DNA from: an uncultured Thermodesulfobacterium sp.
GTDB taxonomy: Bacteria > Desulfobacterota > Thermodesulfobacteria > Thermodesulfobacteriales > Thermodesulfobacteriaceae
Assembly (NCBI GenBank): GCA_938091335.1
Contig: CALLJG010000005.1
Coordinates: 124,001 to 188,000 of the forward strand
Direction: 5' to 3'
DNA: 64,000 nt
In this document: one piece after another, positions 1-64,000 of the stretch
Numbering within the stretch: position 1 is the first letter of the stretch
Layout: each line of letters opens with the position of its first letter
The notes under the pieces: model-generated
Seen by the model: the letters and a program-made list of their open reading frames with translations, nothing else
Databases searched by the model: none
Told to the model about the DNA's origin: nothing
Made by a program: the position numbers and the translations under genes

Positions 1-678
1 ACAATTTTTAAATATTCCTTTAGCATATTCCTGTTTAGTTGATATTTGAGTTGGAATAGGATGGTTAGCTGGGTCTATATAATTATGACAAAAAAGACAA
101 CCTATTCTCCCATGAATTGAATTAAAGAATCTTTTTTCTACATAAAGATACATTATCTCTTTATTAGGAAGAATCTTAGTTGAAAATCCCTTAACAGAAT
201 GACATTCTAAGCACCCCTCTGCTATCTTTTTCAATTCAACCATAGGTTTAATATAGTGAGATCCATGACATTCTGAACAAGATATTTTTCCTTCTTTAAG
301 AATATTTTTATGAATAGGAGATAAGCCATCTTGTGGATGACAATCTAAACAACTTTGAGAAACTTTTTTAATATATTCTTTTTTACTCCCTATTTTCTCT
401 GGTCTTGGATGTATAGCTGGCTTTATATCTTTATGACAATCAGTACAACTAAAACTACCATGTATAGATTCCATAAAATCTTCTTTGTTTATATAAAGAG
501 ACATTTCTTCTCCACTTGGAAGAACCTTAGGAAGTCTTTTTATAGAATGACACCTCAAACAATTACTTTCACTTTTTGCAAAAGAAATTTTTTCAGAAAC
601 AGAAAATAAATATAAACTTATTAAAAAAGTTAAAAAACATATTCCTATTAAAAAATATAAAAATTTATTTAATTTCAT
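1..678 (-). CDS. Periplasmic multihaem c-type cytochrome (C-terminus cut by window edge)
   Basis: The reading frame is open from an ATG at 678 to the window edge, giving 226 visible residues. A hydrophobic N-terminus (about residues 5-26) is a signal peptide or anchor, so the protein acts in the periplasm. Six complete CxxCH haem motifs begin at Cys40, 78, 110, 134, 156 and 194, and a seventh probably begins at Cys226, the last visible residue. The protein carries an internal duplication: Cys40-78-110 and Cys156-194-226 have identical spacings (38 and 32), and both units contain a SIHG stretch before the second haem. A strong ribosome binding site (AGGAGG) lies just upstream of 678, and a promoter lies at 734-761. 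An electron-transfer role is inferred from the family; the partner is unknown because the downstream neighbours are outside the window. Confidence 0.9.
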   Translation of the reverse strand, partial: MKLNKFLYFLIGICFLTFLISLYLFSVSEKISFAKSESNCLRCHSIKRLPKVLPSGEEMSLYINKEDFMESIHGSFSCTDCHKDIKPAIHPRPEKIGSKKEYIKKVSQSCLDCHPQDGLSPIHKNILKEGKISCSECHGSHYIKPMVELKKIAEGCLECHSVKGFSTKILPNKEIMYLYVEKRFFNSIHGRIGCLFCHNYIDPANHPIPTQISTKQEYAKGIFKNC

Positions 679-733
679 TAATTACCTCCTCTAAAAATTA
701 AAAGAGTATTAATTATTTCAAAACTAAAATTAA

Positions 734-761
734 ATCATAAAGAAAGCTTAATTTTTGTCAA
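734..761 (-). promoter_or_regulatory. Sigma-70 promoter for the multihaem cytochrome
   Basis: On the minus strand TTGACA (761-756) and TATGAT (739-734) are separated by 16 bp. The -35 box is a perfect consensus and the -10 box matches 5 of 6. The predicted start near 727 gives a leader of about 50 nt before the ATG at 678. Confidence 0.7.
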
Positions 762-848
762 GAATAATAAAATTAAAATTTGACTTTTTTTATTGAAAAA
801 AATTTTTAATTTTTATTTTTTTTCTTTATTTTTTCTTTTTATTTTCTA

Positions 849-1400
849 TTATTTTAAAATCTTCAAAACTATATTTGCTTTTAACAAACTTTTACAATGA
901 TCACAAAAATATTTATCTTTTCTATCAGTATCTAAAATGGAGTTAGAAAAATACATCACACATTTTGGATTCTCACAATGGGGTAAATAAAATAGATGCC
1001 CTAATTCATGGGTTGCTTCTTTCAAAATCCTTTCCAAAAATAATTTTTCATTTGGTTTTTGCCTATAAAACTCAGGTCTCAACCTAACAAGAGAAATTAC
1101 ACCTATTCCTGATCTTGGATCAGCTTCTCCAAATATAAAATTCAAACCTTTAGCATATAAATCTACATCTACAATAAGAAGCCATTTTTCATTAATATTT
1201 TTTTTAAAACCTCTTACATTATTAATAATAACTTCAGCTAAATATTGGTTTCTTTTCACATCATAAGCTTGGCTAAAATCAATAGATAAAGAAGAAATTT
1301 CTACTTCTGAGAAAAAGGTCTCCTCTAAGTGCGACTTTAATTTATAAAGAAATTCCTTTTTTAACCCACAAAAGATAAATTTAATTTCTATTTTACCCAT
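849..1400 (-). CDS. Archaemetzincin-family zinc metalloprotease
   Basis: This 183-residue protein ends in the archaemetzincin signature. His131-Glu132, His135 and His141 form the catalytic zinc site (HELGH...H), followed by Cys142, Cys147, Met149, Cys166 and Cys169, which match the family's second, structural zinc site. The glycine usual at the eighth position of the HExxHxxGxxH motif is a tyrosine here (Tyr138), which is atypical. No signal peptide is seen, so it is probably cytoplasmic. The family consists of small peptidases found in archaea, some bacteria and vertebrates, and its physiological substrate is poorly known. The gene stands alone, divergent from the diguanylate cyclase. No ribosome binding site is visible before the ATG. 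Confidence 0.82.
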   Translation of the reverse strand: MGKIEIKFIFCGLKKEFLYKLKSHLEETFFSEVEISSLSIDFSQAYDVKRNQYLAEVIINNVRGFKKNINEKWLLIVDVDLYAKGLNFIFGEADPRSGIGVISLVRLRPEFYRQKPNEKLFLERILKEATHELGHLFYLPHCENPKCVMYFSNSILDTDRKDKYFCDHCKSLLKANIVLKILK

Positions 1401-1449
1401 TTTTTATGGTAAAATATTAATAAATCTTTTATTGTCAATAGATCTTATC

Positions 1450-1477
1450 TTGTTTTTTTATTTTTTTCTAGTATTCT
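1450..1477 (+). promoter_or_regulatory. Promoter of the diguanylate cyclase gene
   Basis: TTGTTT (1450-1455) and TATTCT (1472-1477) are spaced 16 bp apart. The expected transcription start (about 1484) is only some 6 nt before the ATG at 1490, and there is no Shine-Dalgarno sequence, so the mRNA may be effectively leaderless. Confidence 0.45.
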
Positions 1478-1489
1478 ATTTTTTTAAAA

Positions 1490-3256
1490 ATGAATTTTAA
1501 ACGGTTATTTTTTTTGATTTTCCTTTTTTCTCTCTTTTTCCTTTCTTTTATTCATTTTTTCATCTTTCATTTCTTAAAATATAATATTTTATCTTTGAAA
1601 AAGAAACAAAGTGAAGATATAGTTTTAGCAGTAGAAACCTATTTCCAAAATGAGTTAGATAAGTTATTAGGTTTAACAAAAGACTGGGCAGCTTGGAATG
1701 ATGCCTATTATTTTATACTACAAAATAAAAATTCAAATTTTGAAAAAACCAATATTATAAAAGAAACTTTTTTTAACTTAAAAATAGATCTTCTTTTATA
1801 TACTTATTTAAATGGAATTCCTAAAGCTGGAGGATTTTATGATAAAGAGAGAAATAAAATTTATATTAATAAAAATGAGGCAAATAAGATTGCTCATATA
1901 CTTTTTCCTTTAATCAAAAAAAAGAAATTTACTAAATTTCTTTTCTATAATGAAAAACCTTTTATGTTAGCTATTTATCCCGTTTTAAAATCGGATTTTA
2001 GAGGTCCGGAAGTAGGATATCTTTTTATGGGAAAATTTGTAACCCCTGAAGAAATATCTAATCTCAAAAAGTTCTTAAAAATAAAGCATTTGGAACTTTT
2101 AAAATCTATAAATCCTTTTTCAGAAATTAAGTTTTTAAAAGTAGACTTAAATGAGATTGTTTTAGAAAAAAGAGGCTTTTTAAATGAAAAAGATCTCACT
2201 TTAAGAATTACTTACCCTGTAGAAAAACATTTTATAAATAACATTATTTTTAGATTAGTTCTCAGTCAAATACTTTGGTTGTTACTTTTTGGACTAATTT
2301 TATTGCTTTTATTTAGTAGATATCTAATATCTCCTCTGTCTAACCTTGTCAAAGAAATTAAAGAAATTAAAGAGCAAAAAAGATCTTTAGTTTCTACTGA
2401 ATATAAAATAGAAGAAATAAAAAATCTTGCTAAAAATATAAATGAATATATTCAAGATATAGTTTTAAGAGAAAAAATATACGCTACGATTGCAGAAAAA
2501 ATAGAAAATTTAATCTTACTTTTTGATAAAAATAAAAATATTTTTTTCCAAAATAAAAATATAACCAAGTATTTTAATTCTGAAGAAATTCAATTTTTGA
2601 TTGAAGATTGTCTTACATGGATAAAAAAAGATAAAATTGAGTATAAAGAACAAAAGATAAAGGATTTTTGGCTCAAATTTCATCTTATACCTTTATATAA
2701 AGACTTATACCTTTTTATAGGAGAAGATATTACCAAAATAAAAGCTAGAGAAGATGAACTTTTCAAAATGGCTACTTATGATTTTTTAACAAATCTTTAT
2801 AATAGAAAATATTTTGAGGATACTCTGGAAAGGGTTTTTGCTGCTTCTAAAAGAGGAGAAAAATTTATTTTATTATTTATAGATTGTGATGATCTTAAAA
2901 AAATAAATGACACTTATGGCCATTTAATAGGAGATGAAATTTTAAAAAAAGTAGCCTATGCTATTAAAAGCAGTATAAGAAAAGAAGATATAGCTTCCCG
3001 CTGGGGAGGAGATGAATTTACAGTAATCTTATATCATTGTAAAAAAGAAGAAGGTATTATAATTGCTAAAAGAATTCTTAAAACTCTGGAAAAATCAGAA
3101 ATAAAAATAAACTCTCAAACTATAAAACCTGCAGTTAGTATTGGTTTAGTTGAAATTGACGGAACTAAGGAATTGAAAGAAATTCTTAATTTAGCTGATA
3201 AATTAGCTTATTTAGCTAAAAAACAGAATAAAGATAAAATTAAATTCATTATTTAA
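1490..3256 (+). CDS. Membrane diguanylate cyclase with CHASE4-type sensor
   Basis: This 588-residue protein synthesises cyclic di-GMP from two GTP in response to an extracytoplasmic signal. Membrane segments lie at about residues 7-28 and 250-275. Between them, the DWAAWNDAYYF stretch is typical of CHASE4 sensor domains. A HAMP-like or linker helix follows, then a PAS-like region (about 335-415), then a GGDEF domain. The catalytic GGDEF is intact at residues 506-510. An RxxD inhibitory site (Arg497, Asp500) lies exactly five residues upstream, so product feedback inhibition is expected. The gene is monocistronic. A PilZ effector and a GGDEF/EAL protein lie elsewhere in this window. Confidence 0.9.
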   Translation: MNFKRLFFLIFLFSLFFLSFIHFFIFHFLKYNILSLKKKQSEDIVLAVETYFQNELDKLLGLTKDWAAWNDAYYFILQNKNSNFEKTNIIKETFFNLKIDLLLYTYLNGIPKAGGFYDKERNKIYINKNEANKIAHILFPLIKKKKFTKFLFYNEKPFMLAIYPVLKSDFRGPEVGYLFMGKFVTPEEISNLKKFLKIKHLELLKSINPFSEIKFLKVDLNEIVLEKRGFLNEKDLTLRITYPVEKHFINNIIFRLVLSQILWLLLFGLILLLLFSRYLISPLSNLVKEIKEIKEQKRSLVSTEYKIEEIKNLAKNINEYIQDIVLREKIYATIAEKIENLILLFDKNKNIFFQNKNITKYFNSEEIQFLIEDCLTWIKKDKIEYKEQKIKDFWLKFHLIPLYKDLYLFIGEDITKIKAREDELFKMATYDFLTNLYNRKYFEDTLERVFAASKRGEKFILLFIDCDDLKKINDTYGHLIGDEILKKVAYAIKSSIRKEDIASRWGGDEFTVILYHCKKEEGIIIAKRILKTLEKSEIKINSQTIKPAVSIGLVEIDGTKELKEILNLADKLAYLAKKQNKDKIKFII

Positions 3257-3331
3257 AGTGATATCTGGCTGAATCAAATAAGATGTATAGAAAAAAACAG
3301 ATGAGGATATAATCAAAGTGGAAATTTTTTG

Positions 3332-3355
3332 AGAAACGATGTAATTGTAGTTTCT
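3332..3355 (+). terminator. Weak hairpin followed by T-rich sequence
   Basis: AGAAAC (3332-3337) and GTTTCT (3350-3355) can pair across a 12-nt loop and are followed by a T-rich tract. This sits between the diguanylate cyclase and the DUF1284 gene. The stem is short and AT-rich, so its function as a terminator is uncertain. Confidence 0.2.
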
Positions 3356-3428
3356 TAGTTTCTCTTTTCTTAAAAGTTTGTATAATTATGCAGGAGAGAA
3401 AAAAGTTTTAACATTCATAGACTTCTAT

Positions 3429-3788
3429 ATGCACAAACTTAGAGGTCATCATTTAATCTGTCTCCAGTTCTTCAAAGGCCAAGGATACAATGAAAAGTTC
3501 ATCAAAAATATTCAAAAAATCCTTGCTACAATAGATGTAGCTGAAGTTGTAGATGGCATTGATGAGATCTGCAAAACTTGTCCTTATAACGTCGGTATTT
3601 GCACCTACTCAGATAACTCTGAGAAAAAAGTAAGAGAACTCGATAAGTTAGCTTTGAATCTATTAGGTCTTAAGATCGGTTCAAAAGTTAGATGGAAAGA
3701 TTTAAAAGTAAGAATTCCTCAAATTATTATAGAATGGAGGGCTTTTGCATGCAAAAATTGCAATTGGAAGGTAGTTTGCCACACTTAA
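3429..3788 (+). CDS. DUF1284 family cysteine-rich protein
   Basis: This small protein (119 residues from the ATG at 3429) begins with the LRGHHLIC motif that opens DUF1284 proteins. It contains several cysteines, including CKTCPYNVGIC in the middle and CKNC near the C-terminus, suggesting an iron-sulfur or other metal site. The reading frame extends upstream to an ATG at 3378, but that would add a tail not expected for the family and overlaps a possible -10 box (TATAAT at 3381-3386), so 3429 is preferred. No good ribosome binding site is seen at either start. The function of the family is unknown. Confidence 0.72.
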   Translation: MHKLRGHHLICLQFFKGQGYNEKFIKNIQKILATIDVAEVVDGIDEICKTCPYNVGICTYSDNSEKKVRELDKLALNLLGLKIGSKVRWKDLKVRIPQIIIEWRAFACKNCNWKVVCHT

Positions 3789-3798
3789 TTTTTTATTC

Positions 3799-3826
3799 TT
3801 GACAAATATTTAAAATGAAATATAAT
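3799..3826 (+). promoter_or_regulatory. Consensus sigma-70 promoter upstream of rpoD
   Basis: Perfect TTGACA (3799-3804) and perfect TATAAT (3821-3826) are separated by 16 bp. This is the best promoter in the window. Transcription would start near 3833, leaving a 300-nt leader before rpoD. In the 346-nt gap (3789-4134) I see this promoter, a G-run at 3854-3861, AT-rich sequence, and a short open frame at 4021-4104. Confidence 0.75.
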
Positions 3827-4020
3827 ATATAATTTATACAAAACAAATTTATTAAGGGGGGATTATAAATTAATTATTATTGATTGAAATTTTTTGAAAA
3901 TTTGGAAAAAATCTTTATAATAATAAAAAAAATTTTGTTAAATTTTATTTTTTTAAATTTTTTAACAAAAATTGAAACTTGAAAATTCCTTTTAATTCTT
4001 AAAAAATCCTTATAATCAAA

Positions 4021-4104
4021 GTGAGTGTATCTAATAAAAAAATTGTTATTGAATTGGAAGAGGAAGTGAATTATTTTATAACTAATCTTAGAAAAAGCCG
4101 ATAA
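4021..4104 (+). other. Possible 27-residue leader ORF before rpoD
   Basis: A GTG-initiated frame of 27 codons ends in TAA 30 nt before the rpoD ATG. The predicted peptide is charged and amphipathic (it contains IVIELEEEVNYFI). No Shine-Dalgarno sequence precedes it. It could be a leader peptide, a gene remnant or chance. It is transcribed if the promoter at 3799-3826 is used. Confidence 0.2.
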
Positions 4105-4134
4105 ATTATATTAAAGGGGTGAAAATAAAAGAAA

Positions 4135-5466
4135 ATGGGTATTAAAACTTTTCAAGAAAAAATTTTAGAATTAGGTAAATCAGGACAGCTTACTTATGAA
4201 TTATTGAATAAGATTTTACCTGAAGAATATAGTGATCCAGACAAGATTGAAGAAATCTTTGATCTTCTTGAATCTTATGGAATTGAACTCAAAGAACTGG
4301 ATCCTTATGAAAGAGAAGAACTTATTGAAAAAAGAGTTAAAGATAAAATTAAGGAACTTTCTACTTTTGCAGAAAGTGAGCTTGAGGAAGAAACTATTTC
4401 AGAACCAGCAAGTGAAGAGCTTTTATCTCTTTATCTTAAAGAAATGGGAAAATATGAACTTCTCACTCCAGAAAAGGAAGAGGAATTATCCAAAAAAATA
4501 AGAGGAAATTTTGAGAAAATTATAAAATCAATTGAGTCCTCAAAAATTCTGTGTAAAGAAATAAAGGAGTTAAAGGCAACTATAAAGGAATGGAAAAATA
4601 GAGATCCCAATCTAAAACCTAAAAAAAGCTATGTAAATTATCTTCAGAATGTTGTAAAAGTTTGTGAAGAAAAATATAAAAATTTAGGTAAGAATAAAAA
4701 GAGAATTTTGGAATTCTGTGAAGAAATAAGAAAAAGTATTGAACAAATTGAAAAAGCTAAAGATGAGATGGTCAAAGCTAACTTGAGATTGGTAGTTTCA
4801 ATAGCTAAAAAATATATGAGACAGGGACTTTCTTTGGCAGATCTTATTCAAGAAGGGAATTTAGGACTTATGAGAGCGGTATATCGGTTTGATTATAGAA
4901 AAGGAAACAAGTTTAGTACCTATGCTTCCTGGTGGATTAGGCAATCAATTACAAGAGCCATTTTAGACAAAACTCGCACTATAAGACTTCCTGTACATTT
5001 TTTAGAACTTAAAAACCAAGTATTTAAAATCTTTTATGAACTTTCTAAAGAATTAGGAAGAGAACCTACTCCTGAAGAACTCTCACAAAAAACAGGGGTT
5101 CCTTATGAAAAAATTTTAATAATCTTTGAAACTTCAAAAGAACCAGTCTCTTTAGAAACTCCCATTGGTGATGAAGACAGTACTTTAGGTAATTTTATAG
5201 AAAATAAAAAAAGCCCCTCACCTCACGAATCAACTAGAAAAAAAGACATTTCTGGAAAATTGAAAAAATTTTTAGCTACCCTTTCTCCGAGAGAAGAAAA
5301 AATAATTCGTATGAGATTTGGTATTGGGGAATATGAGGGTTATACTTTAGAAGAGATTGGTTATATGTTTAAAGTCTCAAGGGAAAGGATAAGGCAGATT
5401 GAAAAAAAAGCTTTAGCAAAGATGAGACAACTTGCTCAGAAAGAAAAATTTGATTTAAGAGATTAA
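4135..5466 (+). CDS. rpoD: RNA polymerase primary sigma factor (sigma-70)
   Basis: This 443-residue sigma factor contains region 1.1 (about residues 1-80), region 1.2, the core region 2 (from about residue 211, with the helix ending in FSTYASWWIRQ for -10 recognition and melting), region 3, and region 4 with the -35-binding helix-turn-helix at about 403-432 (VSRERIRQIEKKAL). It lacks the long non-conserved insert of proteobacterial RpoD, hence its shorter length. An AAAGGGGTGA ribosome binding site precedes the ATG. The stop codon overlaps the convergent helicase gene by 4 nt. The intact region 4.2 agrees with the consensus TTGACA/TATAAT promoters seen in this window. Confidence 0.95.
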   Translation: MGIKTFQEKILELGKSGQLTYELLNKILPEEYSDPDKIEEIFDLLESYGIELKELDPYEREELIEKRVKDKIKELSTFAESELEEETISEPASEELLSLYLKEMGKYELLTPEKEEELSKKIRGNFEKIIKSIESSKILCKEIKELKATIKEWKNRDPNLKPKKSYVNYLQNVVKVCEEKYKNLGKNKKRILEFCEEIRKSIEQIEKAKDEMVKANLRLVVSIAKKYMRQGLSLADLIQEGNLGLMRAVYRFDYRKGNKFSTYASWWIRQSITRAILDKTRTIRLPVHFLELKNQVFKIFYELSKELGREPTPEELSQKTGVPYEKILIIFETSKEPVSLETPIGDEDSTLGNFIENKKSPSPHESTRKKDISGKLKKFLATLSPREEKIIRMRFGIGEYEGYTLEEIGYMFKVSRERIRQIEKKALAKMRQLAQKEKFDLRD

Positions 5467-6956
5467 AAAAGGTTAACTTGTTTAGGTTTTTTTCTTTTAG
5501 AAGAAATGAAATTTAAAGGAAATCCTTTAAAATAAGGAGAAATTCCTTTTACTGTAAAATTAAATATTTTTCTTTCTTTTACAGTTGTGAAATAAAAACC
5601 TTTTTTTGCTCTTGTAATAGCCACGTATATTAATCTCTTTTCTTCATCTTCTATGGTATCATCAAATATTTTTAAGGGGATTAGACCCTCTTCTGTACCC
5701 AATAATATCACATATTCTGCTTCTAAACCTTTTGAGGCATGAATGGAAAGAAAATTTACTCCTTCTTTGTATGGATTTATAAAATCTTTTATTGCAAGTC
5801 CTTTCAAATAACTTAAAAATTTTTGTTTATCATATAAAGCTAAAGCCCATATATTTTCTAAAAAGGAAGAGATATCAGGATCACTTACTTTGATCAAATC
5901 CTCTACAGAAATTAAAGAATTTTCTAGTTTCTTCAAAAATTCACTTATTTTTTCAAAAGAATTTTTTGCTTCATCTTCTACAAAATTAACAGGAATACCT
6001 TCTTTTAAAAATTTATCTTTTAATGGCAAAAATATATTTTTTATTCTTGAAATGATAAAAATATCTTTTGGGGAGATAAAAGAGTATTTTTGTGATTCTA
6101 ATTGAAGACCACCTAAAAGATCTTTAACCAATTTTATTAAAAATTCCTCCTCTTCAAATACATTTGAAAAGAAAAATCCTTGAAAAATACCATTTTTTTT
6201 AAAACTTTTATAAGATGGACTCTCCCAAGGAGCATTTTTGAATTTTTCTGCAAATTTTAAAATATTTTGAGGGCATCTAAAACTTAAAGAAAGTGTAAAG
6301 ATTTTCATTTCAGGTTTAAATTTTTGTAGAAATTGATAAAGGTATTGTAAATTTACTCCCTTAAAACTATAAATTGACTGGTTAGGATCACCAAAAAGGA
6401 TAAAATTAGCTCTTTGAAAGGGAACTAAAAAATGCAATATTTCTGGAGAAAGGTCCTGAAATTCATCTATTATAAAATAATAATTTTTAAAATCCCCAAG
6501 AGGAAGCTTTGAAACTTCATAAAGCAAAAGTTCAAAATCTAATAAATTTTTGGATTTTAGGTAATTAAAATATATCTCTTTATTTTTTGGAAATTTTAAA
6601 AAATTTTTTTCCTTTGAAAAAAGAGCCTTTATGATCTTATCTTTCTCTTTTTCTGAAATTAGAGGAGGTATCTTTTGAAAATAATCTCTCCAAAGATCAT
6701 AAGCAAATCCATGAAAGGTATCTACTTTTATAGAAGAAAGTCCCTCTTTACTAAGTTTAGCTTTTAATTCCTGAGAAACTTTTAAGGAATAAGTAAGAAT
6801 TATGATTTTATCAGGTATAACATTTTTATTTTCTAAAAGATTTCTAATTTTTTCTATTAAGGTAAAGGTTTTACCAGTCCCTGGTCCTGCTATTACTATT
6901 AAATCTCCATCTTCTAAAACTACATTTTTTTGTTCTTCTGTTAGATTTTCAAACAT
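5463..6956 (-). CDS. UvrD/PcrA-like superfamily 1 DNA helicase (short form)
   Basis: This 497-residue helicase carries the SF1A motif series: Q motif (LTEEQKNVV), Walker A (AGPGTGKT, about residues 24-31), Walker B (IIDEFQDL), motif III (GDPNQSIYSFKG), motif V (SIHASKGLEAEYVIL) and motif VI (YVAITRAKKG). It is far shorter than PcrA or UvrD (about 700 residues), so the 1B/2B subdomains are probably reduced. Its likely role is ATP-driven 3'-5' unwinding in repair or replication restart. It converges on rpoD and diverges from stt3. No Shine-Dalgarno sequence is visible at the ATG. Confidence 0.88.
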   Translation of the reverse strand: MFENLTEEQKNVVLEDGDLIVIAGPGTGKTFTLIEKIRNLLENKNVIPDKIIILTYSLKVSQELKAKLSKEGLSSIKVDTFHGFAYDLWRDYFQKIPPLISEKEKDKIIKALFSKEKNFLKFPKNKEIYFNYLKSKNLLDFELLLYEVSKLPLGDFKNYYFIIDEFQDLSPEILHFLVPFQRANFILFGDPNQSIYSFKGVNLQYLYQFLQKFKPEMKIFTLSLSFRCPQNILKFAEKFKNAPWESPSYKSFKKNGIFQGFFFSNVFEEEEFLIKLVKDLLGGLQLESQKYSFISPKDIFIISRIKNIFLPLKDKFLKEGIPVNFVEDEAKNSFEKISEFLKKLENSLISVEDLIKVSDPDISSFLENIWALALYDKQKFLSYLKGLAIKDFINPYKEGVNFLSIHASKGLEAEYVILLGTEEGLIPLKIFDDTIEDEEKRLIYVAITRAKKGFYFTTVKERKIFNFTVKGISPYFKGFPLNFISSKRKKPKQVNLF

Positions 6957-6979
6957 TTTTTATAATTATTTTTTAATTA

Positions 6980-7007
6980 TTGTGTTTTTTTATTTTTTTA
7001 ATATAAT
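6980..7007 (+). promoter_or_regulatory. Promoter of the stt3-argB-valS operon
   Basis: TTGTGT (6980-6985) and perfect TATAAT (7002-7007) are spaced 16 bp apart. The leader to the ATG at 7037 is about 23 nt and has no recognisable ribosome binding site. Confidence 0.6.
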
Positions 7008-7036
7008 CTATCCATAAATTAAACATTTTTGCTAAA

Positions 7037-9106
7037 ATGCAAAAAATAGAAATCTTTTATTTTTATTTACTTTTATTAGTAATAATTTTTTTTGGATTAT
7101 ACCTAAGATTTGATGATATCACTTTTTGGGAAAAAAATAAGAAGCTATTTTTTTATGAAGAAATTCCTATTTATAGTGAATATGATTCCTATTATTTTGC
7201 AAGAATCGCTCAAGACATAAAAGAAAAAAAATTTAAAACCGGATCTATTGATAATTATAGATTTTTTCCTGATAACTCTTCTAAAGCTATTTTTGACAAA
7301 AATAATAAATTTTATTCAGAATATAAAATTTCAGGACATTTAATAAGTTTAATTTGGGCTTATATTTCAAAATTTTTTGGAATTTCCTTAGAAAAAATTA
7401 CCTGGTATTTAATTCCTATTTTAGCAATTTTAATGGTATTTCCTATTTTTTGGTATTGTAAAGATTTGGGTTATCCTTATGCAGGTTTAATAGGAGCTTT
7501 GGTAGGAATTTCAGCTCCTCTTTATCTTGCAAGAACTAATCTTATGAGATTAGATCATGATTGTCTAAATCTCTTTTTCCCTTTTTTGATTGCCTATATC
7601 TTTTTTAAATTTTTTCAAACCTCTTCTTCTAAGTTTAAATATCTATGGATATCATTAGCCTCTATTCTTTTAATTTTATATTACCTTTGGTATGCCCATT
7701 CTAATCTTAACTTTGTCTTGGTTTCAATGTTTATAATAGGATATTTTTGGAATAAAAAACTTAATTGGAAAAAAGAAGATTTAATTTTCATTTTTTTACT
7801 TATTATTCCTCAGGTTTGGTATGTATATTCTGGTCCTTATCATCTTTATCAACAAGTTAAAACCTTAGTTTTCAATATCAAAAGTCCTACCAGTGTAGAA
7901 ATATTATTTAAGGATTTTCCTAATATTTTTATGTCCATTTCTGAATTACAAAAGCTTAGCTTTAAAGAAGTAATTACCAATACTATTTTAAACTATCCCT
8001 TAGGAATTTTAGGATTGATAGGAGGTATTTTATGTTTTGTTTTAAATTTCAAAAATATGCTTTTTATTTTGCCTTTCTTTGGGATTGGGATGTTATCCTT
8101 TTTTTCAGGTGCTCGTTTCATAATGTATCTTGCTCCTTTTATAGGAATAGGAGTTGGGTTTTTAGTGAGTCTTTTTTTAAATAAATTTAAATTATATTTA
8201 GGTTTATTTAAAGAAGAACAAAAACGGAATTTAATTGTTCATTTTTTTGGAACTTTAATATTATTTTTAATTATTTTTATTCAAAAAGATGTTTTAAAGA
8301 TTAATAGTTACCCAAAAGTCTTTTCTTCTTTGGTAAAGGATATGGATTATTTAAAAAATTTAACTCCTTCTGGAAGTGTGGTTTGGACTTGGTGGGATTA
8401 TGGATATGCCTTTCAGCTTTATTCAAGACGTGCAACCTTTCATGATGGAGGAAGTCAAGGTACCCCAAAAACTTATTTTGTTGCTAGAACATTTACTACT
8501 TCTGATCCAAAGGAAGCTTGGAACATAATCTCTTTTATAGCCAACTATGGATTAATTGGGATTGCTGAAAAATTAAAAAATGGTGTTCCTGCCCAAGAAT
8601 TATTCGAAAAAGTTAAATCTGGAGAATATTTTAAAAACTTAAATACACCTATTTATTGGGTTTTTACTGAAGACTTGGTTAGTAAATTTGCATGGATTCA
8701 TTACTTTGGAAGTTATAACTTTGAAAAAAAAGAAGGAAAATTTGGACCTATTATAACACCTACTTATTGTGAAATAGTTACTAGAAACGTTCTTGATTGT
8801 AAGGATATAAACATTATTATTGATTTAAACAATGGCCTTCTAACTACACCTGCTAGATCCATACCTATAAGTTTATTTTATTTAAAAACTCCTGAAAAAG
8901 TTTTTCAAAAGAATTTTTTTGAGAATGGTTATGTTGTTGAGATTGTTAAAACCAAATATACAGGGAGAGTTTTTATTTTTGAACCATCTATTTTTGAAAC
9001 CTTATTTAATCAGATGTATATTTTAAGGAAATATGATCCTCGTTATTTTGAACTTGTTTTAGATGATTTCCCTCATGCTGTAGTATATAAAGTAAAAGAA
9101 AAATGA
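7037..9106 (+). CDS. STT3/PglB/AglB-family oligosaccharyltransferase
   Basis: This 689-residue polytopic membrane protein would transfer a lipid-linked glycan to asparagine of exported proteins. Diagnostic features are Asp50 in an EYDSYYF context (first acidic catalytic motif), DHD at 173-175 (second acidic motif), SISE at 300-303 (the SVSE/TIxE loop motif) and the acceptor-binding WWDYG at 452-456. About a dozen membrane segments fill the N-terminal 415 residues, and a soluble periplasmic domain follows. The family is universal in eukaryotes, common in archaea, and restricted in bacteria (Campylobacterota, some Desulfo- and Thermodesulfobacteria). The stop overlaps the argB start (ATGA), so the two are translationally coupled. 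No glycan-assembly genes are adjacent. Confidence 0.92.
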   Translation: MQKIEIFYFYLLLLVIIFFGLYLRFDDITFWEKNKKLFFYEEIPIYSEYDSYYFARIAQDIKEKKFKTGSIDNYRFFPDNSSKAIFDKNNKFYSEYKISGHLISLIWAYISKFFGISLEKITWYLIPILAILMVFPIFWYCKDLGYPYAGLIGALVGISAPLYLARTNLMRLDHDCLNLFFPFLIAYIFFKFFQTSSSKFKYLWISLASILLILYYLWYAHSNLNFVLVSMFIIGYFWNKKLNWKKEDLIFIFLLIIPQVWYVYSGPYHLYQQVKTLVFNIKSPTSVEILFKDFPNIFMSISELQKLSFKEVITNTILNYPLGILGLIGGILCFVLNFKNMLFILPFFGIGMLSFFSGARFIMYLAPFIGIGVGFLVSLFLNKFKLYLGLFKEEQKRNLIVHFFGTLILFLIIFIQKDVLKINSYPKVFSSLVKDMDYLKNLTPSGSVVWTWWDYGYAFQLYSRRATFHDGGSQGTPKTYFVARTFTTSDPKEAWNIISFIANYGLIGIAEKLKNGVPAQELFEKVKSGEYFKNLNTPIYWVFTEDLVSKFAWIHYFGSYNFEKKEGKFGPIITPTYCEIVTRNVLDCKDINIIIDLNNGLLTTPARSIPISLFYLKTPEKVFQKNFFENGYVVEIVKTKYTGRVFIFEPSIFETLFNQMYILRKYDPRYFELVLDDFPHAVVYKVKEK

Positions 9107-10014
9107 ATGAAGATCTTTTAAAAAAGGCAAAAATTTTGATTTCTGCTCTTCCTTATTTTAGGAATTTTTATGGGAAAATTATAGTTATCAAATATGGTGG
9201 ACATGCTATGATAGAAGAAACTTTGAAATCTGCTTTTGCTCAGGATATAGTTTTGATGAAATATGTAGGTATAAAACCTATTATAGTTCATGGAGGAGGA
9301 CCTCAAATAAATGAGATGATGGAAAAAATAGGATTAAAACCTGTTTTTATAGAGGGGCAAAGAATTACTGATGAAGAAACCATGAATATAGTTGAAATGG
9401 TTCTTGTGGGAAAAACAAATAAACATATAGTAAGTCTTATAAATAAGGCTGGAGGAAAGGCAGTTGGTCTTTCTGGAAGAGATGGAATACTACTTTTAGC
9501 TGAAAAAATGGCTATCTATAAATACACAGGAGATGACAGACCTCCAGAAATTATTGATATAGGAAGGGTTGGAAAAGTAAAACAAGTAAATCCAGAGATT
9601 CTTTACACTCTTATTGAAAAGGGGTTTATTCCTGTTATAGCTCCTGTAGGAATAGGACCAGATGGAGAAGCTTATAATATAAATGCAGATCTTGTTGCAG
9701 GAGCTTTAGCAAGTGCCTTAGCTGCAGAAAAACTAATTTATATTTCAGATATAGAAGGAGTTAAAAATGAAAAAGGAGACCTCATCTCTACACTCTATTC
9801 AGATGAAATAGATAATTTAATAGAAAAAAAAATAGTAAAAGGAGGAATGATTCCTAAACTTAAAAGTGCTAAAAAAGCACTTACTTCTGGTGTTAAAAAA
9901 GTACATATTATAGATGGAAGAATTCCTCATAGTTTGATAATTGAGTTATTTACTGATGAAGGATTAGGCACCCAGGTTCTTGTCAGAAAAAGGAGGGATA
10001 ATTTTGAAACTTAA
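9103..10014 (+). CDS. argB: Acetylglutamate kinase
   Basis: This 303-residue amino-acid kinase phosphorylates N-acetyl-L-glutamate, the second step of arginine biosynthesis, in the cytoplasm. It shows the family's IVIKYGGHAM nucleotide-binding start, VHGGGPQIN substrate loop, NINADLVAGALA segment and the C-terminal KGGMIPKLKSA. The length is normal for the hexameric, arginine-sensitive type. It shares ATGA with the stt3 stop and overlaps the start of valS by 11 nt. Confidence 0.96.
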   Translation: MNEDLLKKAKILISALPYFRNFYGKIIVIKYGGHAMIEETLKSAFAQDIVLMKYVGIKPIIVHGGGPQINEMMEKIGLKPVFIEGQRITDEETMNIVEMVLVGKTNKHIVSLINKAGGKAVGLSGRDGILLLAEKMAIYKYTGDDRPPEIIDIGRVGKVKQVNPEILYTLIEKGFIPVIAPVGIGPDGEAYNINADLVAGALASALAAEKLIYISDIEGVKNEKGDLISTLYSDEIDNLIEKKIVKGGMIPKLKSAKKALTSGVKKVHIIDGRIPHSLIIELFTDEGLGTQVLVRKRRDNFET

Positions 10015-12652
10015 AATTTTAGATAAAAGTTATAATCACAAAGAAATTGAAAAAAAATGGTATAAAATTTGGGAACAAAAGAAATATTTTGAACCTAATT
10101 ATGATGAAAATAAACCCAAATTTTCTATAGTAATTCCTCCTCCAAATATAACAGGAGCTTTACATATAGGGCATGCTTTAAATAATACACTTCAAGATGT
10201 ACTTATAAGATATAAAAGAATGGATGGATATGATGTGCTTTGGATCCCAGGAACTGACCATGCAGGAATAGCTACCCAAAATGTAGTAGAAAAAGAAATT
10301 GCTAAAGAGGGACTTACAAGGCATGATCTTGGAAGAGAAAAATTTTTAGAAAGGGTATGGAAATGGAAAGAAGAATATGGAGAGAAAATTATTGAACAAT
10401 TAAAAAAATTAGGTGCAAGCTGTAGCTGGTCTTACACAAAATTTACTATGGATGAAACACTTTCTCAGGCTGTAAGAGAAGTTTTTGTAAAATTATGGAA
10501 AGAGGGATTAATTTACAAGGGAGATTATATTATTAATTGGTGCCCAAGATGTCAAACTGCTCTTGCTGATTTGGAAGTGGAATTTGAAAATGTTCCAGGA
10601 AAACTTTGGTATATCAAATATCCTTTAAAAGATGAAGAAGGACATATAGTAGTAGCTACTACAAGACCTGAAACAATGCTTGGAGACACTGCAGTAGCAG
10701 TAAATCCTGAGGATGAAAGATATAAAAATTTTATAGGTAAAAAAATAAAATTACCTTTAATAGGAAGAATAATCCCTATTATTGCTGATAAAATAGTAGA
10801 TCCTGAATTTGGGACAGGTGCGGTAAAAATTACTCCTGCTCACGATTTTGTAGATTTTGAAATAGCTAAAAAACATCAATTACCCTTTGTAAAAGTTATA
10901 GGTGAAAATGGAAAGATGACCAAAGATGCAGGTAAGTATGAAGGTCTTGATAGATTTTATGCAAGAGAAAAAATAATTGAAGATTTAAAAAAACAGGGAC
11001 TTCTTGAAAAAGAACAAGACTATCAACTTGTATTAGGACATTGTTATAGATGTAATAATGTAATTGAACCATTACTTTCAAAGCAGTGGTTTATTTCTAT
11101 GAAACCACTCGCTCAACCTGCTATTTCAGCGGTAGAATATGGATTTATAGAATTTATTCCTGAAAATTGGAAAAATCTTTATTTTGACTGGATGAAAAAT
11201 ATAAGGGATTGGTGTATTTCAAGACAGATCTGGTGGGGCCATCGAATTCCTGTATGGTACTGTAACTCTTGTGGTGAAATTATAGTAAGTAAAGAAGAAA
11301 AAATAGAAAATTGTCCAAATTGTCACAGTACTAATTTAAACCAAGATGAAGATGTTCTTGATACCTGGTTTTCATCTGCCCTTTGGCCCTTTTCAACGAT
11401 GGGATGGCCTAAAAAAACAAAAACTCTTACTACTTTCTATCCTACTTCGGTTTTAGTAACTAGTTTTGATATTATATTCTTTTGGGTAGCTCGTATGATT
11501 ATGATGGGTCTTCACTTTATGGGCCAAATACCATTTAAAAAGGTTTATATCCATGCATTGGTAAGAGATGAAAAAGGACAAAAAATGAGCAAAAGCAAAG
11601 GAAATGTGATAGACCCTTTAGAAATGATAGAAAAATATGGAACAGATGCTCTTAGATTTACTTTAGTTGCACTTGCTGCTCAAGGAAGAGACATAAAATT
11701 ATCAGAACCAAGAATAGAAGGTTTTAAACACTTTATTAATAAAATATGGAATGCTAGTAGATTCATATTGATGAATATAGAGGATTATCCTTTTGAAAAT
11801 AAAGAAGAATTAATTTTAAAGGATCTCCCCATATTTTCTAAATGGATTCTTTCAGAATTACATAAAACTATTAAAGAAGTAAGAACAAAGTTAGAAGAAT
11901 TTGAATTTGATCAATCTGCTATGGCAATTTATCACTTTTTTTGGGATAAATTCTGTGATTGGTATTTGGAAGTTTCAAAAATTTATCTAAAAGATACTCA
12001 GTATAAAACAAATACTCAAAAAATTTTATTGGAAGTTCTAAAAACCTCTTTAAAGCTACTTCATCCCTTTATTCCCTTTGTTACTGAAGAAATATGGCAG
12101 TATTTACCTAAAAAAGAAACTGAACATATTATTATAGCAAAATATCCCTTATTTGAAGAAAAATTTGTAGATGAGAAAGTGGAAGAGGAGGTCCAGACTT
12201 TACAAGAATTAATAACAGGAATAAGAAGTATTAAAGCAGAGTATAATTTAACCAAAGTATCAGAAATAAAAGTTGTTTTTAAATCTTTAAAAGAAAAAAA
12301 CTTAAATTTAGTTGAAGCTCATAAAAAAATTATTCAATCTTTAGCAAAAATTTCCGATATCAAAATAGTGAAAAGCTATGAAAGAAAAACAGGAGAAATT
12401 TCTTTGGTTTTGTCTGAAGGTGAAGTATTTATCAATTTAGCTGAATTAATTGACATAGAAAAAGAAAAGACAAGATTAAAAAAGGAAAAACAAAAAATAG
12501 AAGAAAAACTTCAAATGATTGAAAAAAAACTTAATAATAAAAACTTTCTTGAAAAAGCACCAAAAGATATCATAGAAAAAGAAAAATTCAGTTATACTCA
12601 GCTAAAGGAAAGACTTGATAAAATAAACCATTATCTTTCTGAGTTAAACTAA
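10004..12652 (+). CDS. valS: Valyl-tRNA synthetase
   Basis: This class I aminoacyl-tRNA synthetase of 882 residues charges tRNA-Val. The HIGH motif is at 54-57 and KMSKS at 527-531. Between them lies the CP1 editing domain (ATTRPETMLGDTAVAV), and zinc-ribbon cysteines are seen in CPRCQ and in CNSCGE...CPNCHS. A coiled-coil tail ends the protein. I chose the TTG at 10004 because AGGAGG (9991-9996) lies 7 nt upstream. A TTG at 9980 in the same frame would add eight residues but has no ribosome binding site. Either way the start lies inside argB. Confidence 0.94.
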   Translation: MKLKILDKSYNHKEIEKKWYKIWEQKKYFEPNYDENKPKFSIVIPPPNITGALHIGHALNNTLQDVLIRYKRMDGYDVLWIPGTDHAGIATQNVVEKEIAKEGLTRHDLGREKFLERVWKWKEEYGEKIIEQLKKLGASCSWSYTKFTMDETLSQAVREVFVKLWKEGLIYKGDYIINWCPRCQTALADLEVEFENVPGKLWYIKYPLKDEEGHIVVATTRPETMLGDTAVAVNPEDERYKNFIGKKIKLPLIGRIIPIIADKIVDPEFGTGAVKITPAHDFVDFEIAKKHQLPFVKVIGENGKMTKDAGKYEGLDRFYAREKIIEDLKKQGLLEKEQDYQLVLGHCYRCNNVIEPLLSKQWFISMKPLAQPAISAVEYGFIEFIPENWKNLYFDWMKNIRDWCISRQIWWGHRIPVWYCNSCGEIIVSKEEKIENCPNCHSTNLNQDEDVLDTWFSSALWPFSTMGWPKKTKTLTTFYPTSVLVTSFDIIFFWVARMIMMGLHFMGQIPFKKVYIHALVRDEKGQKMSKSKGNVIDPLEMIEKYGTDALRFTLVALAAQGRDIKLSEPRIEGFKHFINKIWNASRFILMNIEDYPFENKEELILKDLPIFSKWILSELHKTIKEVRTKLEEFEFDQSAMAIYHFFWDKFCDWYLEVSKIYLKDTQYKTNTQKILLEVLKTSLKLLHPFIPFVTEEIWQYLPKKETEHIIIAKYPLFEEKFVDEKVEEEVQTLQELITGIRSIKAEYNLTKVSEIKVVFKSLKEKNLNLVEAHKKIIQSLAKISDIKIVKSYERKTGEISLVLSEGEVFINLAELIDIEKEKTRLKKEKQKIEEKLQMIEKKLNNKNFLEKAPKDIIEKEKFSYTQLKERLDKINHYLSELN

Positions 12653-12690
12653 ATCATGGATACAGAAATAAATAAAAATTTGAGGTAAAA

Positions 12691-13044
12691 ATGAAAAAAG
12701 ATAAAAGATTTTACACTCGGTATAAAATTATTTTAGAAGGAAGAGTTTTTCATGAAAAAGGATTTATTCTTCAGGTAGAGGTTTTAGATATTAATTTAGA
12801 GGGGGCACGATTAAGAACAAATTCAGTTTTTCCTTTATTAGAAGAAGACAAGGTAGATTTAGTAATTAAGTGGAAGTCTTCTATAAAGTTAAAAGGGGAA
12901 ATTAAATGGGTTAAAGAAGACAAACCTTATATAGAGCTTGGAGTAAAATTTACAGAAATTGATATGAGTAATAGAGAAGCTTTAGCTTCTCTTATTACTG
13001 AATGTGCTTTGTCTTCCCTTATGAACTCTTATTCTTCAGAATAA
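12691..13044 (+). CDS. PilZ domain protein (putative cyclic di-GMP effector)
   Basis: This 117-residue single-domain protein has RFYTR near the N-terminus (the RxxxR motif that grips cyclic di-GMP) and DINLEG, corresponding to the second motif (D/N)xSxxG with Asn in place of Ser. That substitution might lower affinity. A GAGGT ribosome binding site precedes the ATG. The gene follows valS by 38 nt and its end overlaps the convergent smc gene by 26 nt. It probably reads the cyclic di-GMP made by the GGDEF proteins of this window; its partner is unknown. Confidence 0.78.
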   Translation: MKKDKRFYTRYKIILEGRVFHEKGFILQVEVLDINLEGARLRTNSVFPLLEEDKVDLVIKWKSSIKLKGEIKWVKEDKPYIELGVKFTEIDMSNREALASLITECALSSLMNSYSSE

Positions 13045-16000
13045 AATCATTCTTTTTAAGAATAAAAATTTTAGAAATTCCATTTTCTTCCATACTCACA
13101 CCTATAAGAGTATCTACTTCTCTCATTACATATGGATTATGGGTAATTAAAATTATTTGAGAGTGTTTTTTGATAAGAGACAAAAGTTTGATAAATTCTA
13201 GAGAATTTTTCTCATCCAAAAAAGCATCTACCTCATCTAAGATACAAAATGGACCAGGTTTTACCAAATAAAATGAAATCAAAAGAGCAATCGCACATAA
13301 AGCCTTTTCTCCTCCAGAAAGCATATTTAAGTGTGTTATCCTTTTATTTAAAAAGTTTATTTTTATATCAAGCCCAGAATTTAAGGGGTACTCTCCTGTG
13401 AGATATAATTTAGCCTTACCGTTTTTAAAAATTATAGGAAAGATTTCTTCTAACTTTTGATTAACTTGTTCTAATGTTTTAATTATTTTTTCTTTAGAAA
13501 TAAATTTCAATTCTTGAAGAATTTTTTTAAATTCCTTTATACCATTTTCTAAATCTTCCTTTTGCCGAAGGAGTTTACTATATCTTTCAGAAATAATTTC
13601 AAACTCTTTTATACTAGCCAAATTAACCTGCTGAAATTTTTTAAGCTGTTCTTTTAATTCATTAATTTCTTTTTCTATTTTATTAAAATCTAATTCAGAA
13701 AGGTCTTTCTTTAATAACTCTTCTTCTTCCCCCCTAACCCCTAGTTCTTCTAATTTTTTAGTTATATTTTCTAAAAGCATATTCTTTTCCACTAACTTTA
13801 ACTCTAAATTATGTTTTTCTATTTCAAGATCTCTTAATTCTTTTTCTATTTTCTTATTTTTATTTTCTAAAGATTTTAATATTTTTTCTTGCTCAATTTT
13901 TTTATTATTAAGTTGCTCTAACTCTTGATATAAATGGGAAAGTTTTAATCCTTTCTTATCAATACTCTCTTTGGCTTTCTTTATTTTATCTTTTAAATAA
14001 TTAACCTCGTCTAATTTTAATTTTTCTTGAAATTCTAAACTTTTTAACTGATTTTTGATATTTTCTATTTCTTTTAAACCTTCTTCACTTCTTATTTTTA
14101 TATCTTCTTCTTTAGTTTGAATCCTAATTAATTCTTGTTCTAAGATCCCAATCTCCCTTTTATATCTTTGGACCTCAATTTCTAAATTTTCTTTTTCTTT
14201 CTTTAAATCTTCATATTCTTTTTCTTTTTTAGATATCTCAAAATTAATACTATTTAGCTGGTTAACTATTTTTTTCTTGTTTTCTTCTAATTCATTAAAT
14301 TTCATTTCTAAATTATTTATCTTTTCTTTTAGAATTTTTTTCTGTTCTTCAATTTTGATAAGAGATAAATTTATCTTTTCTTCCTTAAACTTAATTCTTT
14401 TTTGCTCTAAATCCAAAACTTTTAATTCTTTATTTATTTCATAAAAAGACTTGTCAATCTCTTCATCTACTAAAGGAGTTTTTTTTATAAAACCATAAGG
14501 AGTAAATAATAACTTATCTTTTTCAATATAGATAAATCGAGGATTTTTTAAATAATCCTCAAGCAGCTTTTCTGAAAATTCTTCTAGTATTTCTATATGG
14601 GAAAGATTTTTTGTAAATTTCTCATTTGCTAAAAAAAACATAATATTATAACCAATTTCTTCTTTAAACATTTTTTCAAAAAGATCTTCAAGAATTTTAA
14701 AATCATTTATTACTAAAGCATTAAGATTTTCTCTCCAAATTGTTTCTAAAATCAAAAATCTTTTCTTGTCTAAAGACAAGAAAGATTTAAGAAATTGAAA
14801 TTTTCCCTTTAAAAAAGGAGGAATTTCTTGAAACTCTTTATATATTCTTTTAAAAATTTCTTTTTTTTCTTTTTGAGCAATTAGGTTTTTAATAAGTTTT
14901 TGCTTTTCTTCTATCAAAGCCCTTAAAATTTCTCTATCCTTTTTTATCTTTTTAAAATTTTCTTCAATATCTTTCAAGAGATTTTCAGCTTTTTCTTTTT
15001 CTTTTTTAACAAAAAGGGATTCTTTCTCTAAAAAATCCATTTTTTCTTTTAATTTTTCTTTATCTTTCATCAAAATAAGGTGCTTCTTCTCAAAATCTTG
15101 ATATCTTTGATATATTTCTTGAAAAATTTTATTGATATTTCCATCTTCTCTTTTAAGAATCTCCAAGTCTCTTTTTATTTTCTCTTTTTTCCTTATTAAT
15201 TCTTCTTTTTGCAATCCTAACAAACTAACCTCTTGTAATAATTTTTCTAGCCTTTCCTTTTGGCTTTCCTTTTTGAGCTTTTCTTTTTCCATCTCATAAA
15301 TTAGATCTTTTTCTTGTTTTAAAAGATTTTCCAGTGTTTCCTTTAATTTTTTATAAATTTTTTCTTCAGAATAAATGAGTTCTTTTAAATCCTTTATTTC
15401 TTTTTCTAAAGCTAAAAGTGTTTGAAGATAAGTTTGTTCTTGTTCTTCAAGAATTTTTGACTCTTTTTCTAGATCCTCTTTTTTATTAGTAAACTGTTTT
15501 ATAAGGATAGCAATTTCTTTTTTTTCTTTAAGGATGGTTTTTAAAAGATATATATTTTTTTGAATTAATAGGTTTTTATAGTATTCGGTTAATTTTAAAT
15601 AAAGGGTTGCCTCCTCAGATTGGGCCTTAAGATGTTCGTATTGGTTTTTGATCTCGAAAAGAACATCATTTAATCTTAAAAGGTTTTCTTCTGTTTTTTG
15701 AAGATTTTTTTTGATTTCTTCTTCTGTAATTTTTATTCTTGAAACGCCTGCGAGATCCTCTAAAAAATTCATTCTATCTTTAGGAGATAGTTCAATAAAT
15801 TTACCTACTTCTCCTTGTTCAATGATTCCATAACTTTGAGGATTGATTCCTGAGTCTAAGAATAAAAATTGAATGTCTTTTAGTCTACAAGGTTTATGAT
15901 TGATAAAGAATTCACTTTCTCCATTTCTATAACACCTTCTCATAATAACAATTTCAGAAAAATCCTTATATTTATCCCATATGGGCGGTTCATGATTTAA

Positions 16001-16246
16001 AAAAAGTTTAACTTCTGCAAAATCTATTTTCTTCTCATTATTTCCAGAATAGATGATATCTGAAAGTTCCTTTATTCTTAATTTTTTAAAACTTTGTTCT
16101 CCAAGAACCCAACGAATAGCATCTAAGATATTACTTTTACCTGCTCCATTAGGTCCAACTATGGCTATAATTCCAGAAGAAAAGGGAATAGAAACTTTAT
16201 AAGGAAAAGACTTAAATCCATATATTTCTAATTTTTTGATAAACAT
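13019..16246 (-). CDS. smc: Chromosome segregation SMC ATPase
   Basis: This 1075-residue condensin subunit has the N-terminal Walker [10 protein letters not shown], two very long coiled coils rich in Lys, Glu and Leu, a central hinge (about residues 470-640), and a C-terminal ABC signature [14 protein letters not shown] with Walker [13 protein letters not shown]. It is slightly shorter than the usual 1150-1190 residues. It organises and segregates the chromosome together with ScpA/ScpB, which are not here. It is the last gene of a minus-strand run after the KaiC-like pair (30-nt gap), with an AGAGGTGAT ribosome binding site. Confidence 0.95.
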
Positions 16247-16276
16247 TCATTAATTATATCACCTCTTAACAAAATT

Positions 16277-16939
16277 TTAAATTTGTTTACCCAATTTTAT
16301 TTTAAGATATTCCTTAATTTCATGTAATAACATAGCTGGAGTTTTAATAGGATATTGAATATTTTCAATTATTTCTTTAGCAGAAACTCCTTTTATATCG
16401 ATGTTTCCTATTTTTTGTTTAAGCTCCTCATCAGATATTATTGGATATTTAATACCTTTTATTTTTCTCAAAACAAGATATGCCCATGGTATTCCCAATG
16501 TTTGCACAATATTTTCAGCCATTATAGAACAATAATTAAGCAATGTTTGAGCTTCATGTCCTTCTTTAATTTCTTTGTAGGCAAGCTTAGCAATTCCTCC
16601 AGCTGTATGAACCTTAAGCTCTTTTGTTTCTTCAGTTACAAGTTCTTCCAAGGCTTTTATTTTTTGTAAAGCAAGTTCTGGATCAGCTTTTAAAATATTT
16701 CTTACTGTATTTTTTGTAAGTCCTACTTTTTCAGCAATTTCCTCATCAGTTTTCATATATTCTTCTTTTAAAACTACTACAAAAGAAGCTCTTGCTAAAG
16801 AAGGAAGCCAAGTTAGGGTTCTAAATTCAGTAAGTTTACTAAGGCCTCCTAATAAATCTAAAGCTTTAAAAAATACTCTATTTACAAGGTATTCAATCTC
16901 TGTTTCCGATACTATAGAGCTACTAATAATTACAGGCAT
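16277..16939 (-). CDS. KaiC-associated HTH regulatory protein
   Basis: This 220-residue protein has a helix-turn-helix at about residues 64-84 (TDEEIAEKVGLTKNTVRNIL), followed by a helical region. It matches my memory of the 'near-KaiC' regulatory family (COG1318/TIGR03879 type), which in archaea and thermophilic bacteria is encoded next to a KaiC-domain ATPase. That is exactly the arrangement here: the KaiC-like gene ends 13 nt upstream. No membrane segment is seen. Its target (DNA or another protein) is not established. It probably works with the ATPase as a two-gene module. Confidence 0.72.
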   Translation of the reverse strand: MPVIISSSIVSETEIEYLVNRVFFKALDLLGGLSKLTEFRTLTWLPSLARASFVVVLKEEYMKTDEEIAEKVGLTKNTVRNILKADPELALQKIKALEELVTEETKELKVHTAGGIAKLAYKEIKEGHEAQTLLNYCSIMAENIVQTLGIPWAYLVLRKIKGIKYPIISDEELKQKIGNIDIKGVSAKEIIENIQYPIKTPAMLLHEIKEYLKIKLGKQI

Positions 16940-16952
16940 TCTTTACTCCTCT

Positions 16953-17861
16953 TTATTTTATTTTGAAAATAGGTTCTTTTATGACTACTAATCCTTCTTC
17001 TGTAATTTCTAAAAAATGAGTTTTGGTATCATGTCCACACATCCTACATCCATCAATCCTAAAAAGTCTGACTATTTCTCCAATCTGTTTTTTATAAAAT
17101 TTAGCCTTAAAAGCAGAATCAATAAGATCTTTAGCTAAAACCATAGTTCCATCAACAATATGTCCTACAGCATAACCACCTGCAGCTTCAGCTGTAAGTT
17201 CTTCATGACCACTTCTTTTTTGAGAAACAAAAAGAGCTGTTTGATACCATTTTTTCATGAAATTAAAAAGTCTCCTCACGATAGAACGAGCAAGCATTTC
17301 TTTGGTCTCAAAAAGTCCAGTTACAGAATCTATTATTGTAAAATTAACTTTATAATTTTGAATTACATAAGCAAGAGTTGCTAAAAGGTCTGGAAGATTT
17401 TCTCTTAATCTAGTAGAACTAGCTGCATCAATAATAATAATATTATTTTCAAAACTCTCAAAATCTAAACCCATAGCATTAGCTCTAAGTTTTAAGGATA
17501 AAGCCACAAAATTAGCAGGAGTTTCTACTGTTATAAATGCTACTTTATCTCCCTTTGAAGCCTGTTTGACAGTAAATTGTTCAACCATAAGGGATTTCCC
17601 AGTGTCTGAAACTCCAGTAATATTAAATACAGAATAAGCAGGAATTCCTCCTAAATTCTTTCTTATCAATTTACCATCTTCAGAAGCTACTACAAAAAAA
17701 AGATAATCTAAACCTTCTATTCCTGTAGAAACTCCATATATTTTAGGCACTTTTTTTATAATTTCACTTCCAATAAATATAGATTTTAAATCTGGTTCTC
17801 CTACTCCGTAAATTCCTTCTTCTTTTCTTTCAACCTTTTCTGGTTTTTCCAATTTTTCCAT
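16953..17861 (-). CDS. KaiC-like RecA-superfamily ATPase
   Basis: This single KaiC-domain protein has about 302 residues. Walker A GVSDTGKS lies near residue 85 and the Walker B strand is NFTIIDSVTG. It resembles the thermophile KaiC family 2 (TIGR03878/AF_0795 type) rather than the double-domain cyanobacterial clock protein. The C-terminal region has a CRMCGHDTKTH segment that could bind zinc. The frame extends upstream to a GTG at 17873, but GAGGA (17878-17874) abuts that codon directly, so the ATG at 17861 is preferred. It is the first gene of the KaiC-HTH-smc run, with a promoter at 17896-17923. Confidence 0.8.
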   Translation of the reverse strand: MEKLEKPEKVERKEEGIYGVGEPDLKSIFIGSEIIKKVPKIYGVSTGIEGLDYLFFVVASEDGKLIRKNLGGIPAYSVFNITGVSDTGKSLMVEQFTVKQASKGDKVAFITVETPANFVALSLKLRANAMGLDFESFENNIIIIDAASSTRLRENLPDLLATLAYVIQNYKVNFTIIDSVTGLFETKEMLARSIVRRLFNFMKKWYQTALFVSQKRSGHEELTAEAAGGYAVGHIVDGTMVLAKDLIDSAFKAKFYKKQIGEIVRLFRIDGCRMCGHDTKTHFLEITEEGLVVIKEPIFKIK

Positions 17862-17895
17862 CTTATTATTCACTCCTCATATTTAATTAAGATAA

Positions 17896-17923
17896 ACCAT
17901 AAGTTCATTTTTTATAAATTCAA
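17896..17923 (-). promoter_or_regulatory. Promoter of the KaiC-HTH-smc run
   Basis: On the minus strand TTGAAT (17923-17918) and TATGGT (17901-17896) are spaced 16 bp apart, in the short gap between the GGDEF/EAL gene and the KaiC-like gene. Confidence 0.5.
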
Positions 17924-17946
17924 GTTTATTTTTGAAATTTTACACT

Positions 17947-20900
17947 CTATTTAGATTTACTTTGCTTAATAAGATTTGTTATTTCTTTTTCTGATAAAGG
18001 ATAAGATAAAAGAAAGCCTTGAACATAATCACATTTTAATTTTTTTAACAATTCCAGTTGTTCTTTGGTCTCCACTCCTTCTGCGATTACTTTCATATCT
18101 AAGAGGTGAGCAAGATTAATAATATTTTCTACAATATGATAGGTCTTAATATCTCTAACCATTTCTCTTATAAAAGAAAGATCAATTTTAATAATATCAA
18201 TAGGAAAATCTTTTAATAATTTTAAAGAGGAATAACCTACCCCAAAATCATCTAAGCTAATCTTTATTTTAAAGAATTTTATATTTTCAAGAATATTTTT
18301 GACTTTTTCTATATTTTCCACTAAAGTATGTTCTGTTATTTCTAATATCAAAAAATAAGGATATTTAGATAAAGTGTCTTTAAAATGATTAAAAAGATTA
18401 ACAAAGTTTAAAGTTTTCAAGCTTTGAGAAGATACATTTAGAGAAACAGGAATTCCCCATTTTTTAATTTTCTCAATATTTTCTTTAAAACAAAGAAAAT
18501 CAAAATCTGATAAATAGGAACTTTTTTCAAGAAAAGAAATAAATTCGTTAGGTAAAATTAATTGATCCTTTTCCTTTATTCTACATAAAGCTTCAACACC
18601 GGCTATTTTTAAGGTCTCTGTCTTAAACCAAGGTTGATAGAAAAAGACAAAAAGATTTTTTTCAACTGCTTTTTTTATAAGCATTTCAATTTGAAAAGTC
18701 TTTTTTACTTCTTCTTCTATTTGAGTATTATAAATTTCTACAGTGTTTGAAGCTTTTTTCTTTGCTTCAAATAAAACTAAGTCTGCCTTCCCCCAGAGAA
18801 TATCTAAATTTTCTCCATCTTGTGGGTATATTGCGATTCCTATATTCCAATTTAAAGAAATTTTCATATCTTTATAAACCACAGGTTCACTTAAAAGCGA
18901 GATTATTTTTTTTATCCACTCTATAAGTCCATCTTCTATATCTATAATAAATAGACTAAATTCATCACCTCCAGTTCTTCCTAAAATTCCTTTATCTTCA
19001 AGCATATTTTGAAATCTCCTTGTTATTTCCTTTAAGCAAAAATCTCCTACCTCAAACCCGTAAAAATGACTTATATAAGAAAAATTATAAAAATCTATCA
19101 TAACCAAAGCAGAGGGTCTATTAAGAACACTCAATAAACTTGAAACTTTTTTTTGAAAACCTCTTTTATTCAAACATCCAGTCAAAGGATCTTGGTTTTG
19201 AAGTTGTTCTATTTCCTTTTCATATTCTAATTCCTTAGTTAAATCCTTTCCTATAATAACTACTTTGGTCTCATAAGGTATTTCAATAAAAGAAATTTTT
19301 AATTCTAATAATACTTTTTCTTTATCAGGTTTATAGTAAATGGTAAATCTAGTAGTATCTATTTTAGATTTTATTATTTCTATAGGTATATGAAGAAGTT
19401 TAAAACAATTTTCTTTATAAAGGTCTTCTTTTTTAATGCCAAAAAGTTTCTCTCCATAAAGATTAATATATTCAATTTTTCCGTTTTCATCAGTTATTAT
19501 TAACAGGTTATCTGTTTTTTCTACAAATTTCCTCAAAATTAAATCTTTTTTTATTAATTCTACTTTATTTAACGCAAAATTTAAATCTTCCTGAAGCTGT
19601 TTTAATAATTCTATATATTCTTCATTAAATAAATTTGGATCATCAGTAAATAAATTTAAGATATTTACAATTTTCCCATTTTTAATCAATGGAATAGATA
19701 ATATTGAGTAAGGAGGTATATCTAATTTGTATATGGATTTTTGAGCTGCAGAAAATACTAAATCTTTTGGAGGTTTGAATTCTTTAGGATAACTTAATGT
19801 AATTTCTCCCTTTTGGTCACTTATCCAAATTCCTTTTAATTCTAAAATTTCATATATAACAGGTAAAATTTTTTCATAAATCTCTTCTTTATAATTACAA
19901 TAGATTAAAATTTGATTAACAGTGCTTAAAAGTTGGTTAAATCTTTCCAATTTTTTAAACTTTGTAACATCAACTATTATAGCAAATCCACAATATTTAT
20001 TTTGATAAAAAATGGTTCCAGCAAAAGCTAAAGTTTCTATCTTTTCTCCATACTTAGTTTTAAAAGCTACTGGCTCATAAGAAGAAAAGAAAATTTCTCC
20101 TTTTAATCTTCTTTTAATAATTTCTTTCACTCTTTCTTTATCTTCTTTATAATAAAGAACAGCCAAAGGAGATAAATTTTTAAATTCTTCAGGAGTATAT
20201 TTTAAAAGTTGACAAAGATAGTTATTTACATAAATAATGGTTTCATGATATACACAAATACCAAAAAAAGGAGCATTTAAAAAAATATCTAAAATACTAC
20301 ATTTTTCAATTAATTGAGGGAAAACAATACTTAACCAATAAGAATTTTTAATAAATTCTTCTTCCCATAAATTAATTTCTTCTATATCTTCAAACCCTAA
20401 GGATTTTATTATTTCTTTATTTATCAAAAATAGCGCCTTTTTTATTTCAGAAAATAAGGGATTATTAATAGAAGCCATAAAATAATGAGAAACTTTAAAA
20501 GGAAATCTTTCTATAAATAAAAACTTATTTGAAAAAGGTTTAGCTCTTTTTTCTGGAAGAATATAAAGATCTGCTGAATTATTAAAAATTTCATCTATAA
20601 TTTCTTCGTAAGAATCTTTTGAAATTATTTGAACTTTTGAAAAATCAATATAAAGTTTTGAAACCAAAATATAAAAAACCAAGTAAAAAAATATAGAGCG
20701 ATTTAAAATAATAATTTTAATTCTTTCTTTAGTCTTTAAATTTTCTAAGGAATGAAAGGATAAAGCTAAATAAAATTCATCCTGATTTTTAAATTTAGCT
20801 AAAGGATAATAATTTTTACCAATTAAATATAAAGATGAAGAAAAAGAAGCATAAAATAAGTCTATATTTTCTTCTAAATCATCAGGAAATTTCTTTATAA

Positions 20901-21003
20901 AATCAAATCTAACTTCTCTTTTTAATAAAACTTTTAAATTTTCTAAAAAACTTTTCCATAAAGCAAATTTATCTTTTTGACAACTACATATTTTAAAATT
21001 CAT
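17947..21003 (-). CDS. Multidomain PAS-GAF-PAS-GGDEF-EAL cyclic di-GMP protein with receptor-like N-terminus
   Basis: This 1018-residue protein has no signal peptide or membrane segment. Residues 1 to about 215 look like a solute-binding fold of the phosphonate-receptor (PhnD) kind, judged from strand/helix pattern and length only. A PAS domain, a GAF-like domain and a second PAS domain follow. The GGDEF motif is intact at 677-681 but no RxxD inhibitory site is present. The EAL motif lies at 804-806, with DDFGVGYSS, IKID and EGVET also present, so phosphodiesterase activity is likely. Which activity dominates cannot be told from sequence. It lies upstream of the KaiC-like gene on the same strand, separated by a gap with its own promoter. 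Confidence 0.85.
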   Translation of the reverse strand: MNFKICSCQKDKFALWKSFLENLKVLLKREVRFDFIKKFPDDLEENIDLFYASFSSSLYLIGKNYYPLAKFKNQDEFYLALSFHSLENLKTKERIKIIILNRSIFFYLVFYILVSKLYIDFSKVQIISKDSYEEIIDEIFNNSADLYILPEKRAKPFSNKFLFIERFPFKVSHYFMASINNPLFSEIKKALFLINKEIIKSLGFEDIEEINLWEEEFIKNSYWLSIVFPQLIEKCSILDIFLNAPFFGICVYHETIIYVNNYLCQLLKYTPEEFKNLSPLAVLYYKEDKERVKEIIKRRLKGEIFFSSYEPVAFKTKYGEKIETLAFAGTIFYQNKYCGFAIIVDVTKFKKLERFNQLLSTVNQILIYCNYKEEIYEKILPVIYEILELKGIWISDQKGEITLSYPKEFKPPKDLVFSAAQKSIYKLDIPPYSILSIPLIKNGKIVNILNLFTDDPNLFNEEYIELLKQLQEDLNFALNKVELIKKDLILRKFVEKTDNLLIITDENGKIEYINLYGEKLFGIKKEDLYKENCFKLLHIPIEIIKSKIDTTRFTIYYKPDKEKVLLELKISFIEIPYETKVVIIGKDLTKELEYEKEIEQLQNQDPLTGCLNKRGFQKKVSSLLSVLNRPSALVMIDFYNFSYISHFYGFEVGDFCLKEITRRFQNMLEDKGILGRTGGDEFSLFIIDIEDGLIEWIKKIISLLSEPVVYKDMKISLNWNIGIAIYPQDGENLDILWGKADLVLFEAKKKASNTVEIYNTQIEEEVKKTFQIEMLIKKAVEKNLFVFFYQPWFKTETLKIAGVEALCRIKEKDQLILPNEFISFLEKSSYLSDFDFLCFKENIEKIKKWGIPVSLNVSSQSLKTLNFVNLFNHFKDTLSKYPYFLILEITEHTLVENIEKVKNILENIKFFKIKISLDDFGVGYSSLKLLKDFPIDIIKIDLSFIREMVRDIKTYHIVENIINLAHLLDMKVIAEGVETKEQLELLKKLKCDYVQGFLLSYPLSEKEITNLIKQSKSK

Positions 21004-21055
21004 TATAATATGAAAATATATAATAATGTATTAAAAAATTCAAGTTACAAATATG

Positions 21056-21084
21056 TTGTTTTTATTTAAATTTGTTTTTATAAT
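21056..21084 (+). promoter_or_regulatory. Promoter of pyk
   Basis: TTGTTT (21056-21061) and perfect TATAAT (21079-21084) are spaced 17 bp apart. Transcription would begin near 21091, leaving a leader of only about 15 nt with no clear ribosome binding site. Confidence 0.45.
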
Positions 21085-21105
21085 TTTTTAAATATATCGG
21101 TAAAA

Positions 21106-22539
21106 ATGAGAAAGACTAAAATAGTTGTTACAATTGGGCCCAGATCAAGGGATTTAAAAACTATTAAAGAATTTATTAAAGAAGGAGTAGATGTTTTTCG
21201 TTTAAATTTTTCTCATGGAGACAAAAATTATCATAAAGAAAATATAGAAAAAATAAGAAAGGTCTCTTATGAGCTTGGTAAAATAGTAGGAATTTTGCAA
21301 GACCTTTCAGGACCAAAAATAAGAATTAGGGAAGTAAAAGAACCTTTTATTTTAAATCCTGGAGAAATTTTAGAAATTTATAAAGAACCTATTTTAGGTG
21401 AAAAGATAGGAGATAAGGCTAAAATTTCCTTAGATCATCCTGAGATTTTAGAAGTTCTTAAGGATAAAGATTTGATTTTTTTAGCAGATGGTCTTATAAA
21501 GACAAGGGTGATTAAAAAGGATTTAGAAAAAATTGTAGCTGAGGTTCTTCAAGGAGGTGTTATTTCTTCAAGAAAAGGGGTAAACTTTCCTTTTGCTGAA
21601 ATTCCTCTTCCAGCTTTAAGTAAGAAAGATAGAAAAGATTTAGAATTTGGATTAAGGACAGGTGTAGATTTTATAGCTTTATCTTTTGTTAGAGAAAAAA
21701 AAGATATAATTTATGCCAAAAAATTAATAAAAGATTTAGGTAAAGATGTTCCTGTATTTGCAAAAATAGAAACTCAGAAAGCTTTTGAAAATATAGATGA
21801 AATAATTGAAGTTTCAGATGGATTAATAATTGCAAGAGGAGATTTAGGAGTGGAACTTCCGGTTGAAAAAGTACCTGTGATTCAAAAAATTCTAGTTAAA
21901 AAAGCAAGAGAAGCTGGAATCCCTGTAATAATTGCTACTCAGATGCTAACTTCTATGATAAATTCTACTATGCCAACCAGAGCTGATGTATCTGATATAG
22001 CTAATGCAGTTTTTGAAGGAGTAGATGCTCTTATGCTTTCTGATGAAACAGCAATTGGAAAATATCCAATTGAAGCAGTAAAAGTTATGAAAAAAGTCAT
22101 TGAAAGTGCAGAACAAATTTATGAATATAAATGGGAGCAACATACTCATATATCTTCTGATTTTGCTATAGCTTATAGTAGTTGTATTCTTGCTGAAGAA
22201 ATAAAAGCTAAGGCAATTGTAGTTTTTACTAAATCTGGAGCCTCAGCCAAAAGAGTGGCTAAATTTAGACCAAAACCTATTATTATAGCAAATGTACATG
22301 ATGAGGAAATTTTAAGAAGACTTAAAATTTTTTGGGGTGTATATCCTTATATGGTGCTTTCTGAAAGAGAAGAAATGGAAAGTATGGTAAAAGAATTTAT
22401 TAAAAAAGCTAATGAGGAAAATCTTTTTAAAGAAAGTGATATTTTAGTAGCTACTATGGGATATCCTGTAGGAAAAATAGGTTCTACTAATTTGATAAAG
22501 GTGATTGAGGTATGCCAATATTTACCCCAATCCAAATAG
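21106..22539 (+). CDS. pyk: Pyruvate kinase
   Basis: This 477-residue glycolytic enzyme converts phosphoenolpyruvate and ADP to pyruvate and ATP in the cytoplasm. Diagnostic segments are the N-terminal KIVVTIGPRS, the FRLNFSHG phosphate-binding loop, the catalytic region with VFAKIETQKAFENIDEII, and ARGDLGVELP followed by IIATQMLTSM. The C-terminal domain (from about residue 345) is the allosteric domain. Length and order are normal. Its 3' end overlaps holA by 28 nt in another frame. Confidence 0.96.
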   Translation: MRKTKIVVTIGPRSRDLKTIKEFIKEGVDVFRLNFSHGDKNYHKENIEKIRKVSYELGKIVGILQDLSGPKIRIREVKEPFILNPGEILEIYKEPILGEKIGDKAKISLDHPEILEVLKDKDLIFLADGLIKTRVIKKDLEKIVAEVLQGGVISSRKGVNFPFAEIPLPALSKKDRKDLEFGLRTGVDFIALSFVREKKDIIYAKKLIKDLGKDVPVFAKIETQKAFENIDEIIEVSDGLIIARGDLGVELPVEKVPVIQKILVKKAREAGIPVIIATQMLTSMINSTMPTRADVSDIANAVFEGVDALMLSDETAIGKYPIEAVKVMKKVIESAEQIYEYKWEQHTHISSDFAIAYSSCILAEEIKAKAIVVFTKSGASAKRVAKFRPKPIIIANVHDEEILRRLKIFWGVYPYMVLSEREEMESMVKEFIKKANEENLFKESDILVATMGYPVGKIGSTNLIKVIEVCQYLPQSK

Positions 22540-23597
22540 TAAAACTAATAGATCTTGCTAAGAAAAAAAATAGAATAGCTCCTATTTATTTATTTATAGG
22601 ACCTGAACAAATCTGTAAAGAAAAAGCTAAAGAAATATATGAAGTATTAAAGGAAAAAAATTCCTTTCTTGAAATGTATGATTTAAAGATTAAAGAAGGG
22701 CAAGAAGCTTTCTTACAAATAAAAGGATATCAAAGAAGTTTATTTGGAATAAGAAAGATTTATTTCATTTTAGGTGCAGAACATATTCCTTATGAAAAAG
22801 GAGAAGAGATAGTAAAAAGCTTAAAAGAAAGTAACGAGATATTTAGTTGGTTTTTAATAAGTAACACTATGGATGAAATCCATCCTTTATATAAATATGC
22901 TTTTGAAAAAGGAGCTATTATTCTTTTTACAACTAAAAAGGAAGAAGATTTTTTGGAGACAGAGCTTATTCTAAAACTTAAAGAATATCAAAAAACTATG
23001 GACAAAAATACAGCAAATTTGTTTCTTTCTCTTGTAGGAAAGGATTATCATTATTTTAAAGGAGAGCTCTCTAAACTAATTTTTTATACAGCTGATAAAG
23101 CAATAATTACAGAAGAGGATATCTTGGATATTATAATTCCTTCTGAAGGTGATGCATTATATCTTTTAGCTGATCTTTTTTTTAATCATGGTCCAGAAAA
23201 AGCTTATAGACTAACTTTAACTCTATTAGATAGAAAAATAGAAGCTCCTAAGATTTTATCTTATCTTTATAAATATTTTAAAAAAATGGAAATTCTAAAA
23301 GAGTTTTTAGAAAAAAACCCAGAATTAGCGAAAGAAGAGAGATATTCAAATTTTAATAAAAAATGGGAAGAACTAAAAGAAAATCCCTTAATAGAAATAC
23401 CCAAAATTCTTTTAGATACTCATCCTTTTGTATTATTTAATATGAAAAAACAATTATCTAAGGTGAAAAACTTTAAATTAATATTTGAAGAACTCTTTAG
23501 AGCTGATCTTTCAATTAAAAAAGATTTTAAAAATCCTGGCAAAATTTTTGGTGAATTTTTCTTAAATCTTTGGTTTAGCTTTGAAAAAAAATATTAA
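22512..23597 (+). CDS. holA: DNA polymerase III delta subunit (clamp loader)
   Basis: This 361-residue protein matches the delta subunit in length and layout: an AAA+-like N-terminal domain without a functional Walker A, starting with IAPIYLFIGPEQICKEKA, then a lid domain and a helical collar. Delta opens the beta clamp for loading onto primed DNA. The ATG at 22512 lies inside the end of pyk, preceded by GAGG, so expression is coupled. The stop codon overlaps the convergent ParB-like gene by 4 nt. Confidence 0.82.
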   Translation: MPIFTPIQIVKLIDLAKKKNRIAPIYLFIGPEQICKEKAKEIYEVLKEKNSFLEMYDLKIKEGQEAFLQIKGYQRSLFGIRKIYFILGAEHIPYEKGEEIVKSLKESNEIFSWFLISNTMDEIHPLYKYAFEKGAIILFTTKKEEDFLETELILKLKEYQKTMDKNTANLFLSLVGKDYHYFKGELSKLIFYTADKAIITEEDILDIIIPSEGDALYLLADLFFNHGPEKAYRLTLTLLDRKIEAPKILSYLYKYFKKMEILKEFLEKNPELAKEERYSNFNKKWEELKENPLIEIPKILLDTHPFVLFNMKKQLSKVKNFKLIFEELFRADLSIKKDFKNPGKIFGEFFLNLWFSFEKKY

Positions 23598-24520
23598 ATT
23601 TCTTCAAAAACTTTTTTTAATTTTTCCTTGTTTTCAATTATAAAATTAATTTTTTCTTCTAAATTTTCAAAAGAAAAAGCCTTAAAATAAACTTCTAATT
23701 CTTTTTCTTCAAAATAGGAACTTAAATTAATGTTAATTTGTTTAGTTTTAAATTTCTCAATTGCTGAAGAAATTTTTTGAAATTTTGAATAATATTGAGG
23801 ATAAGTTAGAAACTTTAAAATTTTAAAGAATTCCCTTTTTCTTTTATTAAAATCTTTTTCATTAAAGACTTCTTTCAACTCATCTGGCAAAAGATAAGGA
23901 AGCTCTTTTCTTTTTTTATAATCAAGAAGATTTTCTAAAACCTCCCTTTGCTCACTAAAAGTTAATGCAAGATTTTGGATGATCTCTAAATATTCTAATC
24001 TTTCTTTAGAATTTAATTTTGATAAATTTTCAATTATTTTAGGATTTAATTTATTTTTTATCAAAAGGTCTTTAAATGGATTTTCCAATTGAAAAATTTT
24101 TTTCAAAAAATCTATCCAATAAAATGAGGAAGTGAACCCTAATTTAGGAAGAAATTTAAGTATTTCATCTACAGAAAATATTTTTAATGCTCTTTCTATA
24201 AATTCTGCCTTTTCAACTAAATTTAAATTACGAAAAAGATTGCTTTCAAGAGAAAGAGAGAGAAGCTCTTTTGGGCTTAGATTTTTTACTACAAGAACAG
24301 AAATTTCTCTTATATCAAGTTCTTTACAAGCAAGAATTCTTCCTTCTCCACATATTATTTTATAAAAATTTTTTTCTTTAAATACAATTGGAGGTTGAAG
24401 AAGACCTAAAGAGGCTATACTTTCCCTTAAAAGGACACTTCTTTTTGGATAAGAAAAAAGATAGGTTCTATCTTGTAAATCTATTTCATCAAGAAAAAGG
24501 ATTTGGAATTTTAAATTCAC
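23594..24520 (-). CDS. ParB/Srx-fold domain protein
   Basis: This 308-residue protein begins with a ParB-type nuclease/CTPase domain: the LGLLQPPIV stretch is followed by ICGEGRILACKEL, the GxxR box that in ParB binds CTP. A helical region resembling the ParB/KorB DNA-binding domain follows, but the C-terminal 100 residues are lineage specific. No parA lies next to it, so a standard chromosome-partition role is not supported by context. It is followed on the same strand by nothing close, and is preceded by purC at 11 nt. Confidence 0.7.
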   Translation of the reverse strand: MNLKFQILFLDEIDLQDRTYLFSYPKRSVLLRESIASLGLLQPPIVFKEKNFYKIICGEGRILACKELDIREISVLVVKNLSPKELLSLSLESNLFRNLNLVEKAEFIERALKIFSVDEILKFLPKLGFTSSFYWIDFLKKIFQLENPFKDLLIKNKLNPKIIENLSKLNSKERLEYLEIIQNLALTFSEQREVLENLLDYKKRKELPYLLPDELKEVFNEKDFNKRKREFFKILKFLTYPQYYSKFQKISSAIEKFKTKQININLSSYFEEKELEVYFKAFSFENLEEKINFIIENKEKLKKVFEEI

Positions 24521-24531
24521 TTTTTAAAGTT

Positions 24532-25419
24532 TTATAAAAGTTTTCCTGTAATTTTATAAAGAGCTTCCAAATATTTCATTCTTGTTTTTTCTACTATATC
24601 TTGAGGGATATGAGGGGGATCAACTTCCTTCCAAGGAATAGATTTTAACCAATCTCTTATAAATTGTTTATCAAAACTTTTTTGGGGTCTTCCAGGAGTA
24701 TATTCTTCTTTAGCCCAAAATCGTGAAGAATCAGGTGTAAGTACCTCATCAATAAGAATAATTTCATTATCTAAAAAACCAAATTCAAATTTAGTATCAG
24801 CAATTATTATCCCTTTTGTTTCTGCATAAATAGCAGCTTTTTGATAAAGCTTTAAGGAAAGTTCCTTTAAGGTTTCTGCAATTTCTTTTCCTACAATATT
24901 ACACATTTGCTCAAAAGAAATATTTATATCGTGTAGACCTTTTTCTGCTTTAGTAGAAGGAGTAAAAATGGGATTAGGTAATTTATCAGCCTCCTTTAAA
25001 CCTGAAGGAAGAGGAATATCACAAACTTTCCCACTCTTTTTATATTCTTCCATAGCAGATCCTGTAATATACCCTCTTACAATACATTCAACTGGAATAA
25101 CCTTAGCCTTCCTTACTATCATACTCCTTTGAAAAAGTATATCTTTGTAAGGTTGTAAAATTTCAGGATATTCTTCTACGTTAGCAGTGATTAAATGGCT
25201 TTTTACTATATCTTTTAAAAAATTTAGCCAGAATAACGTCATTAAAGTTAAAACTTTGCCTTTTTCCGGAATAGGTGTAGGTAAAACTATATCAAAGGCT
25301 GAAATTCTATCAGTAGCTATAATAAGAAGTCTGTCTCCAAGATCATAAATATCTCTTACTTTTCCCCTTTTAAAAAGAGGAACCTCTTTAATAAAGGTTT
25401 GAACAACACAGTAGTTCAT
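24532..25419 (-). CDS. purC: SAICAR synthase (phosphoribosylaminoimidazole-succinocarboxamide synthase)
   Basis: This 295-residue enzyme of purine biosynthesis joins CAIR and aspartate using ATP. Recognisable segments are GKVRDIYDLGDRLLIIATDR near the N-terminus, the substrate-binding IPVECIVRGYITGSA, and LIDEVLTPDSSRFW. This is the longer type of PurC, close to the yeast and some bacterial enzymes. Its ATG directly follows the stop codon of the upstream Rho-N domain gene, so the two are co-transcribed. Confidence 0.95.
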   Translation of the reverse strand: MNYCVVQTFIKEVPLFKRGKVRDIYDLGDRLLIIATDRISAFDIVLPTPIPEKGKVLTLMTLFWLNFLKDIVKSHLITANVEEYPEILQPYKDILFQRSMIVRKAKVIPVECIVRGYITGSAMEEYKKSGKVCDIPLPSGLKEADKLPNPIFTPSTKAEKGLHDINISFEQMCNIVGKEIAETLKELSLKLYQKAAIYAETKGIIIADTKFEFGFLDNEIILIDEVLTPDSSRFWAKEEYTPGRPQKSFDKQFIRDWLKSIPWKEVDPPHIPQDIVEKTRMKYLEALYKITGKLL

Positions 25420-25761
25420 TTATACATAAATAATTTTAGAAAGTTTTCTAGTACGTTTTTTAAATTTGCTAGCAAGTTTTCTATATCTTTCATATTTTGC
25501 CCAATCTTTATTTTTTTTAGCTTCCTCTGCAAGAATTTTAAATTTTTTAATTTTAGCTTTAATTTCTCTTATAGATTTTCCTATTTTCTTAGGTTCTTCT
25601 TTTATTCCATAAATTTTTTTTAAAATAGATATAAGTTCTTCTTTATTCATTCCATGAACACCTGTAATTTCGGGAATTTGTAAGGCAATTTCTCTAAGTT
25701 CTTTAATAGTCATTTTCTCAAGTTTCTTTTCTAATTTGGGAAGTTCTCTTTGTTCTTCCAT
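25420..25761 (-). CDS. Small Rho N-terminal (SAP-like) domain protein
   Basis: This basic 113-residue protein has a Rho-N type helix-extended-loop-helix fold around KMTIKELREIALQI and MNKEELISILKKIYGI, followed by a lysine/arginine-rich helical tail. It may bind nucleic acid. The frame extends to 25827, but AGGAGGT lies 6 nt before the ATG at 25761, which fixes the start. Similar small proteins are often annotated as Rho termination factor N-terminal domain proteins; the function is not known. Confidence 0.75.
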   Translation of the reverse strand: MEEQRELPKLEKKLEKMTIKELREIALQIPEITGVHGMNKEELISILKKIYGIKEEPKKIGKSIREIKAKIKKFKILAEEAKKNKDWAKYERYRKLASKFKKRTRKLSKIIYV

Positions 25762-25864
25762 TAATCTACCTCCTAAAAAATTGATAAAAAGGTTTCTATA
25801 AAATATCATAAAATTAAAACAAGGCAACTTTTGTTTACTTAAAAATTAGCTTATAATTGATTTT

Positions 25865-27508
25865 GTGAGACTTTTTATAGTAGAATCCCCAACTAAAATA
25901 AAAACATTAAAGAAAATTTTAAAAAATCAGTTTATTTTTAAAGCTACCTTAGGGCACATAAAGGATTTACCTAAAGAAAGACTAGGTATTAATTTAGATA
26001 CCTTTTCACCAAGTTTTTATTATCTTCCCAAAAAAAGAAAATTACTTTCTCAATTAAAAAAATACATTTTAAATGCTAAGGAGGTTTATTTAGCTACAGA
26101 TCCTGACAGAGAAGGAGAAGCTATAGCCTATCATCTTTATGAATATTTTTCAAAAATTAATCCCCATATTAAGTTTAAAAGAATTGACCTAACAGAGATT
26201 ACTCCAAATGGAATAAAAATTGCCATTAGATCCTTTCGTAAAATTAATTTAAACCTTTATCAATCTTGGCTTACAAGAAGAGTTATTGATAGAATAATAG
26301 GCTATCTCATTTCTCCTTATCTTTGTAAAACCTTTAAACAATATGGACTTTCTTCAGGAAGAGTACAAAGTGTAGCCTTAAAACTTATAGTAGAAAGGGA
26401 AAAAGAAATAGAAAGTTTTTCTCCCAAAACTAATTATTCTTTAGAAGTATTAATTGAAAATAAAGAGTTTAGAATTTGGACTGAACTTTATTTTAAAAAC
26501 AAAATTTTTACCACAAATAAAAAAGAAGAAATAATGACTTGGTGCAAAAAAATTTTATATAAACCTACTTTTATTCTTAAAGATATAAGGGAAAAAATAG
26601 AAACCAAAATACCTCCTTATCCTCTTAAAACTACCACTTTAATTGAAGCTTCACAAAAATTTCTTGGATTGGATCCAGAAAAAACTATGAAATATGCACA
26701 AACTCTTTATGAAAATGGATATATTACCTATATGAGAACCGATTCTATAAGAGTAAGTGAATATGCTAAAGATATGGTTAGAGAATTCATTAAAAATTAT
26801 TTTGGGGAAGAATTTATTGGAAAGGAAAGAAAAATAATTCAAACCAGATTTATAGAGGATGCTCACGAATGTATTAGACCAACTGATGTATTTAAAGAAG
26901 ATATCCCTTTATCTTCTAAAGAAAGAGCACTTTATCAACTAATTAGAATTTATTTTATAGCAAGTCAGATGAGCCCAGCAAAATATTCAGTGAGGACCTA
27001 TATTTTTAATAATGAAAATCTAGAAAAAGATTTTAATTTGGTTTTTATTTCAAAAAAATTAATTTTTGAAGGATTTTTGAAGATTTTCCCTAAAAAAGAA
27101 AAAGAAAATTTTTTAGATCTTAAAATAAAAAAAATTTTTAAAGTTTTAGATTGTAATATAAAAATTCATGTTTCAAAACCACCTTCTCGTTATACACCAG
27201 CTACTCTTATTAAAAAGCTTGAATCTATGGGAATAGGTAGACCCTCAACTTATGCAAACCTTCTTAATATTCTTTATAAAAGAAAATATATAGAAAAAGA
27301 AAATTTTTATTTAAAACCTACTTTATTAGGAATAAAAATCTGTAATTTTTTAATAAATAAATTTCCTAAGTTTTTGGATTATAAATTTACTGCAAAAATG
27401 GAAAAGGATTTAGAAAAAATAGTTGAAAATAAAAAAACCTATGAAGAAATTATCAGTTTTATTTATGAAATTTTAAAAAATTACTTAGAAAAATCCGAGG
27501 CTCTTTAA
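25865..27508 (+). CDS. topA: DNA topoisomerase I (type IA), short form without zinc fingers
   Basis: This 547-residue type IA topoisomerase relaxes negatively supercoiled DNA. The TOPRIM domain opens with LFIVESPTKIKTLKKIL and contains the metal-binding ATDPDREGEAIAYHL. The active-site tyrosine is in GYITYMRTDSIRVS. PSRYTPATLIKKLESMGIG follows. The protein ends soon after domain II/III and has no C-terminal zinc ribbons, unlike the usual 650-850 residue bacterial TopA. The start is a GTG at 25865 without Shine-Dalgarno; TATAAT at 25852-25857 places transcription initiation almost on the start codon, so the mRNA may be leaderless. Confidence 0.9.
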   Translation: MRLFIVESPTKIKTLKKILKNQFIFKATLGHIKDLPKERLGINLDTFSPSFYYLPKKRKLLSQLKKYILNAKEVYLATDPDREGEAIAYHLYEYFSKINPHIKFKRIDLTEITPNGIKIAIRSFRKINLNLYQSWLTRRVIDRIIGYLISPYLCKTFKQYGLSSGRVQSVALKLIVEREKEIESFSPKTNYSLEVLIENKEFRIWTELYFKNKIFTTNKKEEIMTWCKKILYKPTFILKDIREKIETKIPPYPLKTTTLIEASQKFLGLDPEKTMKYAQTLYENGYITYMRTDSIRVSEYAKDMVREFIKNYFGEEFIGKERKIIQTRFIEDAHECIRPTDVFKEDIPLSSKERALYQLIRIYFIASQMSPAKYSVRTYIFNNENLEKDFNLVFISKKLIFEGFLKIFPKKEKENFLDLKIKKIFKVLDCNIKIHVSKPPSRYTPATLIKKLESMGIGRPSTYANLLNILYKRKYIEKENFYLKPTLLGIKICNFLINKFPKFLDYKFTAKMEKDLEKIVENKKTYEEIISFIYEILKNYLEKSEAL

Positions 27509-27523
27509 ACTTTAATAATTCTT

Positions 27524-28810
27524 TTAACAAATAAAATTATATGACTTTTTTAAAACCTTTAAAAACTCACTTACAAAATAAATAGATCCTGTAATTAATA
27601 TATTTTCATATTTATCTTCTAAACCCATTTTAACAGCTTTTTCACAATTTTCTATAAATTCAATTTTAACGAAATCTTTTTTAATCCGAACAATTTTTTT
27701 TCTCCATTGGTCTAAAGTTACAATTTTTTTTGGAGAATCAAATTCACACAAATAAACTTTTTTGGACAAAGTAATAAGTATTTTAAGCATTTTATAAAAG
27801 GGCTTTTCTCCATCATCGTTAGTTATTCCTAAAATTAATAAAAAATCTTTGAAATTATCTTTAATAAGAGATTTTTTAAGTGCTATAAAACCATCGAGAT
27901 TATGTGCTACATCTATTAAAAGGGTTTTATTTTTAATCTTAAAAATATTATAACGTCCGATAAAAAATACCTCTTTTAATGCTTTTCTTATTTCTTTTTC
28001 AGATATAGCCAAAAATTTCTTATCTTCTAATATTTCTAAAGCTTTTAAAGCACAAGCAAGATTATTTCCTTGATAATATCCTTTAAAATTTAGTTCCAAA
28101 TTTAAAAATTCATATTTTCCCTTATAATTCCATTTGTTATCTTTAAATTTTATGTAAAAATCTTTATTAGCTAAAAATATAGGAGATTTCATTCTATTAG
28201 CCTTTTTTTGGAAAATAGGTATTAAATTTTTTTTTATCATTCCAACTATAAAAGGAGTGCCTTTTTTAATAATTCCTGCTTTTTCATAAGCTATTTTTGA
28301 AAGATCTTTTCCTAAATATTTAGTATGATCCCACCCGATACTTGTTATAACTGAGACTTCAGGTTTTACCACATTGGTAGCATCAAGTCTTCCTCCCATT
28401 CCACACTCAATAATAGCTATGTCTACTTTTTTTTCAAAAAAATAAAGAAAAGCAAGAGCAGTAGTTATTTCAAAATAGGTAGCAGGAAGATCTTCGATTT
28501 TATTTTTAATAACCTTTAAGTATTCTTCAATTTCATCATCTTCTATAATAGAATTATTTATTTGAAATCTCTCATTTATTTTAAATAAATGAGGAGAGGT
28601 ATAAAGTCCCACTTTAAATCCATGATTTATTAATATTTCTTTTAAAATAACAGAAGTAGAACCTTTTCCATTTGTTCCTGCAATGTGTATAGTTTTTATT
28701 CCATGATGTGGATTATTTAATAATTTAAGTATATTTTTTATTCTTTTTAATCCTGGCTTTATTCCATGAAGTTGAGATCTATTTAGCCAATCTAAATAAG
28801 AATTTTTCAT
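27524..28810 (-). CDS. folC: Folylpolyglutamate/dihydrofolate synthase
   Basis: This 428-residue Mur-ligase family enzyme attaches glutamate to folates and may also make dihydrofolate. The ATP site is HIAGTNGKGSTSVILKEIL, and the Mg-binding and central-domain motifs TYFEITTALAFLYF and ECGMGGRLDATNVV are present. The frame extends upstream to 28861, but the ATG at 28810 begins a typical FolC N-terminus and sits 2 nt after the stop of the upstream exchanger gene, giving translational coupling. It converges with topA (15-nt gap). Confidence 0.93.
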   Translation of the reverse strand: MKNSYLDWLNRSQLHGIKPGLKRIKNILKLLNNPHHGIKTIHIAGTNGKGSTSVILKEILINHGFKVGLYTSPHLFKINERFQINNSIIEDDEIEEYLKVIKNKIEDLPATYFEITTALAFLYFFEKKVDIAIIECGMGGRLDATNVVKPEVSVITSIGWDHTKYLGKDLSKIAYEKAGIIKKGTPFIVGMIKKNLIPIFQKKANRMKSPIFLANKDFYIKFKDNKWNYKGKYEFLNLELNFKGYYQGNNLACALKALEILEDKKFLAISEKEIRKALKEVFFIGRYNIFKIKNKTLLIDVAHNLDGFIALKKSLIKDNFKDFLLILGITNDDGEKPFYKMLKILITLSKKVYLCEFDSPKKIVTLDQWRKKIVRIKKDFVKIEFIENCEKAVKMGLEDKYENILITGSIYFVSEFLKVLKKSYNFIC

Positions 28811-28812
28811 AT

Positions 28813-29844
28813 TTAAGGAGAAATAGTTTTTATTACCAAATATATATAAATGAAATAGCAAAATCCAGATATTATTAAAAGATAAGGGGAAATTTTTTTA
28901 AAGGTTTTTAAAAATAAAAGATAGAAAATTCCTAAAGAAAGAGCTATAAAAGCTGAAATCAAAGCTAATCCTTTTATTTCCCATTTAGTAAAAAGAAGAC
29001 CTATACTAACGGGAAAAGTGGATTGAAATACCATAGCTCCTGTCATATTTCCAATAGCTAAAATGTCTTTTTTTCTTAAAACCCATAAAAAGCTATTAAA
29101 CTTTTCTGGTAATTCAGTAGCAAGAGGTGCCAAAATTAAAGAGAATAAAAGGGGATCCATTCCCCATTTTTGGGACAAAATTTCCAAATTTTCTACAAAA
29201 AGATGAGCTCCTTTAATCATAAAACATAAAGCTAAAAAAATTTGTAAAAGAGAAAGAAAAAGTAAGAAGATTTGCCTTTTTAGTATAAGATTAAAAACCT
29301 TTAACCATTCAGCCAAATATAATTCTTTACTAGATTCAATTTTTAAACTCTCAGCTCTAAAGGTTAAAAAAAGATACATTAGATAATTTATTAAAAGTAT
29401 GAAAGCAACAAAGTAATGCAAAGGCCTTGTGTTAGGAAAAACTAAAGGAAAAAAAATAGCTAAAGAATAACTTATAAGAAAAAAGGAAAAATCTCTTATA
29501 AAGGTATGAGCTTCCAAATATATTTCTAATTTTTCTCTTTTTTTTAATAAATATGACAAAAATACACCTATACCTACTAAAAAAAGCCCAGCAGTGGTTA
29601 ACATAAAAGGAGCTCCTAAAATAGCTCCAATTCCTATATGAGAACCAGCCTCTCCTTTATAAAATAAAATAGCGGTTAAAGGAATAATGGTTTCTGGAAG
29701 AGCAGTCCCAACTGCTGCTAAAATACTTCCTGTTACTGCTTGAGATAGAGAGAGTTTTTTCCCAAAGGTTTCTATTCCATTAGTAAAAAGTTCAGCACAA
29801 ATAAGAATTATTATTAAAGCCAAAATTAAAAATAATATTTCCAT
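28813..29844 (-). CDS. Sodium/calcium exchanger-family membrane protein
   Basis: This 343-residue integral membrane protein has about ten hydrophobic segments and the two inverted alpha-repeats of the CaCA family: GSILAAVGTALPETIIPL in the N-terminal half and LILAPLATELPEKFNSFL in the C-terminal half. Both carry the ion-coordinating glutamate. It would exchange a cation such as Ca2+ for Na+ or H+ across the inner membrane. It lies between the Usp gene (5-nt gap) and folC. Confidence 0.86.
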   Translation of the reverse strand: MEILFLILALIIILICAELFTNGIETFGKKLSLSQAVTGSILAAVGTALPETIIPLTAILFYKGEAGSHIGIGAILGAPFMLTTAGLFLVGIGVFLSYLLKKREKLEIYLEAHTFIRDFSFFLISYSLAIFFPLVFPNTRPLHYFVAFILLINYLMYLFLTFRAESLKIESSKELYLAEWLKVFNLILKRQIFLLFLSLLQIFLALCFMIKGAHLFVENLEILSQKWGMDPLLFSLILAPLATELPEKFNSFLWVLRKKDILAIGNMTGAMVFQSTFPVSIGLLFTKWEIKGLALISAFIALSLGIFYLLFLKTFKKISPYLLIISGFCYFIYIYLVIKTISP

Positions 29845-29849
29845 TAGAC

Positions 29850-30689
29850 CTAAAATTTTTCAACCACAAGAAGAGGTATTTCAAGTGTTCTTAAAAGTTC
29901 TCTGGTTAAAGACCCTAAACCTGCTTTTACTATCTTACCTCTTTTTCCTATTATTACTATATCTGGATAGTCAGTTTCTATAATTTCCATAATTTCTTTA
30001 TTTTTTTCACCGTATTTTATAAAAAACTCCAAATTTTTAACCAATTGCTTTTCATCTAAACTATTTAAAAGATTTTGCCATTCCTTTTCTCTTTGCAATC
30101 TTTCTTCTTCTAAAACTTCTTTTTCTAGAATCTTATCCATAATTTGAATTCTAGAAATCACATTTAATATCTTTATTTTTGAGTTTGTATTTTGAGCTAA
30201 AAAGGTAGCTATTTTTAAACATTCTAAAGAAACTTCAGAAAAATCAATACAACAAAGTATATTTTCAATCTTTTCCAAAGGTTTTTCTTTAATTATCAGA
30301 AAATTAGATTTTAATCTTTCTATCATTTTTTCTGCAGTAGGTATTTTTATTCTATGTGTTTGGTAGCCTGAAACTATCATATGAGGTTTTATTGTTTCTA
30401 AAAAATCTGATAAAACTTTCCAAAAATTACCCAATAAAACATGTATTTCTACTAAAATATTTTCTCTTTGAAATTCTTGAGAAAATTCTAGAAGGTGAGC
30501 TTCTAACTTTTTTTTCTCTTCTATAAAATAAGGAAGAATGTAATGAGGCGGAGTCAAAAAATATTCAATTACATGAAAAAGAATTATTTTCTTTTCTGGG
30601 TAGACATTTTTTACTAAAAATAGACCTGTTTTTAATATGGAAGAAGTAAAACTTTTAAAATCTATAGCTAAAGCTGGAACTTTTGACAT
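29850..30689 (-). CDS. Tandem universal stress protein (Usp)
   Basis: This 279-residue protein is built from two Usp domains. The first (about residues 1-135) lacks a clear nucleotide loop. The second begins at about residue 142 with ILCCIDFSEVSLECLKIA and ends with IVIIGKRG...GLGSLTRELLRT followed by IPLLVVEKF, the glycine-rich ATP-binding loop of ATP-type Usp proteins. Cytoplasmic. Its ATG abuts the stop of the upstream zinc-ribbon gene. Confidence 0.88.
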   Translation of the reverse strand: MSKVPALAIDFKSFTSSILKTGLFLVKNVYPEKKIILFHVIEYFLTPPHYILPYFIEEKKKLEAHLLEFSQEFQRENILVEIHVLLGNFWKVLSDFLETIKPHMIVSGYQTHRIKIPTAEKMIERLKSNFLIIKEKPLEKIENILCCIDFSEVSLECLKIATFLAQNTNSKIKILNVISRIQIMDKILEKEVLEEERLQREKEWQNLLNSLDEKQLVKNLEFFIKYGEKNKEIMEIIETDYPDIVIIGKRGKIVKAGLGSLTRELLRTLEIPLLVVEKF

Positions 30690-31196
30690 CTATCTTGACC
30701 AATAAACCCTAACTAATTTATTTCCTTTTGACCACTTAAATTTAAGTTCTCCTTTATAAGCTTTGTAAAGTGCTCTTCCCAATCTTTGAGCCAGTTGATC
30801 TGTTGTAGTTTCAATTACTGTTATATTATCTTCTTCATACATATCTATTATTTGATGAAGGGGATTCAGTCCTTTTGCTTTTTCACATTCATTGTTTATA
30901 AGTTTAATCAATTCATCTTTATGGATTTCCCAAAAATTTCCTGAAATATAAAGATATCCCATAGCATATTTTTCCATAGATTTTCTACAACCTGGACAAA
31001 TGATATGTGGCACTGTATCTAAATCTTTTAACTCTTCATATAATTTTTCATCTATTAACCATCTTTTATCTTTAAAAATAGCTTTACAATTAGTACAAAC
31101 TGCTTCTCCTGAAAGAGCAGTTTTCATAGCATAGGGATCTTCTGTAGTCTCAAATTCACTTCTATGCCGAATCCATTTCTCTTTTTTTCTAGCCAT
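30690..31196 (-). CDS. BCAM0308-like zinc-ribbon protein
   Basis: This 168-residue protein has two CxxC pairs (CTNC near residue 34 and CPGC near residue 69) forming a zinc ribbon, followed by an alpha/beta region. It resembles the conserved BCAM0308 family of bacterial proteins, some of which have been compared with the N-terminal domain of ribosome export factor NMD3; the function is unestablished. A good ribosome binding site (AAAGGAGG) precedes the ATG. It is directly upstream of the Usp gene and shares its operon. Confidence 0.6.
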   Translation of the reverse strand: MARKKEKWIRHRSEFETTEDPYAMKTALSGEAVCTNCKAIFKDKRWLIDEKLYEELKDLDTVPHIICPGCRKSMEKYAMGYLYISGNFWEIHKDELIKLINNECEKAKGLNPLHQIIDMYEEDNITVIETTTDQLAQRLGRALYKAYKGELKFKWSKGNKLVRVYWSR

Positions 31197-31226
31197 AATT
31201 ATTTACCTCCTTTAAATTGAATTTTT

Positions 31227-32429
31227 TTATCTCAAAAGAACTATAGGATCTATTTTTGTAGCTTTGTAAGCAGGATATATTCCTGCTAAAATTCCAAAAA
31301 TTATAGTTAAAAAGGCAGAAGTTAATATGGGAAACCAAGGAAAAACCAAAGGGTATTTAAAAAGAGGAAGAAGTATAAAAGAGCTAAATAAACCTATAAA
31401 AATTCCAATAAGGCCCCCTGTAATAGTAATAATCACACTTTCTATTAAAAATTGAAAAAGAAGTTCTTTATCTTTAGCCCCAAGTGATTTTCTTATACCT
31501 ATTTCTTTTTTTCTTTCATTTACAGATAAAGTCATAATTGCAGTAACTCCGATTGAGCCTGTTAAAAGAGCTAAAATAGAAATACTTTTTATCAAATTTG
31601 AAAAAAGATCAGTAGTTTGAGTTTTTACCTCTAAAATATCTTCAGCTTTTACAATATCAAAGTCTTTATTTTTTTCACTAACCTGGTGTCTTTTTACTAA
31701 AATTTCATTTATTCTTTCTTTAATTGCAGAAATTTGAGAAATATCTTCTACACTTAAATATATACTTCTAATATAGTCTACATTATAAAGAGCTGAAATA
31801 GCTACAGTCCATGGAATAAGAACTTGATCATCCTGGTCCACATTACTTGCATCAATTCCCACTGGTCCAATTACTCCAATCACTCTAAAAGGTAATTTAT
31901 TAATCCGAATGACTTCCCCTATAGCATTTTTTTCTCCAAAAAGTTCCCTTTTAACCTTATATCCTAAAATGGTAACCTTTTTATAACCTAAAATCTCATC
32001 TATTAAAAAGTTTCTTCCTTCAAGTAAAGGAAATTTTCTAAGTAGCAGGTATTCTTCATTTACTCCATTTATTATAGTAGTAAGAGTATTCCCAAGATAT
32101 CTTACCACTCCATCTCCATTAAAAACAGGAGAAAGGTATTTAATGTCTTTAATTTTTCTTAAAGCTTCAGCATCACTAGGTTTTAAAGTAGTGGTAATTT
32201 CAGTTTGAATAGCTCTTCCTCCATGAACTCTTACACTACCTGCTACAACCATTATTATTTCGGGACCAAAAGTTTCTATCTCCTTTAAAGTTTTTATTTT
32301 TGCAGCTTCTCCAAAGGCATTCATAAGAAGTAGTGAGGAAACCCCGATAATTATTCCTATTACAGAAAGGAGAAGTCTCAACTTTTTATAAAAAAGCCCA
32401 CCCCAAAGTAATTTATATTTAATCAGCAT
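31227..32429 (-). CDS. MacB-like ABC transporter permease (second of two)
   Basis: This 400-residue protein of the MacB/FtsX type has one membrane helix near the N-terminus (about 15-37), a large periplasmic domain (about 40-270, MacB_PCD) and three C-terminal helices, with ERKKEIGIRKSLGA as the cytoplasmic coupling segment. It is the last gene of the efflux operon and probably pairs with the other permease (8-nt gap) around the separate ATPase, replacing the fused homodimer of classical MacB. Confidence 0.9.
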   Translation of the reverse strand: MLIKYKLLWGGLFYKKLRLLLSVIGIIIGVSSLLLMNAFGEAAKIKTLKEIETFGPEIIMVVAGSVRVHGGRAIQTEITTTLKPSDAEALRKIKDIKYLSPVFNGDGVVRYLGNTLTTIINGVNEEYLLLRKFPLLEGRNFLIDEILGYKKVTILGYKVKRELFGEKNAIGEVIRINKLPFRVIGVIGPVGIDASNVDQDDQVLIPWTVAISALYNVDYIRSIYLSVEDISQISAIKERINEILVKRHQVSEKNKDFDIVKAEDILEVKTQTTDLFSNLIKSISILALLTGSIGVTAIMTLSVNERKKEIGIRKSLGAKDKELLFQFLIESVIITITGGLIGIFIGLFSSFILLPLFKYPLVFPWFPILTSAFLTIIFGILAGIYPAYKATKIDPIVLLR

Positions 32430-32436
32430 AACAATT

Positions 32437-33654
32437 TTATAAGCTTTTTAACAATAAAGATGGCTCTATTTTAGTTGCTCTTATAGCCGGAAGTAAACTA
32501 AAAATAATAGAAGTAGCAGCTGCAAATCCAAAACTTATTAAAAAAGTCACCCAAGAAAAAAGTGGTTTTAAAGGAGTAAAAAGGGAAATTATTTGCATAA
32601 GAATCATACTTAAAATCCATCCTATTATCCCGCTTATTAAAGCAATAATTAAAGACATAATAAGGTAGTGAGTTAGTATATTTTGCGGTGTAGCTCCTAA
32701 AGCAATTCTTAAAGCTATTATAGGAGCTTTTTCTTCAATATTTGCATACATTAGATTCATAATTATCACCCCACTTATGATTAAACTTATAACTCCTATA
32801 ACTAAGAGGAAAAAATTAATGGTTTTTACTGTTTTAGTAAATATAGAAATAGCCAATTCTGGAGTAATTAATCTAAAGTCATCAGGATCTGGTCCTGAAA
32901 GCTTATGTCTTTTTCTTAAAATTTCTCTTATTTTGTTTTCAGCAAATTTTATATCTGTTCCTTCTTTAAAAAGAAGCTTAACCCCATCAATATAGTCCTT
33001 GTTAAAAACCCTTCTTTGAGCTGTAGTAAAAGGTAAAAGAATTCTTTCATCTCTTCTATAATGCCCAAAAGAGGCTTTTGGTTCCAAAACTCCTACTATT
33101 TCAAAGAACTCCTTATTAATTTTTATTTTTTTACCAATAAGCTCAGATGCAGGAACATTAAATTTTTGGGGTATATCAGCTCCTATTACACATACTTTAG
33201 CAAAAATTCTCAAATCTTTTTCATTGACAAATCTTCCTAAAATAGGATACCAGTTATTAGCAAGGGTAAAATTGGGAAAAACACCTTCTACTCTCATTTT
33301 TTCTGCAACATCTTTATAAGAAACTTCTAAAGTTTCTCTACTCATAGGAGAAGCAAGTTTAACAAAATCAAGCCTTTCTAACTCCTCTACATCCTCTAAT
33401 TTTAAGGTATCTCTTCTAGTAGTAGTAAGTCCTATAATTCTTCCTCCTCCAGCTATAATAAGCATGGCATCTTTACCAAATTGCACATTAGCTAAAGCAT
33501 CTAATATTTGTTTTTTTGCAGAAGCTCCCAAAGAATAAATTGTATTAAGCGCAGTAAGGCTTATAATCAATGCTAAAAGCATAAAAAATAAATTAACTTT
33601 GTTAGAAAATAACTCTTTAGCTATTTCTTTTAGAGTATAAAAAGAGAAAATCAT
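32437..33654 (-). CDS. MacB-like ABC transporter permease (first of two)
   Basis: This 405-residue protein has the same layout as its neighbour: an N-terminal helix, a periplasmic MacB_PCD domain and three C-terminal helices. Its coupling segment is EEKAPIIALRIALGATPQNI. It is a diverged paralogue of the next gene, so the transporter is probably a heterodimer. Its start overlaps the ATPase stop by 4 nt. Confidence 0.9.
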   Translation of the reverse strand: MIFSFYTLKEIAKELFSNKVNLFFMLLALIISLTALNTIYSLGASAKKQILDALANVQFGKDAMLIIAGGGRIIGLTTTRRDTLKLEDVEELERLDFVKLASPMSRETLEVSYKDVAEKMRVEGVFPNFTLANNWYPILGRFVNEKDLRIFAKVCVIGADIPQKFNVPASELIGKKIKINKEFFEIVGVLEPKASFGHYRRDERILLPFTTAQRRVFNKDYIDGVKLLFKEGTDIKFAENKIREILRKRHKLSGPDPDDFRLITPELAISIFTKTVKTINFFLLVIGVISLIISGVIIMNLMYANIEEKAPIIALRIALGATPQNILTHYLIMSLIIALISGIIGWILSMILMQIISLFTPLKPLFSWVTFLISFGFAAATSIIFSLLPAIRATKIEPSLLLKSL

Positions 33655-34331
33655 TGTTTTATAAAAACTCCATCTTTAATTAATTTAATCCTTTTAGCAA
33701 ATTTAGCTACCTCTGGATCATGAGTTACTATAATAACTGTCAATCCTTTTTCATTAAGCTCTTTAAATATACTCATCACTTCTTGGGTAGTTTGACTATC
33801 AAGATTCCCAGTTGGCTCATCAGCTAAAAGTAATCTTGGATTATTTATAAGAGCTCTTGCAATGGCTACTCTCTGTTGTTCTCCACCTGAAAGTTCTGAA
33901 GGTTTAGCATTTATCCTTTTTTCAAGTCCTAAACGTTTAAGTAGTTCTAAAGCTTTTTCCTTATCCTCATTGGTAATTTCTTCATCTTTATAAAGAAGAG
34001 GTAATAAAACATTTTCTAATGCTGTAGCCCATGGAACTAAATGGAAAGCCTGAAAAACAAATCCAATTTTTCTATTTCTTATATAAGCTGATTCTTTTTT
34101 ATTTAATTTACTTACTTCTTGTCCATCAAAAAAATATTCTCCTGAATCAGGCTTATCTAAAAGACCTATAATATTTAAAAGGGTTGATTTTCCACTTCCT
34201 GAGGCTCCCATAATAGCTAAAAAATCACCCTCTTTTACCTCTAAATCTATCCCGTTTAAAACTGGATAAATTACCTTTCCTGTTTGATAGGCTTTGGTAA
34301 TATTTTTGAGAATTACCAAATCTTTTACCAC
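33651..34331 (-). CDS. MacB/LolD-type ABC transporter ATPase
   Basis: This 226-residue ATPase has Walker [10 protein letters not shown], the [15 protein letters not shown] signature, Walker [13 protein letters not shown] and the H-loop [13 protein letters not shown] is typical of the MacB/LolD/FtsE class of mechanotransmitting ABC systems, which power export of peptides, antibiotics or lipoproteins without transporting through the permease itself. It overlaps the adaptor gene by 7 nt and the first permease by 4 nt. Confidence 0.94.
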
Positions 34332-35506
34332 AAACCTACTTCCTCACCTTCTTTAAGCCCAGAAATTATCTCTGTTTTTCCTCTTGATTCCCAACCTACT
34401 TTTACAATTCTTTTTTCCCATTCTTTTTCTTTTTTAACCATCACATAGTAATTTCCTTGAGAATCGATTTTAACAGCTGATGAAGGTACTGTTAAAACAT
34501 TTTCTTTTTTTCCTGCTATAATAGTCACTTGAGCTGTCATTTCTGGACGAAGAACACCCTCATAAGGATCTAAAATTTCCAAAACTACATCATAAAAAAC
34601 TACGTTATTTTTAATTATTGCACCAGGATAGATAGTTTTAACCTTTGCTCTAAATATTTTATTAGGATAGGAATCAACAGTAAAAAAAGCTTGTTGCCCT
34701 ATGGCTATCTTTCCTATATCTGTTTCATCTACATAACACTCTATTTGTAATTTAGAAAGGTCAATTATTGTAATGAATGTAGGAGCGCTAAGTCCTGCAA
34801 CTACTGTTTCTCCTTGTTGTGTGGTTACTTCTGAAACTACTCCATAAATAGGAGCATAGACAAAAGCATAACTCAATTTTACTTTAGCTTCTTCCCAGGC
34901 ATTTTTATTGGCAAGTACTTGAGCTTCTGCTCTTTCAAGCTCTTTTTTATATTCAGATTCCAATGCAAGAAGGGTTGAAGTTTCAGATTCAAGCTCTGCT
35001 CTCTTAACTTTATAATCTCTTTCTATCCTTTCTAAATCTGTAAGAGAAATTAAACCATCTTTATATAAGCTTTCATATCTTTTTAATTCTCTTTCTATTT
35101 GTTCTAATTCTATCTTAATAGCTTCTATCTTTTTTCTTTGAGCAGAAATTTTAGCAGGATAAACTTTCTTAATATTTTCCAAATTAGCTAAAGCATCTTT
35201 ATAATTGGCATAAGCTTTATCTACTTCTTTTTGCAGATCTTGATGTTCAATGATAGCTATTAGTTGACCTGGTATTACTTTATCTCCTTGAGTAACAAAT
35301 AATCTTTCCACTTTTCCTGAAATTCTTGCTCCTACTTTAACTTGAGCTCCCACTTGAGGTTTAACTGCACCTGTAGCAGAAACCTCTAAAAATACATCAC
35401 TTCTTTCTACTTTGGTTGTTTTAGAAGGATAGGGATTATTTTTCTTTGTTTTACAACTTATTCCTATAAAAAGAAAAAGAAGAAAAAAAAGAAAAATCTT
35501 TTTCAT
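34325..35506 (-). CDS. MacA-like periplasmic adaptor lipoprotein
   Basis: This 393-residue membrane-fusion protein has a signal ending in the lipobox GISC, so it is lipid-anchored and faces the periplasm. It has the lipoyl half-motifs around ISGKVERLFVTQGDKVIPGQ, a long helical hairpin (about residues 95-205) that would dock on TolC, and beta-barrel and membrane-proximal domains. It links the ABC transporter to the outer-membrane channel. It overlaps the neighbouring ATPase gene by 7 nt and the TolC gene by 4 nt. Confidence 0.92.
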   Translation of the reverse strand: MKKIFLFFLLFLFIGISCKTKKNNPYPSKTTKVERSDVFLEVSATGAVKPQVGAQVKVGARISGKVERLFVTQGDKVIPGQLIAIIEHQDLQKEVDKAYANYKDALANLENIKKVYPAKISAQRKKIEAIKIELEQIERELKRYESLYKDGLISLTDLERIERDYKVKRAELESETSTLLALESEYKKELERAEAQVLANKNAWEEAKVKLSYAFVYAPIYGVVSEVTTQQGETVVAGLSAPTFITIIDLSKLQIECYVDETDIGKIAIGQQAFFTVDSYPNKIFRAKVKTIYPGAIIKNNVVFYDVVLEILDPYEGVLRPEMTAQVTIIAGKKENVLTVPSSAVKIDSQGNYYVMVKKEKEWEKRIVKVGWESRGKTEIISGLKEGEEVGLW

Positions 35507-36789
35507 TTCTCTATTTCAGGAATCATACCTAATGACTTCTGAAGCCGATACTGAGAATAAATCCAGCTATACCTTGAAACTGCAACTTTTGCTCTGGCTT
35601 GAGATAGCCTTGCCAAAAGGGTAGTAACATCCACTATACTTGCAAGCCCACTTTCATATTTTTTTTGTATTATTCTATAATCTTCCTCCATACTTCTTAA
35701 CCAAGCTAAAGCTGTTTCATAATTTTCTTTTGCTGTTTGCCAAGCTTTATAACTATTAAATATCTCTTGTTTAATATTAAGTTCTGTATTAATTTTTTCA
35801 AATTTCTTTTGATCTAAAATAACCTTTTCCATTCCAAGTTTAGCAAACCTTGAAAATCCTAAAAAGATAGGAAAAGTTATTCTAACCCCAGCTATGAATT
35901 CTTCATCTTTATCAGGAAAAAATTTACTATCCACTTTATAATAACAACCAAAAAGATCTATATAAGGATAAAATTCACCTTTTACACTTTTTATTCTTTC
36001 TTCTTGAGCAAGAATTTCCTTTTCCTTTGCCTTTATTTCTGGTCTTTTGATTAGCCCTAGTTTGATATATTCATCAAGAGTCTTTATTTCTATTTTATAT
36101 TCTTCTACTGGCAAAAATTCAAATTCTTCAGATCTAGAAATATCATAATTTATTAAAGTTAATACATTTACTTTAGCAACTTCAGAAGTATATTTATAAT
36201 TAGTTACATTAAATTCTGCTTCCTTAACCCTTGCTTCAGCATCTAACACATCAGCATAAGGAGAAAGCCCTACCTCATATCTTTTTTTAGCAAGTTTTAA
36301 TAAGACCTTTGCATCTTCCAAATCAGCAAGAGCAGCTTCATAAAGGGATTTTTGTTTAAAATACTCTACATAGGCTTGAATTATATTAAGAGCTATATCT
36401 AAAATAGTTGATTTAATATTTTCATCCTGAGAAGCTATAAGCAAAAGAGCAGATTTATAATTATGCCAAGTAGAAAACCCAGAAAAAATATTCCAATTAA
36501 AATATGGTCCAAAGGAGTGAAAATTTAAAGCTGGTTCATTTCTCCCCAAATCTATTCTTTCATAAGTATACTGCAAGTAAATATAAGGGAAAAATTCAGC
36601 TCTTACTAAATTTTTTTGATAAAAATATTGCTCCTTTATTTTATATACAATATTAATTTGGGGATTATTTTTTATTCCAATTAAAATTACATCCTCTAAA
36701 GAAAGAGCCTGGATCCCCCATATTTTAAAAGGATAAATAAAAAATAATAATAAAAATAAATAGATCTGTTTCAAATTTTTAAATTTCAT
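35503..36789 (-). CDS. TolC-family outer-membrane efflux protein
   Basis: This protein has 428 residues from the ATG at 36789. It has a signal peptide (hydrophobic core QIYLFLLLFFIYPF) and two repeats of the OEP domain, each with long helices (for example KKRYEVGLSPYADVLDAEA and KKYESGLASIVDVTTLLARL). It forms the outer-membrane exit duct. The frame continues upstream to 36864, but the promoter and palindrome at 36792-36833 lie in that stretch and the signal peptide starts at 36789, so that start is chosen. First gene of the operon. Confidence 0.9.
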   Translation of the reverse strand: MKFKNLKQIYLFLLLFFIYPFKIWGIQALSLEDVILIGIKNNPQINIVYKIKEQYFYQKNLVRAEFFPYIYLQYTYERIDLGRNEPALNFHSFGPYFNWNIFSGFSTWHNYKSALLLIASQDENIKSTILDIALNIIQAYVEYFKQKSLYEAALADLEDAKVLLKLAKKRYEVGLSPYADVLDAEARVKEAEFNVTNYKYTSEVAKVNVLTLINYDISRSEEFEFLPVEEYKIEIKTLDEYIKLGLIKRPEIKAKEKEILAQEERIKSVKGEFYPYIDLFGCYYKVDSKFFPDKDEEFIAGVRITFPIFLGFSRFAKLGMEKVILDQKKFEKINTELNIKQEIFNSYKAWQTAKENYETALAWLRSMEEDYRIIQKKYESGLASIVDVTTLLARLSQARAKVAVSRYSWIYSQYRLQKSLGMIPEIEK

Positions 36790-36791
36790 AT

Positions 36792-36803
36792 GTAAGTACT
36801 TAC
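36792..36803. promoter_or_regulatory. 12-bp palindromic operator of the efflux operon
   Basis: GTAAGTACTTAC is a perfect 12-bp palindrome, with partly matched flanks extending to about 20 bp. It lies between the -10 box and the tolC start codon, so it covers the transcription start. The sequence type resembles operators of TetR/AcrR-family repressors that control efflux pumps; that regulator is not encoded nearby. Confidence 0.55.
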
Positions 36804-36805
36804 TT

Positions 36806-36833
36806 AATTTATTAAATATTCTCTTTTTGTCAA
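36806..36833 (-). promoter_or_regulatory. Promoter of the TolC-MacA-ABC efflux operon
   Basis: On the minus strand perfect TTGACA (36833-36828) and TAAATT (36811-36806) are spaced 16 bp apart, just after the stop of the upstream permease. The palindrome at 36792-36803 follows immediately. Confidence 0.65.
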
Positions 36834-36841
36834 GAGATGAA

Positions 36842-38236
36842 TTAAGGTTTTTCTTTTTGGGCAATGCTATGTTTATATCCGTAAAGGAAATATATTAAGA
36901 TTCCCAAAATACTCCATATAATAAATCTAATCCAAGTTTCGATAGGAAGACCTAACATTATAAAAAGCAAAAAAATTAAATTTAGAGGTAAAAAAATAGT
37001 TGGGAAAGGTACTTTAAAAAGAGGTCTATATTCTTGAGTTTTTTTAACCTTTAGAAGTATTACTGCTATTCCTATTATAATATAAGCAAATAAAGTTCCT
37101 ATATTAACTAATTCTGCTAATATTCTCAATGGTATAAAACCTGCAAAGAAAGACAAAAAGACTGCTCCAAAAAGGGAAGCTTTATAGGGTGTAAAGTATT
37201 TTTTATGAATTTCTGCAAAGGATTTAAACATTAAACCATCTCTTGCAAGAGCATAAAGAACTCTTGTAAATCCTATTGCCATACCAAGCAGTACTGAAGT
37301 AATAGTAATTACAGCTCCTAATGAAATAAAATTGCCTATTAATTTTTCATTAACCTTATACATAGCATAAGCTAATGCATCAGGTTTTCCTTCATATTCC
37401 CAATAAGGAAGCATCCCTACCAAAGTAAAAGAAACGATTATATAAAGAAAGGTAATAATAGTTAAAGAAATAGTAAGTCCTTTAGGTAAGGTTTTTTTAA
37501 CTTCTTTAGTTTCTTCTGCAAGCGTAGCTAGGGCATCGAATCCTAAATAAGCAAATACAATAAGTGAAGCTCCACTTAAAACACCTTTCCATCCGTAAGG
37601 CATAAAATTTGTGAAATTTTTCCAATTTAAGTATCTTAATCCAAATATAACAAATATTAAAAGTGTAATAAGTTTAAGAGTGACTATAAAGTTATTTACT
37701 AAGGCACTTTTTCTTATACCAATAGTTACAAGTAAAAAAATCATTATCACCCCTAAAAATGCGAAAAGATCCATAAAAGTTCCTTGTTGAGGATTAAAGG
37801 GACCTGAAAAAGCTTTTGGTAAATAAAAATTGAAATTATTTTCTAAAAAAGCTCTAAGGTATCCCGCCCAACCAGTAGCTACTGCTGCAGTAGCTACTCC
37901 ATATTCAAGAAGAAGGTTCCATCCTACTAACCAAGCAAAAAATTCACCCAATGCAAAATAAGTGTAGTTATATGCCCCTCCAGCAAGGGGAAAAGCAGAA
38001 CAAAGTTCAGCATAAACCAATGCTGTAATTCCAATTCCTATGCCGGCTAATATAAAAGAGAGGATGATAGCTGGACCTGCATAAGAAGCAGCAGCTTGCC
38101 CTGTAATTACAAAAATTCCTACCCCTACTACTGCTCCTATTCCAATAAATACAATATCCCAAAGATTAAGTGCCCTTTTTAATTGAGAAGGAGTTTTTTC
38201 AGCTAAAGCTAATGGTTTTGTTCTAAATATATCCAT
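36842..38236 (-). CDS. APC-family amino acid permease
   Basis: This 464-residue inner-membrane transporter has about twelve helices. It opens with a cytoplasmic stretch and [18 protein letters not shown], the substrate-binding glycine-rich helix 1 of the APC superfamily. A conserved segment, [15 protein letters not shown], marks helix 6. It most resembles the cationic amino-acid transporter (CAT) type. It is 16 nt downstream of marC on the same strand. Confidence 0.9.
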
Positions 38237-38252
38237 AAAAAGTTAATTATAT

Positions 38253-38867
38253 TCAAAAAATCTCTTTAAGTCCAGTAGTAATATATTCTATAGCTATACT
38301 TGCAAGAATAAGCCCTAAAATTCTCACTACAGCTTTAATACCAAGCTCTCCCAAAAATTTAAAAATCTTCAAAGCTTGAATAAAAATTAAAAAAGTTAGT
38401 AAAGTAACCAAAAAAATCACCAAACTAAGTCCAATTTTATCATAAAAACCAGAATTTTCTCCTAAAATAGTAATAGTAGTAATAGCTCCAGGTCCAGCTA
38501 AATAAGGTATTCCAAGAGGTACAACAGATATATCTTCTTGTTCTTTTATTTTAAGTGTTTCTTTCTCTGTAGTTTTTACTTGAGTAGTTTTACCTAAAAG
38601 CATTTCTATGGAAATCAAAAACAAAAGTAAACCTCCAGCAATTTTAAAAGATGAAACTGAGATCTGAAAAAAATATAAGAGAAATTTACCTATCCATAAA
38701 AACACTAATAAAGTTATTAAAGCAGAAAAAGCTGCCTTAAAAGCTATTTTTTTCTTTTCTCTTTCTGAATAAGTTGTAGTGATACTTAGAAAAAAGGGAG
38801 TACCTCCTATTGGATCGATTATAGTAAAAAGTGTTATAAAACTTTTTATTAAGAATCCTGCTTCCAT
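38253..38867 (-). CDS. MarC/UPF0056-family membrane protein
   Basis: This 204-residue protein has six hydrophobic segments. It has the MarC pattern DPIGGTPFFLSIT near the N-terminus and PLGIPYLAGPGAITTITIL in the middle. The family was once linked to multiple antibiotic resistance, but its function is unresolved. Its 5' end overlaps the upstream flippase-like gene by 19 nt. Confidence 0.88.
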   Translation of the reverse strand: MEAGFLIKSFITLFTIIDPIGGTPFFLSITTTYSEREKKKIAFKAAFSALITLLVFLWIGKFLLYFFQISVSSFKIAGGLLLFLISIEMLLGKTTQVKTTEKETLKIKEQEDISVVPLGIPYLAGPGAITTITILGENSGFYDKIGLSLVIFLVTLLTFLIFIQALKIFKFLGELGIKAVVRILGLILASIAIEYITTGLKEIF

Positions 38868-39745
38868 AGTTTTTTTTCTCTTAAATAAAAATAAAGTCCT
38901 GGTAGAGAAGAAATCAAAATTAAAGAATAACCTAAAAGCCCTAAAGATATTCCATATTCTAAAGAATAATTTAACAAAGAAAGAAAATAACTAAGCGTAC
39001 CTTCTCTTACACCAAGTCCTGAAATACTTACAGGAAGTGCAGAAAGAAAACTTACTACCGGAATAATAACAAAGAAATAAAAATATTTTAAGTCAAGATG
39101 TAAGGCTTTACCTAAAAAAATAAACTGTAAAACAAAAAAAAATTGTACAAAAAATCCTAAAAAACCAGGTTTTATATTATAAGGAAAAAGCAAAGGTTTT
39201 AAATAATCTAAGGAAAAGTATTTAGAAAGTATAAACTGGCTCAAAAATCCTATAAAAATAAACCCATAAATTATATATAAAATTGTTGAATAAAATTTAT
39301 AAGGTAAAAATTTACCATAAAAAGGTAGAGCACATACCAAGATTAAAAGACTACCTAAAAAACCAAAAAACCTATCAAACAATACACTTAGACTTGCTTT
39401 TTTCCAATTTAATCCTGCTTTAGTAAGAAAAAAGGTTCTTAAAAGGTCTCCTCCTACAATACCTGGAAAAACTGTATTTAAAGAAAATCCCATTAAATAA
39501 CTTTTCAAATAAAAAATATATTTATTTTTGAATCCCCAAGCTTCACATATACTTTTCCACCTCAAACCTATTAATAATTGAAAAAAATTAAAACAAATTA
39601 AAGCTAAAAGATAATAACCTAATGATATACTTCTAAAAACTTCTTTTAATTTTTCAAGGTTACTTTTTTTAAAAAGAATATAAAGGATAGATAAAGTGAT
39701 AAAAAATCTTAAGAATAGAAAAAAATAAGATTTAAATTTTCGCAT
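38849..39745 (-). CDS. YbhN/AglD-like integral membrane protein (UPF0104)
   Basis: This 298-residue protein has about eight membrane helices and matches the lysylphosphatidylglycerol synthase transmembrane (flippase-like) domain: SLNTVFPGIVGGDLLRTF and SISGLGVREGTLSYFL are the two conserved segments. Members have been proposed to flip or handle lipids and glycolipids. In this genome it could serve the lipid-linked sugars used by the STT3 enzyme, but this is speculative. Confidence 0.82.
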   Translation of the reverse strand: MRKFKSYFFLFLRFFITLSILYILFKKSNLEKLKEVFRSISLGYYLLALICFNFFQLLIGLRWKSICEAWGFKNKYIFYLKSYLMGFSLNTVFPGIVGGDLLRTFFLTKAGLNWKKASLSVLFDRFFGFLGSLLILVCALPFYGKFLPYKFYSTILYIIYGFIFIGFLSQFILSKYFSLDYLKPLLFPYNIKPGFLGFFVQFFFVLQFIFLGKALHLDLKYFYFFVIIPVVSFLSALPVSISGLGVREGTLSYFLSLLNYSLEYGISLGLLGYSLILISSLPGLYFYLREKKLWKQDS

Positions 39746-39747
39746 AA

Positions 39748-40701
39748 TTAATTCTCTTTAAATACTCGAAAATACTTTACATAAGGAGTTGAAGGATTTA
39801 AAATAGGATTTTCTATAATAGCTACTAATTTACCTTTAGTATTAATAATTTTTATCCATTTTTCTAAAGGAGAAAGGCTTAACTTTTGAAATTTTATAAA
39901 AGAAAGAAAAGAAGAGGTATATATTTGCCTTCCTTCTTTTATTTTTTGGGAAAAATCCTCACTCACAATAATTTTAGGTAAAAATTCTAAAGCTTTTTCA
40001 ACAGGAATTAAAAAGGTAATAATTTTTTTTATGTCTTTCTTAACAATATCTATTAAAGTTTCTAAGTTTATAGCATCATCTAAGGTAAAGATACTTTTTT
40101 TTAGTCTCTTTAATTCTGTAAGTACAGCCCCACAACCTAGTTTTTCTCCTAAAGAATTAATTAAAGATCTTACATAAGTTCCTTTTGAACAATGAAGATA
40201 AAACTTCACTTTTGTTCCATTTTTTTCTAAAATTTTAAATTCTTTTATTATTACTTTTTTAGGTTCCTTAGGTATAAAAATTCCGTCTCTGGCGTACTTA
40301 TAAAGGGGCCTACCTTTATATTTAGCTGCAGAAAAAGGAGGAGGAACTTGTTCAATTTCTCCTATAAAATTATTGCTTACTTCTTGAATTTGTTCTTTTG
40401 TTAAAAAATGAATTTCTTTTTTGGCTATTATCTCTCCAGTTATATCATAAGAATCTGTTACAAAACCAAGCTCAAATTCTCCTTCATATACCTTATCTCC
40501 TTCTAAAAATATTTGAGCAATTTTAGTAGCATTATTTAAAAAAATTGGCAAAACTCCTGTAGCAATAGGATCTAAAGTACCTCCATGCCCTGCCTTTTTA
40601 ATATTTAATATTTTCTTCACTTTTTCTACAGTTTCTGTTGAACTCAATCCCTTGGGTTTATCAATAACTAGTATACTGTTTAATAAATTTTTATTTTCCA
40701 T
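39748..40701 (-). CDS. truB: tRNA pseudouridine-55 synthase
   Basis: This 317-residue enzyme makes pseudouridine at position 55 in the T-loop of tRNAs. The catalytic aspartate lies in GHGGTLDPIATGVLPI, and KGTYVRSLINSLGE is the second conserved segment. The C-terminal region may be a reduced PUA domain. It overlaps the upstream DHH gene by 11 nt, in the usual infB-rbfA-nrnA-truB order. Confidence 0.95.
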   Translation of the reverse strand: MENKNLLNSILVIDKPKGLSSTETVEKVKKILNIKKAGHGGTLDPIATGVLPIFLNNATKIAQIFLEGDKVYEGEFELGFVTDSYDITGEIIAKKEIHFLTKEQIQEVSNNFIGEIEQVPPPFSAAKYKGRPLYKYARDGIFIPKEPKKVIIKEFKILEKNGTKVKFYLHCSKGTYVRSLINSLGEKLGCGAVLTELKRLKKSIFTLDDAINLETLIDIVKKDIKKIITFLIPVEKALEFLPKIIVSEDFSQKIKEGRQIYTSSFLSFIKFQKLSLSPLEKWIKIINTKGKLVAIIENPILNPSTPYVKYFRVFKEN

Positions 40702-41674
40702 AATATTCCTGAATTAATTTTTTAAAGGAATCTAAAAATTCATAAAAATTTTTAACTTTTAATTTGAATCCACTTGCATATTTATGTCCTCCACCACCAA
40801 AAATTCTTGCAAACTCTATTACTTCAATAGGAGCTTTACTTCTAAGACTTACACTCACTACATTTTTTTCTGTTTCTTTTATAAATGCAGCAATTTTAAC
40901 ATCTTTAATACTTCTTAAAAAATTAGCAAAATCTCCTAAATTTTTATAGTTTATTCTATAAAAATCATCATAAGTTAAATAAGAAATTACAATACTTTCG
41001 TTATTTAAAAATTCAAGTCTTTCTAATATTATTTTAAGACCTTCTATCTCTTCTAAAGAAATATTCTCAAAAAGAGAAGAAGCAATTTGATAAGGATTTA
41101 CACCTAAATTACAAAGCTCACTTGCTACTTTAAAAACATATTTATTAACATTTTCATATTTAAAGCAACCTGTGTCATAATAAAGACCTGCTAAAAGATT
41201 ATAAGCTATTTCAAAAGAAATTTTAAAATTACTTTTTTTAAAAATTTTATAAATTAAAAAAGTAGTAGAAGGAGAAGAAGGGTCTATTAAGGATATTTGT
41301 TCTGAAGAAAAAAGACTTTTATCTTCTTTTTGGTGATGATCTATGATAAGAAATTTTTTATAATTTGAAATTCTTTGATAAATTTTTTCATTAATTCTTC
41401 CAGGTGAATGGGTATCTACTACGATTACCCAAGGATCCTTTAATTGTTTATTAAAATTTTCTATCAGAATAAGTACATTAGAAAAGGGTAAGAAACCTAC
41501 ATTATCTGGTATTTCTTCTATTAAGGGATAAGAAATTTTATTAAGGGCTTTTAAAAACAAATGAATTGATAACATACTGGAAATTCCATCTATATCAGGA
41601 TTCAAATGGGTGACTAAAATAAATTCTTCCGAAGAATAAAAGATATTTAAAACTTTTTTAAAGGCTTTTTTCAT
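40691..41674 (-). CDS. nrnA: DHH-family oligoribonuclease/pAp phosphatase (NrnA-type)
   Basis: This 327-residue DHH/DHHA1 phosphoesterase has NPDIDG (motif I), DTHSPGR (motif II), LIDHHQKE (the DHH motif) and the C-terminal GGGGHKYASGFKL. It would degrade nanoRNAs and dephosphorylate 3'-phosphoadenosine 5'-phosphate. It overlaps rbfA by 17 nt and truB by 11 nt, the usual bacterial neighbourhood for NrnA. Confidence 0.9.
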   Translation of the reverse strand: MKKAFKKVLNIFYSSEEFILVTHLNPDIDGISSMLSIHLFLKALNKISYPLIEEIPDNVGFLPFSNVLILIENFNKQLKDPWVIVVDTHSPGRINEKIYQRISNYKKFLIIDHHQKEDKSLFSSEQISLIDPSSPSTTFLIYKIFKKSNFKISFEIAYNLLAGLYYDTGCFKYENVNKYVFKVASELCNLGVNPYQIASSLFENISLEEIEGLKIILERLEFLNNESIVISYLTYDDFYRINYKNLGDFANFLRSIKDVKIAAFIKETEKNVVSVSLRSKAPIEVIEFARIFGGGGHKYASGFKLKVKNFYEFLDSFKKLIQEYYGK

Positions 41675-42014
41675 TTTTTTGTTTTTGAATTTTTTTAAAT
41701 AGTTTTTCTAATTGTTCTTCCTTTTCAAGTCTATCATCCTTTTTAAATTCAATCTCAGGAATAAATTTTAGAGTTATTTTTTCTGCCAAAAGTTTTTTTA
41801 TATATCCTTTTGCTCTTTTTAAAGCTTTTTCAATTTTTTCAGTTTCTTTATTATATACTCTAAAGTAAACGGTAGCTTTTTTAAGATCATAACCAATTTG
41901 AACTTCTGTAATAGTTATAAATTCTTTAAAAATGGGATCATTTAATTCATGCATAATTATTTCTGAAATAACTTTTTGGATTAAGCTAGCTACTTTTTGA
42001 GGTCTATGGGACAT
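41658..42014 (-). CDS. rbfA: Ribosome-binding factor A
   Basis: This 118-residue protein has a type-II KH fold that helps mature the 30S subunit near helix 1 of 16S rRNA. Recognisable parts are RPQKVASLIQKVISEII at the N-terminus and IPEIEFKKDDRLEKEEQLEK at the C-terminus. It lies between DUF503 and nrnA. Confidence 0.93.
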   Translation of the reverse strand: MSHRPQKVASLIQKVISEIIMHELNDPIFKEFITITEVQIGYDLKKATVYFRVYNKETEKIEKALKRAKGYIKKLLAEKITLKFIPEIEFKKDDRLEKEEQLEKLFKKIQKQKNEKSL

Positions 42015-42020
42015 AAAAAT

Positions 42021-42311
42021 TTAGTATGAAATAAATTCAATCTCAGCTTTTATAATCTCTAATCTTGCATCATTTTGAAGAAAATTCAAAATGGAAGTAA
42101 TTTTTTTATCTACTATTTTTTTATTTTTTCCTACTATACTTATCCCAATTGTAGTTTTTTGCCAAAAATCTTGACCATCAACTTCTGCTAAAGATACTTT
42201 TTTAAATTGAGATTCTATTTTTTGTATAATCGCATTTAGTATCTGTCTTTTAGATTTTAAAGAATTTGGCTCAGGGAAAAAAATTTCTACTTTAGCTATT
42301 CCTACTACCAT
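42021..42311 (-). CDS. DUF503 (YlxP-like) protein
   Basis: This 96-residue protein has the DUF503 pattern: an N-terminal strand, PNSLKSKRQILNAIIQKI, and VAEVDGQDFWQ-like residues (SLAEVDGQDFWQKTTIGI). It is nearly always encoded between infB and rbfA, as here (8-nt gap from infB), and is thought to have a part in ribosome maturation. Confidence 0.9.
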   Translation of the reverse strand: MVVGIAKVEIFFPEPNSLKSKRQILNAIIQKIESQFKKVSLAEVDGQDFWQKTTIGISIVGKNKKIVDKKITSILNFLQNDARLEIIKAEIEFISY

Positions 42312-42319
42312 ATATAATT

Positions 42320-44830
42320 CTACAGTTCTTGAGCTATCTCCCTTAACTCAAAAGCTTCTATAATATCTCCTTCTTTAATATCTTGAAAATCTTGTATTCT
42401 TAATCCACATTCATATCCTGCAGGAACCTCTTTTACATCTTCTTTAAATCTTCTTAAAGAGGCAATAGCACCAGTATGAATTACTATTCCATCTCTTATC
42501 ACTCTTATCTTATTATTTCGGTTAATAATTCCTTCTTTTACATAACATCCTGCTACTATTCCTATTTTAGAAATTTTAAAAGTTGCTCTTACTTCAGCAA
42601 TTCCTGTAATAGCTTCTTCAAGTTTAGGTACAAGAAGACCTGTCATAGCCTTTTTGACATCATCTAAAAGCTGATAAATTACATCATAAAATTTAATTTC
42701 CACTCTTTCATTCTTTGCTGTTTCTTTTGCTTGTTGAGTAGGTTTTACATTAAATCCTATTACTATAGCGTTAGATGCTGAAGCAAGCATAACATCACTT
42801 TCTGAAATAGCTCCAATTCCTGCACGTATCACATTAACCTTAACTTTTTCAGTAGAAAGTTTTGAAAGAGATGTTTGTAAGGCTTCAAGAGTTCCTTGAG
42901 TGTCAGCTTTTAAAACGATATTTAATTCTTTTATTTCACCTTCTTTTAATTTTTCAAATAGTTTTTCTAACGAAATTCTTGCTCCTTTGGCAAATTCAGC
43001 CTCTCTAGTTTTTCTTTGACGATATTCTGCAATTTTTCTTGCTTTTTCTTCATCATTTATTACTATAAAATCATCTCCTGCTTGTGGAACCTCTTCAAAA
43101 CCTATTATTTCTACAGGAATAGAAGGGGTTGCCTTTTTTACCTTATTTCCGTAATTATCAAACATAGCTCTTACTCTTCCATAAGTTAATCCCGCAACAA
43201 ATATATCTCCTTCTTTAAGGGTCCCCTCCTGAACTATTACAGTAGCTACAGGTCCTCTTCCTTTATCTAATTTACTTTCTATAATTCTTCCTCTTGCTGT
43301 CCTTTCATAAGCAGCTTTTAATTCTAACATCTCAGCTTGAAGCAAAATTAATTCTAAAAGCTCATTTATTCCTATTCTTTTTTTAGCCGAAATATTAGCA
43401 ACTAATACCTCTCCTCCCCAATCTTCAGGAACTAAACCCAATTCTGCAAGTTGAGATTTTACTTTATCAGGATTAGCTTCAGGTTTGTCAATTTTATTTA
43501 TAGCTACTACTATAGGAACTTTTGCAGCTTTAGCATGCTCAATTGCTTCTTTAGTTTGAGCCATTACTCCGTCATCAGCAGCTACAACTAATACCACTAT
43601 ATCTGTAACTTGAGCTCCTCTTGCTCTCATAGAAGTAAAGGCTTCATGACCAGGTGTATCAATAAAAGTAATAAGTCTTCCATCTTCAAGTTTAACTGTA
43701 TACGCACCAATATGCTGAGTAATTCCTCCTACCTCTTTACTGGCTACATCTGTTTTTCTTATTGCATCTAAAAGGGTGGTTTTCCCATGATCTACATGTC
43801 CCATTACTGTCACCACAGGAGGTCTTGGTTTTAATTCATCAGGAGAAGGTGGAATATATTGTAATAGAATTTCTTCCTCTATAGGAGCTTTCTCTACTTG
43901 ATAACCAAATTCATCTGCAAGAATAGCTGCTACATCTGCATCTATTGACTGATTAATAGTAATAGGCATACCCATTTCTAAAGACTTTTTTATAAGTTCA
44001 CTCACTTTTAATCCCATCAACTTGGCTAATTCACCTACCTGAATAGTTTCATAAATCTTTATTTTCCTTTCCTTAGGAGGTAAAGTAGAAGGTCTCTCCA
44101 CTTTTTCAGGTTTTTCTCTAACTTTTTCTTTATATTCCTTCTTAACTTCTTCTATTTCTTGTTCTTCAAAAAGAGTAGCTGGTTCTTCAAAAAATAATTC
44201 CTCCAATTCTTCTATTTCCTCTTTAGGCTTCTTATAAAACTCCTTCTTTTTCTTGAGTCTTTTCTTTTCCTTAAATTCAATTTCTTTTTCTCTTTTCTTC
44301 TTTTTTATTTCTTCTCTTTCTGGTTTTGGAGTTCTTTCTGTAATTTCCTCCTTTGGAGGAGCTGAAATCTCAATTCTTGATCTAAAGCCTCTTTCCTTTC
44401 TTGGCTTAAACTCAGTAACTACTCTTTTTTCAGGAAAAACCTCAATTTCTTCAGTTAATGGTTCCGATACTTTTTCTTCTATTTCTTCTTCAATTCTTAC
44501 ACTCTCTTCTAAAAATTCCTTTTCTGAAACAGAAGGACTTATTTCAGGTTGTATAGGAATTTCCTCTTCTGGTTTTTTCTTTTTAATGATTAATTTCTTT
44601 TTTATAGGCTTTTCAAATTTCTCTACCTCATATTTTTCTAATTCCTCTTTTTTGATAATTATAAAGTTAGCTCTTTTGGTCAGAAGCTCTCTTATTTTTT
44701 GAGCTTCCTCTTCATTTACAGAGGAAGCTACTGTTTTTACAGAAAAACCCTTTTCTTGAAGTTCTTTAAGAAGTTCTCTTGGATCTAAGTTTAATTCTTC
44801 TGCTAATTCAATTATTTTAATTTTAGCCAT
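42320..44830 (-). CDS. infB: Translation initiation factor IF-2
   Basis: This 836-residue GTPase brings initiator tRNA to the 30S subunit. A small N-terminal IF2N domain (about 1-50) is followed by a Lys/Glu-rich low-complexity linker (about 70-250), a second IF2N domain (about 260-310), then the G domain (G1 GHVDHGKTT near 344-351, DTPGHEAF, NKIDKP), domains II and III, and a C-terminal initiator-tRNA binding domain. It heads the infB-DUF503-rbfA-nrnA-truB operon, with its promoter at 44858-44885. nusA, which usually precedes it, is absent here. Confidence 0.97.
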   Translation of the reverse strand: MAKIKIIELAEELNLDPRELLKELQEKGFSVKTVASSVNEEEAQKIRELLTKRANFIIIKKEELEKYEVEKFEKPIKKKLIIKKKKPEEEIPIQPEISPSVSEKEFLEESVRIEEEIEEKVSEPLTEEIEVFPEKRVVTEFKPRKERGFRSRIEISAPPKEEITERTPKPEREEIKKKKREKEIEFKEKKRLKKKKEFYKKPKEEIEELEELFFEEPATLFEEQEIEEVKKEYKEKVREKPEKVERPSTLPPKERKIKIYETIQVGELAKLMGLKVSELIKKSLEMGMPITINQSIDADVAAILADEFGYQVEKAPIEEEILLQYIPPSPDELKPRPPVVTVMGHVDHGKTTLLDAIRKTDVASKEVGGITQHIGAYTVKLEDGRLITFIDTPGHEAFTSMRARGAQVTDIVVLVVAADDGVMAQTKEAIEHAKAAKVPIVVAINKIDKPEANPDKVKSQLAELGLVPEDWGGEVLVANISAKKRIGINELLELILLQAEMLELKAAYERTARGRIIESKLDKGRGPVATVIVQEGTLKEGDIFVAGLTYGRVRAMFDNYGNKVKKATPSIPVEIIGFEEVPQAGDDFIVINDEEKARKIAEYRQRKTREAEFAKGARISLEKLFEKLKEGEIKELNIVLKADTQGTLEALQTSLSKLSTEKVKVNVIRAGIGAISESDVMLASASNAIVIGFNVKPTQQAKETAKNERVEIKFYDVIYQLLDDVKKAMTGLLVPKLEEAITGIAEVRATFKISKIGIVAGCYVKEGIINRNNKIRVIRDGIVIHTGAIASLRRFKEDVKEVPAGYECGLRIQDFQDIKEGDIIEAFELREIAQEL

Positions 44831-44857
44831 TTTTACCTGTACAAAATTTTTAAATTA

Positions 44858-44885
44858 AGTTTAATGGTAAAGAGGTAAAATTCAA
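44858..44885 (-). promoter_or_regulatory. Promoter of the infB operon
   Basis: On the minus strand TTGAAT (44885-44880) and TAAACT (44863-44858) are spaced 16 bp apart in the 97-nt divergent gap between infB and kdsB. The -10 box is a weak match (4 of 6). Confidence 0.4.
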
Positions 44886-44927
44886 GTACTTATTTTATTT
44901 TTGGAATTTTGAATTACATTTAAAATA

Positions 44928-45659
44928 ATGAGAAAAGTAATTATAATTCCAGCAAGATATGCTTCTACTAGATTTCCTGGAAAGCCTTTAGCTATCCTCT
45001 GGGGAAAACCTATCATTCAACATGTATATGAAAGAGCTTTAGAATCAGGAATTAAAGATGTATATGTAGCTACAGATGATGAAAGAATTTTTTCAAAGAT
45101 TAAGGAATTTGGAGGTAATGTAATCTTGACAAGCAAAGACCATACCTGTGGAACTGAAAGAGTGGCTGAGGCATGTAATATATTAGGATTAGATGAAGAG
45201 GATTTAATTATCAATCTTCAAGGAGATCAACCCCTTTTCCCTCCAGAATACTTTTTTCTTTTAATTAAACCTTTGCTTTTTTCTTCTCAAATACAAATTA
45301 GTACTTTAGCTACTCCTATTAACAATATTAAAGACCTTGAAAATCCTAATAAAGTAAAAGTAGTAACAGATAAAGAAGGAAAAGCTCTTTATTTTTCACG
45401 GTCTCCTATTCCTTATTTTAGACCACCTGGAAATGAACCCCTTTATTTAAAACATATAGGAATTTATGCATATCAAAAAAGTTTTTTAGACAAATTTGTA
45501 AAACTTTCACCTGGACAACTGGAACTTTCTGAAAAACTTGAGCAATTAAGAGCTTTAGAATATGGATATAAGATAGCTGTAACAATTGTACCAAAAGATA
45601 TACTAGAGGTGGATACTCCTGAAGATTTAGAATATATAAAAAATTTAAGGAGAGAATAA
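44928..45659 (+). CDS. kdsB: CMP-Kdo synthetase (3-deoxy-manno-octulosonate cytidylyltransferase)
   Basis: This 243-residue enzyme activates Kdo with CTP for lipopolysaccharide inner-core assembly. It begins with the nucleotidyltransferase motif IIPARYASTRFPGKPLA. Other conserved parts are TSKDHTCGTERVAEA, NLQGDQPLFPP and YFSRSPIPYFR. Its presence indicates a Gram-negative envelope. It is first in a three-gene run with the Memo-family gene (2-nt gap) and gltX. Confidence 0.95.
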   Translation: MRKVIIIPARYASTRFPGKPLAILWGKPIIQHVYERALESGIKDVYVATDDERIFSKIKEFGGNVILTSKDHTCGTERVAEACNILGLDEEDLIINLQGDQPLFPPEYFFLLIKPLLFSSQIQISTLATPINNIKDLENPNKVKVVTDKEGKALYFSRSPIPYFRPPGNEPLYLKHIGIYAYQKSFLDKFVKLSPGQLELSEKLEQLRALEYGYKIAVTIVPKDILEVDTPEDLEYIKNLRRE

Positions 45660-45661
45660 AT

Positions 45662-46468
45662 ATGAAAAGAGAACCAGCAGTAGCAGGTTATTTTTATAGT
45701 AATAATGCTGAAGATTTGAAATTGGATTTATCTCAGCTAATTTCTCACTCAAAAGAAAAACTTAAAGTTAAAGGATTAGTTGCTCCTCATGCAGGTTATA
45801 TGTATTCTGGATGGGTAGCAGGAAAAACTTATGGAGCCATATTACCACCTGAAGTAGCTATTATTATAGGACCAAATCACACCGGCTTAGGAAAAAGAAT
45901 AGCTATCTTTAATGGAGATTCTTTTATTACACCTTTAGGAGAAGTTCACATAGATAAAGAATTGGTAGAAAATTTAATACATTCAGTTTCTATACTTTCC
46001 CCAGATATAATGGCACATTTACATGAACATTCTATAGAAGTACAAATTCCCTTTTTACAGTATCTTAACCCTGATATAAAAATAGTTCCTATTTGTTTAG
46101 GTTGGTTAAGTTTAGAAGAAATTATTATTTTAGGAAAAGGAATAGCAGAAAGTATTAAAAAAAGACCTGATAAATATATTATTATAATAGCAAGTAGTGA
46201 CTTTAGTCATTATGTTCATCATAATATTGCAAAAGAAAAAGATATGAAAGCTATTAAAGAAATACTAAATCTTTCTGAAGAAAAATTTTTAAAATTAGTA
46301 GAAGAAGAGAATTTAAGTATATGTGGATACATTCCAATTGCTGTTGTTATAAATGCTTGCAAAAATTTGGGAGCAGTTAATGCAAAACTTATAGATTATA
46401 TGACTTCTGGAGATGTGATAAAAGATTATTCTTCAGTAGTAGGTTATGGGGGGGTTATAATATGGTAA
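45662..46468 (+). CDS. amrB: AmmeMemoRadiSam system protein B (Memo family)
   Basis: This 268-residue protein begins with REPAVAGYFYS and contains VAPHAGYMYSG, IGPNHTG and ASSDFSHY, the conserved His and Asp/Cys-site segments of the Memo/class III dioxygenase-like fold. In many thermophiles it is grouped with an AMMECR1-domain protein and a radical SAM protein; those two are not here. The role is unknown. It overlaps gltX by 7 nt. Confidence 0.88.
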   Translation: MKREPAVAGYFYSNNAEDLKLDLSQLISHSKEKLKVKGLVAPHAGYMYSGWVAGKTYGAILPPEVAIIIGPNHTGLGKRIAIFNGDSFITPLGEVHIDKELVENLIHSVSILSPDIMAHLHEHSIEVQIPFLQYLNPDIKIVPICLGWLSLEEIIILGKGIAESIKKRPDKYIIIIASSDFSHYVHHNIAKEKDMKAIKEILNLSEEKFLKLVEEENLSICGYIPIAVVINACKNLGAVNAKLIDYMTSGDVIKDYSSVVGYGGVIIW

Positions 46469-47853
46469 TTACTAGATTCCCTCCGAGTCCAACTGGACAT
46501 TTACATCTTGGAGGAGCTAGAACAGCACTTTTTAATTGGCTATTTTCTAAACATAATAAAGGAAAATTTATACTCCGGTTTGAAGATACTGATAAAGAAA
46601 GATCTAAACCAGAATATGTAGAATCTGTCAAAGCCTCTTTAAAGTGGCTTGGTCTTAATTGGGATGAAGGACCTTATTTTCAAAGTGAAAGAATTAAAAT
46701 TTATCACCAATATGCCCAAAAACTTTTTGAAGAAGGAAAAGCCTATTATTGTGAATGCCCTAAGGAAGTTTTGGAACAGAAAAAAAAAGAAATGTTAGCT
46801 AAAGGACTTAAACCAAAATATGATAAAATCTGTAGGGAAAAAAAATTAGAACCTAAACCAGGTAGAGCACTAAGAATTAAAGCTCCTGAATTAGGAGAAA
46901 TAGTTTTTGAGGACCTCTTAAGAGGAAAAATAGTTTTCTCAGCAGAAGAAATTGATGATTTCATTATAATCCGCTCAGATGGAATGCCCACCTATAATTT
47001 TGCTGTAGTTATTGATGATATTACTATGAGTATAACCCATATAATAAGAGGGGATGATCACATTTCTAATACTCCTAAGCAAATCCTTATTTATAAAGCT
47101 TTAGAAATAAATCCACCTAAATTTGTCCATATTCCTATGGTATTAGGACCAGACGGAACAAGACTTTCTAAAAGACACGGGGCAAAATCTATTTTAGAAT
47201 ATAAGGAAGCAGGATTTTTACCTAATGCTCTTATAAACTATCTTGCCCGTCTTGGATGGGGATATGGAGACCAAGAATATTTTACTATAGAGGAACTAAT
47301 TGAAAAATTTGATCTTAAAAACATAAATTTATCTCCAGCAAGGTTTGACCAAGATAAACTTTTAGCCTTTAATGCTTATTGGATGAGAAATAGTAGCTCC
47401 AAATATTTATTAAACCATGTAAAGCCTTTTCTTAAAAACTATGATTTAAATAAATTTTCTGAGGATTATATTTTATCAGCTATAGAAACTGTAAAAATAA
47501 GAACAAAGACCTTAATTGAAATGGCAGAAATGATGAATTTTTACCTAACAGAGGATATAATTTATGATATAGATGGGGCTAAAAAATTTTTACTCCCTGA
47601 AATAGCTCCTATTTTAGGAAAAATAGCACAGGATTTAAAAGAACTTCCTTTAGAGGAAAAGATTTTAGAAAATTATTTAAGAACTTTGGCTGAAACTTCA
47701 GGAATGAAATTTAAAAACATTGCTCAAGCTATAAGAGTTGCTTTAACTGGAAAAACTGTAAGCCCGGGATTATTTGAAATTATAAAGGTCTTGGGTAAGG
47801 AAAAAACTGTAGAGAGAATAAAAAAGGCTATAGAATATATTAAAGGATTGTAA
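46462..47853 (+). CDS. gltX: Glutamyl-tRNA synthetase
   Basis: This 463-residue class I synthetase has the HIGH-type motif in FPPSPTGHLHLGGARTALFN and the KMSKS-type motif as RLSKRHGA. The C-terminal anticodon-binding domain is all helical, ending in TVERIKKAIEYIK. Cysteines in a CECPKE segment could bind zinc. Charges tRNA-Glu and possibly tRNA-Gln in organisms that use transamidation. Its stop codon overlaps the -35 box of the tRNA-Pro promoter. Confidence 0.95.
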   Translation: MVITRFPPSPTGHLHLGGARTALFNWLFSKHNKGKFILRFEDTDKERSKPEYVESVKASLKWLGLNWDEGPYFQSERIKIYHQYAQKLFEEGKAYYCECPKEVLEQKKKEMLAKGLKPKYDKICREKKLEPKPGRALRIKAPELGEIVFEDLLRGKIVFSAEEIDDFIIIRSDGMPTYNFAVVIDDITMSITHIIRGDDHISNTPKQILIYKALEINPPKFVHIPMVLGPDGTRLSKRHGAKSILEYKEAGFLPNALINYLARLGWGYGDQEYFTIEELIEKFDLKNINLSPARFDQDKLLAFNAYWMRNSSSKYLLNHVKPFLKNYDLNKFSEDYILSAIETVKIRTKTLIEMAEMMNFYLTEDIIYDIDGAKKFLLPEIAPILGKIAQDLKELPLEEKILENYLRTLAETSGMKFKNIAQAIRVALTGKTVSPGLFEIIKVLGKEKTVERIKKAIEYIKGL

Positions 47854-47875
47854 ATTTTAGACAAAATATTATAAT
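47848..47875 (+). promoter_or_regulatory. Promoter of tRNA-Pro
   Basis: TTGTAA (47848-47853, including the gltX stop codon) and perfect TATAAT (47870-47875) are spaced 16 bp apart. Transcription would begin about 8 nt before the mature tRNA. Confidence 0.55.
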
Positions 47876-47889
47876 ATTTAAGGAATTAA

Positions 47890-47963
47890 CGGGGCGTAGC
47901 GCAGCCTGGAAGCGCACCTGCCTTGGGAGCAGGGGGTCGGAGGTTCAAATCCTCTCGCCCCGA
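47890..47963 (+). tRNA. tRNA-Pro (anticodon UGG)
   Basis: A complete cloverleaf can be folded. The acceptor stem CGGGGCG pairs with CGCCCCG. There is a D-arm with GCGC stems, an anticodon stem CCTGC/GCAGG around loop CTTGGGA (anticodon TGG), a T-arm GGAGG-TTCAAAT-CCTCT, and discriminator A at 47963. The 3' CCA is not encoded and must be added. The first base C is the usual feature of bacterial tRNA-Pro. The decayed surface-polysaccharide region starts directly downstream. Confidence 0.95.
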
Positions 47964-47987
47964 TATTTATATCTCTCTTTATTCTAT

Positions 47988-48562
47988 CAAATCTAAATAC
48001 ATTTTTACTCCATAAGAATTATTTCTCTTCCTTGCTTCCCCATTTTATGCCTTTCTTCTTTGTTTAGTTTATACATTCTCTCCATAGCTTCAAAGATGAA
48101 AAAACCACATAATCAGCCTTACATATAAAGCCTTATATCTTGATAAACTCCCAAGTACTTTACAATACCTTCCTCTTCCCATTATTTATAGGACCCAAAA
48201 GTCAAAGCTCTACCTTGTCTCCATAAATCTCTCTTATAGCCTTCCAGCCTCCACAAACTCCCCCACCCCTTTTCCCACAAAAGCCTTGAGACCATAATAA
48301 AAACAAAGGAATCTTTTTGAGGATCTTTGCAAAACTCAGGACTAAAGTATAAAGTTTAGCACCACATCTGGCTTTAGATTTTTGTAGATGCTCAAATATT
48401 CCCAAAGGAGCTTGAGGTCTTTTATAGAGTTGGTCCCTTTTCTGTCTAAGTTCTTGAAAGCTATAAAGTTTTTAAATCTACTCGCATACTCACCTCTGGA
48501 GCTACCACATAGACTTCATAGCCTTTTTCCAAAAGGACATCTATCAAAGCCTTCCTAAAATT
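47988..48562 (-). pseudogene. Remnant of a group-4 glycosyltransferase
   Basis: Reading the minus strand with frame changes recovers pieces in the correct order for a WbpX/PglA-like glycosyltransferase: IDVLLEKGYEVYVVAPE, then DRKGTNSIKDLKLLWEY and LKPDVVLNF, then (after a large deletion) FVFIMVSRLLWEKG and IREIYGDKVEL, then LLGPINNGK, and finally FEAMERMYKLNKEERHKMGK. At least four frameshifts or stops interrupt it, and about 150-200 residues of the middle are missing. It sits between tRNA-Pro and the FkbM remnant. The fold would have been a GT-B sugar transferase acting on lipid-linked glycans. Confidence 0.75.
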
Positions 48563-48888
48563 TCATATGGACCAAGAGGTGTTAGAAGTTTTGTTAAAAA
48601 ACTTCACTTCCCTAGTATTATTAGATACTGCTAAATTATTGAGATAAGTATTTTTGAAAACATGAGTTTTAGCATTGTCTTTTAAGATTTTTAAAATTTC
48701 TGGAAGAGGTTCAAAGGAATGGATTTCTCCATCATACTGATCAATAAATTCTTGGGCTAAAAGAGTATAAAATCCAAGATTAGCACCAATATCGTAAAAT
48801 ACATCTACAAAAATATACCTAAAGCCTTTATAAAAGCTTTTTCCTTAATTAAAAAAGCCTTTCTATTTGAAATTTCCCATACCAAAAC
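48563..48888 (-). pseudogene. Remnant of a FkbM-family methyltransferase
   Basis: The minus strand encodes VDVFYDIGANLGFYTLLA and then IHSFEPLPEILKIL, which are the SAM-binding motif I and the acidic motif of FkbM methyltransferases, followed by LAVSNNTREVKFF. A frame change near 48820 joins this to an upstream piece, EISNRKAFLIKEKAF. The reading stops at a TGA near 48563, so only about 100 residues of a roughly 250-residue protein remain. A GAGG right after the flippase stop suggests that this was once the next gene of that operon. Confidence 0.75.
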
Positions 48889-48891
48889 CTC

Positions 48892-50193
48892 CTATATTTC
48901 TTTCAAGTATACCATAACTCTATAAACCATATACATTTCACCCACAACTAATACCAGCCCATAAGCCAAAGCTCCACCTACAGCTCCAAAAGAGGAAGCC
49001 AAAAAAGAGGTTAAAATGCTAACTAAAATCATCCTTAGTATATTAACATAAGCAATTATTTTAGGCATCATCATGGTATGTAAAAGCATAGAGATAAGTC
49101 CAAGAAACATAGTAACAATAAGGGCAAAAGAGACTATAAAAAATACTGGAATAGCTGAAAAATACCTTTCACCTAAAAAAAACCAAAGAATCAATCCCAA
49201 AAAAATTATACCAATAAGAGAAGCAAAAAGATATAAAGGGAAAATTCTCTTTAAAAGTTTAAAATACCTATTCACTTGTTCTCTATTAAAGGTGGTTATT
49301 TTTGGATATAAAAAGGAGTATAGTCCAGTATATAGCACAGTTAAACCTAAAGCAAGGTTAACACCTGCTGAAAATATGCCTACCTCTTCAAGAGATGATA
49401 CTTTGGCAAGCATAAACCTCGAAAAATAAAGTATACCACCTCCAGCTATGGAAGATAATGCTATCCATTTACTGTAATTTACTATTTCTCTGAGATGAAT
49501 CAATTTTTCCTGAAAGTTTTTAAAGGATGTTAAAAGAAAGGAAAAACCCTTCAGACTAAAAAGAGCTAGTATAAAGAATAAAGGAATAAAATAGCTTGAC
49601 ATAAGCCAAGCGATAGAATTTTTAGGGTATGCAAAGTAAACAAAAACTAAAAGAATCATACGTAGAAGAGAGTAGGCAATTACTAAAAAAGAAAGCCATC
49701 TAAACCTTTCTCGGGCTCTTATGTACTCTTGAAGATATATCCATAAAACAAAAAAGGCACCTGAAATAAAAGCAACCAAAAAAAGAAAATAAGCTTCTGC
49801 TTTTTCTAAACTTAGAATCTGTAAAACAAAGTAGGATAAAAACGGAGAAATTAAAATTATTACAAGAGCTATAAATATTTCAAAGATAAAAGAAGAAAGA
49901 AGAATAGCACGCTGTTTATCTTTGTCTTCAAAGTATTTGTTATAAAGCCGAATCATGCTTGCACCAACTCCAAAATTTCCTATAACTGCAATCCAAGTGG
50001 TAGTAGCATAGGCTAAGGAAAAAATTCCAAAAGTGTGAACATCAAGCTTTTTAGCTGGTATAAGCGTGATTAAAAAACCCATAAGACTGCTTAAGGCATA
50101 AGCTACTGTCAAAAGGGATATAGATTTAAGATGAAAAATTACCCCTTTAAACTCTTCACCTAATATTTTAACCAACAATTTTCTAATCATCAC
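48892..50193 (-). CDS. Wzx-like polysaccharide flippase (MOP superfamily)
   Basis: This 433-residue integral membrane protein has about twelve to fourteen helices and the MOP/polysaccharide-transport pattern (N-terminal SLLTVAYALSSLMGFLITLI and KKLDVHTFGIFSLAYATT). It would flip undecaprenyl-linked repeat units of a surface polysaccharide to the periplasm. The gene is intact, but its downstream partners are broken, so its own role is uncertain; it could still serve another glycan, for example one used by the STT3 enzyme. No ribosome binding site is obvious before the ATG. Confidence 0.85.
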   Translation of the reverse strand: MMIRKLLVKILGEEFKGVIFHLKSISLLTVAYALSSLMGFLITLIPAKKLDVHTFGIFSLAYATTTWIAVIGNFGVGASMIRLYNKYFEDKDKQRAILLSSFIFEIFIALVIILISPFLSYFVLQILSLEKAEAYFLFLVAFISGAFFVLWIYLQEYIRARERFRWLSFLVIAYSLLRMILLVFVYFAYPKNSIAWLMSSYFIPLFFILALFSLKGFSFLLTSFKNFQEKLIHLREIVNYSKWIALSSIAGGGILYFSRFMLAKVSSLEEVGIFSAGVNLALGLTVLYTGLYSFLYPKITTFNREQVNRYFKLLKRIFPLYLFASLIGIIFLGLILWFFLGERYFSAIPVFFIVSFALIVTMFLGLISMLLHTMMMPKIIAYVNILRMILVSILTSFLASSFGAVGGALAYGLVLVVGEMYMVYRVMVYLKEI

Positions 50194-50520
50194 ATCCTAT
50201 ACTAATATCACTTATTCAAAGCCTCTCTTTATCATTTCTATAAACCTTTTTACCTCTGAAATAACTTTCTCCTATTCTTTATCCCCAATTTTACATGCTC
50301 ATTATACTCTATGAACATATTCTTACAAAACTTATCTATCCTCTCCTCCGAAAAAAAAGTGAAAAAAAGATTATAAAGTTTATGGAGTAAAGATTATTAC
50401 CTTAAATTTTACTAAAAGATCAAGCCTTGTTTTATTTCCTCAAGCAAGAATTATTGCCTCCATTTTGCCCTGTCTCTCTGTAATGACTACAGTTTCTATT
50501 AATTCAAACCAAAATAAGTA
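50194..50520 (-). other. Degenerate sequence upstream of the flippase
   Basis: No intact gene is visible. On the minus strand an in-frame stretch around 50515-50443 reads ETVVITERQGKMEAIILA and then meets a stop. It could be the core of a Phd/YefM-type antitoxin or the start of a sugar nucleotidyltransferase (MEAIILAGG-like). A second piece near 50270-50205 reads EKVISEVKRFIEMIKRGFE and ends in TAA. Both are probably remnants. The 110 nt from 50521 to the TonB receptor start are very AT-rich and hold no riboswitch that I can recognise. Confidence 0.35.
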
Positions 50521-50631
50521 TTACTTTTAATTATTTTTTAAAAATATAGTATTAATTATATTTGATTTTTTTTCTATATTATGTTATTATATTTAAAATT
50601 TTATGAAAAAGATTTTATGAAGGAGGTGGTT

Positions 50632-52878
50632 ATGTGGAGATTGGTGTCTTTTGTAATATTTTTAATTCTATTTTTTCTTAATGGAGCAAGAGCTGATCAA
50701 GGGAATGAGAAAAAAATGGAAGAAGAAATGCTTAAGGAGGTTGTTGTAACTGCAACAAGAACGGAGAAAGAGGTAGAGTTAGCACCAGCAAGTGTAAGTG
50801 TTGTAACAAAGGAAAGAATTGAGCTTAAAGCACCTAAAACAATTGATCAAGCATTAAATGATATTACTGGTTTATATGTTGAAAGAGTTGCAGGATTAAT
50901 GGAATCTCGTTTTTCTCCTATAACTCTAAGAGGAATTCCTGGTCAACCACGAGTTCTTATTCTCAGGGATGGAATTGTCCTTAATGATCCTAGTACAGCT
51001 CATGCAAGATTTGGAGGATTTTATCCAGAAGATCTTGAAAGAGTTGAAGTTGTAAAAGGGCCTTTTTCTTCTCTTTATGGTGGATATGCAATGGGTGGAG
51101 TTATAAATTTTATTACCAAGATGCCAGAAAAAAGGGAATTTAGTCTTAAATCAGGATATGGTTCCAGTTGGGATAGAAGTAAAGCATGGGATGATCTTAG
51201 AAGATTCTATATTTCTTATGGAGACAAACTGTGGGATAAATTAAGCATATTTCTGAGTTATGGCTTCCAGAGTACAAATGGTTTTCCAATGACGTTAAAT
51301 GTAACTCGGTTTAAACCTCCAGCTAATATTAGTGGATATGAGGAAACAAAAACATCAACAGGTCAATCTGCTTATCTTATTGGTGATAAGGGTGATACTC
51401 GTTGGTGGGATGATGGGATAACTTTCAAGCTTCAGTATAAATTTACAAAAGATACCAAAGTAAATTTTTCATTTGTGAGAAATCGTTATGAGCTTAATAA
51501 TGACGAACCTCACACTTATTTAAGAGATCAATTTGGAAATCCCGTATGGAGTTACGTAGTTTCTCCTTTTCCGCCCATAAAGGTGAATGAAAGTACTTTT
51601 CTATCTGGCGGTCAAGGAAGAATTCAAAACCTATATGCTTTAGGTTTTGAATCTAATTTATGGAAAGATCTAAAAATGAAATTAAATTTTTCTTTTTTTG
51701 AGACTGAAAAAGATTGGTATGTAACTCCATTAAGTGAGGCAACAAGATTTGGTTGTGGTTCAGATTCAACCAAATGTGCTACTGTAAATAACACCCCTGC
51801 AAAGGCTTACATGATAGACGTACAGTTTAGCCTTCCAATCTTTGCTAATCAAATTCTTACCTTCGGCGGTTCTTTTAGACAGGAAAGTGGAGATACAAAA
51901 GAAAAATTTTTAAGAGATTGGAGAGATGAAAAATCAACAACAACTCTTTCACAAGAATTCAGAGGAAAAGGCAGAACCTATGCTCTTTTCATTCAAGATG
52001 AAATTATGTTACTTGATAATCTTACAGCTTACATAGGTTTTAGGCAAGACTGGTGGAATACTTATGATGGTTACATTAATAAAGTTGGACAAGCTGGCTA
52101 TCCAAAATCTTATCCTACAAGATCAGTTTCCTCTTTCAGTCCGAAATTTGCTTTAGTATATAAACCTCTTAAAAACACTATTTTGCGAACTTCTATTGGA
52201 AAGGCTTTCAGACCTCCAACAATTTTAGAACTTTATAGAGAGTTTACTCCTCCAGATAGAATACTAAGGATGGGGAATCCTGCTCTTGAACCAGAAAAAG
52301 TCATCTCTTGGGATTTAGGACTTGAACAAAAGCTTTGGAAAGGATCTAAAATCTCTTTAACATATTTTGATAACTATTTAAAGGATTTAATCTATTATAG
52401 GGATTTAGATCCACAAAGAAAACAACTTGTCAATGTGGGAAAAGCAGAATCCCGTGGAATAGAGTTTGAATTTGAACAGAAATTTGAAAAATGGTTAAGA
52501 TTATTTGCAAATATTACCTATACTGATTCTGAAATAAAGGAAAATGAGGCATCTCCTAAAACTGTTGGATGTAGACTCACCTACATTCCACTTTGGACTG
52601 TTAACTCTGGAGTAGAGATTGAGAAGTCAGGATTTTCAGCAACTCTTATTAGTAGATATGTTGCTAAAAGATATCTTAATGATGATAATTCTGACAAAAT
52701 AAATAATGTCTTTGGCTCCCTTGATCCATATTTTGTTGTTGATGGAAGAATTAGCTATCAAATTACAAAATTTGCAAAGATCGGTTTTTCAGTAGATAAC
52801 ATTTTCGACAGAAAGTTCTATACATGGCATAAAGCAGCAAGAAGATCATGGTTTGCTGAGATTACATTTAAGTTTTAA
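50632..52878 (+). CDS. TonB-dependent outer-membrane receptor
   Basis: This 748-residue receptor has a signal peptide (VSFVIFLILFFLNGARA), a TonB-box-like EEMLKEVVVTATRTEKE, a plug domain with LRGIPGQPRVLILRDGIVL and VEVVKGPFSSLYGGYAMGGV, and a C-terminal 22-strand barrel ending in phenylalanine (WFAEITFKF). The class takes up siderophores, haem, cobalamin or metal chelates. The frame extends to 50581, but AGGAGG (50621-50626) lies 5 nt before the ATG at 50632. It is followed 17 nt later by the CobN-like gene, so the ligand is probably a tetrapyrrole or a metal destined for one. Confidence 0.92.
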   Translation: MWRLVSFVIFLILFFLNGARADQGNEKKMEEEMLKEVVVTATRTEKEVELAPASVSVVTKERIELKAPKTIDQALNDITGLYVERVAGLMESRFSPITLRGIPGQPRVLILRDGIVLNDPSTAHARFGGFYPEDLERVEVVKGPFSSLYGGYAMGGVINFITKMPEKREFSLKSGYGSSWDRSKAWDDLRRFYISYGDKLWDKLSIFLSYGFQSTNGFPMTLNVTRFKPPANISGYEETKTSTGQSAYLIGDKGDTRWWDDGITFKLQYKFTKDTKVNFSFVRNRYELNNDEPHTYLRDQFGNPVWSYVVSPFPPIKVNESTFLSGGQGRIQNLYALGFESNLWKDLKMKLNFSFFETEKDWYVTPLSEATRFGCGSDSTKCATVNNTPAKAYMIDVQFSLPIFANQILTFGGSFRQESGDTKEKFLRDWRDEKSTTTLSQEFRGKGRTYALFIQDEIMLLDNLTAYIGFRQDWWNTYDGYINKVGQAGYPKSYPTRSVSSFSPKFALVYKPLKNTILRTSIGKAFRPPTILELYREFTPPDRILRMGNPALEPEKVISWDLGLEQKLWKGSKISLTYFDNYLKDLIYYRDLDPQRKQLVNVGKAESRGIEFEFEQKFEKWLRLFANITYTDSEIKENEASPKTVGCRLTYIPLWTVNSGVEIEKSGFSATLISRYVAKRYLNDDNSDKINNVFGSLDPYFVVDGRISYQITKFAKIGFSVDNIFDRKFYTWHKAARRSWFAEITFKF

Positions 52879-52895
52879 GGGATTTATAGAGAAAA

Positions 52896-55800
52896 ATGAA
52901 AAAAATCTTAGCCTTAACTACTATCAACGACATGACAGCTTTCAGAGAAGCTGTTAACCAGATAAGAGAAGAATATGGTAATATTGTAGCAGTAAAGAAA
53001 ATTTATCTTGATGATTATGAAAATCCTGATATCTCCCTCGATGAACTTAGAGAAGAAATAGAAAACTCTCATATTGTGCTTATTGACATAAGAGGAGATA
53101 ATAGATTAAGTCGTGAACTTCACCTTCTCCTTGAAGGAAAAGAAAAAACAGTGGTTGTTTTGGTTGCAAGTGGACAACACATCTGGAAACTGTTAAAAAT
53201 GGGAAAATTTAAAGGTGAGATGATCTTTAAAGGCGAAGAAAAAGAATTTAATCTTCAAACTTATCTTAAAGAGAAGAAATTCTCAGAGTTAACAGAAAAA
53301 CTTGGCAAAATCCTTCCTTTCGGAATATTAAAAGATATGCGGAACTGGGTTTTAGCTCAGCAATATTATAATGAAGGAGATACAGAAAATATAAAGAGTC
53401 TTATTCTTCTGCTTCTGAAGGAATATGCAGGAGTTGAGGGAATAGGTAAAATTCCACCACCACGAACTTTCGAGTATAGAATATACTTACCAAAAAGAGG
53501 CTTTTTTTATGACATAGATGAATTTAAAAAAGCTCTTCCCTACAATCCTGAAAAGCAAACAGTGGCTGTTTTAATGTATGGTGGCATGCACTTCAATGAA
53601 TGTAAAGTAGTGGCAGATTCAATTTTCAAATATTTGCATAATGATGTAAACTTGGTTTTTATAGTATCAAAGGTTCAGTACAATATTAAAGCCCTTTTCA
53701 AATATTTAAAAAATCTTAAAGTGGACCTACTTCTGAATTTACAATACTTTAGAATTCATGGAGGTCCCTATGGAGGAGATCCGGAGCCAACTTACGAACT
53801 TCTAAAGGAATTGGGTGTTCCTCTCCTGATAGGCCTTAGGTCATCATCTACTGATTTAGAAAAATGGAGACTTAGCAAAGAAGGATTAAATCCAATAGAG
53901 ATTGTAATAGGTGTAACTTTACCAGAACTTGATGGAGCAATTGAACCTATTTTTATCTCTGGGTTACAAAGTTTTGATGATACCATGATAGGGAAAATAA
54001 AAGAACCAAAAGCATTAGAGGATAGAGTAGAAAAATTGGCAAAAAGGATTAAAAATTGGATCACTCTAAGAAAAATTCCAAATGAGAAAAAAAGAATTGC
54101 TATTCTAACCTACAACTATCCACCAGGAGAGGAAAACTTAGCCAGTGCTGGTTACCTGGATGTTTTTGAAAGTTTAAAAATATTTTTAGAAAAATTAAAA
54201 GAAAGAGGCTATAAATTAGAAAAATCATTCATTAATGTTAAAGAACTCTTTTTATCCAATGCAATATTTAATAGTCCTAAGTATACAGATAAGACACCTT
54301 CAATTAAGATACCCATTTCCGAGTATATCTCTTGGTTTAATAATCTTCCTGAAACTGTGCAAAAAAATATAATAAAACATTGGGGAGAGCCTCCAGGAAA
54401 GATAATGGTTGATAAAGAGGGCAATATTCTAATTCCAGGGGTATATTTAGGAAATATCTTTATAGGCATTCAGCCATCAAGAGGTGTTCATGAGGATATT
54501 GATAAAGCCTATCATGACAAAGAATTTCCGCCCCATCATCAATATTTAGCATACTATTTTTTCTTAGAGAAAGTTTTTCAAGCTCACGCAATAATACACT
54601 TTGGGATGCATGGAACTTTGGAATTTACTAAAGGTAAAGAGATTGCCCTTTCCTCAGAATGTTTTCCAGATATCCTTATTGGAAATATGCCACATATTTA
54701 TTATTACTGGATTGGAAATCCATCGGAGTCAACAATTGCTAAGAGACGTTCTTATGCCGTTTGTATTTCCCATGCATCTCCGCCAATGAAAACTTCGGGA
54801 CTTTATGAAAAATACATAATTTTAGAAGATTTACTGAATCAATATGAAGAAAACGCGGATGAAAAGACCTTGGAAGTTATTAGAGAAATTGCATTTGAAT
54901 TGCATTTACCCTCAGATGTCTCTGAAATAAGAAAAGAACTATACAGAATAAAAAGAAGACTTATTCCTTATGGATTACATGTAATGGATAAAAAATTAGG
55001 GGAAGAAGAAATTGTTGACTATCTTCTTGGTGTTTTACGAATTGACCGTGAATTTCCCTCAATTCTTAAACTAGTAGCAAATTATTATGGGCTTAATTGG
55101 AATAAAGTAAAGGAAAGTAAATTAGCCAATGAAATAGAGACAAAAGCAAAGGAAGTTATAAGAGAATTGCTTAAAAATAATAAAATCAATTGGCTACCAA
55201 AGGAATATCAAAAATTTGTTAGAAAGATTATAGAAAATATTTATCAATCATCAGAAAGTGACACTCTGTTACTCGCATTAGAGGGAAAATATATATTCCC
55301 AGCACGGGCAGGTGATCCTATTAGAGATCCTGAAGTTTATCCCTCTGGTAGAGGCATGTATGCCTTTGATCCAAGACTTATTCCAACTATTGCAGCAGAG
55401 GTGAGGGGGAGGAAAGCTGCTGATTTATTAATTGAGTCTTATTTAAAAAAATACGGAAAATACCCAGAGAGTGTTGGGATTATTCTTTGGGGATTTGAAA
55501 CCATGAAAACTGGCGGCGATACAATTGCTACAATCCTCTCTTTACTTGGAGCAAGGATAAAACATAAAAAAAATCCTTGGTTAAAAGAAATAGAAATTAT
55601 TCCCTTAGAGGAATTAAATAGACCAAGAATAGATGTTTTAATAACAATATGTGGAATTTTTAGGGATACCTTTGGTACCCATATTGACTTGATAAATAGA
55701 ACTATAAAAATGGTTGCAGAATTAAATGAACCACCTGAAAAGAATTTCGTTAGGAAACATTTTCTTAAACTAAAAGATAAATTGGATGATTATGCTCTTG

Positions 55801-56525
55801 CAAGAATTTTTGGTCCCTCTCCAACAGAGTATGCTACCTCTATGAGAACATTGGTTGAAAGTAGCGCCTGGAAAGATGAAAGTGATTTAGTAAAAAGTTA
55901 TGAGGAAAGCATGTGTTATGCTTATTTTAAGGGAAAAATAGAAAAAAATGAAAAAGCTTTTTCGAATTTAATTAAATTAATTGATATCGTAGCTCAGGAA
56001 AGAGATAACACTGAATATGAGGTCACAGACTTGGATCATTATTATGAATTTTTAGGAGGTTTATCCAGAACTGTTCAAGATAAGAAGGGACAAAAAGCTG
56101 AAATTATGGTTATAGACTCTACGGAAGAAGATGTTGTTGCAGAAGATTTAAAATTAGCCATAGAAAGAGCTGTTAGAACAAGAATCCTTAATCCTAAATG
56201 GATAGAGGGAATGTTAAAGCATGATTTTCATGGTGCAAAAAAAATAAAAGATAGAGTTGAATATCTTCTTGGTTTTGCTGCAACCACTGGAAAAGTTGAA
56301 AATTGGATATTTGATGATATAGCAGATAAGTTTATTTTTAACGATGATATGAGGAATAAACTTTATCAAAATAATCCATATGCTACAATGAAAATGGCTG
56401 AGCTTTTGTTTGAATCTGCAAAGAGGGGTTATTGGATAGTGGATAAAGAGAAAATGGATAAATTATTACAGTTAATAATGAATACTGAAGAAGATATCAT
56501 GGATGAGGATAAAGTTTTAAAGTAG
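52896..56525 (+). CDS. CobN/BchH/HmuS-family chelatase large subunit
   Basis: This 1209-residue protein matches the large, porphyrin-binding subunit of class I chelatases. The family core is clear: HFGMHGTLEFTKGKEIALS (residues 568-586) is the HxGxHGTLE..PGK motif, followed by CFPDILIGNMPHIYYY and TIAKRRSYAVCISH. The C-terminus ends with the NNPYATMKMAELLFESAKRG module. Homologues insert Co2+ (CobN) or Mg2+ (BchH), or strip iron from haem (HmuS of Bacteroidetes hmu operons). The context (TonB receptor, haem/B12-type ABC importer, ChlI and ChlD) suggests metal insertion into or removal from an imported tetrapyrrole. No signal peptide, so cytoplasmic. Confidence 0.9.
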   Translation: MKKILALTTINDMTAFREAVNQIREEYGNIVAVKKIYLDDYENPDISLDELREEIENSHIVLIDIRGDNRLSRELHLLLEGKEKTVVVLVASGQHIWKLLKMGKFKGEMIFKGEEKEFNLQTYLKEKKFSELTEKLGKILPFGILKDMRNWVLAQQYYNEGDTENIKSLILLLLKEYAGVEGIGKIPPPRTFEYRIYLPKRGFFYDIDEFKKALPYNPEKQTVAVLMYGGMHFNECKVVADSIFKYLHNDVNLVFIVSKVQYNIKALFKYLKNLKVDLLLNLQYFRIHGGPYGGDPEPTYELLKELGVPLLIGLRSSSTDLEKWRLSKEGLNPIEIVIGVTLPELDGAIEPIFISGLQSFDDTMIGKIKEPKALEDRVEKLAKRIKNWITLRKIPNEKKRIAILTYNYPPGEENLASAGYLDVFESLKIFLEKLKERGYKLEKSFINVKELFLSNAIFNSPKYTDKTPSIKIPISEYISWFNNLPETVQKNIIKHWGEPPGKIMVDKEGNILIPGVYLGNIFIGIQPSRGVHEDIDKAYHDKEFPPHHQYLAYYFFLEKVFQAHAIIHFGMHGTLEFTKGKEIALSSECFPDILIGNMPHIYYYWIGNPSESTIAKRRSYAVCISHASPPMKTSGLYEKYIILEDLLNQYEENADEKTLEVIREIAFELHLPSDVSEIRKELYRIKRRLIPYGLHVMDKKLGEEEIVDYLLGVLRIDREFPSILKLVANYYGLNWNKVKESKLANEIETKAKEVIRELLKNNKINWLPKEYQKFVRKIIENIYQSSESDTLLLALEGKYIFPARAGDPIRDPEVYPSGRGMYAFDPRLIPTIAAEVRGRKAADLLIESYLKKYGKYPESVGIILWGFETMKTGGDTIATILSLLGARIKHKKNPWLKEIEIIPLEELNRPRIDVLITICGIFRDTFGTHIDLINRTIKMVAELNEPPEKNFVRKHFLKLKDKLDDYALARIFGPSPTEYATSMRTLVESSAWKDESDLVKSYEESMCYAYFKGKIEKNEKAFSNLIKLIDIVAQERDNTEYEVTDLDHYYEFLGGLSRTVQDKKGQKAEIMVIDSTEEDVVAEDLKLAIERAVRTRILNPKWIEGMLKHDFHGAKKIKDRVEYLLGFAATTGKVENWIFDDIADKFIFNDDMRNKLYQNNPYATMKMAELLFESAKRGYWIVDKEKMDKLLQLIMNTEEDIMDEDKVLK

Positions 56526-56551
56526 GATCAAAGGCACAAAGGAGAAGAATC

Positions 56552-57550
56552 ATGCATAATAGGTTTAGGAATCTATCAATAATGATCATACTTAATTTGA
56601 TTCTTATAGCAGAAATTACTCATGCTTCTAGTATTAATCTAACTGACAAATTAAATAGAAAAATTAGCATAAACATTCCAGTAAATAGGGCTGTTATTGT
56701 AATAACTTATGAACTTATTCCAGCTTTAAATTTATGGGAACAAGTTGTGGGTGTTTCAAGATGGGCTGAAGAAGAATGCGGGCTTTATAAAGCAATTGTT
56801 AAAGAAAATCCTTCTTTTAGAAGACCATTGGTTGGTGGAGGAATGGATATAAATGTTGAAGCTGTACTTAAGCTTAAGCCTGATGTAGTAATTACATGGA
56901 CATATGTTCCTGATACAATAAGATTTCTTGAAAGTAAAGGAATAAAAGTAATAGGGATATGGCCAGAAAATCTTACTGAACTTTACAAAGATATAAGATT
57001 GCATGGAATGCTTTTTGGTAAGGAAAAAAGAGCAGAGGAAGTAATTAAAGAAATGGAAAAGATGTTAAATTTTATAAGAAATAGAGTCAGCAAAATTTCG
57101 CTAGAAAAGAGAAAAAAAGTAATTCATGTTGTAAGTACTCCTACAAGAGTTTCAGGAAAATTAGTAATAACAAATGATATTATAAAGATTGCAGGAGCAA
57201 TTAATATTGCAGAAGAAATAAATAAGAACTATATGGATGTATCAGTAGAAAAAATAGTTCAATGGAATCCTGATGTGATATTCATATGGGGCTCTGCTAG
57301 ATATGATGAGTCATGGTTTTATAACAACTCTCAATTTAGGTTTATAAAAGCAGTCAAAAAAAGACAAATCTATAAGCTACCCAAGTGGTCTACATGATCA
57401 CCTCGAGTTGCACCTATTGCCCTTTATATGGCAATGAAAATTTATCCTGAGGTATTTAAAGATATAAATTTTGAAAAAATGGTTGATAATTTTTATAAAA
57501 AGGTATTTGGGATCTCCTATTATAAAGTTAGACAATATGAAGAATATTAA
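56552..57550 (+). pseudogene. FecB/BtuF-type periplasmic binding protein interrupted by an in-frame TGA
   Basis: The frame from the ATG (AGGAGAAG ribosome binding site, signal peptide IMIILNLILIAEITHA) encodes a class III solute-binding protein for siderophore, haem or cobalamin. It runs 281 residues to a TGA at 57395-57397 in KLPKWST-stop-SPRVAPIALY, and the same frame then continues for 50 residues to TAA at 57548-57550. In relatives a tryptophan is usual at this place (WSTWSPR), so TGG to TGA is the simplest explanation. The tail has the conserved C-terminal helix. Either the gene is broken, or the TGA is read through, or this is a sequence error. The normal 3' end overlaps the permease start. 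Confidence 0.8.
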
Positions 57551-58538
57551 AGCAATAATAATACTTCTTTCTCCATTTTTAGTTGCATGGTTTGCACTTT
57601 TTTTTGGTGCTTACGGTGTTAGTCCTTTTATGGTAATAAAAATACTTTTAAATGAAAGTTTTCATATTTTTGATGTTGGTGAGAGTGCAGAGAAAGCCAT
57701 AATTATTGATATAAGACTTCCAAGGGTTCTTCTTGCAGGAATTGTTGGTGCAGCTCTTTCATGTTCAGGTGTAACGCTTCAGGGAATATTTCGTAATCCT
57801 CTTGTTGATCCTTTTATACTTGGTATTTCAGCAGGTGCAGCCTTTGGATGTGCTATAACAATTGGATTTTTAAGTTTTCTTCCCCTTCAGTTTACAGCCT
57901 TTATTTTTGGAGTCACTGCTGTGATAATTGCTTATGGAGTAGCAAGGATTCAAGGAGAGATTTCTCGGCTTCAACTGATTTTAGCAGGAATAATTGTATC
58001 AGCCTTTTTTACAGCAATGGTATCAATAGTTAAGTTTCTAGTTGATCCTCATAAACTTCAAAATATTATTTATTGGCTTATGGGAAGTTTTAGTCTTGCA
58101 GACTGGAGAGCTGTAAAAGTGGCATCAATAGGATTTTTTGCAGGTGTAATACCCATTTTTCTTATGCGTTGGAGACTTAATGTAATGAGTATGGGAGAAG
58201 ATGAGGCTAAGGTACTGGGAGTAAATGTAAAAAGGGAGAGGTTGCTTTTCATTGGGTTTTCTACCTTTGCAGTTGCGGTAGCTACTTCCTTATGTGGAAT
58301 TATTGGATGGGTTGGTCTTATAGTTCCACATCTTGTAAGAATGCTTATAGGACCAGACCATAGAAGTCTTGTTCCTTTAAGTATATCAGCAGGTGCAGCC
58401 TTTATGATAGCTGCAGATACTGTTTCAAGAACTCTTACAAGTTTTGACATACCGGTTGGCATAATTACTGCTTTAACTGGGGCACCATTTTTTATATACC
58501 TTATGAAACGTGGCGGAAAAGAAGCTTGGGTTAAATAA
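57537..58538 (+). CDS. FecCD-family ABC transporter permease
   Basis: This 333-residue permease (from the ATG at 57537) has about ten membrane helices and the BtuC/FecCD signatures: RLPRVLLAGIVGAALSCSGV, LQGIFRNPLVDPFILGISAG and IGWVGLIVPHLVRMLIGPDH. It would move a metal chelate, haem or cobamide into the cytoplasm. The frame extends to 57471, but the ATG at 57537 lies inside the 3' end of the binding-protein gene, as is usual for such operons. Its stop overlaps the ATPase start (TAATG). Confidence 0.93.
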   Translation: MKNIKAIIILLSPFLVAWFALFFGAYGVSPFMVIKILLNESFHIFDVGESAEKAIIIDIRLPRVLLAGIVGAALSCSGVTLQGIFRNPLVDPFILGISAGAAFGCAITIGFLSFLPLQFTAFIFGVTAVIIAYGVARIQGEISRLQLILAGIIVSAFFTAMVSIVKFLVDPHKLQNIIYWLMGSFSLADWRAVKVASIGFFAGVIPIFLMRWRLNVMSMGEDEAKVLGVNVKRERLLFIGFSTFAVAVATSLCGIIGWVGLIVPHLVRMLIGPDHRSLVPLSISAGAAFMIAADTVSRTLTSFDIPVGIITALTGAPFFIYLMKRGGKEAWVK

Positions 58539-59308
58539 TGTTAAGTATAAAAAATTTACATTTTAAACAAAAAGACTCAAAAGAAGAAATTCTTAAAGGT
58601 ATTAGTTTTGATGCTCAAAGAGGTAATATTACAACTATTCTTGGTCCTAATGGTTCTGGCAAAACAACTCTTTTTAAATGTATTGCTGGATTATGGGAGC
58701 CTTTAAAAGGAGAAATTCTTTTTGATGGAAATTCTATTGTGAAGCTATCCTTTAGAAAGAGAGCAAAAATTTTTGCAGTTGTTCCACAAGAACATGAACC
58801 ACCTTTTGCATATTCAGTCATTGATGTGGTTTTGATGGGAAGAGCAGGTCATATAGGAATCTTTTCTATGCCAGGGAAAAAAGATTATGAAATAGCTAAG
58901 GAAGCTTTAAAAATAGTAGAAATTGAGCATTTAAGTGAGAGAGCTTATACACAAATTAGTGGTGGAGAACGTCAGCTTACACTTATTGCTAGAGCTCTTG
59001 CACAAGAAACACCTGTTATGCTTCTTGATGAACCTACAAGTCACCTTGATTTTAGGAACCAAATAAATATCCTAAAAAAGATTAAAGAGATTGCTACAAA
59101 AAAGGGTCTCATAGTTTTAATGACCCTTCATGATCCAAATCTTGCAAGCCTTTTTTCAGATAAGGTAGTAGTTATAAACTCTGGAACAAAGATAGCAGAA
59201 GGAAGACCAGAAGAAATTATTTCAGAGGAGCTAATAAGAAGAGTTTATAATGTAGAAGTAATTATCAGTAAAATTAATGAAAAAAGTATTATATATCCTG
59301 TAATTTAA
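58538..59308 (+). CDS. FecE/BtuD/HmuV-type ABC transporter ATPase
   Basis: This 256-residue ATPase has Walker A LGPNGSGKTT, the Q-loop VPQEHEPPFAYSV, signature ISGGERQLTLIARAL, Walker B PVMLLDEPTSHLD and H-loop TLHDP. The HLD(F) ending is typical of the iron-chelate/cobalamin/haem importer class. It overlaps the permease by 1 nt. Confidence 0.94.
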   Translation: MLSIKNLHFKQKDSKEEILKGISFDAQRGNITTILGPNGSGKTTLFKCIAGLWEPLKGEILFDGNSIVKLSFRKRAKIFAVVPQEHEPPFAYSVIDVVLMGRAGHIGIFSMPGKKDYEIAKEALKIVEIEHLSERAYTQISGGERQLTLIARALAQETPVMLLDEPTSHLDFRNQINILKKIKEIATKKGLIVLMTLHDPNLASLFSDKVVVINSGTKIAEGRPEEIISEELIRRVYNVEVIISKINEKSIIYPVI

Positions 59309-59321
59309 AGGAGGCGATCAT

Positions 59322-59716
59322 ATGTTTAACTTTACAGCAATTGTATGGCAAAATTATTATAACATGCTTCTTAAGGCATCAAAAAATATAAAAGATTTTA
59401 ATATTAATTTATACTCTGCAAGAGTTCTTGAAAAAGAGCCTCAATTACTGAAGAAAATAGAAAATTTTTTGAAGAACATAATCCCTGGGCACTTGAAGAG
59501 ATAGCAAGAAGACTAATTGAGGCTATGGAAAGAGGTTTATGGAGTCCTGCAGATGATGTAAAAGAGGCATTAAAGGAACTCTATCTTGAAATTGAAGGCT
59601 GGATTGAGGAAAGGATGAGTGAGGTAAAAGGAGATTTTCAAGGAGGAAGCATAGATATTTTAACAGCAGAAGAGGTAAAGTTCTGGAAACAAAAGATGGA
59701 GGAGATTTTAAAATGA
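59322..59716 (+). pseudogene. Shrunken, frameshifted second CobN (N- and C-terminal pieces only)
   Basis: AGGAGG precedes the ATG. The first frame gives FTAIVWQNYYNMLLKASKNI and LYSARVLEKEP, which resemble the N-terminus of CobN-type proteins, and ends at 59504. A run of six T at 59465-59470 is where the frame is lost: with one more T, the protein continues as FFEEHNPWALEEIARRLI and AMERGLWSPADDVKEALKEL, and ends at 59716. That second part matches the C-terminal module of the CobN upstream. So about 1000 residues of the core are missing. Alternatives are a true small protein rescued by slippage on the T-run, or a sequence error. The 3' end overlaps chlI by 4 nt. Confidence 0.65.
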
Positions 59717-60723
59717 TATTTCCCTTTAGTGCTATTGTTGATCAGGAGGAGATGAAGCTTTCTCTAATTTTAAATGTTATTGACCCAAGTATTGGTGGAG
59801 TTTTAATTATGGGTGAAAAAGGAACTGCAAAATCAACAGCTGTAAGGGCATTGGCAGATTTGCTTCCTGAAATTGATGTAATAAAAGGCTGTAAATTTAG
59901 TTGCTCACCACAAGGACCTTTTTGTAGTGATTGTATTGAGAAAATTAAAAATAATGAAAAATTAGAAATTGAAAAAAAGAAGATGCGAGTGGTTGAGCTT
60001 CCGCTTGGTGTTACTGAAGACAGGGTGGTAGGAAGTCTTGATATTGAGCAAGCCATTAAAAAAGGAGAAAAGCATTTTCACCCAGGAATACTTGCAAATG
60101 CAAATAGAAACTTTCTGTATGTAGATGAGGTAAATCTTCTTGAAGACCATATTGTTGATCTTTTGCTTGACTCTGCTGCAATGGGAATAAATATAGTTGA
60201 AAGGGAAGGAATTTCCTTTGTCCATCCTGCAAGATTTATTCTTGTAGGAACAATGAACCCAGAAGAAGGAGAACTAAGACCACAACTTCTTGATAGATTT
60301 GGTTTATGTGTTCAGGTGAATTCAATAAGAGAAAAGTCCATGCGTGTTGAAATTTTGAAAAGAAAAGCAGAATTTGATGATGATCCAGAAGAATTTTACA
60401 AAAAATGGCAACCTTTCCAACAAGAACTTGTAGAAAAGATTATAAATGCTAAGGAGAAACTTAAAACTATACCTATTACTGATGAAGCAGTCTCAAAAGT
60501 TGTTGAAATCACTGCAGAACTAAATCTTGATGGTCACAGGGCTGATATTGTGATACTTAAAGCAGCAAGAGCCTATGCAGCATTTCTCAATAAAAAAGAA
60601 ATAACAAAAGATGAAATAAAAATGGTTGCACCATTAGCCTTAAAGCATAGACTAAAAAGGCTTCCTTTTGAAGATATATCAGAAGAAACTAAGAAATTAG
60701 ATGCAATACTTAAAAGAATATAA
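59713..60723 (+). CDS. Magnesium-chelatase subunit I-like AAA+ ATPase
   Basis: This 336-residue AAA+ protein has Walker A GEKGTAKS (residues 34-41), the BchI pattern [17 protein letters not shown], Walker [20 protein letters not shown], and sensor segment [19 protein letters not shown]. It carries four cysteines at residues 60, 64, 71 and 74, which could hold a metal or Fe-S cluster, as in several bacterial BchI-like proteins. It is the ATP-driven motor of a class I chelatase, working with ChlD and the CobN-like subunit upstream. It is directly followed by chlD. Confidence 0.9.
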
Positions 60724-60724
60724 G

Positions 60725-62566
60725 ATGAATTTTATAAACTTTATCAATCAAGAAAATGCTAAACTTGCACTTTTACTTAATTTAATTGAACCACGCTGTG
60801 GAGGGGTTTTATTAATAGGAAAAAAAGGAACAGGAAAATCAACCCTTTTAAAAGCTTTTAAAGAGATTGTTAAAGTATTTAATCTCCCATTTGTTGAACT
60901 TCCTATAAATGTAACTGAGGAAGCTATTTTAGGTGGAATTGATATTGAAGCAACTATTAAGACTGGTGAAAAAAAATTTCAAAAAGGTATTCTTTCAAAA
61001 GCAAATGGAGGTTTTTTAGTTATAGAAGACATAAATCTTTTTCCTCAAGAGATTCTTTCAATTGTTTTTGAAGTTCAAGGAAGGACAGAAAATATTATTG
61101 AAAGAGAAGGATTTACTTTAAAGGAGCCTGCAAATTTCCAAATAATTGCAACAATGAATCCTGAAGAAGCTGATTTCTCATCTCATTTTCTTGATAGATT
61201 TGGCATGTGTATAATTATGGATGAAATCAAGGATAGAGTAAAAAAAGAAGAAATTATAAAATTAAATGTCTTAAATAGATCCGCCTTTAGCGATCAAAAT
61301 GAATTGATCAAAAAAATTAATTATTGTCAAAATTTTATCAAAGAAGTTAAACTCTCAGAAGAAATAAAAGAAGCAATTGCTGATACGGTTTTGAAAGAAA
61401 GAGTTTCTGGACATAGAGCTGATATTTATCTTTATTATGCTTCAAAGGCATATGCTGCCTATTTAAAAGAAAAAGCTGTAACTGAAGAACATGTAAAGGC
61501 TGTAGCTCCTCTTGTTTTAAATCACAGAAAAAAATACATAGAGCCAGAACGTGAAGAACAAAAGCTTGAGCTTAAGGATGAGAATAAGCATGAAGAGAAT
61601 AATTTTGATAATTTAGAAAATAATAAAAAAGAAAGAGACCAAAAACTTCCATCATCTAAAAATGAAGCACCTAATAATAGAAAATCTCAATGTATTCCAT
61701 CTACCGAAAAAGAAGAAGTTTTTCCAGTTGGAGAAATTTTTAAAGTGAAAAGATTTATCTTTAAAAGAGACAGATTAATAAGAGAGGCAACTGGAAGAAG
61801 AACAAAGACAAAAACAAAAACTACAGGTGGAAGATATATCAAAAGTGTTCTTAAGAAAAAGCCAGATATTGCGATTGATGCTACTTTAAGAGCAGCTGCA
61901 CCTTTTCAAAAAATTAGAGGAAGAAAAGAGCATCTTATTATTTTGGATGAAGACTTGAGATATAAAGAAAAGGAAAGAAAGATGAGTCATATAGTAATTT
62001 TTGTGGTTGACGGTTCAGGTTCAATGGGTGTTGAAAAAAGAATGACTACTGTAAAAGGAGCGATATTATCTCTTCTTATGGATTGTTATCAAAAAAGAGA
62101 CAAGGTCTCAATGATTGTATTTAGAAAAAATAAAGCAGAAATAGTTCTTCCAGTTACTTCTTCAGTAGAACTTGCAATGAAAAGACTTAAGGAGATACCC
62201 ACAGGTGGAAAAACACCTCTTTCTGCAGGACTTTTAGAGACTTATAATTTGATAAAAAGATTAAAACTAAAAGAACCAGAGGTTCGTTTTCTTGTTTTTA
62301 TTATTACTGACGGAAAAGCAAATGTTTCCATAAGTGGAAAACCAGTATTTGAAGAGCTCCAAACAATTTGCCTTAATTTTAGAAATTTACCATTTGTTGA
62401 TTTTATAGTTATTGATACAGAAAAGAAACAAAGTTTTATTAAGATGGATTTAGCTCTCAATCTTGCCCAATTGATTGGCGCTAAATATTTTCAAATGGAA
62501 GAACTAAAAAGTGATACAATTTTAAGTCTTGTAAATTTTTATAAAAATAATTACAAACCCCTTTAG
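60725..62566 (+). CDS. Magnesium-chelatase subunit D-like protein (AAA+ and VWA)
   Basis: This 613-residue protein (from the ATG at 60725) has an AAA+ domain with an intact Walker A (GKKGTGKST near residue 31) and a Walker B-like LVIEDINLFP. A charged, Lys/Glu/Asn-rich linker (about residues 280-350) follows, then a C-terminal von Willebrand A domain with MIDAS DGSGSMG (429-435). ChlD proteins link the ATPase ring to the porphyrin-binding subunit. The start 24 nt upstream (60701) overlaps chlI; the ATG just after the chlI stop begins the homologous region. It is the last gene of the cluster. Confidence 0.9.
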   Translation: MNFINFINQENAKLALLLNLIEPRCGGVLLIGKKGTGKSTLLKAFKEIVKVFNLPFVELPINVTEEAILGGIDIEATIKTGEKKFQKGILSKANGGFLVIEDINLFPQEILSIVFEVQGRTENIIEREGFTLKEPANFQIIATMNPEEADFSSHFLDRFGMCIIMDEIKDRVKKEEIIKLNVLNRSAFSDQNELIKKINYCQNFIKEVKLSEEIKEAIADTVLKERVSGHRADIYLYYASKAYAAYLKEKAVTEEHVKAVAPLVLNHRKKYIEPEREEQKLELKDENKHEENNFDNLENNKKERDQKLPSSKNEAPNNRKSQCIPSTEKEEVFPVGEIFKVKRFIFKRDRLIREATGRRTKTKTKTTGGRYIKSVLKKKPDIAIDATLRAAAPFQKIRGRKEHLIILDEDLRYKEKERKMSHIVIFVVDGSGSMGVEKRMTTVKGAILSLLMDCYQKRDKVSMIVFRKNKAEIVLPVTSSVELAMKRLKEIPTGGKTPLSAGLLETYNLIKRLKLKEPEVRFLVFIITDGKANVSISGKPVFEELQTICLNFRNLPFVDFIVIDTEKKQSFIKMDLALNLAQLIGAKYFQMEELKSDTILSLVNFYKNNYKPL

Positions 62567-62651
62567 AAGCCTAATTTTTAAAGTTCCTTTTGAGATCTTC
62601 ATCGTTGTTCATTCAGCTTTGACAAAATAACAAAGTGTAAAAAATAGGGGG

Positions 62652-62679
62652 TTGACATTTATATTGACCTAGTTATTGT
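62652..62679 (+). promoter_or_regulatory. Promoter of glnA
   Basis: Perfect TTGACA (62652-62657) with TATTGT (62674-62679) at 16 bp spacing. TGTAAT (62677-62682) at 19 bp is an alternative -10. A second TTGAC-like box follows at 62664. The start codon is at 62710 with an excellent AAGGAGG ribosome binding site. Confidence 0.5.
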
Positions 62680-62709
62680 AATGTTTTTAAATAATTAAGG
62701 AGGTTTTAT

Positions 62710-64000
62710 ATGGAAAAACCAAGGGATAAAAAGGATGTTATGGAATTGATCAAACAGCATGATGTGAGATTTGTGAGACTCTGGTTTTCTGACATTCATG
62801 GTCAGCTCAAGAGTTTTGCCATCCATGTAGATGAGCTTGATTTAGCCTTTGAAGAGGGGATGGGTTTTGATGGCTCATCTATCAAAGGATTTGCTAGGAT
62901 TGATGAGAGTGATATGATTGCAAGACCTGATCCAACTACATTTGCAATCCTTCCCTGGAGGCCAAAGGAAAAAGCAGTGGCAAGGATGTTTTGTGACATC
63001 TTTGAACCAGATGGCACACCTTACAAAGGGGACCCACGATATATTCTTAAAAAGAATCTTGAGAAGATGAAATCCATGGGATTTACAAATTTTTATATTG
63101 GCCCTGAGCTTGAATTTTTTTATTTCAAGTCAGATAAATCACCTGAAGTCCTTGATGAGGGTGGATATTTTGATTATCCAATGGATGCTGCAGAAGATTT
63201 AAGGCGTGAAACTATACTTGCCCTTGAGTCAATGGGAATAAGGGTTGAATATTCTCATCATGAAGTCGCACCCTCTCAGCATGAGATAGACCTAAGATAT
63301 GCTGATGCACTTGAGATGGCAGATATGGTTATGACTTATAGAGTTACTGTAAAAGAAATTGCTCGTAAATACGGTGTCTATGCGACCTTTATGCCAAAAC
63401 CACTTTTTGGCAAAAATGGTAGCGGAATGCACACCCATCAATCTCTCTTTATAGGTGATAAAAATGCTTTCTTTGATCCAAATGATAAGTATTATCTTTC
63501 TGATATTGCAAAGTCATACACAGCTGGGCTTTTAAAACATATTAAGGAAATCACTCTTGTGCTTAATCAGTGGGTAAATTCTTACAAAAGACTTGTTCCA
63601 GGGTATGAAGCACCAGTATATATATGCTGGGCAAGGAGAAATCGCTCTGCACTAATAAGAATACCAATGTATAAACCAGGAAAAGAAAAAGCAACAAGAA
63701 TAGAGCTACGTTCCCCTGATCCTGCTTGCAATCCTTATCTTGCTTTTTCTTGTATGCTCTGTGCTGGACTAAAGGGAATAGAAAAGGGTTATAAACTTCC
63801 TGAACCAGTAGAGATTGATGTCTATCATCTTTCCCCAGAAGAAAGACAAAAGATGGGGATAGAAGAATTACCTGGCAGCCTTATAGAAGCAATAGAAATA
63901 GCAGAAAAGTCTGAACTTCTAAAGGAAACCCTCGGAGATCACATATTTAAAGAGCTTATTACAAGTAAAAAGATAGAATGGGATGAATACAGAATTAGAA
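62710..64000 (+). CDS. glnA: Glutamine synthetase type I (3' end cut by window edge)
   Basis: 430 residues are visible, starting at ATG 62710 after AAGGAGG. The enzyme makes glutamine from glutamate, ammonia and ATP. Recognisable parts are the N-terminal beta-grasp domain with FDGSSIKGFARI, the metal-site segments YIGPELEFF and EVAPSQHEIDLRYADALEM, the ATP-binding FMPKPLFGKNGSGMHTHQSL and RIELRSPDPACNPYLAF. No clear adenylylation tyrosine site of the enteric type is seen in this short (archaeal or Bacillus-like) form. The last few residues lie beyond 64000. Confidence 0.95.
   Translation, partial: MEKPRDKKDVMELIKQHDVRFVRLWFSDIHGQLKSFAIHVDELDLAFEEGMGFDGSSIKGFARIDESDMIARPDPTTFAILPWRPKEKAVARMFCDIFEPDGTPYKGDPRYILKKNLEKMKSMGFTNFYIGPELEFFYFKSDKSPEVLDEGGYFDYPMDAAEDLRRETILALESMGIRVEYSHHEVAPSQHEIDLRYADALEMADMVMTYRVTVKEIARKYGVYATFMPKPLFGKNGSGMHTHQSLFIGDKNAFFDPNDKYYLSDIAKSYTAGLLKHIKEITLVLNQWVNSYKRLVPGYEAPVYICWARRNRSALIRIPMYKPGKEKATRIELRSPDPACNPYLAFSCMLCAGLKGIEKGYKLPEPVEIDVYHLSPEERQKMGIEELPGSLIEAIEIAEKSELLKETLGDHIFKELITSKKIEWDEYRIR

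Follow-up and report, generated by a model that had tools for sequence, protein, structure and literature searches.

What would a class I chelatase equipped with an AAA+ motor do inside an import operon, in a genome that lacks corrin-ring methyltransferases? The question is raised by a gene run in the window, the stretch of 64,000 nucleotides from an uncultured Thermodesulfobacterium sp., a member of a thermophilic, sulfate-reducing lineage, that was analyzed here. Between positions 50632 and 62566, genes for a TonB receptor, a class I chelatase H subunit, a binding protein, a FecCD permease, an ATPase, ChlI and ChlD follow one another co-directionally on the + strand. All genes named in an earlier, sequence-only reading of this DNA are present in this common direction, and the run is confirmed as genuine by Pfam scores far above chance. 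That reading also gave the receptor start found here, an ATG at 50632 preceded by AAGGAGGTGG; what it overlooked was the replacement of the large subunit, a deletion scar, and the interruption of the binding-protein gene. The features of the run are as follows:

50632..52878, + strand: TonB-dependent receptor, 748 aa, Plug and barrel (Pfam TonB barrel, 190 bits)
52896..56525, + strand: H subunit (1209 aa) of a class I chelatase, BchH side, without membrane anchor (Pfam CobN-Mg_chel, 1056 bits)
56552..57397, + strand: class III substrate-binding protein, interrupted by an in-frame TGA (Pfam Peripla_BP_2, 104 bits)
57537..58538, + strand: FecCD-type permease (PF01032, 314 bits), start ATG 57537, ORF open from TTG 57471
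58538..59308, + strand: ABC importer ATPase of the BtuD/FecE class (Pfam ABC_tran, 107 bits)
59322..59716, + strand: deletion scar, CobNa start and CobNb end, out of frame (blastp, blastn, PF02514)
59713..60723, + strand: ChlI, AAA+ motor subunit, 336 aa (Pfam AAA and AAA_lid_2)
60701..62566, + strand: ChlD, AAA+ and VWA subunit, 621 aa (Pfam AAA and VWA)

Gaps of 17 and 26 bases flank the H gene, neighboring genes overlap by 1 and 23 bases, 139 bases separate the binding-protein stop from the permease ATG, and 404 bases precede ChlI. Of the seven frames, only that of the binding protein is broken; the other six are intact. A glutamine synthetase gene lies downstream of ChlD, from 62710. No corrin or chlorophyll gene, and no CobW or cob gene, was found among the annotated neighbors, which comprise four upstream genes and 7 of the approximately 19 ORFs of an 18-kb stretch (L070) beginning within ChlD; for these neighbors, the earlier remark that no corrin or chlorophyll genes are near is true.

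The history of the operon is recorded in its scar, located in the 404-base gap, where approximately 46 N-terminal CobNa codons are fused out of frame to 89 C-terminal CobNb codons. The scar matched five CobNa starts at 48-65% and four CobNb ends at 71-79% in blastp searches, had blastn matches in L080, L072, L083 and others, and covers positions 1053-1088 of PF02514. One further row of L083 that was off register by a codon was discarded. In the tree, CobNa and CobNb group on the side of CobN (support 99, starred). Evidently, the ancestral large subunit was a CobN-side protein made of CobNa and CobNb, and it was deleted in the lineage of the window. A BchH-side H subunit now adjoins the receptor in place of the lost subunit, with the ChlI/ChlD motor intact. 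The operon is conserved: the whole run with the split CobN-side subunit occurs in 7 of 30 family genomes (the receptor being cut by the contig start in two of them, G123 and G126), and others have it in part. A large subunit split in two genes was present in 9 of the 30. The arrangement of the window recurs, with an uninterrupted binding protein, in L115 and L116. Standalone C-terminal CobN proteins in G118, G125, G108 and G137 were rejected as such, their genes being cut by contig ends. In the genus-mate G028 the large subunit is missing and the ChlI frame is disrupted.

The H subunit exceeds the cutoff of the curated BchH model TIGR02025 (888 bits, cutoff 829) and stays below that of the curated CobN model TIGR02257 (679.8 bits, cutoff 822.05). 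It carries the motifs HFGMHG and DLDHYYEFLGG and has dN/dS values of 0.11-0.17. In a quick tree supported by SH-aLRT only, it was placed outside the reference clade L109, L110 and L114, whose members are annotated as CobN (two adjoin cob genes). Its own clade was sister to two BchH rows with a support of 88, not starred, the BchH branch being long (1.41). This tree omitted 35 of 115 gathered rows (duplicates, short or near-alike sequences), and none of the ORFs of L136 and L181 exceeded 900 aa. By these comparisons the H subunit belongs with neither CobN nor HmuS, and it is assigned to an uncharacterized BchH-side clade common to archaea and bacteria. Its immediate clade has archaeal names in 3 of 13 rows and the wider clade in 29 of 50, and with this distribution no archaeal donor can be named.

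The receptor scores under the cutoff of every NCBIfam model among the matches listed (25 of 33), including the TonB-B12 model (168 bits, cutoff 599.7). In the tree of receptors it forms a clade with those of L115 and L116 (support 100, starred), followed by the operon receptor of G065 (96, starred), and BtuB-like rows are far from it; on this placement it is not BtuB. Being nested among the receptors of the family, it does not fit a foreign cassette of receptor and H subunit, which was rejected. Receptor and H subunit nevertheless share a shorter history with L115 than most downstream genes do (dS of 0.43-0.45 versus 0.71-3.9), an exception being the 50 codons behind the binding-protein stop (0.35). 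A piece at G000:C2 was also read as a decayed receptor, without a Pfam match.

The homologous frame of the binding protein continues past the TGA to about 57550, and the 50 codons behind the stop are 96% identical to the uninterrupted L115 relative. The proteins of L115 and L116 are 332 and 340 aa long. The lone stop in the window could have arisen recently or reflect an error in the sequence. Of all PDB chains, NiuB/CeuE (4ino/4ls3) was the best match for three operon binding proteins, those of L115 (143 bits), G065 (141) and the window (107). Next after NiuB came 4ovk (101, 90 and 87 bits with the three) and HI_1472 (94, 101 and 76), a molybdate binder; since both follow at 76-101 bits, the choice of metal is not narrowed to one. 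With the binding protein that adjoins the 70% relative (L117), NiuB was absent from the best 60 of 69 solved matches. The bin of L117 also contains a bacterial TonB operon (L224), so that a bin label says little about a single contig. The permease is the only FecCD match in the window genome, which is 92% complete, and FecC has a dN/dS of 0.09-0.11.

The motor subunits stay below the cutoffs of the curated BchI and BchD models. ChlI reached 451 bits with the BchI model TIGR02030 (cutoff 467) and 493 with TIGR02442, and ChlD 396 bits with the BchD model TIGR02031 (cutoff 500) and 522 with TIGR02442. ChlD retains a P-loop (GKKGTGKS) and a MIDAS motif (DGSGS). Values of dN/dS were 0.04-0.10 for ChlI, with dS partly saturated, and 0.18 for ChlD.

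The window genome holds only two PF00590 methyltransferases, a CobA-HemD-type fusion and RsmI, and lacks those of the corrin ring. Counts in the operon-bearing G065, G126 and G127 (completeness 100) were 3, 2 and 3, and in 16 other family genomes 5-8. At the outset, a large subunit firmly within CobN, in a genome with a full cobalamin pathway, had been named as the outcome that would speak against import and metal exchange; the large subunit is not placed in CobN, and the genome (92% complete) has no corrin-ring methyltransferases. A NikR gene is present in the window genome and absent from the operon-bearing G144, G145 and G007. Upstream of 14 operons scanned, some with unsure start codons, no NikR-type palindrome was convincing, the best matching 11 of 14 bases (G137) and that of the window 10. 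CbiM/NikM importers occur in 27 of the 30 family genomes, so the operon is not the sole nickel or cobalt route; a complementary loss of other importers was not seen, CbiM being present in 22 of 22 near-complete genomes.

We tentatively read the operon, at somewhat less than even confidence, as one for the uptake and processing of a metal chelate, in which a nickel- or cobalt-loaded chelate would be imported and its metal then removed, exchanged or inserted at the expense of ATP. The TonB receptor would carry the intact chelate across the outer membrane, and the binding protein and the FecCD/ATPase importer would bring it into the cytoplasm. There, the H subunit, presumably cytoplasmic, would carry out this ATP-dependent step together with ChlI/ChlD, the BchH-side H subunit working with the older resident motor. 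Nickel or cobalt would be the likeliest metal, with a tetrapyrrole or some other chelator as the possible ligand. Conservation of the operon, the scar, low dN/dS values, the missing corrin ring, the findings against B12 import, the NiuB-nearest binding protein, the nickel-limited production of a Methanothermobacter CobN1 and the HmuS-like His/His/Glu at the putative metal site support this reading, and G028, with its large subunit missing and its ChlI frame broken, provides one natural control. Counted against it are the binding-protein stop, the closeness of 4ovk and HI_1472 to NiuB, the lack of a NikR palindrome, the genomes without NikR, the other nickel and cobalt route, and the absence of NiuB from the L117 matches. 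Of the earlier inference of ATP-driven import and metal exchange, the chelatase with its own motor in an import operon is supported, and haem as substrate is not.

Known systems resemble the operon in part. NiuBDE of Helicobacter pylori imports nickel, cobalt and bismuth, with the TonB receptor FrpB4 in the same route (available part of PMC5140060). It shares the FecCD-type permease, ATPase and TonB receptor, and NiuB is the nearest solved relative of the binding protein; however, the system as described in that part has no chelatase, and no NikR site was found upstream of the window operon. Like BchH/BchI/BchD, the operon has an H subunit that passes the BchH cutoff and lies on the BchH side, but true BchH occupies its own long branch and has DHYFD where the window has DHYYEF, and the H gene sits in an import operon rather than among chlorophyll genes. 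Uncharacterized archaeal CobN/BchH homologues include the 'possible nickel chelatases' of PMC3087415 and CobN1 of Methanothermobacter, which, like NikR1, reaches high levels only when nickel is limiting (PMC12350162). Many such homologues lie in the large clade of the window H subunit, and several adjoin ChlI/ChlD and class III binding proteins; they differ in having no outer membrane receptor. The literature searched (subscription journals lay outside it) yielded no description of a single system that unites TonB, FecBCD and a class I chelatase having ChlI/ChlD.

Salvage of incomplete or wrongly metallated corrinoids, with the chelatase inserting cobalt or swapping the metal in a host without corrin synthesis, seems unlikely. 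Aerobic CobN with CobS/T or ChlI/ChlD is the same three-part machine, the lost CobNa/CobNb was CobN-side, and cobalt is among the NiuBDE metals. The B12 riboswitch of the window genome precedes a BtuB-like gene, and of the genus genomes, 8 of the 10 that have a B12 riboswitch also encode a FecCD permease, versus 2 of the 4 that have none. The genus-mate G120 has a riboswitch followed by a co-directional TonB receptor, a binding protein and its own CobN, with corrin methyltransferases further on, so the earlier generalization that cobalamin operons rarely carry receptor and importer is wrong in at least one case. However, the present H subunit is not CobN-side, and the active-site stretch differs from that of aerobic CobN in both types of large subunit (H and CobNa/CobNb). 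The operon also departs from BtuBFCD: the curated BtuB and BtuF models are not reached (BtuF 49 bits, cutoff 234; solved BtuF 25-32 bits with operon binding proteins). Corrinoid salvage and import of B12 itself are both opposed by the distance of the receptor from BtuB, by the lack of any riboswitch in the window at gathering scores (RF00174 included), for which riboswitch control of the operon was rejected, and by G100 and G119, which have B12 riboswitches without FecCD and without PF02514.

The favorite of the sequence-only reading was a cytoplasmic relative of HmuS that would spend ATP to take the iron out of imported haem; we consider this improbable. HmuS is a membrane-anchored haem de-chelatase with NADH-dependent activity, encoded in the Bacteroidota hmuYRSTUV operon, with proposed metal-site residues His538, His1209 and Glu1212 (PMC12583661, available part). 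A TonB receptor adjoins an H subunit in both systems, and His572, His1048 and Glu1051 of the window align with those residues; yet two true BchH rows also keep both histidines, which are therefore not a haem signature. The best NCBIfam matches of receptor (TonB-hemin, 233 bits, cutoff 316.85) and ATPase (haem importer, 221 bits, cutoff 261) are haem-related, both under cutoff. Against this, the haem ligands Met79 and His254 of HmuS align with Arg and Tyr, the anchors are absent (top 19-residue hydropathy 1.47 versus 2.97, N-terminus not hydrophobic), the clade is separate, and haem-binding proteins score 33-47 bits (IsdE 39-47) with operon binding proteins versus 107-143 for NiuB, the nickel/cobalt binder. 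The methionine-rich HmuS insertion is missing from the window H subunit, and reference L111 showed none either. Genes for HmuY, ExbB-like and DUF2149 proteins are present at L111 and not in the window operon. The earlier claim that hmu operons lack ChlI/ChlD is supported by this one annotated example, which also lacks a FecBCD importer, and by the available part of PMC12583661.

Finally, it is doubtful that the operon is a decaying relic with the H subunit as a passenger, as the scar and in-frame stop, the putative receptor remnant and motor decay in G028 might suggest, given six intact frames, low dN/dS for H, ChlI, ChlD and FecC, the same arrangement kept with an uninterrupted binding protein in L115 and L116, and a stop that is perhaps recent or erroneous.

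The preferred reading of chelate uptake and processing extends to a wider proposal, which we hold to be rather unlikely: in anaerobic bacteria and archaea, nickel (or cobalt) tetrapyrroles would be imported and then freed of their metal in the cytoplasm by a de-chelatase that consumes ATP, as the metal-release step of uptake. Two distant types of H subunit could replace each other on a shared ChlI/ChlD motor, and operons that include an ABC-2 exporter would send the emptied ligand back out. Cofactor debris and mineral porphyrins are examples of possible sources. Under this proposal, ChlI and ChlD without a large subunit would reflect secondary loss. Thermodesulfobacterium commune, with small and medium subunits and no large subunit, was ranked as an early evolutionary stage (PMC9227772, Table 1, in the part available). 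Given the split large subunit of the family and the broken ChlI of G028, the family genomes of the window suggest a simpler account, either loss at a late stage or a split gene that was missed. What the archaeal CobN/ChlH/HmuS relatives do is described as unclear in the EMBO J. paper on HmuS (PMC12583661). The operon gives members of this clade, which is common to archaea and bacteria, an uptake context, which would make a long-unclear enzyme family testable, and it offers a natural experiment in which the same kind of receptor, importer and motor is combined with one or the other of two different large subunits.

The region 50632-62566 holds seven genes in one direction, confirming the co-directional run of receptor, large subunit, importer, ChlI and ChlD described in the sequence-only reading: a TonB receptor, the H subunit of a class I chelatase (P0002, 52896..56525, + strand), a class III binding protein, a FecCD permease, an ATPase, ChlI and ChlD. 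Spacing is tight except for 139 bases after the binding-protein stop and 404 bases ahead of ChlI. The binding-protein gene is interrupted by an in-frame stop, which may be recent decay or a sequence error; the codons beyond it are 96% identical to those of L115, a relative with the same gene arrangement. The six other frames are unbroken and conserved in the window's strain, whose genome comprises 1.39 Mb in 17 contigs (92% complete).

A PF02514 protein occurs in 21 of the 30 family genomes. In seven of these 30 (G065, G120, G123, G126, G127, G130 and G133), receptor, binding protein, permease, ATPase, the split large subunit CobNa and CobNb, ChlI and ChlD form one run, its receptor truncated by the contig start in G123 and G126. 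Partial operons, with parts cut by contig ends, occur in G121, G122 and others, and G028 carries a run that lacks a large subunit and has a broken ChlI frame. At 59322-59716 the window retains the beginning of CobNa and the tail of CobNb; the CobNb remnant gives a dN/dS of 0.10 against G065, and the loss of CobNa/CobNb therefore looks recent. L116, another relative, retains a weak trace of this scar (a 114-base match at 68%, part of which is the beginning of ChlI). L115 and L116 likewise place H between receptor and binding protein, and their binding proteins are unbroken. For 61 loci of the clade, 4 kb or more of flanking sequence was available; within 6 kb and on the same strand, a ChlI/ChlD-type gene was present at 28 of them, a binding-protein or importer gene at 25 and a TonB gene at 6, the full set being recovered only in L115 and L116.

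Small genes separate receptor from binding protein in other uptake operons (L087, L089, L090 and L206): they are of FmdE type in L087 and L089 and of TrmO type in L206, and a MinD-like ATPase gene occupies this interval in L087, L090 and L206. A bacterial TonB-CobNa-CobNb operon lies inside a bin labelled Archaeoglobaceae (G148:C139, L224), which indicates that this bin is mixed.

Six copies of a leader were found in three genomes; it is about 129 bases long, combines hairpins in tandem, whose loops resemble CATGAAG, with a terminator-like stem, and has no Rfam match. One of the 30 family genomes carries it. Its sites are:

L115, 3232-3361: leader
L115, 6578-6706: leader
L116, 6582-6710: leader
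L203: leader
L204: leader
G000:C2:81575-81697 (L201, window's own genome): leader ahead of a putative decayed receptor (no Pfam match)

The leader precedes TonB receptors four times (twice in L115 and in L206, Pfam-confirmed; in L116 by homology) and once a gene of TrmO type that lies at the end of a contig.

Against curated models, P0002 scored 888 bits for BchH (cutoff 829) and 680 for CobN (cutoff 822). The tree of large subunits (80 rows, 1222 columns; quick search with SH-aLRT support only, 35 gathered rows omitted) placed it in a 50-row uncharacterised clade (SH-aLRT 98), on the BchH side (88). The other side (SH-aLRT 99) holds aerobic CobN references and the family's CobNa and CobNb; HmuS, the haem de-chelatase of Bacteroidota, stands apart with four family proteins (SH-aLRT 99). 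Archaeal names mark 29 of the 50 rows, 3 of the 13 in the immediate clade, and 61 of the best 80 loci of at least 536 confirmed. Among the loci listed, the nearest relatives are L115 (91% identity), L116 (87%), L118 (75%) and L117 (70%, from an Archaeoglobaceae bin). The metal site of P0002 reads HFGMHG and DLDHYYEFLGG; the latter stretch is LDHVYEFMGG in HmuS, DHYFDTLGG in BchH rows, DSDDYYQFEGG in one aerobic CobN, and GCC[SC]YFGT.GG or close to it in CobNa/CobNb.

The four HmuS-grouped family proteins (from L076, L082, L085 and L094) are a different class I chelatase of about 1320 aa, in a different operon. A weak TonB-type match lies no more than about 3 kb from each, in one case on the opposite strand, and the HmuS His/Glu motif is absent from the two inspected.

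Corrin synthesis as the operon's role was rejected, in answer to the cobalamin question raised by the sequence-only reading: the window's genome holds two PF00590 methyltransferases, a uroporphyrinogen methyltransferase-HemD type fusion and RsmI. Operon-bearing genomes at completeness 100 have 3 (G065), 2 (G126) and 3 (G127), and 16 family genomes have 5-8, taken to mean a corrin pathway. The cobalamin riboswitch of the window's genome lies away from the operon (G000:C1:83994-84190), followed by a BtuB-like receptor, an arsenate-reductase-like gene and RsmI. Members of the genus need not take up B12 through this importer, since no FecCD match was obtained in G100 and G119, which both carry B12 riboswitches; but a FecCD match is present in 8 of the 10 genomes with the riboswitch.

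P0002 does not qualify as an HmuS: it departs from it in three of the features tested, namely haem ligands, anchors and gene set, and in tree position. The residues aligned to the HmuS haem ligands Met79 and His254 are Arg and Tyr. No membrane anchor was seen in P0002, so it should act alongside the motor in the cytoplasm. Of the proposed ATP-driven import and metal exchange for haem or another metallotetrapyrrole, the tie between a class I chelatase and a probable metal-chelate importer is supported and the haem/HmuS part is not.

Helicobacter NiuB (4ino, 4ls3) matched the binding proteins of L115, G065 and the window piece at 143, 141 and 107 bits, followed among solved structures by 4ovk (101, 90, 87) and HI_1472 (94, 101, 76); IsdE (39-47) and BtuF (25-32) were far lower. 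Published work states that NiuBDE transports nickel, cobalt and bismuth and that NiuB binds Ni(His)2 (PMC5140060). NikR1 of Methanothermobacter marburgensis and another of its proteins, which is annotated CobN1, are highly produced only in nickel limitation, and MTBMA_c10530 is a nickel-limitation transporter (PMC12350162). By our reading of locus numbers, the latter lies close to MTBMA_c10550-10570, called possible nickel chelatases in an earlier paper (PMC3087415). Counting against nickel, no NikR site was seen upstream of the operon, NikR is absent from G144, G145 and G007, CbiM occurs in 27 of the 30 family genomes, and the 60 top-scoring solved structures for the binding protein of L117 do not include NiuB.

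Receptor, binding protein and importer would bring a metal chelate to the cytoplasm, where H would bind it and ATP spent by ChlI/ChlD would drive removal, exchange or insertion of the metal; the emptied ligand could be returned by an ABC-2 type exporter in loci that have one. Such gene pairs lie inside uptake operons of this kind or immediately after them (L079 4899-6490, L104 11496-13114, L195 13992-15562) and possibly suit ligand re-export; none lies between receptor and ChlD in the window. Metal removal seems likelier to us than insertion, given that these genes go with uptake rather than with synthesis. The operon would link a class I chelatase to a metal-chelate importer, an arrangement of a known kind, and what sets it apart is the documented replacement of the large subunit.
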